Source: Scleromatobacter humisilvae (GTDB taxonomy: Bacteria > Pseudomonadota > Gammaproteobacteria > Burkholderiales > Burkholderiaceae_C). Taken from it: DNA of 64,000 bases. Below, piece after piece: positions 1 to 64,000 of the stretch. The stretch is from assembly GCF_023231945.1 (NCBI RefSeq), contig NZ_JAJLJH010000001.1, forward strand, positions 1,798,001 to 1,862,000, written 5' to 3'. Below the pieces are notes generated by a model that worked only from the letters and a program-made list of their open reading frames with translations, was not told the DNA's origin and made no database searches. The translations under genes were made by a program, and so were the position numbers. Position 1 is the stretch's first letter, and every line of letters begins with the position of its first letter.

Positions 1-81
1 CTCGACGATCTCGAGCGCCGACTGGTCGATCAGCTTGTAGTCGAATGCCTTCAGGCGGATACGGATCTTTTGCTTTTGCAT
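1..81 (-). CDS. rpsJ: 30S ribosomal protein S10, N-terminal 27 codons (partial)
   Basis: The reverse complement starts [20 protein letters not shown], the conserved N-terminus of S10, a protein of the small-subunit head that also serves as NusE in antitermination. The ATG is at 79-81 and the frame runs off the window edge. It lies 97 bp downstream of tuf, the usual order fusA-tuf-rpsJ, where rpsJ opens the S10 operon. Confidence 0.95.
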
Positions 82-177
82 GATGATGTCCTCAAAGAGC
101 GATGCCGGCATGGCCGACGGAAGTTCGGAAAACGGGGCGCGGCGCCGATCTGGCGACGCGCCCGCATCACGCAAGAG

Positions 178-1368
<1,191 letters not shown>

Positions 1369-1490
1369 TTTCAGGACTCCTGAGAATCAAAGAACAGTGC
1401 CAGTGAACGGTTTAAGGTCTCCACCGGGGAAATAGCATCGACCGCCACTGGCAGCGGTCGCGCGTCCCGATGAAGACCGGCTTGTGATGC

Positions 1491-3596
1491 TTAGTTCTTG
1501 CCGCGCGCGGTGATGATGGCGTCAGCAACGTTCTTCGGGGCTTCCGAGTAGTGCTTGAACTCCATCGTGTACGTGGCGCGACCTTGCGACATCGAGCGCA
1601 GCGTGGTCGAGTAGCCGAACATTTCCGACAGCGGGACTTCGGCCTTGATGACCTTGCCGCCGCCAGGCATGTCGTCCATGCCCTGCACCATGCCGCGACG
1701 GGACGACAGATCGCCCATCACCGAGCCGGCGTAGTCTTCGGGCGTCTCGACTTCCACGGCCATCATCGGCTCGAGGATGACCGGCGAAGCCTTGCGGCAG
1801 GCGTCCTTGAAGCCCATCGAGGCGGCCATCTTGAACGCGTTTTCGTTCGAGTCGACTTCGTGGTACGAACCGAAGGTCAGCGTGACCTTGACGTCGACGA
1901 CCGGGTAGCCGGCCAGCACGCCGCTCGGCAGCGTGTCTTCGACACCCTTCTTGACCGCGGGGATGAATTCCTTCGGAACCACGCCGCCCTTGGTCGCGTC
2001 GACGAACTCGAAGCCCACGCCCGGCTCTTGCGGTTCGACGGTCAGCACGACGTGGCCGTACTGGCCCTTGCCGCCGGACTGGCGCACGAACTTGCCTTCG
2101 ACGTCCTTGGCGATCTTGCGGATCGTCTCGCGGTAGGCCACCTGCGGCTTGCCGACGTTGGCTTCCACGCCGAATTCGCGCTTCATGCGGTCGACGATGA
2201 TTTCCAGGTGGAGTTCGCCCATGCCGGAAATGATGGTCTGGCCCGATTCCTCGTCGGTGCGCAGGCGGAACGACGGATCTTCCGCGGCCAGGCGGCCGAG
2301 GGCGATGCCCATCTTTTCCTGGTCGGCCTTGGTCTTCGGCTCGACGGCCTGCGAGATCACGGGCTCCGGGAACACCATGCGCTCGAGCGTGACGATCGAT
2401 TCCGGATCGCACAGCGTCTCGCCGGTCGTGACGTCCTTCAGGCCCACGCAGGCGGCGATGTCGCCGGCCAGGATTTCCTTGATTTCTTCACGCTGGTTGG
2501 CGTGCATCTGCAGGATCCGGCCGATGCGTTCCTTCTTGCCGCGGATCGGGTTGTAGACCGAATCGCCGGACTTCAGCACGCCCGAGTACACGCGCACAAA
2601 CGTCAGCTGGCCGACGTACGGGTCGGTCATCAGCTTGAACGCCAGGGCGGCGAACTTCTCGTTGTCGTCGGCGCGGCGCACGACTTCCTTGTCGTCCTCG
2701 TCGAGGCCCGGAACCGGCGGCACGTCGATCGGCGACGGCATGAAGTCGATCACGGCGTCGAGCATGCGCTGCACGCCCTTGTTCTTGAACGCGGTGCCGC
2801 ACAGCATCGGCTGGATTTCCGCGGCGATCGTACGCGTGCGGATGGCGAGCTTGATCTCGTCTTCGGTGAGGTCACCGACTTCGAGGTACTTGTTCATCAT
2901 CTCTTCGCTGGACTCGGCCGCGGCTTCGAGCATGTTCTCGCGCCACTTCACGGCATCGGCCTTGAGGTCGTCCGGGATCTCGCGATAGTCGAACTTCATG
3001 CCCTGCGAGGCCTCGTCCCAGAAGATCGCCTTCATCTTGATGAGGTCGATCACGCCCTGGAAGTTCTCTTCGGCGCCGATGGGGATGACGATGGGCACAG
3101 GGTTGGCCTTTAGGCGAACCTTCATCTGGTCATAAACCTTGTAGAAGTTCGCGCCGGTGCGGTCCATCTTGTTGACGAACGCGAGGCGGGGCACCTGGTA
3201 CTTGTTGGCTTGGCGCCAGACGGTCTCCGACTGCGGCTGCACGCCGCCGACCGCGCAATAGACCATGCACGCGCCGTCGAGCACGCGCATCGAGCGCTCG
3301 ACTTCGATGGTGAAGTCGACGTGGCCCGGGGTGTCGATGATGTTGATGCGGTGCTCGGGGAAATTGCTCTCCATGCCCTTCCAGAAGCACGTCGTCGCCG
3401 CGGAGGTGATCGTGATGCCACGCTCCTGCTCCTGCTCCATCCAATCCATCGTGGCAGCGCCGTCGTGCACTTCACCGATCTTGTGGTTCACGCCGGTGTA
3501 GAACAGGATCCGTTCGGTGGTCGTGGTCTTGCCGGCATCGATGTGCGCAGAAATACCGATGTTGCGGTAGCGCTCGATGGGGGTCTTGCGGGCCAT
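1491..3596 (-). CDS. fusA: Elongation factor G
   Basis: This 701-aa translational GTPase catalyses translocation and, with RRF, ribosome recycling. It has the G1 motif [19 protein letters not shown], the DTPGHVDF motif and NKMDRTGA, followed by domains II-V and a C-terminus ending in ARGKN. I chose [14 protein letters not shown] (ATG at 3594-3596) because it matches the family N-terminus; an in-frame extension of 15 residues upstream does not resemble EF-G. It lies between rpsG and tuf in the str operon. Confidence 0.98.
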
Positions 3597-3674
3597 GGGG
3601 TGACACTCCAAATACGTGGGCCGCTCAAGGGTTGGTATCAACCCGGAGAGCGGCCAGAAGGACAGAGGGGGTAA

Positions 3675-4145
3675 TTAGAAGCGGAAGTGCGAGAACGCCT
3701 TGTTGGCTTCGGCCATGCGGTGAACTTCGTCACGCTTCTTCATGGCGCCGCCACGGCCTTCCGAGGCCTCGAGCAGTTCATTGGCCAGGCGGGCCGACAT
3801 CGACTTCTCGCCACGCTTGCGGGCGCTGTCCTTGAGCCAGCGCATCGCCAGCGCCATGCGGCGGACGGGGCGAACTTCCACGGGAACTTGGTAGTTCGCA
3901 CCGCCGACGCGGCGGGACTTGACTTCGACCATCGGCTTCACGTTGTTGATCGCGACCATGAAGATCTCCAGCGGATCCTTGTTGGCCTTCTTCTCGATCT
4001 GCTCGAGGGCACCGTAGATGATGCGCTCGGCAACGGCCTTCTTGCCGGATTCCATCACGACGTTCATGAACTTCGAGAGATCGACCGATCCGAACTTCGG
4101 GTCAGGCAGGATCTCGCGCTTGGGTACTTCGCGGCGACGTGGCAT
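3675..4145 (-). CDS. rpsG: 30S ribosomal protein S7
   Basis: This 156-aa primary assembly protein of the 30S head starts [20 protein letters not shown] and ends [15 protein letters not shown], full length for the bacterial family. It sits between rpsL and fusA. In E. coli S7 represses translation of its own operon at the rpsL-rpsG spacer; the 201-bp spacer here (4146-4346) is long enough to hold such a site, but I did not identify one. Confidence 0.97.
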
Positions 4146-4346
4146 GGTTTTTCCTTCCAGTGCTTCAGTTGGCGCCAGGCATCAAGCCCGACAGCCCGGA
4201 TGGCCACCGTGTCGAATGGGACCATCCACTTACTCGGCGGAACGTTCTATTCGCTCCACCGCAAATTCGTTCGGAACCCGCTTCCGGCTTCCTCACATCT
4301 CGTTTGCCAGCAGGGCCTGCTGGACTTCAGGCAAGAGCTTCCAGGC

Positions 4347-4724
4347 TCAGGCCTTCTTCGGACGCTTCGCGCCGTACTTGGAACGCGACTGCTTGCGATC
4401 CTTGACGCCTTGCAGGTCGAGGGAGCCGCGCACGATGTGATAACGCACACCCGGCAGATCCTTCACACGGCCCCCGCGCACGAGCACGACGCTGTGTTCC
4501 TGCAGGTTGTGGCCTTCACCGCCGATGTACGAGATGATCTCGAAACCGTTGGTCAGGCGCACCTTGGCGACCTTGCGAAGCGCGGAGTTCGGCTTCTTCG
4601 GCGTGGTGGTGTACACGCGAGTGCACACGCCACGGCGCTGCGGGCAGTTCTGCATCGCAGGCGACTTGGACTTGACGACCTCGACCTCACGGCCGTGGCG
4701 TACAAGCTGGTTGATGGTAGGCAT
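4347..4724 (-). CDS. rpsL: 30S ribosomal protein S12
   Basis: This 125-aa decoding-centre protein starts [13 protein letters not shown]. The segment [12 protein letters not shown] carries the lysine that is mutated in streptomycin-resistant strains elsewhere, and it is wild type here. I used the ATG at 4722-4724; a 23-residue upstream extension is not S12-like. It is the first gene of the str operon and is served by the promoter at 4912-4940. Confidence 0.97.
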
Positions 4725-4911
4725 GGGTAACTTGTTCCCGTTTGAAGTTACGTGTTCTTGAAATCCCCCGGCAGCCGGTTCGCGGGCGCCCACCCGCGTT
4801 TGATGCTGGAGGGGTGCGGAGCGAGATCACGTCCGAATCGCTGCAAGCGTGCCGTCGTAAAAAACGTGGACGTCGAAGCGCAGCAGTCGTGGAACTGCCG
4901 GAGAGCCGAGG

Positions 4912-4940
4912 ATTATAGTCTGACGGCAGATTCGTCGCAA
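4912..4940 (-). promoter_or_regulatory. Sigma70 promoter of the rpsL-rpsG-fusA-tuf operon
   Basis: On the minus strand a TTGCGA -35 box (4935-4940) is separated by exactly 17 bp from a perfect TATAAT -10 box (4912-4917), about 190 bp upstream of rpsL. It shows that the str operon here has its own strong promoter, as expected since it no longer directly follows rpoC. It lies just ahead of, and divergent from, the PIN gene that starts at 4985. Confidence 0.85.
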
Positions 4941-4984
4941 GCGGCATGCCTTGGCCGCAACTCCTCAAGCGCTATGCTGCGCGC

Positions 4985-5422
4985 ATGCCGCCCAAGCTCG
5001 TCGTCATCGACAGCCAGTCCCTGTTCGACTGGATGGTCTTTCGCAATCCGATCTGCGAATGCTGGGATGCCGCGCTGAACGGCGAAAATTGGGAGTGGAC
5101 ATTCACTTCCGACATGAAGGCCGAATTCGACTTCGTGGCCGCCAAGGGCTTCGGCGAACGCTGGCCGGTCGACCAGGACGCCATTGCGGCGACGTGGTCC
5201 CGCCTCGGACACGCCGTCGGGACGCCCGCGCCACCGGGCGCCGCGTCCCGGCTGCATTGCACCGACCCTGACGACCAGAAGTTCATCGATCTCGCGATCG
5301 CCGCGCGCGCGCACACGCTGGTGACGCGCGACAAGGCGTTACTGCGACTGGCCCGCAAGGCGCTCGAGCGCCACGGCGTGCGCGTCTGCCGGCCGGAGGT
5401 CTGGTCGGGCGAGCTGGGCTAG
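4985..5422 (+). CDS. Orphan PIN-domain protein (putative ribonuclease)
   Basis: This 145-aa protein has the PIN fold pattern. It has an N-terminal acidic strand, KLVVIDSQSLFDW (D9), and a C-terminal TDPDDQKFIDLAIAARAHTL followed by VTRDKALLRLA, which matches VapC-like PIN proteins in which these aspartates bind Mg2+. Such proteins are usually toxins of toxin-antitoxin pairs, but no antitoxin-sized partner is next to it: the str promoter lies upstream and a convergent gene downstream. Its TAG stop overlaps the stop of the opposing gene at CTAG (5419-5422). I chose ATG 4985; an ATG 13 codons upstream is possible. Confidence 0.75.
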   Translation: MPPKLVVIDSQSLFDWMVFRNPICECWDAALNGENWEWTFTSDMKAEFDFVAAKGFGERWPVDQDAIAATWSRLGHAVGTPAPPGAASRLHCTDPDDQKFIDLAIAARAHTLVTRDKALLRLARKALERHGVRVCRPEVWSGELG

Positions 5423-6807
5423 TCGCCGTCGGGGTGACGCCACTCCACGGCGCCGAAGTCCTGACGGCCCAGCAGCGTGTAGTAAATGCCCACTTGCCCG
5501 AGCGTCTGTCGCTCGGGGACGGAGGACGGGAACGCGGCGCTGCGGTGCGACCAGACGTAGCTGACGCCGATCGCGTGCGGTCCCGCGATGCGCCAGGTCA
5601 GCGCCGACTCGATGCGCGAGACGTCGTCGCGGCCGGCCTGCCGATTGGCGATCCTGCCCAGCGAAACGATGCGACCGGCCACGTCGAGCGACAGTCGCTC
5701 GTCCTCGATCAGCCGCAGGTTGAAGTTGCCGCGCGGCGCCATGCCGTAGTGATACTCGGTCGAGTCGACGTTGCGCAGCGTCGAGCTCGCGGCCGCGTAG
5801 CCGACGCCGCCGGAGGCGCCCGCCTGGATCGCCAGGTGTTCGCCCGCCCACCACTGCAGCGTGGTTCCCAGCGACACCGAGGTCGTCGACACGCGGAAGA
5901 TCTGCGGCGCCAGGTATTCGTAGCCGCCGTAGATGCCGGCGATGCCGCGCACGTTGTCGCCCAGCGCGTAGTGGTCGCCGAGCAGCATGCCGTTGGACGT
6001 CAGGTTCTCGACGCCGTTGGAGCTCGACAGCGCCGCCTCGAAGTTGAAGTAGTCGAACGGCCGGTTGTAGGTGTAGCCGGGCTTGCCCGGCAGGCCATAG
6101 TCCATCTGGTAGTCGACCTGCGCGACGTTGGTCTTGACGCCTTTGCTGGAAGCGAAGTTGTCGTTGGTGACGCGACTGCCGCCGACGTGCAGCCGGCTGT
6201 AGTACGCCGGATCGTGATCCTCGAACACCGCGCCGAAGCGGTCGCTTCCGAAGGCCCAGCGGTTCATGCCGACCGGCGGCGAGATCGCGGCCGCCAGCCA
6301 CGGACGCCAGGCGGCGGGGACGCTGCTGTGGTCGCCCACCAGATGCGCCATCCGGAACAGCGGCTCGCCGAAGAAGCTGCCGGCGATGCCGCTGGCGACC
6401 TGATCGTTCTTGGACGGCGGCGTCTTCTCGCCGGTGATCTCCCACCAGGCGCTGCCGGCGAAGGTCAGCGCCGATGCCTGCCAGTAGTTCAGGCCCATGC
6501 TTCGGCCCGCCGCGTGATACAGCGAGCCCTGGTAAGGATGGGCGAACTGGTTGGTGCTGAAGGGGTCGTTGTCGACCACCCAGGGCCCGCGCAGGTTGTG
6601 CTCGATCGAATGCCAGCTGACATCGTAGTCGTGCGAGCCGCTGGTCGCGCGGTTGAAGTTGCTGAGCAGCAGGTCGAAGCCGATGATCTCGAGCGCCGGG
6701 ATGGCGACGCTCTTATCGGGCTCCGGATCGGGCGTGTCCTGCGCGCGTGACGCGCCCGCGGCGGCGAGCGCCAGCGCGCACGCGAGAAGTTGTCGTGTCT
6801 GAGGCAT
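5419..6807 (-). CDS. DUF3943-like outer-membrane protein
   Basis: This 462-aa protein has a signal peptide (MPQTRQLLACALALAAAGAS, cleavage near RAQ). It then has a segment NPFSTNQFAHPYQGSLYHAA at roughly residues 80-100, characteristic of DUF3943 proteins. The rest is rich in alternating aromatic and polar residues, consistent with a beta-barrel (for example the segments near residues 230-460). Function is unknown. The start is ATG 6807; an upstream TTG in the same frame is less likely. It lies close behind the terminator of cyoD, so it needs read-through or a promoter in a very short gap. Its 3' end overlaps that of the PIN gene. Confidence 0.75.
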   Translation of the reverse strand: MPQTRQLLACALALAAAGASRAQDTPDPEPDKSVAIPALEIIGFDLLLSNFNRATSGSHDYDVSWHSIEHNLRGPWVVDNDPFSTNQFAHPYQGSLYHAAGRSMGLNYWQASALTFAGSAWWEITGEKTPPSKNDQVASGIAGSFFGEPLFRMAHLVGDHSSVPAAWRPWLAAAISPPVGMNRWAFGSDRFGAVFEDHDPAYYSRLHVGGSRVTNDNFASSKGVKTNVAQVDYQMDYGLPGKPGYTYNRPFDYFNFEAALSSSNGVENLTSNGMLLGDHYALGDNVRGIAGIYGGYEYLAPQIFRVSTTSVSLGTTLQWWAGEHLAIQAGASGGVGYAAASSTLRNVDSTEYHYGMAPRGNFNLRLIEDERLSLDVAGRIVSLGRIANRQAGRDDVSRIESALTWRIAGPHAIGVSYVWSHRSAAFPSSVPERQTLGQVGIYYTLLGRQDFGAVEWRHPDGD

Positions 6808-6843
6808 GCGCCGCCATGGCAATGGGCGAGCCCAGTAACGACA

Positions 6844-6865
6844 AAGGCGCCCCGCGGGGCGCCTT
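6844..6865 (-). terminator. Intrinsic terminator after cyoD
   Basis: A perfect 22-bp palindrome (AAGGCGCCCC and its complement around CGCG) is followed on the minus strand by TTTG, 20 bp after the cyoD stop. The short T-run makes it modest, but position and symmetry fit the end of the cyoABCD operon. Confidence 0.7.
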
Positions 6866-6885
6866 CAAGTGCAAGCCGAGTCGGC

Positions 6886-7338
6886 TTACTTCTGCGGAAT
6901 GACGCCTTCGGAGCTGGTCGCCGACATCGCGTGTTCCATGTTGCTGGTGGCGTTGTGCATGATCCAGACCGAACCCGACACGACGATCACCAGGATCATC
7001 ACCGTGAACGCGAAGGCCACGACGTTCCAGCGCTGCTCGGCCGAGCGGTCCATGTGCAGGAAGTAGACGACGTGCACGAACACCTGCACGACGGCGAACG
7101 CGAGGATCGCGCCGAGCACGGTGCCTGCCGTGAAGCCGTAGTGGCCCGCGTCCATCACCAGGCCGAACGGGATCGCCGTCAGGATGATCGACAGCACGAA
7201 ACCGATCATGTACGACTTGACGCTGGCGTGCGATTCGCCCGCCACCGTGCCGCCGACATACCGCGCCGCGTTGCGGCGACCGAAGGTACCCGATGCCGGG
7301 TCGATCGTGGAATTGCGGAATTGGGAGTTGGTGGCCAT
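6886..7338 (-). CDS. cyoD: Cytochrome bo3 ubiquinol oxidase subunit IV
   Basis: This 150-aa membrane protein has three hydrophobic segments (about residues 43-63, 73-93 and 105-125) and the family signature VVQVFVHVVYFLHMD. It stabilises the CuB-haem centre assembly in bo3 oxidases. The N-terminal extension of about 40 residues is longer than in E. coli CyoD (109 aa). The ATG at 7338 lies 2 bp after the cyoC stop; the longer open frame upstream runs into cyoC and is not real. Confidence 0.92.
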   Translation of the reverse strand: MATNSQFRNSTIDPASGTFGRRNAARYVGGTVAGESHASVKSYMIGFVLSIILTAIPFGLVMDAGHYGFTAGTVLGAILAFAVVQVFVHVVYFLHMDRSAEQRWNVVAFAFTVMILVIVVSGSVWIMHNATSNMEHAMSATSSEGVIPQK

Positions 7339-7340
7339 GA

Positions 7341-7979
7341 TCAGAGGAAGCCCAGCAGGTAGACGACGGTGAACACGCAGATCCAGACGATGTCCAGGAA
7401 GTGCCAGAACAGGCTCAGGCACATCAGTCGCGTGCGGTTCGTCTCGGTGACGCCCTTGCTCCACACCTGGTACATCAGCACCACCAGCCACAGCAGGCCG
7501 GAGGACACGTGGATGCCGTGGGTGCCCACCAGCGAGAAGAACGCCGACAGGAACGCGCTGCGTCCCGGGCCGTTGCCCTCTTCGATCAGGTGGTGGAACT
7601 CGTTGATTTCCATGCCGATGAAGCCCAGGCCGAACAGGCCCGTGATCGCCAGCCAGATCAGGACCTTGGCGGAGTTGCGCTTGAGCGTCCCCATCATGGC
7701 CATGCCGTAGGTGATCGAGCTCAGCAGCAGGAACAGCGTTTCGATCGCGACGTACTTGAGATCGAACAGGTCCTTGCCGCTCGGGCCGCCGGCGGTGTTG
7801 CGGCTGAGGACGGCATAACCGGCGAACAGGCTTGCGAACAGCAAGCAGTCGCTCATCAGGTAGATCCAGAACCCGAAGACGGTGTTGCCGCCGGCATCGT
7901 GGTGATGCTCGTGGTCCGGGCCATCCATGTGCGGATGGGCGCCGAACGTCTGCGATTGTTGGTGAACCATGGTCGACAT
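7341..7979 (-). CDS. cyoC: Cytochrome bo3 ubiquinol oxidase subunit III
   Basis: This 212-aa protein has five predicted membrane segments and the family features [20 protein letters not shown] and [16 protein letters not shown]. It belongs to the quinol oxidase branch of COX3 proteins. The N-terminus is rich in histidine ([14 protein letters not shown]), which may bind metal. It lies 4 bp downstream of cyoB and 2 bp upstream of cyoD, so all are translated from one transcript. Confidence 0.95.
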
Positions 7980-7983
7980 GCGC

Positions 7984-9966
7984 TTACCCTTGATTGGCCA
8001 AACGCATGTGGCGTTCGTTCTCGATGCGCTCGACCTCGGGGATCGGCACGTAGTAATCGACGTCCTCGTCGAACGAGCGGACGATGAACGCCACGATCAT
8101 GCCGACGAAGCTCGCGATCGCCAGCCACCAGATGTGCCAGATCAGGCCGAAGCCGAGCGCCAGGCTCAGCAGGCCCATGATCAGGCCGACGCCGGTGTTG
8201 CGCGGCATGTGGATCTCGGCGTAGCGCTCGCGGCTGTGCACGTTGCCGCGCTCCTTCATGAAGGCCAGCGCGTCGAGCGTGTGGACGACCGGCGTGTGCG
8301 CGAAGTTGTAGAACGGCGGCGGCGAGTCCGTCAGCCATTCCAGCGTGCGGCCGCCCCACGGGTCGCCCGTGGTGTCGCGCAGTTCGTCGCGCTTCCAGAC
8401 GCTGTAGGCCAGCTGCAGCACCATCGCGCCGATGCCGGCGGCGATGATCACGGCGCCGATGGCCGCCACGATCAGCCAGGCCTGCCAGGCGGCGTTGTCA
8501 TAGTGCTGCATGCGGCGCGTCATGCCCATGAAGCCCAGCACGTAAAGCGGCATGAACGCGACGTAGAAGCCGACCAGCCAGCACCAGAACGCGACCTTGC
8601 CCAGGCCTTCGTGCAGGCGGAAGCCGAACGACTTCGGGAACCAGTAGGCCATGCCGGCGAGGTAGCCGAACAGCACGCCGCCGATGATCACGTTGTGGAA
8701 GTGCGCGATCAGGAACAGGCTGTTGTGCAGCAGGAAGTCGGCGCCCGGCACCGCCAGCATGACGCCGGTCATGCCGCCGATCGTGAACGTGACGATGAAG
8801 CCGACCGTCCACAGCATCGGGGTCGTCATGCGCACGCGGCCGCGGTACATCGTGAACAGCCAGTTGAAGATCTTCACGCCCGTCGGGATCGAGATCAGCA
8901 TCGTCGAGATGCCGAAGAAGGCGTTGACGTTGGCCCCCGAGCCCATCGTGAAGAAGTGGTGCAGCCAGACGATGAACGACAGCACCGTGATGGCCAGCGT
9001 CGCGTAGACCATCGACGTGTAGCCGAACAGCTTCTTGGCCGAGAACGTCGAGGCGATCTCCGAGAACACGCCGAACGCCGGCAGGATCAGGATGTACACC
9101 TCGGGATGGCCCCAGGCCCAGATGAGGTTGACGTACATCATCGGGTTGCCGCCACCGTCGTTGGTGAAGAAGTGCATGCCCAGGTAGCGGTCGGCGCCCA
9201 GCATCGCCAGCGTCACCGTCAGGATCGGGAACGCGAAGATGATCAGCATGTTGGTGCACAGCGCCGTCCACGTGAAGATCGGCAGGCGCATCCAGGTCAT
9301 GCCCGGCGCGCGCATCTTGACGATGGTCACGAAGAAGTTGACGCCGGTCAGCAGCGTGCCCAGGCCCGAGATCTGCAGCGCCCAGATGTAGTAGTCGACG
9401 CCGACCCCCGGGCTGTACGGCAGCTCCGACAGCGGCGGGTACGCCAGCCAGCCGGTGCGCGCGAATTCACCGAGCGCCAGCGACGCATTGACCAGCATCG
9501 CGCCGGCGAACGTCAGCCAGAAGCTCAGCGAGTTGACGAACGGGAAGGCGACGTCGCGCGCGCCGATCTGCAGCGGCACCACGATGTTCATCAGGCCCAC
9601 CATGAACGGCATGGCCATAAAGAAGATCATGATCACGCCGTGTGCCGTGAACACCTGGTTGTAGTGATCCGGGTGCAGGAAGCCCTCGTTGCCGCCCGAG
9701 GCGATCGCCTGCTGCGTGCGCATCATGGCCGCGTCGGCGAAGCCGCGCAGCAGCATGACGAGCGCCAGAATGATGTACATGATCCCGAGCTTCTTGTGGT
9801 CGACCGAGGTCAGCCACTCGCGGTACAGGTAGCCCCACTTCTTGAAGTACGTGATACCGATCAACACCGCCAGACCGGCGATGACCATGCCCATCACGCC
9901 GCCCATGGCGACGGGCTCATGGAAGGGAATCGCGTCCCAACTCAGCTTGCCGAACAACATGTCCAC
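7984..9966 (-). CDS. cyoB: Cytochrome bo3 ubiquinol oxidase subunit I
   Basis: This 660-aa catalytic subunit holds haem b, haem o3 and CuB, reduces O2 to water and pumps protons. The motif [20 protein letters not shown] places the CuB ligand at H287 (H284 in E. coli), and the following tyrosine Y291 is the one that cross-links to it. SHVVLG-type haem motifs of aa3 enzymes are not needed here, and about 15 membrane helices can be seen. It is 5 bp downstream of cyoA. Confidence 0.97.
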
Positions 9967-9971
9967 GTCGT

Positions 9972-10898
9972 TTACTCCGCGCGCTCTTTGCTGGTCGCAG
10001 CCGCGACCTTGTTGGGCAGACAGATCTTGTCGGCCAGCTTCAGGCCCGACGACTTGTCCATGTACTTGTCGAGGACGGCCGCGAACAGCACGGGCTCGAC
10101 AGTGGAGAAATACTTGACCGGATCCTTGGACGACGGCTTCGCGAGGTCACCGTAGTTGTCCAGGCCCAGCTTGTTGCCGGAGGCCTTGACCTTGGCGACC
10201 CAGGCGTCGAAACCGGCCTGCGACGACGCGGTCGCCGTGAACTTCATGTCGGGGAAGCCCGCTCCGCTGAAGTTGGTGGACAGGCCGTCGAAGGTGCCCG
10301 GCTGGTCCGCGATCAGGTTGACCTGCGTCTGCATGCCGGCCATCGCGTAGATCTGGCTGCCCAGCTGCGGGATGAAGAACACGTTCATCACGGTGTCGGA
10401 CGTGATCTTGAAGTTCACCGGCGTGCCGGCCGGGAACTGGATCTCGTTGACCGTCGCGATGTGCTGGTCGGGATAGATGAACAGCCACTTCCAGTCCAGC
10501 GACACGACCTCGATCGTGATCGGCTTGACGCTGGACTCGAGCGGTTTGTACGGATCGAGCTCGTGCGTCGTCTTCCAGGTGATCGTGCCCAGCACCAGGA
10601 TGATGGCGATGGGAATCGCCCACACGACCGCTTCGATCCGGTGCGAATACGACCAGTTGGGCGTGTAGGTGGCCGACTTGTTCGACTCGCGGTACTTCCA
10701 GGGGAAGTAGAGCGCCATCAGGATCACGGGGATCACCACGATCAGCATCAGCAACGTGGCCGTGATGATCAGCGACTTCTCGTCGACCGCGATCTTGCCA
10801 GCGGGTTCGAGCAACGACGCATGACAGCCGCTCAGGAGAGCGGCCATGGCGAATGTCAGCACGCCGGCAAGGCGTGTACTACTGCGAGCTTGTTTCAT
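9972..10898 (-). CDS. cyoA: Cytochrome bo3 ubiquinol oxidase subunit II (lipoprotein)
   Basis: This 308-aa subunit has a lipoprotein signal with lipobox LLSGC (C25, the same position as in E. coli CyoA), two membrane helices (about 45-67 and 90-110) and a cupredoxin domain. The CuA ligands of cytochrome c oxidases (the CxxxC pair) are absent, so the electron donor is a quinol. A C-terminal COX_ARM-type tail follows. The ATG at 10898 follows a GAGAGGGAA ribosome binding site. It is the first gene of cyoABCD; cyoE (haem O synthase) is not in this operon. Confidence 0.95.
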
Positions 10899-11195
10899 TT
10901 CCCTCTCGGCGGGCACCCGGGCACCGTCCAACCAGGGTTTCCAAGGTTGACGCAGGGGTGGGTTGAGCTAATCCTTACTATTTTGCCAAAGTTTGTTCCG
11001 CGGCGCCCGCCAAAGTAAGTGCGGAGCCTGGGTATTTCTAGAGCCAGACCCCGAGCGCGTCACGGCTTTTCGCGCAGTTGGAGGGCATTGCCGACTCGAT
11101 GCCCGCTTTTACCCGCCGCCCATGGATTCCGCGCTTCGCGCGCGCCCATCGAGGAAGCCGAGGCAGCGCAGCAACAATTTGCGGACCCGCATGAA
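10899..11195. other. Gene-free spacer upstream of cyoA
   Basis: No open frame with coding character is present between the cyoA start and the next terminator. An AT-richer stretch at about 10965-11000 probably contains the cyo promoter, but I could not define convincing -35/-10 boxes. No Fnr-type TTGAT-N4-ATCAA site was seen. Confidence 0.5.
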
Positions 11196-11219
11196 AAAGG
11201 CGACCCCTGGGTCGCCTTT
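11196..11219 (-). terminator. Intrinsic terminator of the PEP-CTERM gene at 11268
   Basis: An 11-bp perfect stem (AAAGGCGACCC/GGGTCGCCTTT) with a 2-nt apex lies 48 bp after the stop of the minus-strand gene. It ends in TTTTTCATG on that strand, a good U-run. Confidence 0.8.
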
Positions 11220-11267
11220 GTCGTTGAGGGCGGCGTCAAACGCGCGCGCCGCCCTGTTCCGAAGGGA

Positions 11268-11888
11268 TCAGACGCCGCGCTTGCGGCGCGAGGCCATCAC
11301 GCCGACCATGCCCAGGCCGGCCAGCATCAGGGCGGTCGACCCGGGTTCCGGCACCGCCGTCACGCTGATGTCGGCCAGCGCGGCGCCGTAGGGACCGCCG
11401 GCGTCCTTGCTGGTGAACGACAGCGTGGTGGTCGCAGCGGTGTTCGAGAAATAGACCGACTCGGTCAGCCAGCCCATGTTGTTGCGCGCCTGGCCGGTGG
11501 TGTCGAACGTGAAGTCGTGCGTCACGCCGTCGATGGCCACTTCCACGCTCTTGACCGCGCTGCCGCCGTCCGGGTTGCCGGCCAGCGAGAACGTCAGCAG
11601 GTAGCCGCCGGTGGCCAGCGACAGATCCTGGCTGATCGCGCCGGGCGAGTTGCCGTCCAGGTCGATCGAGTAGCCCGTCGGGGCCGCCCAATACGAGCCG
11701 ATCAGGTCGACCGAGCCGCTGGTGACGTTCCAAGCGCCAATGTTGCCGCCGGCGAACGTGGTCGAGTACGAGCCCACGCCCGAGCCTTCGCTGAAGCTGC
11801 CGTCGGCCACCAGGTTGGTGCTGGCCTGGGCGGCGGCGGTCAACGCCAGGAAGGAGACGCTCACGACGGAGGCCTTGAGATTGAACAT
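11268..11888 (-). CDS. PEP-CTERM sorting-domain protein (choice-of-anchor C-like)
   Basis: This 206-aa exported protein has a signal peptide (MFNLKASVVSVSFLALTAAA) and a beta-rich body starting NLVADGSFSEG. Its C-terminus has the tripartite exosortase signal: VPEPGS, a hydrophobic helix ending GMVGVMA, then SRRKRGV. The body resembles the DUF642/choice-of-anchor C family, with features such as GSYWAAPTGYSIDLDG. PEP-CTERM proteins are processed by EpsH-type exosortase and go to the cell surface or exopolysaccharide matrix. The ATG at 11888 was chosen because the signal peptide starts there. Confidence 0.9.
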   Translation of the reverse strand: MFNLKASVVSVSFLALTAAAQASTNLVADGSFSEGSGVGSYSTTFAGGNIGAWNVTSGSVDLIGSYWAAPTGYSIDLDGNSPGAISQDLSLATGGYLLTFSLAGNPDGGSAVKSVEVAIDGVTHDFTFDTTGQARNNMGWLTESVYFSNTAATTTLSFTSKDAGGPYGAALADISVTAVPEPGSTALMLAGLGMVGVMASRRKRGV

Positions 11889-11974
11889 GAGGATGCCTTT
11901 GCTTGGAAATTGGAAGGGCGACCCGCAGGCCGCCCTGGTCAGGGCCTGCATCGACGGCAGGCCACGGGAGTGGG

Positions 11975-12499
11975 TCAGCGCGCGGCGCGGCGGCGCGACA
12001 CCGCGGCCAGGCCCAGCAGGCCCGCCATCATCAGCGCGAGGTTGGCCGGTTCGGGCACGACGCTGACGTCCAGCGTCACCGCCGTCTGGCCCACCGCCGA
12101 GAAGCCGCCGCCCGGATTGAGCGTCGACGACAGGAAGGTGTAGCCCGAGTAGCCCGCGTAGCCGTCGAGGTCCGCGAGATTGAAGTTCCCGCCACCGGCC
12201 GTCGCGAACGACAGGCCGCCCAGCGTGATGAAGGGCGAACTGCTGCCGACGGTGTTGTCCGAGCTCGCATAGCTGCTCAGGCCCGTGATGGCGAACGTGC
12301 CGGGGCCAAGGTCGCCGTCGGTGACCGAGCCCCAGATCGCGGTGACATTGCTGCCGCTGGTGGTGGCGAAGACGTCGCCCGACACGTTGGTGCCGGTGAA
12401 CGTGAGTTCGTAGGTGGCGGCGTGCGCCGAACCCGCGGCCGTCAAGGCCAGCGACATCGCGCCAGCAGCCAGCAGCTTGGACATGGATCGTGAGGTCAT
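11975..12499 (-). CDS. PEP-CTERM sorting-domain protein
   Basis: This 174-aa exported protein has a signal peptide (MSKLLAAGAMSLALTAAGSA) and a short glycine/serine-rich beta body. The C-terminal signal is VPEPAN, a hydrophobic helix, then SRRRAAR. The body does not match a family I recognise. ATG 12499 has an AAGG ribosome binding site 5 bp upstream; ATG 12484 is an alternative that still keeps the signal peptide. It lies 86 bp upstream of the other PEP-CTERM gene in the same direction, with a GC-rich hairpin (11916-11935) between them. Confidence 0.88.
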   Translation of the reverse strand: MTSRSMSKLLAAGAMSLALTAAGSAHAATYELTFTGTNVSGDVFATTSGSNVTAIWGSVTDGDLGPGTFAITGLSSYASSDNTVGSSSPFITLGGLSFATAGGGNFNLADLDGYAGYSGYTFLSSTLNPGGGFSAVGQTAVTLDVSVVPEPANLALMMAGLLGLAAVSRRRAAR

Positions 12500-12667
12500 G
12501 GTGGCCTTCGGTTGTTCAGGGGACTTCCCTCGAGGCCTCGATTTTGGCTGCGCGTAACAAGCTGCAACAACTCTCGGCGCGCGCGTTCCCGCGGTCGCCG
12601 TGACATTTGCACGCGAGGAATCATCAAAACGGCCGAGAGGCCGGTCGCCGGGCGCGCGCACAAGAAA

Positions 12668-12693
12668 AAAGGGCGACCCACGGGTCGCCCTTT
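12668..12693 (-). terminator. Intrinsic terminator of the rpoBC transcript
   Basis: A 12-bp perfect stem (AAAGGGCGACCC/GGGTCGCCCTTT, 2-nt apex) begins 38 bp after the rpoC stop and runs into TTTTTTCTTG on the minus strand. Its sequence is close to that of the terminator at 11196-11219, including the flanking TTTGTCGTTG on the upstream side. Confidence 0.9.
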
Positions 12694-12730
12694 GTCGTTG
12701 CGAGGCGTCGCGAAGACGCCCTGCGCCGGT

Positions 12731-16957
<4,227 letters not shown>

Positions 16958-17045
16958 GCATCTCTCCTAAAAACTCGGTAACTGTCGATGATCACGAACT
17001 GAATGGGGTGCCCCGCCGCGCAGCGCACGGCGGGTCGATTCACGT

Positions 17046-21167
<4,122 letters not shown>

Positions 21168-21244
21168 ACACACTCCGTAGCGACGACACGCACCCTGGCC
21201 TTGGGCACGCATCTCGTCGGCGACTGGCATTCACGCGGCCCCCT

Positions 21245-21295
21245 GGAATCCGCAAAAACGCGGATTCCACCCCCCGAGGGGGGCGAGTCGACTCG
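21245..21295. repeat. Three tandem perfect hairpins in the rplL-rpoB spacer
   Basis: Three palindromes abut: GGAATCCGC/GCGGATTCC around AAAAAC (21245-21268), six C then six G around GA (21270-21283), and CGAGTCGACTCG (21284-21295). The C6-G6 block recurs in similar form at about 50735-50749, so it may belong to a dispersed repeat. In E. coli this spacer holds an RNase III site; the role here is not known. Confidence 0.55.
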
Positions 21296-21428
21296 GGGCG
21301 GCCCGTCGTCGACTCCGGCATTGCGCCGCGTTGCTTGGTGATTGGCCACTACCAATCGCTGGCGGACAACCCCGGCATTGCACCGGAGTCCGACCAAACC
21401 TGTTCTCTGCAGTCGGATCAGAGAACAC

Positions 21429-21455
21429 TGCAAAACGGGCTTGCGGCCCGTTTTG
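21429..21455 (-). terminator. Partial terminator/attenuator between rplL and rpoB
   Basis: An 11-bp perfect stem GCAAAACGGGC/GCCCGTTTTGC with a 5-nt loop lies 75 bp after rplL. The T4 is inside the 3' arm and no long U-run follows. This fits the partially read-through attenuator that sets the ribosomal protein to polymerase ratio in E. coli. Confidence 0.7.
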
Positions 21456-21529
21456 CGCTGCTCTCTCCCCCGCACGAGGCGGGGGCGAACAAGACAACAT
21501 GGGGACGGTTACCCGCCCCCACAAGGTCT

Positions 21530-21907
21530 TTACTTGATTTCGGCGGTCGCGCCCGCTTCGATCAGCTTCTTCAGGGCGGCGTCGGCGTCGGCCTTGGCCA
21601 CGGCTTCCTTGACGTTCTTCGGAGCGCCGTCGACCAGGTCCTTGGCTTCCTTCAGGCCCAGGCCCGTCAGTTCGCGCACGGCCTTGATGACGCCGACCTT
21701 GTTGGCGCCAGCGCCGGTCAGGACAACGTTGAATTCCGTCTGCTCTTCCTTCGGAGCAGCAGCGGCAGCGCCGCCGCCGCCGCCGGCGACGGCCACAGCC
21801 GCGGCCGACACGCCGAACTTCTCTTCGATGGCCTTGACCAGATCGTTGAGTTCCATGACGGACATGCCGTCGAGAGCGGTGATGAAAGCGTCCTTGTCGA
21901 ATGCCAT
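21530..21907 (-). CDS. rplL: 50S ribosomal protein L7/L12
   Basis: This 125-aa stalk protein that recruits translational GTPases starts [20 protein letters not shown]. It has an Ala/Gly-rich hinge (about residues 38-55) and the C-terminal domain [20 protein letters not shown] with the [13 protein letters not shown] helix. It lies 54 bp downstream of rplJ. Confidence 0.98.
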
Positions 21908-21961
21908 TTTGATTTCCTAACTAAAACAGTGAAATGAGTGGGTGATCTGAACGGGCCTGGA

Positions 21962-22495
21962 TCAGGCAGCCGCTGCGGGCTCGGCCGCCGGGGCAGCAGC
22001 TTCTTCGCCGCCACCCTTCTTCTTCGCGACCGCGTCGATGGCGCGGGCGAAGCTGGCGATCGGCGATTGCAGCAGGTTGGCGATCTGCGACAGCAGGACT
22101 TCGCGCGACGGGATGTTGGCCAGAGCCTTCACACCTTCGACGTTCAGCGTCTTGCCAGCGTAGGAACCACCCTTCAGAACCAGCTTGTCGTTCGTCTTGG
22201 CGAAGTCGGCGATGACCTTTGCCGCGGCGACCGCGTCTTCCGAAAAACCATAGATCAGCGGGCCGACCATGCTCTCCGACGCGCTTTCGAACGGCGTGCC
22301 GGCGACGGCGCGACGGGCCAGGGTGTTCTTCAGCACGTGAAGATACACACCCTTTGCCCGCGCTTCGACGCGCAGCTTGTTCAAATGCTCGACGGTGAGG
22401 CCACGGTACTCGGCCAGAGCAAGGGTCTGGGACTTGGCGACTTGCGCTGCCACGTCCGCGACGACTGCCGCCTTCTCGTTGCGATTGAGACTCAA
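21962..22495 (-). CDS. rplJ: 50S ribosomal protein L10
   Basis: This 177-aa stalk base protein binds L7/L12 dimers with its C-terminal helix and starts [20 protein letters not shown]. The initiation codon is TTG (22493-22495), preceded by GAGGAG six bases upstream; no ATG or GTG in frame gives a better N-terminus. L10 usually represses its own operon by binding the rplJ leader, so a weak start codon may be part of that control. That is inference. Confidence 0.96.
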
Positions 22496-22849
22496 GGTCT
22501 ACTCCTCACATTGAAACGTGCGTTCGAGAACTTCTTCGAAGGCCTCTCCCGCACACCGGAATTCAGCGACCTTGCCTTCACTGCTCTACCGCTTCACCCG
22601 TGGCCGACGATTCGCATCGTTCGACCACGCATTCCACTGCTTCTTCAGTTCGGGCGGGACCGCCATCTGCGCTGGCTCGGTTCAGGATTGCTCCCTTGCC
22701 GTTTTAAGAGCTCGACTCCTTGCAGAGCCTGGCCCGGCCAGCGGTCTTGGATGGCCTGCCCGTCCTGCGCTTGCGCGCGGGGCGGACAGCCCACCAATTC
22801 TTCAACCCCCGCGCGCCAAGACTTAATTGCGCGAGGGATTCGATTCAAA
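22496..22849 (-). promoter_or_regulatory. rplJL leader region (probable L10 autoregulatory site)
   Basis: This 354-bp spacer between rplA and rplJ has no coding frame. In other proteobacteria the rplJL promoter and the L10-L7/L12 binding leader lie here. On the minus strand the last 150 bases are purine-rich (for example GGTGAAGCGGTAGAGCAGTG), as in known L10 leaders. I could not fold it reliably. Confidence 0.5.
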
Positions 22850-23548
22850 TCAGGCGTTGAGCGACTGGGTGTCGACGCGAACGCCGATGCCCATCGTCGA
22901 CGACACGGCGATCTTGCGCAGGTAGACGCCCTTGCTCGCCGCAGGCTTCGCCTTGGACAGCGCATCGACCAGCGCCGCCAGGTTTTCCTTCAGCTTGTCG
23001 GAGTCGAACGAGCGACGGCCGATCGTGCCGTGGATGATGCCGCCCTTGTCGACGCGGAACTGGACCTGGCCGGCCTTGGCGTTCTTGACGGCCGTGGCGA
23101 CGTCCGGGGTGACCGTGCCGACCTTCGGGTTCGGCATCAGGCCGCGCGGGCCCAGGATCTGGCCCAGGGTACCGACGATGCGCATCGTGTCCGGCGAGGC
23201 GATCACGACGTCGAAGTTCAGGTTGCCGCCCTTGATCTGCTCGGCCAGGTCTTCCATGCCGACGACGTCGGCGCCGGCGGCACGGGCTTCTTCAGCCTTG
23301 GCGCCTTGGGCGAACACGGCGACGCGCTTGGTCTTGCCGGTGCCGTGCGGCAGCACGACGGCGCCGCGGACGACCTGGTCCGACTTCTTCGCGTCGATGC
23401 CCAGCTGGACGGCGACGTCGATCGACTCGTCGAACTTGGCAGTGGCGCATTCCTTGACGATGGCCAGGGCGTCGATGATCGCGTACAGCTTCTGCGTGTC
23501 CGCGACCTTGCCTTGCATGGCCTTCTGGCGCTTGGTGAGGTTGGCCAT
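22850..23548 (-). CDS. rplA: 50S ribosomal protein L1
   Basis: This 232-aa L1-stalk protein starts [15 protein letters not shown] and contains [20 protein letters not shown] and [20 protein letters not shown], the family signature. Its ATG lies 2 bp after the rplK stop. In E. coli L1 is the translational repressor of rplKA. Confidence 0.98.
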
Positions 23549-23550
23549 GT

Positions 23551-23982
23551 TCAGACTCCTTCCACGGTGACGCCCATCGAGCGGGCGGTGCCGGCGATGG
23601 TCTTGACTTGCGCGTCGAGGTTGGCGCCGGTCAGGTCCTTGGTCTTGATCTTGGCGATCTCTTCGAGCTGGGCGCGCGTGATCTTGCCGACCTTGTCAGC
23701 GTTCGGACGCGACGAGCCCTTGTCGAGCTTGATGGCGCGCTTGATCAGCACGGTCGCCGGGGGCGACTTCAGCACGAACGTGAACGACTTGTCCGCGAAG
23801 GCGGTGATCACGACCGGCAGCTTCAGGCCGGGTTCCATCGAGGACGTCTGGGCGTTGAACGCCTTGCAGAATTCCATGATGTTCAGACCACGCTGACCCA
23901 GCGCCGGGCCCACCGGCGGCGACGGATTCGCCTTGCCGGCCGGAATTTGCAGCTTGATGAAGCCGACAATCTTCTTTGCCAT
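23551..23982 (-). CDS. rplK: 50S ribosomal protein L11
   Basis: This 143-aa protein of the GTPase centre starts [20 protein letters not shown], followed by the conserved [19 protein letters not shown]. It is the thiostrepton-site and RelA-activating protein in well-studied bacteria. It is followed directly by rplA. Confidence 0.98.
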
Positions 23983-24137
23983 TAGTTTTCTCCAAATCGA
24001 CTCAAGGGTGAGTCGTTGAGTTCCAACGCCCAGGGTTGGTTACCTGGGCTCCTCTTGTCCGGTGTCTCGTCACCGGCAGCAACGGGCGAGGTTCACGACG
24101 CGGCGCATCGCGCCCCGCTGCGAGCCCCTCGCCGGGC
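23983..24137 (-). promoter_or_regulatory. rplKA leader with two short hairpins
   Basis: The spacer between nusG and rplK contains CGACTCA-AGGG-TGAGTCG (23998-24015) and CCCAGG/CCTGGG around an 8-nt loop (about 24027-24046). L1 is known to bind a structured site just ahead of rplK in other bacteria; these hairpins are candidates, not proof. Confidence 0.45.
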
Positions 24138-24716
24138 TCAAACCTTCTCGACCTGTCCGAAGTCCAGCTCGACGCCGGTCGCGCGACCGAAGATCGTGAC
24201 CGAGACCTTGACCTTGGACTTCTCGTAGTTGACGTCCTCGATGGCGCCGTTGAAGTCCGTGAACGGGCCTTCCTTGACGCGCACCAGCTCGCCGACGACC
24301 CATTCAACCTTCGGACGCGGCTTGTCGACGCCTTCCTGCATCTGGTTGACGATCTTCATCACCTCGGCCTCGGAAATCGGGGCCGGGCGATTGCGCGCGC
24401 CGCCGACGAAGCCGGTGACCTTGCTCGTGTGCTTGACCAGGTGCCAGGACTCGTCGTCAAGCAGCATCTCGACCAGCACGTAGCCGGGGAAGAAGCGACG
24501 CTCGGTGACCGACTTCTTGCCGTTCTTCAGCTCGACCACTTCTTCCGTGGGAACCAGGATGCGGCCGAACTTCGCGTGCATGCCGGCGCGCTCGATGCGC
24601 TCGCGCAGGTTGCGTTCGACGGCCTTCTCCATGCCCGAATAGGCGTGGACGACGTACCAACGCAGCGGATTGGCCGCGGCGCCTGCGCCTTCTTCGATGG
24701 CGGTGCTTTCAGTCAT
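24138..24716 (-). CDS. nusG: Transcription termination/antitermination factor NusG
   Basis: This 192-aa protein has an NGN domain starting [19 protein letters not shown], the segment [12 protein letters not shown], and a C-terminal KOW domain ([18 protein letters not shown]). It binds the polymerase clamp and links it to Rho or S10. It lies 15 bp after secE. Confidence 0.98.
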
Positions 24717-24731
24717 TCGATGAAATCCTTC

Positions 24732-25118
24732 TTACCGCTTCCAGCCCAGGATCAGGTCGTACAGCACGAATTCGAGCGTCTTGTCCGTGATCCACAGGAA
24801 CAGGGCCATCAGGAACACGAACGCGAACACCATCGCCGTGTTCTGCAGCGCTTCCTTGCGGGTCGGCCAGACGACCTTCTTGACTTCCTTGACCGACTCC
24901 TTGCCAAAGCCGATCAGTTGCTTGCCCGACTCCGACGTGAAGAACGCGCCCACTGCCAGCGCCACGAGCGCGAGCAGCGCGACCACGCGGATCCACAGGT
25001 CGAGGCGGCCGAGCGAATAGAACGCCACGATGCCGCCGAGCAGCAGCAATGCGGCGGCGGCGAGCTTGGCCTTGTCGGCGCTCGTGTTGACGGTTTCGAT
25101 CTGGGAATTGGTAGCCAT
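24732..25118 (-). CDS. secE: Preprotein translocase subunit SecE
   Basis: This 128-aa protein has three membrane helices (about 17-35, 41-60 and 98-120), as in E. coli. The conserved amphipathic segment ESVKEVKKVVWPTRKEALQN precedes the last helix. The ATG at 25118 starts MATNSQIETVNTSADKAKLA; the longer open frame upstream crosses a terminator and a tRNA and is not real. Confidence 0.96.
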   Translation of the reverse strand: MATNSQIETVNTSADKAKLAAAALLLLGGIVAFYSLGRLDLWIRVVALLALVALAVGAFFTSESGKQLIGFGKESVKEVKKVVWPTRKEALQNTAMVFAFVFLMALFLWITDKTLEFVLYDLILGWKR

Positions 25119-25205
25119 TGCCTTCACTTGCTGGAAATCTTTCGCTGCGGAACCCGCATCTGGCGCCACCGTTTCCGGCCTCGAGGACTCTCGCCGAACT
25201 TGGCG

Positions 25206-25240
25206 AAAAAGCCCGCGGGGTGATTTCTCACCCGCGGGCC
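25206..25240 (-). terminator. Strong intrinsic terminator between tRNA-Trp and secE
   Basis: GCCCGCGGG-TGA/TCA-CCCCGCGGGC forms a 12-bp stem (one bulged G) with a GAAA tetraloop, followed on the minus strand by TTTTT. It ends the tRNA-tuf-tRNA transcript 56 bp after tRNA-Trp, so secE-nusG must have a separate promoter or depend on read-through. Confidence 0.9.
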
Positions 25241-25295
25241 CGTCCTTTTGGCCTTCTCGCTGCGTTGTCCGGCCGTCCGGTTCAGCGCGCTTCGG

Positions 25296-25371
25296 TGGCA
25301 GGGGCAGAGGGAATCGAACCCCCAACCTTCGGTTTTGGAGACCGACGCTCTGCCAATTGAGCTATACCCCT
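25296..25371 (-). tRNA. tRNA-Trp (CCA anticodon)
   Basis: The 76-nt cloverleaf starts AGGGGTATAGCTCAATTGGC and has anticodon loop CTCCAAA, T-loop GGTTCGATTC and an encoded 3' CCA. The position between tuf and secE is the standard one. Confidence 0.97.
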
Positions 25372-25400
25372 GCAGCTTTCTTCAAAAAGTTCAGGCCGTC

Positions 25401-26591
<1,191 letters not shown>

Positions 26592-26630
26592 CTTGCGCTC
26601 CTAGTCAAGCGTTCGAAAAAAGAGAAGAGG

Positions 26631-26705
<75 letters not shown>

Positions 26706-26824
26706 ATCGACACTGGCTTGGACACGGGCCTTCGAGCCTTTGTTCAAACCGCTGTCGACAACTGTCGATTTCTTGCTGGTACTTCTGATATCTTGCTGCT
26801 GTCCTGCCGGCTACCCCGTGCATC

Positions 26825-26898
26825 TGGAGCGGGAGACGGGAATCGAACCCGCGTCATTAGCTTGGAAGGCTAGGGTTCTACCATTGAACTACTCCCGC
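26825..26898 (-). tRNA. tRNA-Gly (TCC anticodon)
   Basis: The 74-nt cloverleaf starts GCGGGAGTAGTTCAATGGTA and has loop CTTCCAA, T-arm GGTTCGATTCC and encoded CCA. The anticodon stem is CTAGC/GCTAA, so the base pair at 27-43 is a C-A mismatch, a minor irregularity. Everything else is canonical. Confidence 0.96.
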
Positions 26899-26926
26899 CT
26901 GGAGCCTGGGACAGTCTTCGCACACT

Positions 26927-27012
26927 TGGTGGAGGAGGCTGGATTCGAACCAGCGTACGCGTTAGCGGGCAGATTTACAGTCTGCTGCCTTTAACCACTC
27001 GGCCACCCCTCC
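26927..27012 (-). tRNA. tRNA-Tyr (GTA anticodon)
   Basis: This 86-nt class II tRNA with a long variable arm (CCGCTAACGCGTACG region) starts GGAGGGGTGGCCGAGTGGTT, has anticodon loop CTGTAAA and encoded CCA. It is the first gene of the tRNA-tuf operon. Confidence 0.97.
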
Positions 27013-27028
27013 AGGAGCGAAGCCCGCA

Positions 27029-27056
27029 ACTATACCACACCAAATTCGGGATTGAA
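27029..27056 (-). promoter_or_regulatory. Stable-RNA type promoter of the tRNA-tuf operon
   Basis: On the minus strand a TATAGT -10 box (27029-27034) lies 16 bp after TTCAAT (27051-27056), 16 bp upstream of tRNA-Tyr. The bases after the -10 (TGCGGGC) form a GC-rich discriminator, typical of promoters under stringent control. Confidence 0.75.
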
Positions 27057-27108
27057 TAGACCCCCCGGACTCGTCGGCTGCGGCGCAAGTGTCACGACGG
27101 CGTCAAGC

Positions 27109-27843
27109 TCAGCCGTCAAGCGACCACCAGTCGACCTGCCCGGCCGTGGCCGCGAAGTGGCTGCCGTCGGCCATGAATTCGCGCTTGAAGTCCTGCGACG
27201 GGTGACGCGCGCGCAGCACGCGCGCCGAAGAGCCCGCCGGACAGGCGGCGTCGAAGAACGCCTGGGCCGGCTTGCCCCACAGCAGGAAGGTCGGCGGCTC
27301 GGCGCGGACAGCAAGCACACCGACGATATTGGATGTGAGCGCTTGCCATCCGCAATTCATGTGAGCGCCTGCGGTCCCCACTTCGACCGTCAGCACCGTG
27401 TTGAGCATCAGCACGCCCTGGCGCGCCCAGCTGTCGAGCACCCAGCGCTGCGGCGGCTGCCAGCCCGGGCGGTCGGCCTTCATGATCTCGAAGATGCGTC
27501 GCAGCGACACCGGCTTGCCGTGCCCAGCCGAGAACGCCAGGCCGGTGGCATGCCCGGGGCGCGGATATGGATCCTGCCCGAAGACGACGACCTTGACGTC
27601 CTCGGGCGCCAGCAGGCGCAGTGCGCGGAATGGATCGGGCGGCGCGATCTCGCGGTCGCCCGAGACCGCCTTCACCGCAGCGACGACCGCCTGCTCGGCC
27701 GCGGGCGTCCAGCCCGTCAGCAGCGCGCGCCAGGCGGCCGGCAGATGCGCGAACGCCGCCGGCAGGTCGTCGGCGCGATGCACCTGCGGCACGCCGGCCT
27801 GCTCGGCCGCATCGCCGAACGGCAGGTCGGATTGTCCGCTCAC
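27109..27843 (-). CDS. ung: Uracil-DNA glycosylase (family 1, divergent motifs)
   Basis: This 244-aa protein removes uracil from DNA. The catalytic motif reads [20 protein letters not shown] (D91; most Ung have GQDPYHGPGQAHG), the uracil-recognition Asn is in [10 protein letters not shown] (N148), and the second motif is HPSQDF (H214) in place of the usual HPSPLS. So the catalytic Asp, Asn and His are kept while the minor-groove loop differs. The start codon is GTG (27841-27843), which overlaps the trpC stop as GTGA, implying translational coupling in the trpG-ltaE-trpD-trpC-ung operon. Confidence 0.88.
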
Positions 27844-28640
27844 GGCTTGGGCGCGCCGAACAGCGCCTCGAGCGCGACGCCGGGATCGGCCGCGCGCATG
27901 AAGGCCTCGCCGACCAGGAAGGCATGCACGCCCGCCGAGCGCATCGTCGTGACGTCGGGCCCGGCGAGGATGCCGGACTCGGTGACCAGCAGGCGATCGG
28001 CCGGCACCGCGGCCATCAGGCCCAGCGTCGTCTGCAGCGTGACCTCGAAGGTGCGCAGGTTGCGGTTGTTGATGCCGACGAGCGGCGTCTTCAGGCGCAA
28101 CGCGCGCTCGAGCTCGGCGCCGTCGTGCACCTCCACCAGCACGTCCATGCCTTGCTCGAACGCGGCGTGCTCGAGCTCGGCCATCTGGCTGTCGGCCAGG
28201 CAGGCGGCGATCAGCAGGATGCAGTCGGCGCCCATCGCGCGCGCCTCGACGACCTGGTACGGGTCGATGATGAAGTCCTTGCGGATCACCGGCAGCGCGC
28301 AGGCGGCGCGCGCGGCCCTCAGGTAGTCCTCATGGCCCTGGAAGAACTGGACGTCGGTCAGCACCGACAGGCACGCCGCGCCGTGCTTCGCGTAGCTGGC
28401 GGCGATCGCGGCTGGATCGAACTGCTCGCGCAGCACGCCCTTGCTCGGGCTGGCCTTCTTGATCTCGGCGATGACCGCGGCGTCGCCGCGCGCCACCTTC
28501 GCGCGCATCGCGGCGGCGAAACCGCGCGGCGCGGACTGGCCGCGCGCGAGCTCGTGCAGGTCGGCGGCGCTGCGTTTCGGACGGGCGGCGGCGAGCTCCT
28601 CGCGCTTGACCTCGACGATGCGTTGCAGGATGTCAGACAT
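27840..28640 (-). CDS. trpC: Indole-3-glycerol-phosphate synthase
   Basis: This 266-aa (beta-alpha)8 enzyme closes the indole ring from CdRP in tryptophan synthesis. It has [20 protein letters not shown] (catalytic Lys), [15 protein letters not shown] and [21 protein letters not shown] follows near the C-terminus. It is monofunctional, not fused to TrpF. Its first 8 bases overlap the end of trpD and its stop overlaps the ung start. Confidence 0.97.
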
Positions 28641-29670
28641 TCGGCTTCAACTTCTGCGTGACGGCCACGAACTGCGCCAGCTTGGCCTGCGCCGCGCCGG
28701 ACGCCACGACCTCGCGGGCGCGCTTGACGCCGTCGGTCACCGAGCCGGCCACGCCGGCGCAATACAGCGCGGCGCCGGCGTTGAGCAGCACGACGTCGCG
28801 GATGGGCCCGTCCTCGTTGGACAACGCGCGCCGGATGCAGGCCACCGACTCCTGCTGGTTGGCCACGCGCAGCACGCGCGAGTCGTACACCGGCAGCCCG
28901 AAATCGCTCGGATGCACGACGTACTCGCGCACCTCGCCGTTGTTCAGTTCGCCGACGAGCGTCTCGCCCGACAGCGACACTTCGTCCATGCCGTTCTGCC
29001 CGTACACGACCATCACGTGCTCGGAGCCCAGGCGCTGCAGCACGCGCACCTGGATGCCCACGAGATCGGGATGGAACACGCCCATCAGCTGGTTGGGCGC
29101 CCCGGCCGGATTCGTCAGCGGACCCAGGATGTTGAACAGCGTGCGCACGCCCAGCTCCTTGCGGACGGGCGCGGCGAACTTCATCGACGCGTGGTGGTTG
29201 GGCGCGAACATGAAGCCGATGCCGGTCTCCTCCAGGCAGGTGGCGACGAGTTCGGGCGACAGGCTGATGTGCGCGCCGAGCGCCTCCATCACGTCCGCGC
29301 TGCCCGAGGTCGACGACACGCTGCGCCCGCCGTGCTTGGCCACGCGCGCGCCGGCGGCCGCGGCGACGAACACCGAGGCGGTCGAGATGTTGAACGTGTG
29401 AGAACTGTCGCCGCCGGTTCCGACGATGTCGACCAGGTTCGTGCGATCGACGACCGGCACGGGCACCGCGAACTCGCGCATCACGGTGGCCGCGGCGGTG
29501 ATCTCGCCGATGGTCTCCTTCTTCACGCGCAGCCCGATCGCGATGGCCGCGATCATCACCGGCGACATCTCGCCGCTCATGATGCGGCGCATCAGCGCCA
29601 GCATCTCGTCGTGGAAGATCTCGCGGTGTTCGATGACGCGGGTCAGCGCCTCGGTGTCTGAAATCGGCAT
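28633..29670 (-). CDS. trpD: Anthranilate phosphoribosyltransferase
   Basis: This 345-aa enzyme joins anthranilate to PRPP. It has the [14 protein letters not shown] phosphoribosyl loop, [20 protein letters not shown], and [13 protein letters not shown] lining the anthranilate tunnel. It overlaps trpC by 8 bases and lies 9 bp downstream of ltaE, so it is translated from the trpG transcript. Confidence 0.97.
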
Positions 29671-29679
29671 GCGAATCCT

Positions 29680-30759
29680 TCAGTGGGAGGCGCCGACGGC
29701 GCGGCGGATCTCGGCGATCGCGCGGTCGACGCCGGCGGCATCGACATCGAGATGGGTGACGAAGCGCAGTTTGTACAGGCCCGTGCAGAGCACGCCGCGC
29801 GATCGCAGCTGGTCGACCAGCGAGTCGTGCTCGCCGCCCCACTTCGCCGCCGTGCGCGCGTGCACGAGCGCGGGCGCGAGATCGACGAACAGGATGTTGC
29901 TGGCGGGCGGCGTGAAGGTCAGTCCGTCGATGCCGGCGAGGCCGTCGGCCAGGCGGCGCGCGTTGGCGTGGTCGTCGCGCAGGCGCACGACGTGGTGGTC
30001 GAGCGCATGCGAGGCGGCGGCCGCCAGCAGCCCGGCCTGGCGCATGCCGCCGCCGGCCATCTTGCGCACGCGTTTCGCGCGGGCGATCAGCGCCTTCGAG
30101 CCGACCAGCGCCGAACCCACCGGCGCGCCCAGGCCCTTGCTGAAGCACACCGAGACGCTGTCGAACAGGTCCGCGATGGCGCGCGCCTCGGCATACGGAT
30201 CGCTGCCGTTGGCCTCGGCCTGGACGACCGCGGCGTTGAACACGCGCGCGCCGTCGAGGTGCGTCGCCAGGCCGCGCCTGCGCGCCAGCGCGGTCGCGTC
30301 GCGCAGGTAGGCCATGGCCAGCGGCTGGCCGCCGAAGGTGTTCTCCAGGCACAGCAGACGCGTGATCGCGAAGTGCGCGTCGTCGGGCTTGATCGCGGCC
30401 TCGATGTCGGCCAGCGCCAGCGAGCCATCGGCCTGGTGCGCAATCGGCTGCGGCTGGATCGAGCCCAGCACCGCGGCGCCGCCGCCTTCCCAGCGATAGG
30501 TGTGGGCCATCTGGCCGACCAGGTACTCGTCGCCGCGCTGGCAGTGGCTCATCAGCGCCGCGAGGTTGCTCTGCGTGCCGGTGGGCATGAACAGCGCCGC
30601 CTCCTTGCCCAGCAGCGCGGCGATGCGTTCCTGCAGCGCGTTGACGCTGGGGTCGTCGCCGAACACGTCGTCGCCCAGCGGGGCGTTGAACATGGCGTCG
30701 CGCATCGCGGCGGTGGGCCGCGTGACGGTATCGCTGCGGAGGTCGACGATCGTGCTCAT
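29680..30759 (-). CDS. ltaE: Low-specificity L-threonine aldolase
   Basis: This 359-aa PLP enzyme cleaves L-threonine or allo-threonine to glycine and acetaldehyde. The PLP lysine is K208 in VCFSKGLGAPVGS, D169 in HLDGAR pairs with the pyridine nitrogen, and H86 in MAHTYRWEGGG stacks on the ring. ATG 30759 overlaps the trpG stop (ATGA), so the gene is truly embedded in the trp operon between trpG and trpD. No link to tryptophan synthesis is known to me; the open frame upstream is a shadow of trpG. Confidence 0.95.
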   Translation of the reverse strand: MSTIVDLRSDTVTRPTAAMRDAMFNAPLGDDVFGDDPSVNALQERIAALLGKEAALFMPTGTQSNLAALMSHCQRGDEYLVGQMAHTYRWEGGGAAVLGSIQPQPIAHQADGSLALADIEAAIKPDDAHFAITRLLCLENTFGGQPLAMAYLRDATALARRRGLATHLDGARVFNAAVVQAEANGSDPYAEARAIADLFDSVSVCFSKGLGAPVGSALVGSKALIARAKRVRKMAGGGMRQAGLLAAAASHALDHHVVRLRDDHANARRLADGLAGIDGLTFTPPASNILFVDLAPALVHARTAAKWGGEHDSLVDQLRSRGVLCTGLYKLRFVTHLDVDAAGVDRAIAEIRRAVGASH

Positions 30760-31346
30760 TGGACTTGGCTCAGGTTGAGGAAGTTGCGCAGCATCGCGTG
30801 CCCGTGCTCGGACAGGATGGACTCCGGATGGAACTGCACGCCCTCCAGCGGCGTGCGCGTGCCGGCCAGCTCGCGATGGCGCACGCCCATGATCTCGCCG
30901 TCCTCCGACCGCGACGTGACGACCAGCTCGGCCGGGCAGGTTTCCGGCTCGATCGCCAGCGAGTGGTAGCGGATCACGCTGAACTCGCGCGGCAGGCCGG
31001 CGTAGACGCCTTCGCCGTCGGTCGTCAAAGTGCTCGCCTTGCCGTGCATCTGGCGCTGCGCGCGCACGATGCGGCCGCCCAGCGCGGCGCCGATGCTCTG
31101 GTGGCCCAGGCACACGCCCAGGATCGGCAGCTTGCCGAGGTAGGCCTGGATCGCGGGCACGCACACGCCGGCCTCGGCGGGCGAGCACGGCCCGGGCGAC
31201 AGCACCAGGTGATCGGGCTTCATCGCGCCGATCTCCTCCACGCTGATCTCGTCGTTGCGCACGACGCGCACCTCCTGCCCGAGCTCGCCGAAATACTGCA
31301 CGAGGTTGAACGTGAAGGAATCGTAGTTGTCGATCATCAGAAGCAT
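30756..31346 (-). CDS. trpG: Anthranilate synthase glutamine amidotransferase component
   Basis: This 196-aa class I amidotransferase feeds ammonia to TrpE. The nucleophile C79 is in LGVCLGHQSIG and the His/Glu pair in GVQFHPESIL. It starts MLLMIDNYDSFTFNLVQYFG. In many bacteria the same subunit also serves PabB. It is the first gene of trpG-ltaE-trpD-trpC-ung and is preceded by a leader region with its own Trp-containing peptide (31488-31535). Confidence 0.97.
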   Translation of the reverse strand: MLLMIDNYDSFTFNLVQYFGELGQEVRVVRNDEISVEEIGAMKPDHLVLSPGPCSPAEAGVCVPAIQAYLGKLPILGVCLGHQSIGAALGGRIVRAQRQMHGKASTLTTDGEGVYAGLPREFSVIRYHSLAIEPETCPAELVVTSRSEDGEIMGVRHRELAGTRTPLEGVQFHPESILSEHGHAMLRNFLNLSQVQ

Positions 31347-31487
31347 GAGCGTTCCTGGGTCTGGCTTTGACTGACTCGGGTGTCCGCAGGGCGCGGAGCG
31401 GTCAATCGGGGTCTCTCGTCAGCCGCGCTGGTCCGCGGCTCGGTCAGACAGGACGCGCGCAGGGCGGCGCGACCCGGGCCGGGATCT
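31347..31487 (-). promoter_or_regulatory. Candidate attenuator region between trp leader peptide and trpG
   Basis: The 141 bases between the leader peptide stop and trpG hold AGCCGCG/CGCGGCT with a 6-nt loop (31421-31440) and TCCGC/GCGGA (31383-31397). The 5' arm of the first hairpin plus its loop (CGCGGACC) can alternatively pair upstream with GGTCGCG (about 31467-31473), giving mutually exclusive structures as in attenuators. No U-run follows, so a classical intrinsic terminator is not evident; Rho or translational control are alternatives. Confidence 0.5.
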
Positions 31488-31535
31488 TCACCAACGCCAA
31501 TGGCCGGTGTGGAAGATGGTCGAGAGCTGCTTCAT
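31488..31535 (-). CDS. Candidate trp leader peptide ahead of trpG
   Basis: This 15-codon open frame reads MKQLSTIFHTGHWRW and ends in TGA directly after two Trp codons in a W-R-W arrangement. Its ATG lies only 9 bases after a TAGAAT -10 box, so the transcript would start 2-4 bases before the ATG with no Shine-Dalgarno sequence. The position (142 bp upstream of trpG), the Trp codons next to the stop, and the parallel with a second such frame before trpE all point to ribosome-mediated sensing of charged tRNA-Trp. It is too short to appear in ordinary gene calling. Confidence 0.75.
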   Translation of the reverse strand: MKQLSTIFHTGHWRW

Positions 31536-31544
31536 GTCGAGACC

Positions 31545-31572
31545 ATTCTAAGCGCGCTGCACGGCCCTTGCC
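31545..31572 (-). promoter_or_regulatory. Promoter of the trpG leader
   Basis: On the minus strand TAGAAT (31545-31550) is the -10 box. GGCAAGGGC (31564-31572) covers the -35 position and occurs identically at the same place before the trpE leader (36004-36012). The -35 does not resemble TTGACA, so an activator or a non-standard contact is possible. Confidence 0.65.
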
Positions 31573-31669
31573 TTCTCGGGGCTGCAAGCGTGTCTCTTCG
31601 CACGAAAGGGCCCGTGGATTGATGTCAGCCCTGATCGCGCGTCCGTCGTGCGATGGCTAGGATGGAGCA

Positions 31670-32866
31670 ATGCCCAAGCACCAAGACTCCTCAGCCGACA
31701 AGCCGGCGGCAGGCGCCCCGTTCGCCCAGCTGGCCGAGGCCTTGCGCGCGCGCCCCCTGCCGCGCAAGCCGCGCCGTCACGGCGAGCCCGCCGACGCCGA
31801 GGCCGCCGCGCAGCAGCCGCCGACCGTCGAGGAGCAGCTGGATCGTGCCGAGATCTGCTCGCGCTCGGGCCGCCTCGACGACGCCATCGCGATCTGCAAC
31901 GCGCTGCGGCCCTCGCTCGTCGCCGGCAACGATCCGCAAAGCCTCGGCTGGTGCGATTTCGTGCTGGCGCTGAGCCACCTGAACGCCGGCCGCGCCAAGG
32001 AAGCAGTGATCGCGGGCTACCGCGCCATCGGCAAGCTCCCGCCCGGCACGCGCCTCATGCGCAGCCTCACGATGCTGGCCTCGGCCGTCGCGCGCACCGG
32101 CGACGCCACCGGCGCGCTGGAACTGCTGGAGCGCGCCAAGCAGCAGCTGCCGCTGGTGGAGAGCGCGCGCGACCGCTGCCTGTTCTGGGCCAACTGCGGC
32201 ACCACGTACCACGGGCTGGGCGACGCGCACGAGGCGATCCGGCACTCGATGATGGCCGAGAGCATGCTGGGCGAATTCGACGACCCGTACGTGCATTCGG
32301 CCATGCGGATGAACCTGCTGGTGCAGCGCGTGGGCCTGGCGGTGGCCGGCTGCAACGGCGTCGAGACGCCGGAGCTCACCGAGCTGTTCGGGGCGTTCGC
32401 GGCGCATGCGGAACGCCTGGTCGCCGCGGGCCAGCACTATCCGGTGGCCAAGGGCAGCGAGGACATCGCCGACGCCTACATCGCGATCGGCCAGAACGAA
32501 CAGGCGCGCGAGACGCTGCTGCTGGGCATCAAGTCCGCCGACGCCGCCAAGGCGAGCCCGGATCGCGGCGCGCTGGAGCTTCGCCTGGGCCGCCTCGAAC
32601 GCATGGCCGGCCAGTACCGGCGCGCGTCGGCGCACATCGGCCTGGCGCTGGAACTGCTGGCCCAGGGCGAGCTGCTCAAGGAACTCGCCGAGGCCCACCT
32701 CGAGAACAGCCTGCTCAACGAGGAGCGCCAGCACTGGCGCGCGGCGCTGGACAGCTACCGCGAATCCGCGCAGATCCGCGAGCGCCTGCTGATCGCGCAG
32801 TCGGACGCGCGCGCCCACGCGCTCACGGTGCGGCTCGAGCTGGTGCGCGGCAGCACCGCCGGCTGA
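31670..32866 (+). CDS. TPR-repeat protein of unknown function
   Basis: This 398-aa protein without signal peptide or membrane segment has a disordered Ala/Pro-rich first 55 residues followed by helical repeats of TPR type (for example EICSRSGRLDDAIAICNALR and ARTGDATGALELLERAKQQL). The layout is like the sensor half of the TPR-containing histidine kinase at 37936, but no catalytic domain follows. It interrupts the trp locus between trpE and trpG on the opposite strand and ends 3 bp from the convergent lipoprotein gene. Confidence 0.75.
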   Translation: MPKHQDSSADKPAAGAPFAQLAEALRARPLPRKPRRHGEPADAEAAAQQPPTVEEQLDRAEICSRSGRLDDAIAICNALRPSLVAGNDPQSLGWCDFVLALSHLNAGRAKEAVIAGYRAIGKLPPGTRLMRSLTMLASAVARTGDATGALELLERAKQQLPLVESARDRCLFWANCGTTYHGLGDAHEAIRHSMMAESMLGEFDDPYVHSAMRMNLLVQRVGLAVAGCNGVETPELTELFGAFAAHAERLVAAGQHYPVAKGSEDIADAYIAIGQNEQARETLLLGIKSADAAKASPDRGALELRLGRLERMAGQYRRASAHIGLALELLAQGELLKELAEAHLENSLLNEERQHWRAALDSYRESAQIRERLLIAQSDARAHALTVRLELVRGSTAG

Positions 32867-32869
32867 CGC

Positions 32870-34102
32870 TCACTGCAAGGTGGGCGTCGTCGGCAGCGTC
32901 ACCTGCCGGTACGCCTTCAGCTTGTCGAGCTTGGCGGCGTAGAGGTCGTGGTCGGTGCGCTTGACGGAGTTCTCCAGCGCGAGGGCGAGCTCGCTGCGCG
33001 CCTCGTCGACGCGGCCCAGGCCGAAGTCGGCCACCGCCAGCCCGTAGTGGAACTCGTGGTAGTCCGGCTCGCGGTCGATCTCGCGCTTGAACATCGCGCG
33101 GGCCGTCGCGTAGTCGTGCGCCTTCAGCGCCGCCTCGCCGAGGTTGTAGAAGTAGAACGGCGGGTACGGCTCGATCGCCGCCAGGCGCTTGTCCACTGCC
33201 TCGGCCTCGGCCACGCGGCCGAGCCGGCGCAGCGACTGGGCGTCGTTGGCCAGCATGCGCGGGTTGTCGGGCACCAGCGCCAGGACAGCGTGCAGCACGG
33301 TCTCCGCACGAGCGACGTCGCCGTGGCGCATGTAGACCACGGCCAGCGTGTTGTAGGCGCTGAGGAACTTCGGGTCGAGCCGCACGGCCTCGCGGGCGCG
33401 CCAGTAGGCGTTGTCGATCTGGCCGGCCACCAGCGCCTCGGCGGCGCGGTTGTTCATGTACATCGCCAGGACGGTGTTCTCGTGGATCGGGCGCTCGTGC
33501 AGGCCGGCCGTGTCTTCCTGCGGCAGGAAGTCAACGGTGAAGGTGCGGTAGCGATCGACCCGGGCGACCGTCTCGGCGAACGGTCGATCGAGCTGCAGGT
33601 TCACGTGGCCGCTCATGAAATACATGTCGCCGCTGCGCGTCCACATTTCCTCGATCGTGGCCTGCTGGAACGTGACGTTCAGCCCCATCGCCTTGGCGAA
33701 GGCGCCCGTCATGATCACCAGCGACAGGCAGTTGCCCTGGCGCGCCTCGAACGCCTCGGCCGCGTTGCGCGTCATCGAGGCTTCGTATTCGAGCTGCAGC
33801 TTGCTGCGGTTGTAGAGCGCGTCGGTGAGCGCGCCGGCCAGGCCTTCGGTGCGCGCCAGCGGCAGGATCTTGTCGTCGATGTAGGCCAGCATCGCGGGCG
33901 TGAGCCTGAACACCTCGGCCGGATCGATCGGCTCGGTGGACGGCGCGAAGCTGGCGTCGTCGAAGAAGCTCGGCGCCTGGGCGACGAGGTTCTGGCTGTC
34001 CGGGCTGGCGCACGCGCCCAGCACGAGCGGCAGGACCAGGCAGGCGAGCCGCAGCAGGCGCGCCGGGCCTGCGGGAAGAGCTGACGAGCGACGCTGGAAC
34101 AT
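32870..34102 (-). CDS. Lipoprotein with transglutaminase-like fold and TPR repeats
   Basis: This 410-aa protein has a lipoprotein signal ending in LVLGAC (C31). A papain-like transglutaminase-type triad is visible as C125 (GNCLSL), H166 (MSGHVNLQL) and D191 (FTVDFLP). From about residue 220 there are TPR units such as AYWRAREAVRLDPKFLSAYN. It is probably anchored in the outer or inner membrane facing the periplasm; the substrate is unknown. The ATG has an excellent AGGAGGTCATC site. It lies 93 bp downstream of trpE. Confidence 0.8.
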   Translation of the reverse strand: MFQRRSSALPAGPARLLRLACLVLPLVLGACASPDSQNLVAQAPSFFDDASFAPSTEPIDPAEVFRLTPAMLAYIDDKILPLARTEGLAGALTDALYNRSKLQLEYEASMTRNAAEAFEARQGNCLSLVIMTGAFAKAMGLNVTFQQATIEEMWTRSGDMYFMSGHVNLQLDRPFAETVARVDRYRTFTVDFLPQEDTAGLHERPIHENTVLAMYMNNRAAEALVAGQIDNAYWRAREAVRLDPKFLSAYNTLAVVYMRHGDVARAETVLHAVLALVPDNPRMLANDAQSLRRLGRVAEAEAVDKRLAAIEPYPPFYFYNLGEAALKAHDYATARAMFKREIDREPDYHEFHYGLAVADFGLGRVDEARSELALALENSVKRTDHDLYAAKLDKLKAYRQVTLPTTPTLQ

Positions 34103-34195
34103 GATGACCTCCTCGTGCGCGCCATCCGCGAAAAACGGGCGCGGAACAATCGGACTATGCGCGTTTCGCGGACGTTGGCAAGTCTCGAAAGGCCT

Positions 34196-35671
<1,476 letters not shown>

Positions 35672-35809
35672 GGTGGGGAAGACTCCGTTGGCCGGATGCG
35701 CCGCGACGGCGTTGCTGGAACAGGTCGCGGGCGCCGCGGCGAAGATTCTCGACGCCGCTGCGCGGGCGCAGGCGTGACGTCGTCCAAGGTGCACGCGCGC
35801 CGGCAAGGT

Positions 35810-35845
35810 GCCACCGCGGTGCGGCGCCGGCACCGCGACGGTGCC
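35810..35845 (-). promoter_or_regulatory. Candidate trpE attenuator stem-loops
   Basis: On the minus strand four short segments follow each other: GGCACCG (35839-35845), CGGTGCC (35829-35835), GCACCG (35817-35822) and CGGTGGC (35810-35816). Segments 1:2 form a perfect 7-bp hairpin with a 3-nt loop; 2:3 can form a 6-bp alternative; 3:4 is also partly complementary. This is the 1:2 / 2:3 / 3:4 logic of trp attenuators, 35 bases after the leader stop. There is no U-run after segment 4, so the terminating step is unclear. Confidence 0.5.
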
Positions 35846-35880
35846 CGGAGGGCGGGTCGGCGGCTAGGCGCGTGCGTTCA

Positions 35881-35976
35881 TCACGAACGGCGTCGCCAGA
35901 CCCAGGCTCCCTGGTCGTGCGACCGCACCGCGCATGCTTTCACGGCGGTGCAGGAGAGGAGGAAGCCTTCGGACAT
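35881..35976 (-). CDS. Candidate trp leader peptide ahead of trpE
   Basis: This 31-codon frame begins MSEGFLLSC and ends GAWVWRRRS, with Trp codons at positions 25 and 27 in a W-V-W arrangement close to the TGA stop. The ATG lies 7 bases after a TAAACT -10 box, so transcription should start at or next to the ATG and the message would be leaderless; there is no Shine-Dalgarno sequence. It mirrors the W-R-W peptide ahead of trpG. Longer upstream extension in the same frame would cross the promoter. Confidence 0.7.
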   Translation of the reverse strand: MSEGFLLSCTAVKACAVRSHDQGAWVWRRRS

Positions 35977-35983
35977 GCGAGCC

Positions 35984-36012
35984 AGTTTAGCCGAAGGAAT
36001 CGAGCCCTTGCC
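35984..36012 (-). promoter_or_regulatory. Promoter of the trpE leader
   Basis: TAAACT (35984-35989) is the -10 box on the minus strand. GGCAAGGGC (36004-36012) lies over the -35 position and is identical to the box before the trpG leader (spacing 14 versus 13 bases to the -10). The upstream bases up to 36311 also carry the divergent promoter of the TonB-like gene, which I could not define. Confidence 0.6.
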
Positions 36013-36311
36013 AGCGCGCAGCCCACGCCGTCCGGACGCCCGGGCTTCCGGCTTGGCGAAGACGCAGCGAACGCAGCGCGTGCTTCCCTCGTGCCGAAAT
36101 CGACCGAGGGTTATCCCGAGGGCCCCGCTCGACCATGGAAGTTGCATAGTGACGTAATGCGCATTCGGCGGCGTTTGGCAATCCCTTTTCCACGGCATAG
36201 GCCTTGCATGCCGTTACTTGTCGCTAGACTTCGCTGCCTCGCTGTGATTTCCGTCGTTGGGACGCAGCCGGGATTTCCAGAACCACGACGTGTCACCTGA
36301 GCACGACCGCC

Positions 36312-37094
36312 ATGACTGAGTTGAGATTCATCGCGCGCTGCGTCCTGATGCTGGCCTGCGCCGCCGCCAGCACGGCGACGATGGCCCAGGTGATCGCGCC
36401 GTCCGCCGCCGCATCCGCCGCCGCCGACAAGGCCCAGAAGGAAACCGACCGGACCATGTACTGGATCCGCGTCCTCGCGACGACGCCGGCGCCCAAGCCC
36501 GCCGCCGCGCCGCGCCCCGTCGTCGCCCCGGCCGCACCGCAGACCAAGGTCGCCGCGGCACCCGCCCCCGCGCCCGAGCGCGTGAAGGTCGCCGCCGCGG
36601 CGCCGTCCTCGACCTCGGCCGACCTCGCCAACGCGGCCCCGGCTTCGGTCGTCGTCCCCGCGCCGTCGGCCGCCACCGCGCCGTCGCTGGCCGCGGCCAC
36701 CGGCGCCACGGGCAACCCCAGCGCGATGAGCACGGGCGGCGTCGACGCGGGCGTGTCCTCGGCCGGCGTCGCCGGATCGCTGGTCGCCCCGAGCGCATCG
36801 GCGCCGCAGATCGACGTGCCCGTCGCCGACGAAGAGCCGGATCCGGGCCTGATCATGACCAAGTCGGCCGACCCGCAGTTCCCGATCAACACGATGCGCC
36901 GCCTGCGCAAGGGCGAGGTCGAAGTGAAGTTCGAAGTCGGCCCGGACGGCGTCGTCGACGTGGTCACCGTGATGAAGTCCACCAGCCCGAGCCTGAACGC
37001 CGCGGCCGTCGACGCCGTGCGCCAGTGGCGCTTCAAGGCGACGCCCAAGGGACACACGGCGCTGGTCGACCTGGCGTTCAACCTCGACTCCTGA
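36312..37094 (+). CDS. TonB-family C-terminal domain protein with signal peptide
   Basis: This 260-aa protein has a cleavable-looking signal (MTELRFIARCVLMLACAAAS, then TATMAQ). A long Ala/Pro/Val-rich linker follows (about 50-170), then a TonB C-terminal fold: ADPQFPINTMRRLRKGEVEV, VDVVTVMKSTSPSLNAAAVD and AVRQWRFKATPKG. TonB passes energy from ExbBD to outer-membrane receptors, but here the N-terminus looks cleavable and no exbBD is nearby, so an independent periplasmic role is possible. It lies between gph and trpE on the opposite strand and ends at a good terminator. Confidence 0.82.
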   Translation: MTELRFIARCVLMLACAAASTATMAQVIAPSAAASAAADKAQKETDRTMYWIRVLATTPAPKPAAAPRPVVAPAAPQTKVAAAPAPAPERVKVAAAAPSSTSADLANAAPASVVVPAPSAATAPSLAAATGATGNPSAMSTGGVDAGVSSAGVAGSLVAPSASAPQIDVPVADEEPDPGLIMTKSADPQFPINTMRRLRKGEVEVKFEVGPDGVVDVVTVMKSTSPSLNAAAVDAVRQWRFKATPKGHTALVDLAFNLDS

Positions 37095-37113
37095 CCCCGC
37101 TTCGCGCGGAGAC

Positions 37114-37139
37114 AAGGCGGCCCGCGGGCCGCCTTTTTT
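37114..37139 (+). terminator. Intrinsic terminator of the TonB-like gene
   Basis: A perfect palindrome GGCGGCCCGCGGGCCGCC (37116-37133) flanked by AA/TT is followed by TTTTTTC, 20 bp after the stop codon. Because gph ends just beyond it on the other strand, it may act in both directions. Confidence 0.92.
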
Positions 37140-37155
37140 CATGGCGCGGCCGGCG

Positions 37156-37812
37156 TCAGAACAACGCGTCGAGGCGGTCGACCACGCGATCGGGCCGCGC
37201 CGCGGCCACCGGCTCGCCGTGGTTGTAGCCGTAGCTCACCAGCACGACGGGGCAGCCCGCGGCGCGCGCGGCCTCGCAGTCGTTGCTCGAATCGCCCACC
37301 ATCAGCGTGTGCGCCGGCGCGGTGCCGAGCGCCTCGCAGGTCTTGAGCAGCGGCAGCGGATCGGGCTTGTGGCGCTCGAACGAATCGCCGCCGAAGACGT
37401 GCTCGAACAGCGGCAGCAGGCCCTTGGCCTCGAGCAGCGCCAGCGCGAACGCGCGCGGCTTGTTGGTCACGCAGGCCAGGCGCCAGCCGCGCGCGCGCAT
37501 CGCGGCGAGGCCTTCGAGGACGCCGGGATAGACATCGGCGTGCAGTCCGTTGATGTCGGCGTAGTGGCGCTGGTAGTGCGTCCACGCGGTGTCCAGCAGC
37601 TCGGGCGCGCCGCCCGCCTGCGCGAGCGTCTGCCGCAGCAGGTGCATGCTGCCGCGGCCCACGGTGCGCATGATGAACCCGCGGTCGACCGGCGGGAGTT
37701 CGAGTTCGGCGAGCGTGCGCGCCAGCGCCTGCTCGAAATCGCCGACGGTGTCGACCATCGTGCCGTCCAGGTCGATGATGGCGGCGGCGATGCTTGGAAG
37801 GGACAGGCTCAT
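37156..37812 (-). CDS. gph: Phosphoglycolate phosphatase, HAD family
   Basis: This 218-aa protein has HAD motif I IIDLDGTMVDT (D14 nucleophile, D16 acid/base), motif II CVTNKP, motif III lysine in HKPDP and motif IV MVGDSSNDCEAA. The helical cap is between about residues 20 and 85. It dephosphorylates 2-phosphoglycolate from DNA repair or photorespiration. In related genomes gph is found with rpe and trpE; here both are separated by other genes. The ATG at 37812 was chosen; the much longer open frame upstream is antisense to the kinase gene. Confidence 0.92.
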   Translation of the reverse strand: MSLSLPSIAAAIIDLDGTMVDTVGDFEQALARTLAELELPPVDRGFIMRTVGRGSMHLLRQTLAQAGGAPELLDTAWTHYQRHYADINGLHADVYPGVLEGLAAMRARGWRLACVTNKPRAFALALLEAKGLLPLFEHVFGGDSFERHKPDPLPLLKTCEALGTAPAHTLMVGDSSNDCEAARAAGCPVVLVSYGYNHGEPVAAARPDRVVDRLDALF

Positions 37813-37935
37813 TGCTTGCTTGAACGCCCGTTCGGGCGGGTTGGAGCCGATGGAGTCGGCGGCGGATCGGTGCAATTCTCGCAAGTGCGAAAGGCGGCGC
37901 AAGAGGGGCGCTTCCGGAACGCGAGGAGTTGGGAC

Positions 37936-42039
<4,104 letters not shown>

Positions 42040-42236
42040 TCGGGCCCTCTCGACGGCAGCCGGCGATTGACAGGGTCCCCTCGATGCCGGATAGTGAATC
42101 GCGTTCGCAGAGCCGCCTGCACCGGCCGGAGCGCAAGATCAGAGCGTCGTCGTTTCAGGGAGGGCCTGAACCGGGAAATGCGCAGCCGCAGGGCGGCGGC
42201 TTTCGAGAACGTCCTGCATGCCCTGGAGGGCCCGCC

Positions 42237-42659
42237 ATGAATGACCCGGAACGGCAGTTTGCCGGAGCCCGCCTGCTGGTGGTGGACGACGCCGACATCA
42301 GCGCCGAACTCGCCGCCGAGATGCTGCAGAACCTCGACATGACCTGCGTGGTCGCCAGCGAAGGCAGCGCGGCCCTCGCGATCCTGGCCAACGACACCAA
42401 CTTCGACGGCATCCTGCTCGACTGCGAGATGCCCGACATGGACGGCTACGCCACCGCCCAGGCGATCCGCGCGATGGCCGGGCTGGCCGACGTGCCCATC
42501 CTCGCGATGACCGGTCACACGACCGCCGAGGACATGCCGCACATCCTCGAGTCCGGCATGAACGCGCGCATCACCAAGCCGCTGAGCCTGCAGCGGCTGT
42601 CGAGCGTGCTGAACCTGTGGATCCGGCCGCGGCCGCTGGGGGCGAGCGCCGGTTCCTGA
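42237..42659 (+). CDS. Single-domain response regulator
   Basis: This 140-aa protein is only a receiver domain: acidic pair in [10 protein letters not shown], phosphoacceptor in [13 protein letters not shown], Thr in ILAMTGHT and Lys in ITKPLS. It has no DNA-binding or enzymatic output. GGAGG precedes the ATG. It follows the hybrid kinase on the same strand and may accept phosphate from its Hpt domain (inference). Confidence 0.92.
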
Positions 42660-42676
42660 GCGCGCGGCTTGCGACC

Positions 42677-42944
42677 AGGGCCTGTTCACACTAATAGCGT
42701 GCCCGCGCCGGTGCCCTGCGAGGCGCCAGGCTAGGCGGAGGCGACGCGGCGGGCTGGGCGCCCGCAAGGAGCCTCCAACGACGCCTGGCGCCTCGCAGGA
42801 CACCGGCCCTCCGGGTGATCCATCAGAAAGCCCGCCTTCGGCGTTGCGAACGCTTGGAGTGGGCCCACCACGCCTGCGCGTTCGCGCCTTGAAGGCGGGC
42901 TTTCTGATGGTCACGCGGGCACGTTATTAGTGTGAACATGCCCT
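42677..42944. repeat. Non-coding inverted-repeat element with three-way-junction architecture
   Basis: Terminal inverted repeats of 31 bp (42677-42707 and 42914-42944) match at 29 of 31 positions; the core is TGTTCACACTAATA. Inside lie two further long palindromic arms: 42708-42731 with 42783-42806 (23 of 24 matching) and 42815-42839 with 42891-42914 (one bulged base). Each has additional inner pairing (GCGGGC/GCCCGC near 42749-42765; GCGAACGC/GCGTTCGC at 42846-42853 and 42878-42885). A single strand would fold into an outer stem bearing two hairpins. There is no open frame. It resembles a MITE or other non-autonomous element; no clear target duplication was seen. Confidence 0.8.
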
Positions 42945-42981
42945 AGAGTGCACGTGTCCGCACTCACCCGCAAGGAACCGC

Positions 42982-43455
42982 ATGCGCCCGTCGCTCCGTC
43001 TCGCCGCCCTGCTCGCCCTCGTGGCGATGCCCGCCCTCCACGCCGAGGAGATCGGCGACGTCAACACCGCCTTCCAGTGGATCGGCCCCGACCACAAGAT
43101 CGTCGTCGACGCCTACGACGACCCGAAGGTGGCCGGCGTCACCTGCTACGTGTCGCACGCCAAGACCGGCGGCATCAAGGGCGCGCTGGGGATCGCCGAG
43201 GACAAGTCCGAGGCCTCGATCGCCTGCCGCCAGGTCGGGCCGGTGTCGGTCAAGCAGCCGCTGCCGCGGCAGGAGGAAGTCTTCAGCGAGCGCATGAGCC
43301 TGCTGTTCAAGCGGCTGCGCATCGTGCGCATGGTCGACCGCGAACGCAACACGCTGGTCTACCTGACCTATTCCGACCGGCTCGTCGACGGCTCGCCGCA
43401 GAACGCCGTGACGGCGGTGGCCGTCGACCGCGCCACCGCCATCCCGGTCAAGTAG
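42982..43455 (+). CDS. creA: CreA family periplasmic protein
   Basis: This 157-aa protein has a signal peptide (MRPSLRLAALLALVAMPALH) and the whole CreA signature: IGPDHKIVVDAYDDPKVAGV, TCYVSHAKTGGIKG and ASIACRQVGPV; TLVYLTYSDRLVDGSPQNAV closes it. Its function is unknown; in E. coli creA is next to creBCD, which is not the case here. Its last 8 bases overlap the end of the convergent histidine kinase gene. Confidence 0.93.
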   Translation: MRPSLRLAALLALVAMPALHAEEIGDVNTAFQWIGPDHKIVVDAYDDPKVAGVTCYVSHAKTGGIKGALGIAEDKSEASIACRQVGPVSVKQPLPRQEEVFSERMSLLFKRLRIVRMVDRERNTLVYLTYSDRLVDGSPQNAVTAVAVDRATAIPVK

Positions 43456-46400
43456 CCCGGGCCTTCTTGTCGCCGCGCCCGAGCGCCTTGCGCAGGCGCG
43501 CGACGAGGTCGGCCAGGTCGTCGCGCAGCACGCGCAGTTCGTCGCGCAAGTCGTCGTCGCTCGCCTGCTTCGCGCGCTCGCCGCGCACCAGGGTGTCGAT
43601 GTGGTGCGCCGAGTGCTCGAGCTCGACGGCACCGAGCGCGGCGGCGGCCCCGCCCATCGAGTGGATCTCGCGGCCCGCGGCCTCGCGCGTCGCACCGGGC
43701 GCGCCGGCGATGTAGCGGTCGACGGCGGCCAGGCCGTCGTCGTAGAGGTCGACGAAGTAGCCGAGCGCCTGCATGTAGAGCGCGCGCTGGCCGGCGAACA
43801 GGCTCATGCCGCGCGCGACGTCGAGGGCCTCGATGTTGTCCAGGACGTCGGTGGCCTGCGGCGCGGCCTGTGGCGGCGGCGCTGCGGGTGCGTCGACCGG
43901 CGTGGGGCGCGGCGCCTTGCGCGACTCGTCGAGCCAGCGCAGCATCTTCTCGTACAGCGTGGCCGGGTTCACCGGCTTGCCGATGTGGTCGTTCATGCCC
44001 GCGGCCAGGCAGGCGTCGCGATCGGCACCGAAGGCGCTGGCCGTCATCGCGACGATGGGTGTCGAATCGAGCTCGGGCACCTTGCGGATCAGGCGCGTGG
44101 CCTCCAGGCCGTCCATCTCGGGCATCTGCATGTCCATCAGGATCATGTCGTAGGCGCCGCGCCGCGCCATGTCGACCGCGATGCGGCCGTTGTCGGCCAC
44201 CTCCACCTGCAGGTCGACCAGGCGCAGCAGCTCGGTGGCGAGCTCCTGGTTGATGCGGTTGTCGTCGGCGATCAGCACGCGCGCGTCGCGGTGGCGCTCC
44301 TTGAGCGTCTGCTCGACGCTGCGGCTCGCCACGACGGCCTCGCGCGGCGTCGGCGCGCTGCGCTCCTGCACGCCGGCCGCCTGCAGCTTGGCGGTGAACC
44401 AGAACACGCTGCCGCGCCCGAGCTCGCTCTCGACGCCGACGGCGCCGCCCATCAGCTGCGCCAGCTCGCGCGCGATCGACAGCCCCAGGCCGGTGCCGCC
44501 GAAACGACGCGTCGTGGATCCGTCGGCCTGCTCGAACGGGCTGAAGAGACGATCCCGCGCTTCGGCGGAGATACCGACACCCGTATCGCGCACCGCGAAG
44601 CGGATCGTCCATTCCGCGCCGGCCTGCGCCAGCACGTCGCAGCGCAGCACGACGCTGCCGCGCACCGTGAACTTCACCGCGTTGCTCAGCAGGTTGACGA
44701 GGATCTGCGACAGCCGCAGCGCGTCGCCGCGCAGCGCCTGCGGCAGGTCGCCGCGGTCGACGGTCAGCGCCAGGCCCTTGCGACGCGCGCCGTCGGTGAC
44801 GAGCGCCGCCGCGCGCGCGAGCAGCGCGTCGACCGAGAAGTCCACCGGCGCGAGCACCAGCTTGCCGGCGTCGATCTTGGACAGGTCGAGGATGTCGTTG
44901 ATGATGTCGAGCAGGTGCATCGCCGCGTCGCCCACCTTGGCCAGGCGGTCGGACGTCGTCGCGTCGTGCGCGTCGCGCAGCATCAGGTGGGTCAGGCCGA
45001 TGATCACGTTCATCGGCGTTCGGATCTCGTGGCTCATGTTGGCCAGGAAGGCCGACTTGGCCTGCGCCGCGTCCTCGGCGAGGTCGCGCGCGGCCACCAG
45101 CTCGAGGTTGAGCGCCTGCAGGTCGGCCTGCGCGCGCTTGGACGCCGTGATGTCGGTGGCGAGCTTGAAGAAGCCTCGCACCTCGCCGCGCTGCACGTCC
45201 GGGATGTACTGCACCTCCCAGATGCCCAGGCGCCCGTGGGCGCCAAGCTCCTCGCTCTCGAACTTCTGCGGCGCGCCGGCCAGCGCCAGGCGCGCGAATT
45301 CGATGCGCTCGGGCGCAGGTTCCTCGCCGAAGATCTCGATGTTGGTCTTGCCCAGCACCTGGTCGAGCGACTTGCCGAACCAGTCGCAGTAGACGCGGTT
45401 GGCGAAGCGGCAGCGCTGCTCGCTGTCCCAGTAGGCGATGCGCACCGGCAGGTTGTCGGCGATGCCGCGCGTGAACGATTCGGCCTGGATCAGCTTGGTG
45501 TTGAGCTCCTGCAGGCGGCGCTCGCTGCGGCGCATCTCGGTGACGTCGGTGGCGATGAAGAAATAGCCGCGGATGTCGCCCTCGACGATGTCGGGCAGCC
45601 GGTAGATCCAGAAATTGCCGACGCGGCCGTCGGCGCCGCGCATCTCGGCCGGCGTGCCCATCGCCTCGCCGCGCAGCACCTTGGCGATCACGTCGTCCGC
45701 GGGCTGCAGCATGACGTTGCCGACCACCGAGCGAGCGTCGCGACCGAGCGCTTCCTCGCGCGTCTTGCCGAACCAGTCGAGCCACGCGCGATTGACGAAC
45801 TGCAGGCGCTGCTCGCGGTCGACGTAGGCCAGCAGCGTGGGCTGGTGGTCGGTCATCGTCTGGGCGAAGTTCTCGCTCTCGACGCGCGCGGCCACCGCAG
45901 TCTCGAGCTCGCGCGTGCGCTCGTGCACGAGTTCCTCGAGGCGGTCGCGATGGCGCTCGAGTTCGGCGGCCGCGGCCTTGCGCTCGGCGATGTCGCGCAG
46001 CACGCCCAGCACGGCCGGGCGGTTCTGGTAGGTGGTGCGATTGGCCACCAGCTCGAACTCGGCGATGCTGCCGTCCTTGCGCAGGAATTGCACCTCGTAC
46101 GTGCGCACCGGCTCCGCGCCCGCGCCGACGCGGCCCGCGAAGCGCTCGTTCCACAGCGGCAGCAGCGTGGGCTCGATGACGCTTCCGAACGGCAGCCCCG
46201 TGAATTCCGCGCGCTCGTAGCCGAGGCGCTCGAGCAGCAGCCGATTGGCGTAGACGAAGCGGAAGTCCTGCGCCACGAAGACCCCGTCGGCCAGGGCATC
46301 CATCAGCGTGCGGTTGGTGCTCTCGCTGACGCGCAGCGCCTCCTCGGTGCGCCGCGCCTCGGTGACGTCGGTCATCGACAGCAGCCCGCCCGTGATCCGG

Positions 46401-47122
46401 CCGCCGGCCGCGTCGCGCAGCGGCTCGCAGTTCATCTCGAGCCAGCGCACGCCCAGTTCGGCGTGCCGCACGCCCAGCAACCGGTTGCGCACCGGCGCGC
46501 CGGTGGCCAGCACGACGGCGATCGGAAGCTGCTCGCGGGGAATCGATTCGCCGCCGACGTCGATCGGCTGCCAGTAGTCGGCCTCATGGTGGCGCATCTG
46601 CGCGAACGTCGCGCCCATCAGCTGCTCGGCGGCCGGATTGACGCCCTTCACGCGTGCCTGGTCATCGAAGATCATGACGCCCTCGCTGAGCGACTCGATC
46701 ATCGTGCGATAGCGCTCCTCGCTGCCGCGCAGCGCGGCCATCGCGGCGCGCTGGCGCGAGATGTCGTGGAAGACGCAAAGCATGGCCGGCCGGCCGTCCC
46801 AGTCGGTGCGGGTGGACGAGACGGCCAGGTGGCGCATTCGGCCATCGGGCAAGGCGACGTGGTACTCGCTGTAGTCCTCTTCGACGTGGCCGGAGACCAC
46901 CGCCTCGAACGACTCCGCCGAACGCCGGCGCTCCTGGTCGGACAGCAACGCCGCCGGATCCGAACCCACGAGCGCGGCGATCTCCCGACCCAGCATCCGG
47001 GCGGCCCGCGCGTTGGCGTAGGCGATGCGATCGTCCTGCAGGATCGCGATGCCGGCAGCTATGTTCTCGATCACCTGGCGGAATGCGCCGCTCTCGGCCA
47101 CATGGCCATCCGGTTCGCTCAT
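43448..47122 (-). CDS. Multi-PAS hybrid histidine kinase with receiver and Hpt
   Basis: This 1224-aa soluble protein has five PAS domains (roughly 8-125, 130-255, 262-385, 415-535, 545-670), several ending in typical PAC motifs such as FHDISRQR, SMTDVTEAR and VLRDIAERKAA. H698 in [15 protein letters not shown] is the autophosphorylated His; the ATPase has FGGTGLGLSIAREL. The receiver has ADDNRINQ and D997 (ILMDMQMPEMDG); the Hpt His is H1154 (GREIHSMGG). No membrane helices are visible, so signals are cytosolic, perhaps redox or small ligands. The output partner is unknown. It overlaps creA tail-to-tail by 8 bases. Confidence 0.92.
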   Translation of the reverse strand: MSEPDGHVAESGAFRQVIENIAAGIAILQDDRIAYANARAARMLGREIAALVGSDPAALLSDQERRRSAESFEAVVSGHVEEDYSEYHVALPDGRMRHLAVSSTRTDWDGRPAMLCVFHDISRQRAAMAALRGSEERYRTMIESLSEGVMIFDDQARVKGVNPAAEQLMGATFAQMRHHEADYWQPIDVGGESIPREQLPIAVVLATGAPVRNRLLGVRHAELGVRWLEMNCEPLRDAAGGRITGGLLSMTDVTEARRTEEALRVSESTNRTLMDALADGVFVAQDFRFVYANRLLLERLGYERAEFTGLPFGSVIEPTLLPLWNERFAGRVGAGAEPVRTYEVQFLRKDGSIAEFELVANRTTYQNRPAVLGVLRDIAERKAAAAELERHRDRLEELVHERTRELETAVAARVESENFAQTMTDHQPTLLAYVDREQRLQFVNRAWLDWFGKTREEALGRDARSVVGNVMLQPADDVIAKVLRGEAMGTPAEMRGADGRVGNFWIYRLPDIVEGDIRGYFFIATDVTEMRRSERRLQELNTKLIQAESFTRGIADNLPVRIAYWDSEQRCRFANRVYCDWFGKSLDQVLGKTNIEIFGEEPAPERIEFARLALAGAPQKFESEELGAHGRLGIWEVQYIPDVQRGEVRGFFKLATDITASKRAQADLQALNLELVAARDLAEDAAQAKSAFLANMSHEIRTPMNVIIGLTHLMLRDAHDATTSDRLAKVGDAAMHLLDIINDILDLSKIDAGKLVLAPVDFSVDALLARAAALVTDGARRKGLALTVDRGDLPQALRGDALRLSQILVNLLSNAVKFTVRGSVVLRCDVLAQAGAEWTIRFAVRDTGVGISAEARDRLFSPFEQADGSTTRRFGGTGLGLSIARELAQLMGGAVGVESELGRGSVFWFTAKLQAAGVQERSAPTPREAVVASRSVEQTLKERHRDARVLIADDNRINQELATELLRLVDLQVEVADNGRIAVDMARRGAYDMILMDMQMPEMDGLEATRLIRKVPELDSTPIVAMTASAFGADRDACLAAGMNDHIGKPVNPATLYEKMLRWLDESRKAPRPTPVDAPAAPPPQAAPQATDVLDNIEALDVARGMSLFAGQRALYMQALGYFVDLYDDGLAAVDRYIAGAPGATREAAGREIHSMGGAAAALGAVELEHSAHHIDTLVRGERAKQASDDDLRDELRVLRDDLADLVARLRKALGRGDKKARAT

Positions 47123-47348
47123 CTGCTTGACACTCCCTGGGTCGCCCTGGTCCAGGCATCGACTCGCGGGCCGGGCCTTGTCCAGGACAACGTGCAGGGC
47201 AGTTCACACCGATGCCGACCGCGTGTCAAGCCATATAACCCGCCTCTTCAGCGCCATGCAACGCGGCAGCGGCTCGGGGCGCGCAAGTGGCGCCGGGCCG
47301 CCCCACTCAGAAGGCGGTTAGTAGTAGCGGGCTAATACGCGAGCGCGA

Positions 47349-48380
47349 TCAGGCGTCGCGGCGCAGCAGGTAGACGGTGAAGCCGGTGCGCCCCCCGTCC
47401 TGCCACGAGCGCTCGCAGCGCCAGTGCGCGGCATGCGCCATGTGCAGGAACTGCGAAGGCGAGTACTTGTAGCAGTTCTCGGTGTGGATCGTCTCGCCCG
47501 CGGCGAACGCGAAGCTGCGTCCGCGCACGTGCACCTCGTGCGCGCGCTGGCTCACCAGGTGCATCTCGATGCGGCCCTGCTGCGGGTCGTGGCGGGCAAG
47601 GTGGCGGAAGTCGCGGCGGTCGAAGTCGCCGTCGAGCTCGCGGTTGATGCGATCGAGGAGGTTGAGGTTGAACTCGGCGGTGACGCCGGCGGCGTCGTCG
47701 TAGGCCGGGATCAGCAGCGCCGGATCCTGCGTCGTGTCGACGCCGATCAGCAGCCGCGAGCGCGGGCCCAGCGTGCGGCCCAGCTGGGTCATCAGGTCGA
47801 TGGCGGCATCCGGCGTGAAGTTGCCGATCGTCGAGCCCGGGAAGAAGCCGAGGTTGCCGGCGCTGTCGTGCGTCGCGCCGTCGGACGCCGGGAGCGCGAA
47901 CGGCGCCGTGAAGTCGGCCACCACCGGCTGCACCGCCACGCCGGGGAAGTCGCGGGCCAGGCCGGCGGCCGCGTCGCGCAGGAAGTCGGCGGAGATGTCG
48001 ACCGGCACGTAGCGCGCGAGCGAGTGCATCGCCGCGAGCAGCAGCCGCGTCTTGCGGCTCGAACCGCTGCCGATCTCGATGAGGCTGTGCACGCCGCCGA
48101 TCTCGCTCTCGAGCTGCGGCGCGAGGCCGGCCAGCAGGCGCGTCTCGGTGCGCGTCGGGTAGTACTCGGCGACCTCGGTGATCTCCTCGAAGATCTCGGA
48201 GCCGCGGCGGTCGTAGAGCCAGATGCTGGGGATGTGCTTCTGGTCGTCGTCCAGCCCCTCGAGCACGTCGGCCTCGAATTGCGGGTCGACGCGGAAGGCC
48301 GGCGTCAGCGGCGTGACGTTGTAGCGCGTGGACAGTTCGGACGCATGCGCGTCGCCGGCCCACTGGATGTCTGTCTTCAT
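47349..48380 (-). CDS. egtD: L-histidine N-alpha-methyltransferase (ergothioneine synthesis)
   Basis: This 343-aa SAM-dependent enzyme trimethylates histidine to hercynine. It has IEIGSGSSRKTRLLL for SAM binding, the family signature LGFFPGSTIGNFTPD, and an early YDRRGSEIFEEITEVAEYYP. The ATG at 48380 overlaps the egtB stop (ATGA), so the two are translationally coupled. The longer open frame upstream is a shadow of egtB. Confidence 0.95.
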   Translation of the reverse strand: MKTDIQWAGDAHASELSTRYNVTPLTPAFRVDPQFEADVLEGLDDDQKHIPSIWLYDRRGSEIFEEITEVAEYYPTRTETRLLAGLAPQLESEIGGVHSLIEIGSGSSRKTRLLLAAMHSLARYVPVDISADFLRDAAAGLARDFPGVAVQPVVADFTAPFALPASDGATHDSAGNLGFFPGSTIGNFTPDAAIDLMTQLGRTLGPRSRLLIGVDTTQDPALLIPAYDDAAGVTAEFNLNLLDRINRELDGDFDRRDFRHLARHDPQQGRIEMHLVSQRAHEVHVRGRSFAFAAGETIHTENCYKYSPSQFLHMAHAAHWRCERSWQDGGRTGFTVYLLRRDA

Positions 48381-49621
48381 GCGTCCTCCGCGAGGCGCAG
48401 GCCGCTGAACTGCCAGCGCTGCCCGGGTTGAAAGAAGTTGCGATAGGTGGCGCGCAGGTGGCTGCGCGGCGACGCGCACGAGCCGCCGCGCAGCACGTAC
48501 TGGCCGTTCATGAACTTGCCGTTGTATTCGCCGACCGCGCCGGGCGCGGTGCGGAAGCCGGGGTAGGCCACGTAGGGGCTGGCCGTCCACTCCCAGACGT
48601 CGCCGAACATCTGCGACAGGCCGCTGCCGCTCGAGGCCGGACGCGGCCGCCCCGCGCCCTGCTCGACGAAGCCGCCCTCGATGGGCAGGTCGCGCGCGGC
48701 GAGCTCCCACTCGAACTCGGTCGGCAGGCGCTTGCCGGCCCAGCGCGCATAGGCATCGGCCTCGAAGAAGCTGACGTGCGACACGGGCGCGTCGAGCGCG
48801 AGCGGCAGCAGGCCGCCCAGCGTCATCTGCAGGCGCGTGCCATCGTCCGCCGTCTCCCAGTACAACGGCGCCTGCCAGCGCTGCGCCTGCACGGTGTCCC
48901 AGCCGTCCGATAGCCACAGCTGCGGATCCGCATAGCCGCCGGCCTCGACGAACGCGAGCCACTCGCGGTTGGTGACCGGACGCGACGCGAGCCGGAACGA
49001 CCGCAGCGCGACGACGTGGCGCGGCCCTTCGTTGTCGAACGCGAAGCCGAGGCCGCCGTGCCCGACCTCGATGTTGCCGCCCTCGAACTCGATCCACGCC
49101 GGCGCCGGCGACGCGTCGGTCGGCACGGCCGGCAGCGTCGCGCGCACGCCCGGACGCAGCGGGTTCTGCGCGAACAGGTGCAGCAGGTCGGTGAGGATCA
49201 GCTCCTGGTGCTGCTGCTCGTGATGCAGCCCGAGCTCGACGAGGTCGCCGACCTCCGATGGCACGCGCGCGCCGAGGAAGTCGGCCATGGCGTGGTCGAC
49301 ATGCGCGCGATAGGCCAGCACGTCCTGCAGCGTCGGCCGCGTGAGCAGGCCGCGCCGCGGCCGCTCGTGGCGCGCGCCGACGGCGTTGTAGTACGAGTTG
49401 AACAGGAAGCCGAAGCGCTCGTCGAAGCGGCGGTAGCCGGTGCCGTGCGCCGCGAGCACGAACTGCTCGAAGAACCACGTGGTGTGCGCCAGGTGCCACT
49501 TGGCCGGGCTGGCGAACTCCGCGGACTGCGGCGTCATGTCGGCATCGCCCAGGCCGTCGACGAGGCGCAGCGTGGCATCGCGCACGTGACGATAGGCATC
49601 GATCGAAGGCGTCATCGTCAT
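48377..49621 (-). CDS. egtB: Ergothioneine biosynthesis sulfoxide synthase EgtB
   Basis: This 414-aa non-haem iron enzyme joins a thiol substrate to hercynine with O2. An N-terminal DinB-like bundle carries WHLAHTTWFFE (H43/H46) and LGLHHEQQHQELIL (H134, H138), which supply the iron ligands. The C-terminal formylglycine-generating-enzyme-like domain has RPVTNREWLAFVEAGGYAD, KRLPTEFEWELAAR and QYVLRGGSC; RATYRNFF lies near the end. I chose ATG 49621 (ATG 49615 is possible). egtA, egtC and egtE are not nearby, so the thiol donor cannot be read from context. Confidence 0.94.
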   Translation of the reverse strand: MTMTPSIDAYRHVRDATLRLVDGLGDADMTPQSAEFASPAKWHLAHTTWFFEQFVLAAHGTGYRRFDERFGFLFNSYYNAVGARHERPRRGLLTRPTLQDVLAYRAHVDHAMADFLGARVPSEVGDLVELGLHHEQQHQELILTDLLHLFAQNPLRPGVRATLPAVPTDASPAPAWIEFEGGNIEVGHGGLGFAFDNEGPRHVVALRSFRLASRPVTNREWLAFVEAGGYADPQLWLSDGWDTVQAQRWQAPLYWETADDGTRLQMTLGGLLPLALDAPVSHVSFFEADAYARWAGKRLPTEFEWELAARDLPIEGGFVEQGAGRPRPASSGSGLSQMFGDVWEWTASPYVAYPGFRTAPGAVGEYNGKFMNGQYVLRGGSCASPRSHLRATYRNFFQPGQRWQFSGLRLAEDA

Positions 49622-49935
49622 CGAGGAAAAAGGCGCGACGGGAGCCGCGGGAAGGCTGTGGAGATTCGGCGCTGACGGGCGCCGCCCCGGCCACAAAGCC
49701 GGAGGGCCATGCTAGGGGCAAACGCCGAGCCGTGCTCGCGACCCCCATGGCTCAACCATTGGGGCAGCAGGGGCCATTGCAATGGAAAGGAGCCAGACAT
49801 TCGTCTTGGTCGTGCGAAGGTCGGCAAACCTTACAGACGCATCGCTCATCCGCGCACGCCGGCGTCACGCGAGCGCGCACCCACATCGAATCGCAGGAGG
49901 GGCCGGCGTCTCCCGACGCGGCCCGGCGCGAGGCC
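49622..49935. other. Gene-free spacer between rpe and egtB
   Basis: This 314-bp stretch has no coding frame of its own. It contains a perfect 12-bp palindrome CCATTGCAATGG (49774-49785), 150 bp upstream of egtB, which could be a regulator site. The egtB promoter should lie here, but I could not assign boxes with confidence. Confidence 0.4.
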
Positions 49936-50619
49936 TCAGCGCGCGAGCGCCTCGCGCATCTCGGCGATGGCCCGGGCGTAGTCCTTCTGGCCGAAGATCG
50001 CGCTGCCGGCCACGAAGGTGTCGGCGCCGGCGTCGGCGGCGGCGCGGATGTTGTCGGCCTTGATGCCGCCGTCCACCTCGAGGCGGATGTCGCGGCCCGA
50101 GGCGTCGATCACCTTGCGCAGCTTCTCGATCTTGCGCAGCGCGCTCGGGATGAAGCTCTGGCCGCCGAAGCCCGGGTTGACGCTCATCACGAGCACCAGG
50201 TCGACCTTGTCGATCACCCATTCCAGGATGTCGATGGAAGCGGCCGGGTTGAACACGAGGCCGGCCTTGCAGCCCTCGGCCTTGATCAGCTGCAGGGTGC
50301 GGTCGACGTGCGTGCTGGCGTCGGGGTGGAAGCTGATCAGGTCGGCGCCGGCCTTGGCGAACTGCTGGGCGAGCGCGTCGACCGGCGAGATCATCAGGTG
50401 GACGTCGATGGGCACCGGCGTGCCGTCGGCGCGCACCGCGTGCTTCCTGAGCGCCTGGCAGATCATCGGGCCGAAGCTCAGGTTGGGCACGTAGTGGTTG
50501 TCCATCACGTCGAAGTGGATCCAGTCGGCGCCGGCCGCGATCACGTCGGTGAACTCCTGGCCGAGACGGGCGAAATCGGCGGAGAGGATGGACGGGGCGA
50601 TGCGGTAGGTGGGCTTCAT
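49936..50619 (-). CDS. rpe: Ribulose-phosphate 3-epimerase
   Basis: This 227-aa TIM barrel interconverts ribulose-5-phosphate and xylulose-5-phosphate. It has [34 protein letters not shown] (metal-binding His/Asp), VDVHLMI-type [20 protein letters not shown] and LEVDGGI. ATG 50619 was chosen; the 12-residue extension upstream is unlikely. In relatives rpe is next to gph; here 12 kb separates them. Confidence 0.96.
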
Positions 50620-50797
50620 GCGAGGCTGACGTGGACGGCTGGCGGAACGCGTCATTTTAAGGTTGGCGGGAGAGGCGCGCGCGGTCGCTCATCGCGGCCC
50701 GGGCAGCGAGGGTCGCACCCGGGCCGATCCGGGCTCCCCCTCGGGGGGCAGCGACGGGAGGAGCGAGGGGGCGGACGTTTTGCCTCAGAATGCGCCG

Positions 50798-51172
50798 ATG
50801 CCACGTCCCGAACTCCGCTGCAGCGTCGTCACGCGCTTCCTGCCCGACCAGTCGTCCGCGCAGGAAGACCTCTACGCCTTCGCCTACACGATCACGATCC
50901 ACAACACCGGCGAGGTGACCGCGCAGGTCATCGGCCGCCACTGGGTCATCACCCACGGCAGCGGCGAGGTCGAGGAGGTGCGCGGGCTCGGCGTCGTCGG
51001 CCAGCAGCCGCTGCTCAAGCCGGGCGAGCAGTTCGAGTACACGAGCTGGACGCGCATCACGACGCCGCGCGGCAGCATGCGCGGCGAGTTCTACTGCATG
51101 ACGGACGAGGCCGAGGCCTTCGAGACGCCGATCGAAGCGTTCCCGCTCGCCATCGCCCAGGCGCTGCATTAG
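50798..51172 (+). CDS. apaG: ApaG/CorD family protein
   Basis: This 124-aa single-domain protein contains YAFAYTITIHNTGEVTAQVI, GRHWVITHGSGEVEEVRGLG and PGEQFEYTSWT; GSMRGEFYCM follows, the ApaG fibronectin-like fold. Its role is unclear (linked to Co2+ resistance and protein contacts elsewhere). ATG 50798 was chosen over an in-frame upstream extension of low-complexity sequence. It lies divergently from rpe, the normal Burkholderiales order. Confidence 0.93.
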   Translation: MPRPELRCSVVTRFLPDQSSAQEDLYAFAYTITIHNTGEVTAQVIGRHWVITHGSGEVEEVRGLGVVGQQPLLKPGEQFEYTSWTRITTPRGSMRGEFYCMTDEAEAFETPIEAFPLAIAQALH

Positions 51173-51294
51173 GGCTTGTCGGCGTCCTTGTCCGCCTCGT
51201 CGGCGTCAGGATCTGCGCGGCCGCGGAACGTCCACCACACCACCGCCAGCATCACGCAGAGCGCGAGCATGGCCTCGAACACAATCCAGCCCAT
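51169..51294 (-). CDS. Small single-span membrane protein (putative)
   Basis: This 41-aa frame encodes MGWIVFEAMLALCVMLAVVW, then WTFRGRADPDADEADKDADK: one hydrophobic helix and a highly acidic tail, a composition unlikely by chance. Its ATG shares the CATG at 51292-51295 with the divergent mltA start, and its stop overlaps the apaG stop by 4 bases, so it exactly fills the gap between two genes. I cannot confirm expression; no good ribosome binding site is visible. Confidence 0.5.
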   Translation of the reverse strand: MGWIVFEAMLALCVMLAVVWWTFRGRADPDADEADKDADKP

Positions 51295-52474
51295 GAGATC
51301 CCGTTTCGCAGTCGTTGCCGTGGTGTCGATTCTAGGGACGCTGGCGGCCTGCTCGTCGACCGGGCCGCACGTCCCCGCGCCGATCGAGTCTCGCACGCCC
51401 GGCAGTGGCGCGCCACCGTCGCCCGTGCCCACGCCCGCGCAGCCGCTGCCGCCCTTGCCGCCGCTCGCGGGCGAGCCCGAGCACCCGCACGCGCGCTGGG
51501 TGCCGACGGCGTTCGCCGCGCTGCCCGGCTGGCGCGATGACCGCACGCTGGAGCTGTGGCCCGCGCTGCGCCAGGGCTGCACGCTGCCGGCGCCGCGCTG
51601 GGTCGCGCTGTGCGGCGAGGCGCTGCGCTTCACGCCGCGCGACGACGCCGACGCGCGCCGCTGGCTGGAGCAGCGCCTCGAGGTGTTCCGGCTCGAGTCG
51701 CCCGAGGGCGAGGCCACCGGCCTGGCCACCGGCTATTTCGAGCCGCTGATCGAGGCGCGCCGCAAGCCCGGGGGGGCGTTCCGCACCCCGCTGTGGGGGC
51801 CGCCGGCCGGTTTCGTGCCGCACAAGCCGAGCTGGACGCGCCAGGAGATCGACACCCTGCCCGAGGCCCAGGCCTCCGTGCGCGGCCGCGAGATCGCCTG
51901 GGTTGCCGACCCGCTCGACGCCCTCGTGCTGCAGGTGCAGGGCTCGGGCCGCCTGCACATCGTCGAGCCCGACGGCAGCGATCGCGTCGTCCGCCTCGCC
52001 TTCGCGGGCAACAACGAGCAGCCCTACAGGTCGGTGGGCCGCTGGCTGGTCGACCAGGGCGAGCTCAAGCTGACCGAGGCCTCGTGGCCGACGATCAAGG
52101 ACTGGGTGCGGCGCAATCCGCAGCGGCTGCAGGAGCTGCTGTGGGCCAATCCGCGCGTGGTCTGGTTCCGCGAGGAGACGCTGGCCGACGCGCGCGTGGG
52201 CCCGCGCGGCGCGCAGGGGGCGCCGCTGACGCCCAGCCGCTCCATCGCGGTCGATCCCGCGTCCGTCCCGCTGGGCACGCCGGTCTGGCTGGACACCACC
52301 GAGCCGCTGTCGGCCCGCGCCCTGCAACGCGCCGTGATGGCGCAGGACACCGGCACGGCCATCGTCGGCCCGGTGCGCGCCGACTTCTTCTGGGGCTGGG
52401 GCGACGACGCCGAGGCGCAGGCCGGGCGCATGAAGCAGCCGCTGCGCATGTGGGTCCTCTGGCCGAAGGCCTGA
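51293..52474 (+). CDS. mltA: Membrane-bound lytic murein transglycosylase A
   Basis: This 393-aa lipoprotein (signal ending LGTLAAC, C21) cleaves peptidoglycan glycan strands. After a Pro-rich linker come the MltA domain (ATGYFEPLIEARRKPGGAFR, FVPHKPSWTRQEIDT, LDALVLQVQGSGRL) and a C-terminal 3D domain (SIAVDPASVPLGTPVWL, VMAQDTGTAIVGPVRADFFW), whose Asp in AQDTG is the catalytic acid in the family. ATG 51293 gives the best lipoprotein signal. Confidence 0.94.
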   Translation: MRSRFAVVAVVSILGTLAACSSTGPHVPAPIESRTPGSGAPPSPVPTPAQPLPPLPPLAGEPEHPHARWVPTAFAALPGWRDDRTLELWPALRQGCTLPAPRWVALCGEALRFTPRDDADARRWLEQRLEVFRLESPEGEATGLATGYFEPLIEARRKPGGAFRTPLWGPPAGFVPHKPSWTRQEIDTLPEAQASVRGREIAWVADPLDALVLQVQGSGRLHIVEPDGSDRVVRLAFAGNNEQPYRSVGRWLVDQGELKLTEASWPTIKDWVRRNPQRLQELLWANPRVVWFREETLADARVGPRGAQGAPLTPSRSIAVDPASVPLGTPVWLDTTEPLSARALQRAVMAQDTGTAIVGPVRADFFWGWGDDAEAQAGRMKQPLRMWVLWPKA

Positions 52475-52489
52475 CGCTTCGCCATGAAA

Positions 52490-52511
52490 AAGGGCCGCGA
52501 TCGCGGCCCTT
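52490..52511 (-). terminator. Intrinsic terminator of the PEP-CTERM gene at 52556
   Basis: A perfect 22-bp palindrome (AAGGGCCGCGA and its complement) is followed by TTTTTCATGG on the minus strand, 45 bp after the gene end. On the plus strand no T-run follows, so it acts mainly for the minus-strand gene, but it may help end mltA. Confidence 0.85.
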
Positions 52512-52555
52512 CGTCCTGCCGGAGACCGCAGGGCCTCCGGATGCTTGCACGCGGC

Positions 52556-53158
52556 TCAGGCCTGCGTGCGGCGGCGCCAGGCCAGCAGGCCCAGCGTGGC
52601 GGCGGCCATCATCAGCAGCGACGTCGGTTCCGGCACGGCGGTGGTCGTGACGGTGACGTTGTCGATGAAGCTGGTGCCGTCGACGGTGTTGACGCCGGCG
52701 AACGTCAGCGCGGCATCGCTGCTGGCGGTGAACGACACGGAGTGCTCCGACCAGGCCTGGCCCGCGAGCGTCGTGTACTCGGCGAAGGACGCGCCGCCGG
52801 CGGTCACGTCGTAGCTGTGCGTCCAATAGCCGCTGCGGCCGGCGTCGTCCCAGGTCACCGTGTAGGTGTGGCCGGCGACGAAGTCGAAGTCGCTGGACAG
52901 CACGCCGTTGTTCTGGATGCCGGCGACCCAGTTGCCCAGGCCGATCGCGCCGGCGGTGGCCGACGGGTCGCCCCACGGGCCGCTGTTGGCGGCGATCAGC
53001 AGCGGCGCCGACCAGTCGGCGACGGTGCAGTTGCTGCCGTAGCAGTAGCTGCCGGTGGCGCTGCTGCTGGATTCGAAGTCGCCATTGGCGATTTCGTTGG
53101 CTTGCGCGCCGAATGCGGCAACGCCGAAGGCGGCCGCGACGAGAATGTTCTTGATCAT
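52556..53158 (-). CDS. PEP-CTERM sorting-domain protein
   Basis: This 200-aa exported protein has a signal peptide (MIKNILVAAAFGVAAFGAQA). A jelly-roll-like body follows (ANGDFESSS at its start, WDDAGRSGYWTHSYDVTAG in the middle) with two Cys (about 39 and 44) that may pair. The C-terminal signal is VPEPTS, a hydrophobic stretch, then WRRRTQA. It is like the DUF642-type PEP-CTERM proteins at 11268. AGAGG precedes the ATG. Confidence 0.9.
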   Translation of the reverse strand: MIKNILVAAAFGVAAFGAQANEIANGDFESSSSATGSYCYGSNCTVADWSAPLLIAANSGPWGDPSATAGAIGLGNWVAGIQNNGVLSSDFDFVAGHTYTVTWDDAGRSGYWTHSYDVTAGGASFAEYTTLAGQAWSEHSVSFTASSDAALTFAGVNTVDGTSFIDNVTVTTTAVPEPTSLLMMAAATLGLLAWRRRTQA

Positions 53159-53337
53159 CTGCTTTCCCTCTTGGGTCCGGGCACGAAGGTGCCGCGCGAC
53201 TGGACGAGGAGCACTCCCTTGGGCCCCCCGGCTGGTGGAAGTAACACACAGTTACGTCGCACCGGGCGGCATGTTCGCACAGCCTTGGGCGTCTTGATGC
53301 GGGTAAACCCGGGGATTTGTTGCGCCGCAGCGGACTC

Positions 53338-53353
53338 GGTGACATAGGTCACA
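53338..53353. promoter_or_regulatory. CRP/Vfr-like site
   Basis: GGTGA-CATAGG-TCACA matches the TGTGA-N6-TCACA consensus of cAMP-receptor-type regulators at 9 of 10 positions. It lies 180 bp upstream of the PEP-CTERM gene start. The regulator is not in the window. Confidence 0.45.
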
Positions 53354-53584
53354 CGAAAGCTGTCAATCAGGTGTCAGCGGCGCGCCGGCACGACGCCAGG
53401 CGAAAGGGCCCGACCGGAATCGCTCCAGCCGGGCCAACGCGCTTTACCCCACGAGCCGAACGAGACATCGTCGCCGGCTTCCCTCTCTCACAATCAGCCT
53501 TGCAGCATGGGTTGAATCATTCGCGAGGGGCGCGGACGGGTCAATGGGTCTGGCGGCGCGGCGACCTCCCTAAGGCGCCCGGCC

Positions 53585-53600
53585 GGTGACATAGATCACG
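53585..53600. promoter_or_regulatory. Second CRP/Vfr-like site
   Basis: GGTGA-CATAGA-TCACG repeats the first site with two differences, 247 bp away and just downstream of the gene ending at 53628. The shared core GGTGACATAG-N-TCAC supports a specific binding site, or a copied segment. Confidence 0.35.
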
Positions 53601-53627
53601 CCTGAGGCGGAAAACGCGCCAAATACG

Positions 53628-54413
53628 TCAGCGCCAGCTGACCCGGATCTGCAGTTCGTCGCCGCCGTCGCCCACGCTCGCGACGGTCAGCCACTCGTCG
53701 AAGCTGGCCTGCACGGTCGAGTGGAAATCGATGTCGCGGCCGGCCCGCGCGTCGGGGCTGGCGTTGCGCGAGACCGCCACCGGCGCGGCATGGGTCAGCG
53801 CGATGTCGAGCTCCAGGGTGTCGCCGTGCGTCCAGCGCGGCGTCACGCGCAGGCCGTCGACGCGGTGGACGACGACCTCGTGGCTCTGCACCTCGGCCTG
53901 GTGCGAGCGCGAAGCCGAGCGCGTCGCGCCGACGGACGTGGCGCTGGACGCCGCGCCCGCCACCACCTGTGTGGAGGCGCCCGTGCTCGCGCTCGCGCTC
54001 GAGTTGGCGGTGAAGGCCATGTCGTAGACCGTGTGCGTCTCCGAGCGGTCGAACTGGATGGCGCCTTCCTTGCCGTTGGCCACCCGCAGCGATTGCGGGA
54101 CGACGGGCCGCGCCGTCCCGACCACGACGGCACCCGGGCCGAAGCCGCTGGTGCCCGTCGCCGCGCTGCCCGAGGTGATCGTCCAGCCGCCGCCCGGCGC
54201 GGGGCGCGCGTCGGCCGGCTGCAGCCGCCATTCGACGACGAAGTTCGCGGCCGGCACGCTCGCGCCCGCGCGCGTGACGCGATGCGCAGGCGCGGACGCG
54301 ACGCCCGAAGCGGTCGCCGCAGGATGGAAGCCGGCCGCCACCGACTCGGCGGCGACGCCGGGCCGGGCCGCCATCGCCAGCCACAGCGCGACGAACAGCG
54401 CCGTGCGCGTCAT
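53628..54413 (-). CDS. Secreted protein of unknown function
   Basis: This 261-aa protein has a signal peptide (MTRTALFVALWLAMAARPGV). The mature part has a predicted beta-rich body (VVEWRLQPADARPAPGGGWT and SLRVANGKEGAIQFDRSETH) interrupted by a Ser/Ala/Thr-rich loop of about 30 residues. I do not recognise a family. Its ATG overlaps the stop of the upstream diguanylate cyclase gene (ATGA), so the two are produced together. Confidence 0.7.
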   Translation of the reverse strand: MTRTALFVALWLAMAARPGVAAESVAAGFHPAATASGVASAPAHRVTRAGASVPAANFVVEWRLQPADARPAPGGGWTITSGSAATGTSGFGPGAVVVGTARPVVPQSLRVANGKEGAIQFDRSETHTVYDMAFTANSSASASTGASTQVVAGAASSATSVGATRSASRSHQAEVQSHEVVVHRVDGLRVTPRWTHGDTLELDIALTHAAPVAVSRNASPDARAGRDIDFHSTVQASFDEWLTVASVGDGGDELQIRVSWR

Positions 54414-55927
54414 GTCGGATCCTCGACCGCGGGCAGCGTGCTGCCCTTGAACAGCGCGGCGCGAAAGCGGCCCTGCTCCTTGGCCTGGTACATCGCCGCG
54501 TCGGCGTTGGCGATCAGCGCCTCGGGCGTGTCGCCGTCGCCGGGGAACAGCGCGATGCCGGCGGAAAAGCCCATGGCCAGCGACTGGTCGCCGATCAGGA
54601 ACGGCCGCTTCATCTGCATCAGCAGCTTGTCGGTGAGCTCGATCGCGTTGCGCGGGCCGTCGTGCAGCGCCTCGGCCACGACGATGAACTCGTCGCCGCC
54701 CAGCCGGCCCAGCAGGTCGCTCTCGCGCAGGCAGCCCTGCAGGCGCGAGGCGATCTGGCGCAGCAGCTCGTCGCCGGCGGCGTGGCCCATGGAATCGTTG
54801 ACGGCCTTGAACTTGTCGAGGTCGACGAAGACGACGGCCACCGACCACTTCTGGCGCGCGGCCAGCGCCAGCGAGCGCCGCAGCGCCTCGGTCAGCGCGG
54901 CGCGGTTCATCAGGCCGGTGAGCGGATCGTGCTCGGCCAGGGTGCGCAGCCGCGTCTCGAGTCGCTGGCGCTCGGCCAGTTCCTTCTGCAGTGCATCGGT
55001 GCGCTGGGCGACGGCGCGGCGCAGCGCGCGGTTCCACAGCAGCAGGCCGCCCATCAGCAGGCCGGTGCCGATGGCGGCGGCGCCCAGCACGCGCTGCACC
55101 TCGGGTCGCTGCCACCAGGCGATGTCCGACAGCGGGATCCAGCGCGCGATCATCGCGGCGCGCTCGGCGTCGTTGATCTGCGCCAGGCCCTTTTCCAGCA
55201 CGCGGCCGAGCATCGGCCAGTCCTTGCGGTAGCCCAGCGTCAATGTCGAGAAGTAGCCCGTCTCGCCCGCCACGTGCAGGCCGCCGAGGCGGTCGCGCTC
55301 GATGATGAACGACGCCGTGGCCAGGTTGACGGCGCAGGCGTCGACGTCGCCGGTGATGACGTCGCGCAGGCCCTGCGCGGCGGCATCGACCTCCGCGGTG
55401 ATGACGTCCGGGTAGGTGCCGTGCACGAAGTCCTCGGCCGCTGAGTTGCGGTCGACGGCCACGCGCTGGCCGCCCATCTTGGCCAGGTCGCCGGAGCGGT
55501 GGTCGTTGCGCCGGCGCAGGACGACGGCCGGCGAGCTGACGTAGGCACTCGTGAAGGCGATGAACTGCTCGCGTTCGGCGGTGGGCCGCAGGGACGTCAG
55601 CAGGTCGACCTCGCGGCGCTTCAGGCGGTCGATGTTGGAGGAGCGGTCGGCGGCGGCCACGGGCTGGAACTTCAGGCCGGTGTGCTGCTGCACGAGCTCG
55701 AGCACGTCGGCGGACAGCCCGCGATGCTGGCCCTGGCTGTCGACGAAGCTGAACGGCGGGAAGTCGCGCTCAGGCGCGAACAGCACCACCGGGTGCCTGG
55801 CGACCCAGGCCTGTTCCTCGGCGTCCAGCAGCGCGTCGGGATCGGCCATGGCCGGCACGCCCACGCTGGCGCCCGCAAGGCCCGCCAGGGCCGTGCCCAT
55901 TCGCGCGATGACGTCACGACGGTTCAA
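54410..55927 (-). CDS. Diguanylate cyclase with periplasmic solute-binding sensor
   Basis: This 505-aa protein has an N-terminal signal with twin arginine (NRRDVIARMG) and a family 3 solute-binding domain (about 45-265; PPFSFVDSQGQHRGLSADVL). One membrane helix follows (~279-300), then a short coiled coil and a GGDEF domain. The active site GGDEF is intact near residue 408 and the inhibitory RxxD site (RESD) lies five residues before it, so it should make c-di-GMP with product inhibition. The start codon is TTG at 55925-55927; ATG 55900 is the alternative but would lose the RR motif. The sensor probably binds an amino acid. Confidence 0.9.
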   Translation of the reverse strand: MNRRDVIARMGTALAGLAGASVGVPAMADPDALLDAEEQAWVARHPVVLFAPERDFPPFSFVDSQGQHRGLSADVLELVQQHTGLKFQPVAAADRSSNIDRLKRREVDLLTSLRPTAEREQFIAFTSAYVSSPAVVLRRRNDHRSGDLAKMGGQRVAVDRNSAAEDFVHGTYPDVITAEVDAAAQGLRDVITGDVDACAVNLATASFIIERDRLGGLHVAGETGYFSTLTLGYRKDWPMLGRVLEKGLAQINDAERAAMIARWIPLSDIAWWQRPEVQRVLGAAAIGTGLLMGGLLLWNRALRRAVAQRTDALQKELAERQRLETRLRTLAEHDPLTGLMNRAALTEALRRSLALAARQKWSVAVVFVDLDKFKAVNDSMGHAAGDELLRQIASRLQGCLRESDLLGRLGGDEFIVVAEALHDGPRNAIELTDKLLMQMKRPFLIGDQSLAMGFSAGIALFPGDGDTPEALIANADAAMYQAKEQGRFRAALFKGSTLPAVEDPT

Positions 55928-56072
55928 TGCGTGCCCGAATCGATTGGAAGTCCGAAGTTTGCGCGTCCATCGTAGCGATGGATCGCTGCCGATCCATTAG
56001 TTCCGTTCCTGCGATGCTCATCGCAAATCACTCGTCCGTGCTCGGGACTAACCCGTCCGTTCGGCGCCCGCA

Positions 56073-56648
56073 TCACCGGCTCGTCCCGAGATGGCCCAGC
56101 GGGAGCGCCGCGCTCGCCTTGATCTCGCCGAGCGAGAAGCTGGTGTGCAGATCCTTCACGTTGGGCAGGCGGAACAGCGTCTCCATCGTCCAGCGCGAGT
56201 AGGCGTCGAGGTCGGTGACCAGCACCTGCAGCTCGAAGGTGCCCGCGCCGCTGATGTAGTGGCACGAGATGACCTCGGGCAGGCCGCGGATGGCCTCTTC
56301 CAGCACGCGCGTGGCGTCGGCGTTGTCGCGCTCGGCGTCCACCCGCACGAAGGCGAGCACGCCCAGGCCGATCTTGCGGCGGTCGATCTCGGCGCGGTAG
56401 CCGGTGATGATGCCCAGCTCCTCGAGCCGGCGCACGCGGCGCCAGGTGGGCGCGGGCGACAAGCCGATGCGTGCGGCGAGGTCGGCGTTGGACTGGCGCG
56501 CGTCGCGCTGCAGCTCGCCCAGCAGCGCGATGTCGTAGCGGTCGAGGCCGCCGGCGTCGCGCGCCTCGCGCGCGTCCGCGTCACGCGGGGGCGACGGCGC
56601 GCGCGGCGTCTTGGCGCTCGCTTTTCCCGACTTCTCGCTTCTCGGCAA
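56073..56648 (-). CDS. Lrp/AsnC family transcriptional regulator
   Basis: This 191-aa protein has a helix-turn-helix (LDRYDIALLGELQRDARQSN, ADLAARIGLSPAPTWRRVRR) and a C-terminal RAM domain (GLPEVISCHYISGAGTFELQ). I propose TTG at 56646-56648 as start because GGAG lies eight bases upstream; upstream ATG-initiated reading through Cys-rich sequence looks non-coding. The first ~35 residues are a basic, disordered tail. It is divergent from the indolepyruvate oxidoreductase gene, its likely target. Confidence 0.9.
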   Translation of the reverse strand: MPRSEKSGKASAKTPRAPSPPRDADAREARDAGGLDRYDIALLGELQRDARQSNADLAARIGLSPAPTWRRVRRLEELGIITGYRAEIDRRKIGLGVLAFVRVDAERDNADATRVLEEAIRGLPEVISCHYISGAGTFELQVLVTDLDAYSRWTMETLFRLPNVKDLHTSFSLGEIKASAALPLGHLGTSR

Positions 56649-56867
56649 GGCTGATTCTCCAACGTGGCTTGTGCAGCAACATTGTTTCTCACGAGGCGCC
56701 CCAGGACAAGCATAAAGCAAGCACATCGCTGTGGCTTTTCCCTACACTGAACGGGTTCGTTGCCCCGCTTCCAACCGGCCACAAGCCGCACCGGCAAGCC
56801 CGCACCGTCCCTCGCGACGAACGCCCGCCTCATTCCCTTGACGTCCTGAACCCCAGGAGACGCGACC

Positions 56868-59800
56868 ATGAACGCTCCCTTGCCCGAAAGCATCCGCAAA
56901 GCCCTCGAGACGGTGACGCTGGACGACAAATACGCGCTCGACACCGGCCGCGCGTTCATGAGCGGCGTGCAGGCGCTGGTGCGCTTGCCGATGCTGCAGC
57001 GCACGCGCGACGCGCTGGCCGGCCTGAACACCGCCGGCTTCATCAGCGGCTACCGTGGCTCGCCGCTGGGTGGCTACGACCAGGCGCTGTGGTCGGCCAA
57101 GAAGCACCTGGCCGCGCAGAACATCGTGTTCCAGCCGGGCGTCAACGAGGAACTCGGCGCGACGGCCGTGTGGGGCACGCAGCAGCTCGCGCTCTATCCG
57201 CAGACCAACAAGTTCGACGGCGTGTTCGGCCTCTGGTACGGCAAGGGCCCGGGCGTCGACCGCACCGCCGACGTGTTCAAGCACGCCAACATGGCCGGCA
57301 CCTCGGCGCACGGCGGCGTGATCGCGATCGCCGGCGACGACCACGTCTCCAAGAGCTCGACCGCCGCGCACCAGAGCGACCACATCTTCAAGGCCTGCGG
57401 CATGCCGGTCTTCTTCCCGTCGTCGGTGCAGGACATCCTCGACATGGGGCTGCACGCGTTCGCGATGAGCCGCTTCTCGGGCGTGTGGACGTCGATGAAG
57501 ACGATCCAGGAAGTGGTCGAGTCGTCGTCGACGGTCGACGTCGACCCGCACCGCGTCAACATCGTGCTGCCCGAGGACTTCGTGATGCCGCAAGGCGGCC
57601 TGCACATCCGCTGGCCGGATCCGCCGCTGGAGCAGGAAGCGCGCTTGATGGATTTCAAGTGGTACGCGGCGCTCGCCTACGTGCGCGCGAACAAGCTCAA
57701 CCACAACGTCGTCGCGACGCCCAACGACCGGTTCGGCCTGATCGCCAGCGGCAAGGCCTACAACGACCTGCGCCAGGCGCTGGCCGACCTCGGGCTCGAC
57801 GACGACACCTGCCGCGCGCTGGGCATCCGCATCCACAAGGTCAACGTCGTGTGGCCGCTGGAGGCGACGATCACGCGCGACTTCGCGCAAGGCCTCAAGG
57901 AGATCCTGGTCGTCGAGGAGAAGCGCCAGATGATCGAGTACCAGCTGAAGGAACAGCTGTACAACTGGCGCAACGACGTGCGCCCGACGGTGCTGGGCAA
58001 GTTCGACGAGCAGGAGGGCGATCTGTCCGGCGGCGAGTGGAGCAACCCGAACCCGGGCGACAACTGGCTGCTGCGTCCAAAGGCCGACCTGACGCCGGCC
58101 ATCATCGCCAAGGCGGTCGCCAAGCGCCTGAAGAAGCTGGGCGTGCCCGAGGACATCGTGCGCCGCATGGACGAGCGCATCGCCGTCATCGAGGCCAAGG
58201 ATCGCGCGCTGGCCGCGCTCAAGGCCGACACGGCCGCCGGCGTCGGCGACCGCACGCCGTGGTTCTGCTCCGGCTGCCCGCACAACACGTCGACCAAGGT
58301 GCCCGAGGGCTCGCGGGCGGTCGCGGGCATCGGCTGCCACTACATGGTCAACTGGATGGACCGCTCGACGTCCACCTTCACGCAGATGGGCGGCGAGGGC
58401 GTGCCCTGGGTCGGCCAGGCGCCGTTCACCACCGAGAAGCACATCTTCGCCAACCTCGGCGACGGCACCTACTACCACTCGGGGCTGCTGGCGATCCGGC
58501 AGTCGCTGTCCTCGCACGTCAACATCACGTACAAGATCCTGTTCAACGGCGCCGTCGCGATGACCGGCGGGCAGCCGGTGGACGGCCAGATCGACGTGGC
58601 GTCGACCACGCGCGAACTCGAAGCCGAAGGCGTCAAGCGCATCCTCGTGGTGAGCGACGAGCCCGAGCGCTACAACTCCGGCGTCAGGCTCGCCGAAGGC
58701 ACGACCGTGCACCACCGCGACGAGCTCGACGCGCTGCAGCGCGAGCTGCGAGAGGTCGAGGGCGTCACCGTCATCATCTACGACCAGACCTGCGCCACCG
58801 AGAAGCGCCGCCGCCGCAAGCGCGGCACGATGGCGCAGAGCCCGCGCCGCGTGGTCGTCAACGAGACGGTATGCGAAGGCTGCGGCGACTGCTCGGTGCA
58901 GAGCAACTGCCTGTCGGTCGAGCCGGTCGAGACCGAGTTCGGCCGCAAGCGCCGCATCAACCAGAACACCTGCAACCAGGACTTCTCCTGCGCAAACGGC
59001 TTCTGCCCGAGCTTCGTGTCGGTCGAGGGCAAGCTGAAGAAGCCCGCGCCGGCGAAATCGAAGACGGCCGCGACGCTCCCGGAGATCCCGATGCCGACGC
59101 TGCCCAACGCCGAGTCGGCCTGGGGCATCGTCGTCGCCGGCATCGGCGGCACCGGCGTCATCACCATCGGCCAGCTGCTGGGAATGGCGGCGCACCTCGA
59201 AGGCAAGGGCGTGATCACGCAGGACGCGGCCGGCCTCGCGCAGAAGGGCGGCGCGACCTGGAGCCACATCCAGATCGCCAACACGCAGGAAGCGATCCTC
59301 ACGACCAAGGTCGACGCGGCCAAGGCGGACGTCGTGATCGGCTGCGAGGCGATCGTGACGGCCAACCCGGTGACGCTGTCGGTGATGCGCGAAGGCCGCA
59401 CCTACGTCGCGCTGAACACGCACGACTCGCCCACCGCGAGCTTCGTCAACAACCCGGGCTGGCAGTTCCCGGGCGGCCAGTGCGAGGCGGCGATCGCCAA
59501 CGCCGTCGGCAAGGACCTGCTGGGCGCATTCGACGCCGACAAGGTCGCCGTGCAGTTGCTGGGCGACTCCATCTTCACCAACCCGCTGATGCTGGGCTAC
59601 GCGTGGCAGAAGGGCCGCATCCCGGTCGGCCTCGAGGCGCTGATGCGCTCGATGGAGCTCAACGGCGTGCAGGTCGAGAAGAACAAGGCCGCGTTCGAGT
59701 GGGGCCGTCGTTGCGCGCACGACTTGGCGTCGGTGCAGGCGCAGTTCGTCGCGGCCAAGGTGATCGAGTTCGTCAAGAAGCCGTCGCTGGCCGAGACCGT

Positions 59801-60428
59801 GCAGCGCCGTGTCGACTTCCTCACCGGCTACCAGAACGCGGCGTACGCGGCGCAATACGCGGCCGTCGTCGACCGGGTCAAGGCCGCCGAGGCCCCGCTG
59901 GGCGGCACGCGCCTGACCGACGCGGTCGCGCGCAACCTGTTCAAGCTGATGGCCTACAAGGACGAGTACGAGGTCGCGCGGCTGCACACCGACCCGGCTT
60001 TCCTTGCGAAGCTGGCCGACCAGTTCGAGGACGGCTTCAAGCTCAAGTACCACGTCGCGCCGCCGCTGCTCGCCGCGAAGAACGCCAAGGGCGAGCTGAT
60101 CAAGAAGACCTACGGCGGCTGGATGAAGAGCGCGTTCGGCGTGCTCGCGAAGTTCAAGGGCCTGCGCGGGACCGCGTTCGACGTCTTCGGCTACACGGAA
60201 GAACGCAAGATGGAACGCGCGCTGATCGTCGACTACCGCGCGCTGGTCGACGAGCTGCTGGCGTCACTGTCGGCCGATCGCCTGGGCGATGCCGTCGCGC
60301 TGGCCTCGCTGCCGGAAGAGATCAAGGGCTACGGCCACGTGAAGGAGCGGCACCTCGTGAAGGCGCGCGCGAAGTGGGACACGCAGCTGGCCGCCTGGCG
60401 CGTCGGCCGCGCGGCGAAGGCGGCCTGA
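56868..60428 (+). CDS. Fused indolepyruvate:ferredoxin oxidoreductase
   Basis: This 1186-aa protein oxidises arylpyruvates from aromatic amino acid transamination to aryl-CoA with thiamine diphosphate. It has an N-terminal pyrimidine-type domain (FISGYRGSPLGGYDQALW) and a ThDP domain (CSGCPHNTSTK at ~466 and NLGDGTYYHSG). A 4Fe-4S motif CEGCGDC starts at C669 with further Cys in FSCANGFCPS, and a gamma domain follows (GIGGTGVITIGQLLGM at ~757). It is the single-chain form typical of aerobic proteobacteria rather than the IorA/IorB pair. AGGAGA precedes the ATG. Confidence 0.95.
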   Translation: MNAPLPESIRKALETVTLDDKYALDTGRAFMSGVQALVRLPMLQRTRDALAGLNTAGFISGYRGSPLGGYDQALWSAKKHLAAQNIVFQPGVNEELGATAVWGTQQLALYPQTNKFDGVFGLWYGKGPGVDRTADVFKHANMAGTSAHGGVIAIAGDDHVSKSSTAAHQSDHIFKACGMPVFFPSSVQDILDMGLHAFAMSRFSGVWTSMKTIQEVVESSSTVDVDPHRVNIVLPEDFVMPQGGLHIRWPDPPLEQEARLMDFKWYAALAYVRANKLNHNVVATPNDRFGLIASGKAYNDLRQALADLGLDDDTCRALGIRIHKVNVVWPLEATITRDFAQGLKEILVVEEKRQMIEYQLKEQLYNWRNDVRPTVLGKFDEQEGDLSGGEWSNPNPGDNWLLRPKADLTPAIIAKAVAKRLKKLGVPEDIVRRMDERIAVIEAKDRALAALKADTAAGVGDRTPWFCSGCPHNTSTKVPEGSRAVAGIGCHYMVNWMDRSTSTFTQMGGEGVPWVGQAPFTTEKHIFANLGDGTYYHSGLLAIRQSLSSHVNITYKILFNGAVAMTGGQPVDGQIDVASTTRELEAEGVKRILVVSDEPERYNSGVRLAEGTTVHHRDELDALQRELREVEGVTVIIYDQTCATEKRRRRKRGTMAQSPRRVVVNETVCEGCGDCSVQSNCLSVEPVETEFGRKRRINQNTCNQDFSCANGFCPSFVSVEGKLKKPAPAKSKTAATLPEIPMPTLPNAESAWGIVVAGIGGTGVITIGQLLGMAAHLEGKGVITQDAAGLAQKGGATWSHIQIANTQEAILTTKVDAAKADVVIGCEAIVTANPVTLSVMREGRTYVALNTHDSPTASFVNNPGWQFPGGQCEAAIANAVGKDLLGAFDADKVAVQLLGDSIFTNPLMLGYAWQKGRIPVGLEALMRSMELNGVQVEKNKAAFEWGRRCAHDLASVQAQFVAAKVIEFVKKPSLAETVQRRVDFLTGYQNAAYAAQYAAVVDRVKAAEAPLGGTRLTDAVARNLFKLMAYKDEYEVARLHTDPAFLAKLADQFEDGFKLKYHVAPPLLAAKNAKGELIKKTYGGWMKSAFGVLAKFKGLRGTAFDVFGYTEERKMERALIVDYRALVDELLASLSADRLGDAVALASLPEEIKGYGHVKERHLVKARAKWDTQLAAWRVGRAAKAA

Positions 60429-60447
60429 CGGCGGATACAGTCGGCGG

Positions 60448-61227
60448 GTGACGAATCCGCCGACCGCCCTGCTCTCGCTGACCCACGTCCGCCGCGAATT
60501 CGCGGGCGGCCGCGTCGCATTGGCGGACGTCAGCCTGTCCGTCGGGGACGGCGAATTCGTCAGCCTGCTCGGCGCCTCCGGCTGCGGCAAGAGCACGGTG
60601 CTGCGGTTGCTCAGCGGACTCGACGTGCCCACCTCCGGCACGATCGCGCGCAACCTGCCGGCCGATGCGGTGCCCGGCTACGTCTTCCAGGACGCGGCGC
60701 TGATGCCCTGGGCCAGCGTGCGCCGCAACGTGGAACTGCCGCTGATGCTGCGCGGCGGACGCGCGGCGGCGATGCGCGAGCGTGTCGATTCGGCGCTGCG
60801 CGCCGTCGGCCTCGCCGATTCGGCCGGCGCCGTGCCGCGCGAACTCTCGGGCGGCATGAAGATGCGTGCGTCGCTGGCGCGCGCACTGGTCACGTCGCCG
60901 CGGCTGTGGCTGCTGGACGAGCCGTTCGGCGCGCTCGACGAGATCACGCGCTTCGCGTTGAACCAGACGCTGCTGTCGCTGTGCCAGCCGCGCGACGGCG
61001 GCGCGCCGGCCACGGCGGTCTTCGTCACCCACAGCGTCTACGAGGCGGTCTTCCTCAGCCAGCGCGTGCTGGTGATGGCGCGGCCGGGCCGGGTCGTCGA
61101 CGACATCGCGATCGACGTGCCGTATCCACGCGACGCCGGCTTCCGCGCGACGCCGCAGTTCGCGGCGCTGTGCGCGCGCGTGTCGGACGCGCTGCAACGC
61201 GCCAGCGCCGTGGGGGCGCCCGCGTGA
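60448..61227 (+). CDS. ABC transporter ATP-binding protein (NitT/TauT type)
   Basis: This 259-aa ATPase has Walker A GASGCGKST (42-50), Q-loop VFQDAALMPWASV, signature LSGGM and Walker B LWLLDEPFGALDE; FVTHSVYEAVFLSQRV carries the switch His. The start is GTG (60448-60450). It overlaps the permease gene as GTGA. The nearest relatives by motif are importers of nitrate, taurine, pyrimidine or riboflavin precursors; no binding protein gene is adjacent, so the substrate is open. Confidence 0.93.
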   Translation: MTNPPTALLSLTHVRREFAGGRVALADVSLSVGDGEFVSLLGASGCGKSTVLRLLSGLDVPTSGTIARNLPADAVPGYVFQDAALMPWASVRRNVELPLMLRGGRAAAMRERVDSALRAVGLADSAGAVPRELSGGMKMRASLARALVTSPRLWLLDEPFGALDEITRFALNQTLLSLCQPRDGGAPATAVFVTHSVYEAVFLSQRVLVMARPGRVVDDIAIDVPYPRDAGFRATPQFAALCARVSDALQRASAVGAPA

Positions 61228-61988
61228 CGCGCGCGGGCGTGCCGGCGCTGTCGGTGGCGGTGTTCCTGCTCGCGTGGGAGATCGCAGTGCGCGCGCTGCA
61301 CATCCCGGCCTACCTGCTGCCCGCGCCGTCGCTGATCGCCACCACGCTGGCCGACAACTTCGCGTCGCTGGCGCTGAGCTGGTGGTTCACCGTGCGCATC
61401 ACGCTGATCGCGCTGGCGCTCGCGATGGCCGGCGGCGTGCTGATCGCCGCGCTGTTCGCGCTCTCGCGCACCGCCGAACGCGCGCTGGCGCCGTTCGCGG
61501 TGGTGCTGCAGGTCACGCCCATCGTGGCGATCGCGCCGCTGATCATGATCCTGACCGACAGCCCGCTCGCGACGGTGATCGTCTGCGCCTGGATCGTCGC
61601 GTTCTTCCCGATCCTCGCCAACACGCTGACCGGCCTGCGCAGCGTCGACGCCAACCTGCGCGACCTGTTCGCGCTGCAGCGCGCGAGCCGCTGGCAGACG
61701 CTGCGCCACCTGCTGGTGCCCGCCGCGCTGCCGTCGTTCATGACGGGCCTGCGCATCGCCGGCGGCCTCGCGCTGATCGGCGAGGTGGGCGGCGAGTTCG
61801 CGGCCGGGGCCGCGGGACGCGACACGGGGCTGGCGTCTCGCATCCTCGAGTCGGCGTTCCGCACCGAGATTCCGAAGATGTTCGCGGCGCTGACGCTCGT
61901 CGCCTGCACCGGCGTCGCGCTCTACCTGCTGACCGGCGCGCTGAGTCGCGCGCTGCTGCAGCGCTGGCACGAGAGCGAGCGCATCTAG
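61224..61988 (+). CDS. ABC transporter permease (BPD type)
   Basis: This 254-aa membrane protein has six hydrophobic segments. The EAA-type loop is near DANLRDLFALQRASRWQTLR, with HLLVPAALPSFMTGLRIAGG after it, as in SsuC/TauC-type permeases. GTG at 61224 overlaps the ATPase stop, so both are coupled. It ends 5 bp from a convergent gene. Confidence 0.92.
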   Translation: MTRAGVPALSVAVFLLAWEIAVRALHIPAYLLPAPSLIATTLADNFASLALSWWFTVRITLIALALAMAGGVLIAALFALSRTAERALAPFAVVLQVTPIVAIAPLIMILTDSPLATVIVCAWIVAFFPILANTLTGLRSVDANLRDLFALQRASRWQTLRHLLVPAALPSFMTGLRIAGGLALIGEVGGEFAAGAAGRDTGLASRILESAFRTEIPKMFAALTLVACTGVALYLLTGALSRALLQRWHESERI

Positions 61989-61993
61989 CGCGT

Positions 61994-62491
61994 TCAGCCC
62001 ACCAGCTTCTTCCAGAACGAGGTCGCCGCCGGCCTGGTCTTGGCGTCGTAGATCTCGGCGGGGATGCCGATCATCGCCGGGCCCGACATCGTCGCCCCGG
62101 CGAGCGACTGCCCATCGTTGAGCGCCTTGTTGGCCGCGCCGACCATCGAGCTGCGCTTGGCGACGTTGGAGAACACGGTGCGCGGGCCGTCGCGGTAGAT
62201 CGCGGCCGCGATCTTGACCGTCTCGCCGAAGATCGGCTCGCGGTCGAACGGGAAGTCCTTCCAGGTGCCGTCGCTGGCCCGCGCGCTGAAGGTGGTGGGC
62301 AGCGTCACGTCGCCCACGTGGGGCAGCAACACGTAGCCGAAGGCCTCGGGGATCCAGTCGACGAGGCGGCGCACGGTCATCTTGTCGCTGGCGAAGCGGC
62401 CGATGGCGATCTCGATCTCCAGGTCGCGCCGGTCGCCCTCACCCAGTTGCGAGATGGCGCGCTGGATGTCTTCAGTGGAAACGTTCAGCAT
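61994..62491 (-). CDS. Conserved-looking hypothetical protein
   Basis: This 165-aa cytoplasmic protein starts MLNVSTEDIQRAISQLGEGD and contains IPEAFGYVLLPHVGDVTLPT and PFDREPIFGETVKIAAAIYR. It ends in SFWKKLVG. No motif I recognise, no membrane segment. Codon use and the ATG at 62491 look normal. It lies 28 bp downstream of the M16 peptidase gene on the same strand, so the two probably form an operon. Confidence 0.7.
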   Translation of the reverse strand: MLNVSTEDIQRAISQLGEGDRRDLEIEIAIGRFASDKMTVRRLVDWIPEAFGYVLLPHVGDVTLPTTFSARASDGTWKDFPFDREPIFGETVKIAAAIYRDGPRTVFSNVAKRSSMVGAANKALNDGQSLAGATMSGPAMIGIPAEIYDAKTRPAATSFWKKLVG

Positions 62492-62519
62492 GGCAAGGCG
62501 GATCAGTGGACCGACAAAA

Positions 62520-63848
62520 TCAATGCACGATGGTCGCACGCCGCGCGCGGGCCGTCGCCCGCGCGCGGGGCGCCGGCGCCGACACGAGTTCGCGCAGCCG
62601 CTCGCCCGTCAGCGCGCCCAGCTTGCCCGCGATGGCCAGCACCGGCGGCGCCGAAAGCATGCGCGCAAAGGCCTCGCGCACCTGGTCGGCCGACACGCCC
62701 TCGACGCGCGCGCGCAGCTCCTCGGGCGAGCGCACGCGGCCGTGCACGAACAGGTCCAGCGCGGCGTCTTCCACGCGGCGCACCGGGCGCTCCTGCGCGC
62801 GCATCCGGCGCACGGCGATCTGGTTGCGGGCGCGTTCGAGGTCGATCGCGCCGACCGACGCGGCGTGCGACTGCAGCAGCCGGTGCGTCTCGCGCAGCAG
62901 CTCGTCGACCTTGTCCGGCGTGGTCGACGCCTCGATCACGAACTGCCCGCAGGCCTCCATGATGTCGGCCGAGCACGCGGCGTAGTAGACGAGGCCGCGG
63001 CGCTCGCGGATCTCGTTCATCAGCGGCGAGCTCATGCCCTCGCCGAACAATGCGGCGGCCACGCTGGCGGCGGGCTGGTCGTCCTTCATCGAGGCGATCG
63101 GATAGCCCAGCACGACGTGGCTCTGGCTGCAGCCGGCCAGCCGGTTGGCCTTGACGCCGCCCAGCCACGCCGGCGCCTCCATCGAGTGCGCGCCGCCGGC
63201 GGGCATGTCGCCGAACGCGGCCTCGGCCTCGCGCACGATGGCGTCGTGGTCGACGTTGCCGGCCACGCCGACGACGACGTTGGCGCCGCTGTATTGCTGC
63301 CCGACGTAGGCCAGCAGCTCGTCGCGCGTGAAGCGCTCGATGTTGCGGCGCGTCCCGATCACGGCCTGCGCCATCGGATGCGCGCCGTAGCAGAGCTTGT
63401 CGAACTGGCGGAACGCGGTCGACATCGGGTCTTCCTCGTCCTCGAGATATTCCTGCAGGATCACCTGGCGCTCGCGTTCGAGCTCGGCGGCCGGGAACGT
63501 GGGCCGGCGCACGATGTCGCCCAGCATGCGCACGAATTCGACGGCGTCGCGCGCCATTCCGCTGAGGTGGTAGGCGGTGTGGTCCTTGTCGGTGTGCGCG
63601 TTGACCTCGGCGCCCAGGCGTTCGGCGTCGATGTTGATCTTCGCGGCGTCGCGCGTGGTCGTGCCCTTGAACGCCATGTGCTCGACGACGTGGCTGATGC
63701 CGTTCAGGCGGGCGCTCTCGTGGCCCGAGCCGGTGCGCACGAACACGCTGGCGCTCGCGCTGGCGAGCCACGGCATGTGGATGGTGACGACACGCACGCC
63801 GTTGGCGAGCGTCGTGAGGCGGGTGTCCTGGCTGTCCGGAAATTGCAT
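62520..63848 (-). CDS. M16 family zinc peptidase
   Basis: This 442-aa protein carries the inverted zinc motif HVVEH (H53, E56 catalytic, H57) and the third ligand E133 in VILQEYLEDEEDP, 76 residues later as in the family. The C-terminal half is the second M16 domain (GLVYYAACSADIMEACGQFV). There is no signal peptide. It ends in a basic Ala/Arg tail. ATG 63848 was chosen; the upstream extension is low-complexity. Confidence 0.93.
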   Translation of the reverse strand: MQFPDSQDTRLTTLANGVRVVTIHMPWLASASASVFVRTGSGHESARLNGISHVVEHMAFKGTTTRDAAKINIDAERLGAEVNAHTDKDHTAYHLSGMARDAVEFVRMLGDIVRRPTFPAAELERERQVILQEYLEDEEDPMSTAFRQFDKLCYGAHPMAQAVIGTRRNIERFTRDELLAYVGQQYSGANVVVGVAGNVDHDAIVREAEAAFGDMPAGGAHSMEAPAWLGGVKANRLAGCSQSHVVLGYPIASMKDDQPAASVAAALFGEGMSSPLMNEIRERRGLVYYAACSADIMEACGQFVIEASTTPDKVDELLRETHRLLQSHAASVGAIDLERARNQIAVRRMRAQERPVRRVEDAALDLFVHGRVRSPEELRARVEGVSADQVREAFARMLSAPPVLAIAGKLGALTGERLRELVSAPAPRARATARARRATIVH

Positions 63849-63959
63849 GCCCCCATTGTCGGCGACCGGCGCGGCCGGCCCTCCGCGCAGGGGCTTGACG
63901 CTTTCCGCACTCGACGGTGGCTCGTATGATGGCCCGCGTCCTCCTGCCACGGATCCCCC

Positions 63960-64000
63960 ATGCCAACCATCAAGCTCGCCCTGTTCGCCACGCTGCTCGC
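63960..64000 (+). CDS. Start of a further gene (partial, probably exported protein)
   Basis: The last 41 bases read MPTIKLALFATLL in one frame, which looks like the beginning of a signal peptide. It is divergent from the M16 gene. No clear ribosome binding site is present and the rest is outside the window. Confidence 0.35.
   Translation, partial: MPTIKLALFATLL

Follow-up and report, generated by a model that had tools for sequence, protein, structure and literature searches.

A putative second tryptophan leader peptide, of leaderless type, ahead of a detached trpG operon in Scleromatobacter humisilvae

In enterobacteria, the leader of the trp operon has its own ribosome-binding site and is followed by a U-tract terminator, two features that set it apart from the leader described here. 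What the E. coli trpL attenuator and our locus have in common is a short ORF preceding trp genes, with its Trp codons towards the end. A further parallel is found in Sinorhizobium meliloti, where passages of PMC7298713 report that the trpL (rnTrpL) transcript starts at the ATG. As in that system, the locus analyzed here has a short ORF with Trp codons, and the spacing of its promoter box predicts a start at the ATG. The S. meliloti system belongs to an alphaproteobacterium and has one leader, with consecutive Trp codons and a terminator, ahead of a fused trpE(G), whereas the stretch that we analyzed, a 64,000-nucleotide window of S. humisilvae, has two leaders, a W-x-W motif and no U-tract terminator that our scans could find.

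A first-pass annotation of the window had proposed a 15-codon frame ending in W-R-W-stop, with a -10 box TAGAAT 9 bases ahead of its ATG. Both are present. The ORF, MKQLSTIFHTGHWRW-stop, lies on the minus strand at 31488..31535, with the ATG at 31535, the TGA ending at 31488 and Trp at codons 13 and 15; the TAGAAT box occupies 31545..31550 on the same strand, 9 nt 5' of the ATG, and scanning found no -35/-10 pair at this promoter. The annotation had also asked whether the frame is conserved in relatives, and we compared four genomes of the genus, three with a trpG match and the fourth contributing leader DNA on a contig without one. The ATG, both Trp codons and the stop are kept in frame in all four; the four-way alignments show no change in the -10 box, ATG, TGG CGY TGG or TGA, and among the 48 coding columns 5 vary, three synonymously and two altering I7 and H9. 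Conservation is also strong just 3' of the stop codon, where the four genomes read AGATC[C/A]CGGCCCGGGTCGCGCCGC. On this sequence evidence, the ORF is a Trp leader peptide, probably of the leaderless type. A box spaced this closely to the ATG predicts leaderless mRNAs, and the promoter spacing, which recurs in other genera, fits a transcript that would begin only a few nt from the leader ATG. The named TrpG loci nearest to the TrpG of the window come from Burkholderiaceae/Rubrivivax metagenome-assembled genomes.

A chance-only reading of the trpG leader was rejected on the basis of box and ATG counts and of background rates. The window has 1511 ATGs when both strands are counted; a TANANT box lies 4 to 10 nt upstream of two, namely the trpG leader ATG at 31535 and a trpE leader ATG at 35976, and the looser TANNNT is found at this distance for eight. 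Four ATG starts in the window, again on both strands and including both leaders, open ORFs of 8 to 35 codons with WW or WxW near the end. Background rates were taken from 1.129 million strand-nt of the window and the fetched loci, outside the 600 nt before trpE or trpG: this sample holds 215 short W..W ORFs (0.067 per 350 nt), 13 promoter-adjacent ORFs with any two Trp codons (0.004 per 350 nt) and two promoter-adjacent W..W ORFs (0.0006 per 350 nt).

Domain matches agree with the downstream gene order given by the first-pass annotation, trpG-ltaE-trpD-trpC-ung, all on the minus strand. The anthranilate synthase amidotransferase gene trpG (30756..31346, GATase domain) is followed by an ltaE-like threonine aldolase gene (29680..30720, Beta_elim_lyase, start approximate), trpD (28633..29670, Glycos_transf_3), trpC (27840..28640, IGPS) and the uracil-DNA glycosylase gene ung (27109..27843, UDG), which ends the apparent operon. 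The distance from the leader to trpG, given earlier as 142 bp, comes to 141 nt when recounted from the leader stop to the trpG ATG at 31346 (31347..31487, minus strand). The aldolase gene thus sits inside the trp operon. A tRNA-Trp (CCA) gene lies on the same strand at 25296-25371, about 1.7 kb past the end of ung, so the trp operon has, as a near neighbor, the gene for the tRNA to which Trp leaders would respond.

The trpE gene is detached from this operon. Its listed frame spans 34196..35833 (minus strand), with the true start inside that frame and taken as about 209 nt 3' of the trpE leader stop, and two TPR-like genes lie between trpE and trpG. One is at 32870-34102 (minus strand); the other (31670-32866, plus strand), with a TPR score just under the cut-off, is divergent from the trpG leader. 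The gap between trpE and trpG is 2852 nt in the window, 2890 in locus L113 and 2822 in L114. For trpF, which lies elsewhere in the window genome (L221, G000:C19) directly after another coding frame, truA-like by eye, no Trp leader was seen ahead of the gene; not all trp genes of this genome therefore seem to carry one. A single TrpG/PabA-type match was found in the window genome at E≤1e-30, trpG itself, and a second chorismate-binding gene (G000:C1:644969-645739, L223) is pabB-like and, judged by eye, continues into a pabC-like part. The tryptophan and folate pathways may thus share TrpG, in which case a separate control of TrpG would be meaningful.

The second Trp leader of the window, which the first-pass annotation had overlooked, lies ahead of trpE. 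It is the ORF MSEGFLLSCTAVKACAVRSHDQGAWVWRRRS-stop (35881..35976, minus strand), with a related ORF in L113 and a -10 box TAAACT (35984..35989, minus strand) 7 nt 5' of its ATG, and it is the local form of a leader that in relatives carries the motif RGAWPWR. Promoter-adjacent W..W ORFs precede trpE in 86 of the 91 genomes with a readable trpE start; the other five are L164, L166, L181, L194 and L211, and L194 has an RGAWPWR ORF without the box. A trpE leader, mostly of the RGAWPWR form, is near-universal in the genomes examined. In a larger and partly overlapping set of 122 AWxWR leaders, which mixes loci that can overlap (L044 and L216, for example, lie on contigs of equal length) and comprises 95 distinct 34-mers, TANNNT stands 4 to 10 nt before an in-frame start in 108, and the 14 without the box include six from Burkholderia, Paraburkholderia or Caballeronia and four Oxalobacteraceae loci. 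In a smaller set of 84 leaders, an SD-like string precedes one ATG, and TANANT is found 3 to 12 nt ahead of 68, of which 58 also show the TG that marks an extended -10. Promoter-like boxes adjoining leader ATGs are thus a general feature of the relatives of the window. Most Burkholderia-group leaders (L081, L087, L090, L092 and also L080 and L093) have no box adjoining the ATG.

The trpG leader of the window resembles the RGAWPWR leader of its relatives in pathway, W-x-W motif and promoter-like box at the ATG, and the latter differs in lying before trpE instead of trpG and in encoding a longer peptide. The string TGGCGCAAGCC occurs in 17 of the 122 trpE leaders and also in the GWRWRKP trpG leaders of L034, L134, L138, L153 and L163. 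Synonymous positions of CGG GGA GCC TGG CCC TGG CG, encoding R-G-A-W-P-W-R, are strongly conserved across the 122 trpE leaders, a constraint additional to that on the peptide, and one for which pairing to the RNA further downstream did not account: the mean longest complement of the conserved ACCGGGGAGCC was 5.54 compared to 5.53 after shuffling, and since complements were no commoner than in shuffles, the simple pairing model was dropped.

Leader families of this kind could not be recognized in the databases searched. Rfam gave no match for window positions 30700-36500, where a relaxed threshold of E≤5 yielded two hits, both far below the gathering score; at the gathering score, seven fetched loci returned tRNAs and no leader match, and NCBIfam had no match for five leader peptides of at least 20 amino acids. 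A literature text search for the string GAWPWR had no match in the papers searched, and no description of Burkholderiales trp leaders was found among the titles and abstracts listed, which did not extend to the principal reviews and comparative work of 2004, 2008 and 2010. Passages of PMC2965389, PMC4833913, PMC1173090, PMC12218461 and PMC8632094 mention no such leader. The trpE leader may well have been described before.

We compared the occurrence of trpG leaders with the state of the operon across 101 genomes, comprising the window, 59 other genomes of a 200-genome family draw and G200 (L113-L172) and 40 more of the draw (L181-L220). A trpG match was obtained in 190 draw genomes, and the sample takes in 100 of these, for the most part closer relatives. 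Genomes were classed as joined (gap to trpE of up to 100 nt), near (101 to 1300 nt) or detached, giving 63 joined, 18 near, 19 detached and one unknown, with the detached class including genomes in which trpE was simply not found in the fetched 5 to 8 kb. A trpG leader was defined as an ORF of 8 to 45 codons with at least two Trp codons, no more than 350 nt before trpG, with TANNNT or NATAAT 4 to 10 nt before its ATG or GTG. By this rule, whose NATAAT form and two-Trp requirement were chosen after the loci had been seen, a leader precedes trpG in 12 of 19 detached genomes and in none of the 63 joined or 18 near genomes, against a background of 0.004 per 350 nt. The 12 include an HWRW type (the window, L113 and L114), an RWWR type (L115, L168 and L171), a WRWRKP type (L134, L138, L153 and L163) and two further promoter-adjacent two-Trp ORFs, in L144 and L181; that of L144 has a GTG start and begins MKHLSTRFWGFRRWR..., resembling the beginning of the window peptide. 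When the box is limited to TANNNT, promoter-adjacent W..W ORFs remain in 6 of the 19 (the window, L113, L114, L115, L168 and L171). As for the other detached genomes, L116 has an SWRWRKP ORF without the box, L126 and L161 have promoter-adjacent ORFs with one Trp codon, and no leader was found before trpG in L118, L154, L159 and L187 (4 of 19). If the box rule is dropped, W..W ORFs precede trpG in 12 of the 19 detached genomes, where background predicts about 1.3, and in 8 of the 63 joined ones, with none in the 18 near genomes. The association is partly forced, since in joined genomes the room ahead of trpG is taken up by the coding sequence of trpE. The tie between trpG leaders and split-operon genomes was not noticed in the first-pass annotation.

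A quick tree of TrpG and TrpE only, in which 8 of the 101 rows are less than half complete and with which transfer is compatible, requires at fewest 13 changes for detachment and 11 for the leader, one- and two-Trp leaders counted. Of eight independent pairs on starred branches, an average of 7.1 have the leader going with detachment, and the reverse is never seen (sign test, median p of 0.016). On this tree, the operon split and the trpG leader appear to have changed repeatedly, and a second leader looks like a recurring means of keeping a separated operon half under tryptophan control.

The first-pass annotation had further described alternative hairpins downstream of the leader. Hairpins can indeed be drawn in the 141 nt before trpG, but folding is no stronger than in 200 mononucleotide shuffles (z of -0.28 for the whole and -0.36 after the stop). 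In the consensus fold of the four genus genomes, one drawable hairpin straddles the Trp codons and the stop, and 2 of 58 pairs are compensatory, one of these also broken in one genome, with others broken as well. Masked-ribosome folds of the window leader RNA gave no clear two-state switch, and none of the predicted folds clearly occludes the trpG SD (AGGAA). A simple consensus scan found no hairpin with a U-tract after the window leader, and this absence is weak evidence because a scan of the same kind finds 11 terminator-like sites in 20 kb of the window compared to 13.0 in shuffles. One strong-looking case in that 20-kb scan lies at 37114-37135. Nor was a U-tract terminator found after any of 13 trpG leaders (the window, L034, L036, L077, L113, L114, L115, L134, L138, L153, L163, L168 and L171). 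Terminator-like sites follow 14 of the 122 trpE leaders, compared to 3 to 12 in ten shuffles, and 12 of 84 in the smaller set. Around the Trp codons of the trpE leader, a hairpin forms fully in 83 of the 95 distinct sequences, and the pairing of the four pairs tested is 0.945, whereas 1000 shuffles of the columns average 0.922 and reach at most 0.942; because the pairing is mostly via invariant bases, this gives weak support for the hairpin. The first-pass reading of the ORF as a leaderless trp attenuator peptide is therefore supported for the Trp-codon leader ORF in a Burkholderiales-type genome and leaves the attenuator a candidate: with no U-tract terminator found and no significant fold, we do not file the trpG leader as a classical attenuator.

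We consider it likely that a 15-codon Trp leader, probably read from a leaderless or almost leaderless mRNA, gives the detached trpG-ltaE-trpD-trpC-ung operon its own tryptophan sensor, beside a trpE leader of the usual type. Under a shortage of charged Trp-tRNA, the ribosome would stall at W13 or W15, as is established for trp leaders, and the stalled ribosome would alter events in the 141 nt before trpG so that expression rises, coupling Trp-tRNA supply to trpG-ltaE-trpDC expression. Candidates for the output are Rho, a kind of termination that needs no U-tract, and an effect on the translation of trpG. Our claim is kept to a Trp leader peptide that, from its sequence, would work like the sensor of an attenuator.

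A classical transcription attenuator like those of enterobacteria and S. meliloti, working through an intrinsic terminator and alternative hairpins, is possible but doubtful here. The Trp codons do stand at the end of a short ORF, with drawable hairpins, one of them over the Trp codons and the stop, and five Burkholderia-group trpE leaders (L062, L081, L087, L090 and L092) are followed, 11 to 15 nt past the stop, by a hairpin and then 5 or 6 T; set against this are the missing U-tract terminator after the window leader and the 13 trpG leaders tested, the nonsignificant folding and the count of terminator-like sites after trpE leaders relative to shuffles. Control at the level of translation, by which a stalled or terminating ribosome would change access to the trpG start or the stability of the RNA while transcription stays constant, seems rather unlikely to us. 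The scan that found no terminator after the window leader and the good conservation of the RNA directly past the leader stop speak for it, but the trpG SD shows no clear sequestration and 141 nt is long for reinitiation. Finally, the region could simply be a leaderless promoter, with two Trp codons that are accidental or have some other cause. One such cause would be a trans-acting peptide, an activity that passages of PMC7298713 describe for the S. meliloti leader peptide. We hold this reading to be very improbable, given how far above background Trp pairs recur: ahead of detached trpG genes in different genera, with differing peptide bodies, and ahead of trpE in almost every genome of the sample.

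Beyond the window, we tentatively entertain, at somewhat below even chances, a wider proposal: that Burkholderiales would control tryptophan synthesis via leaderless Trp leaders with no need of a U-tract terminator, and that a new leader would usually be made at the trpG promoter after trpG leaves the trpE operon, several times independently, keeping both enzyme subunits under the same signal. Passages of PMC5343134 report that gammaproteobacteria conserve TrpR and that other classes lack it, and leader peptides may thus be the main Trp control in Burkholderiales. The missing U-tract terminator turns the output step into a testable question. Genomes with two leaders offer material for asking whether the supplies of TrpE and TrpG stay in step, and with leaders apparently remade after operon splits, they form a natural series for the origin of attenuator-like sensors.
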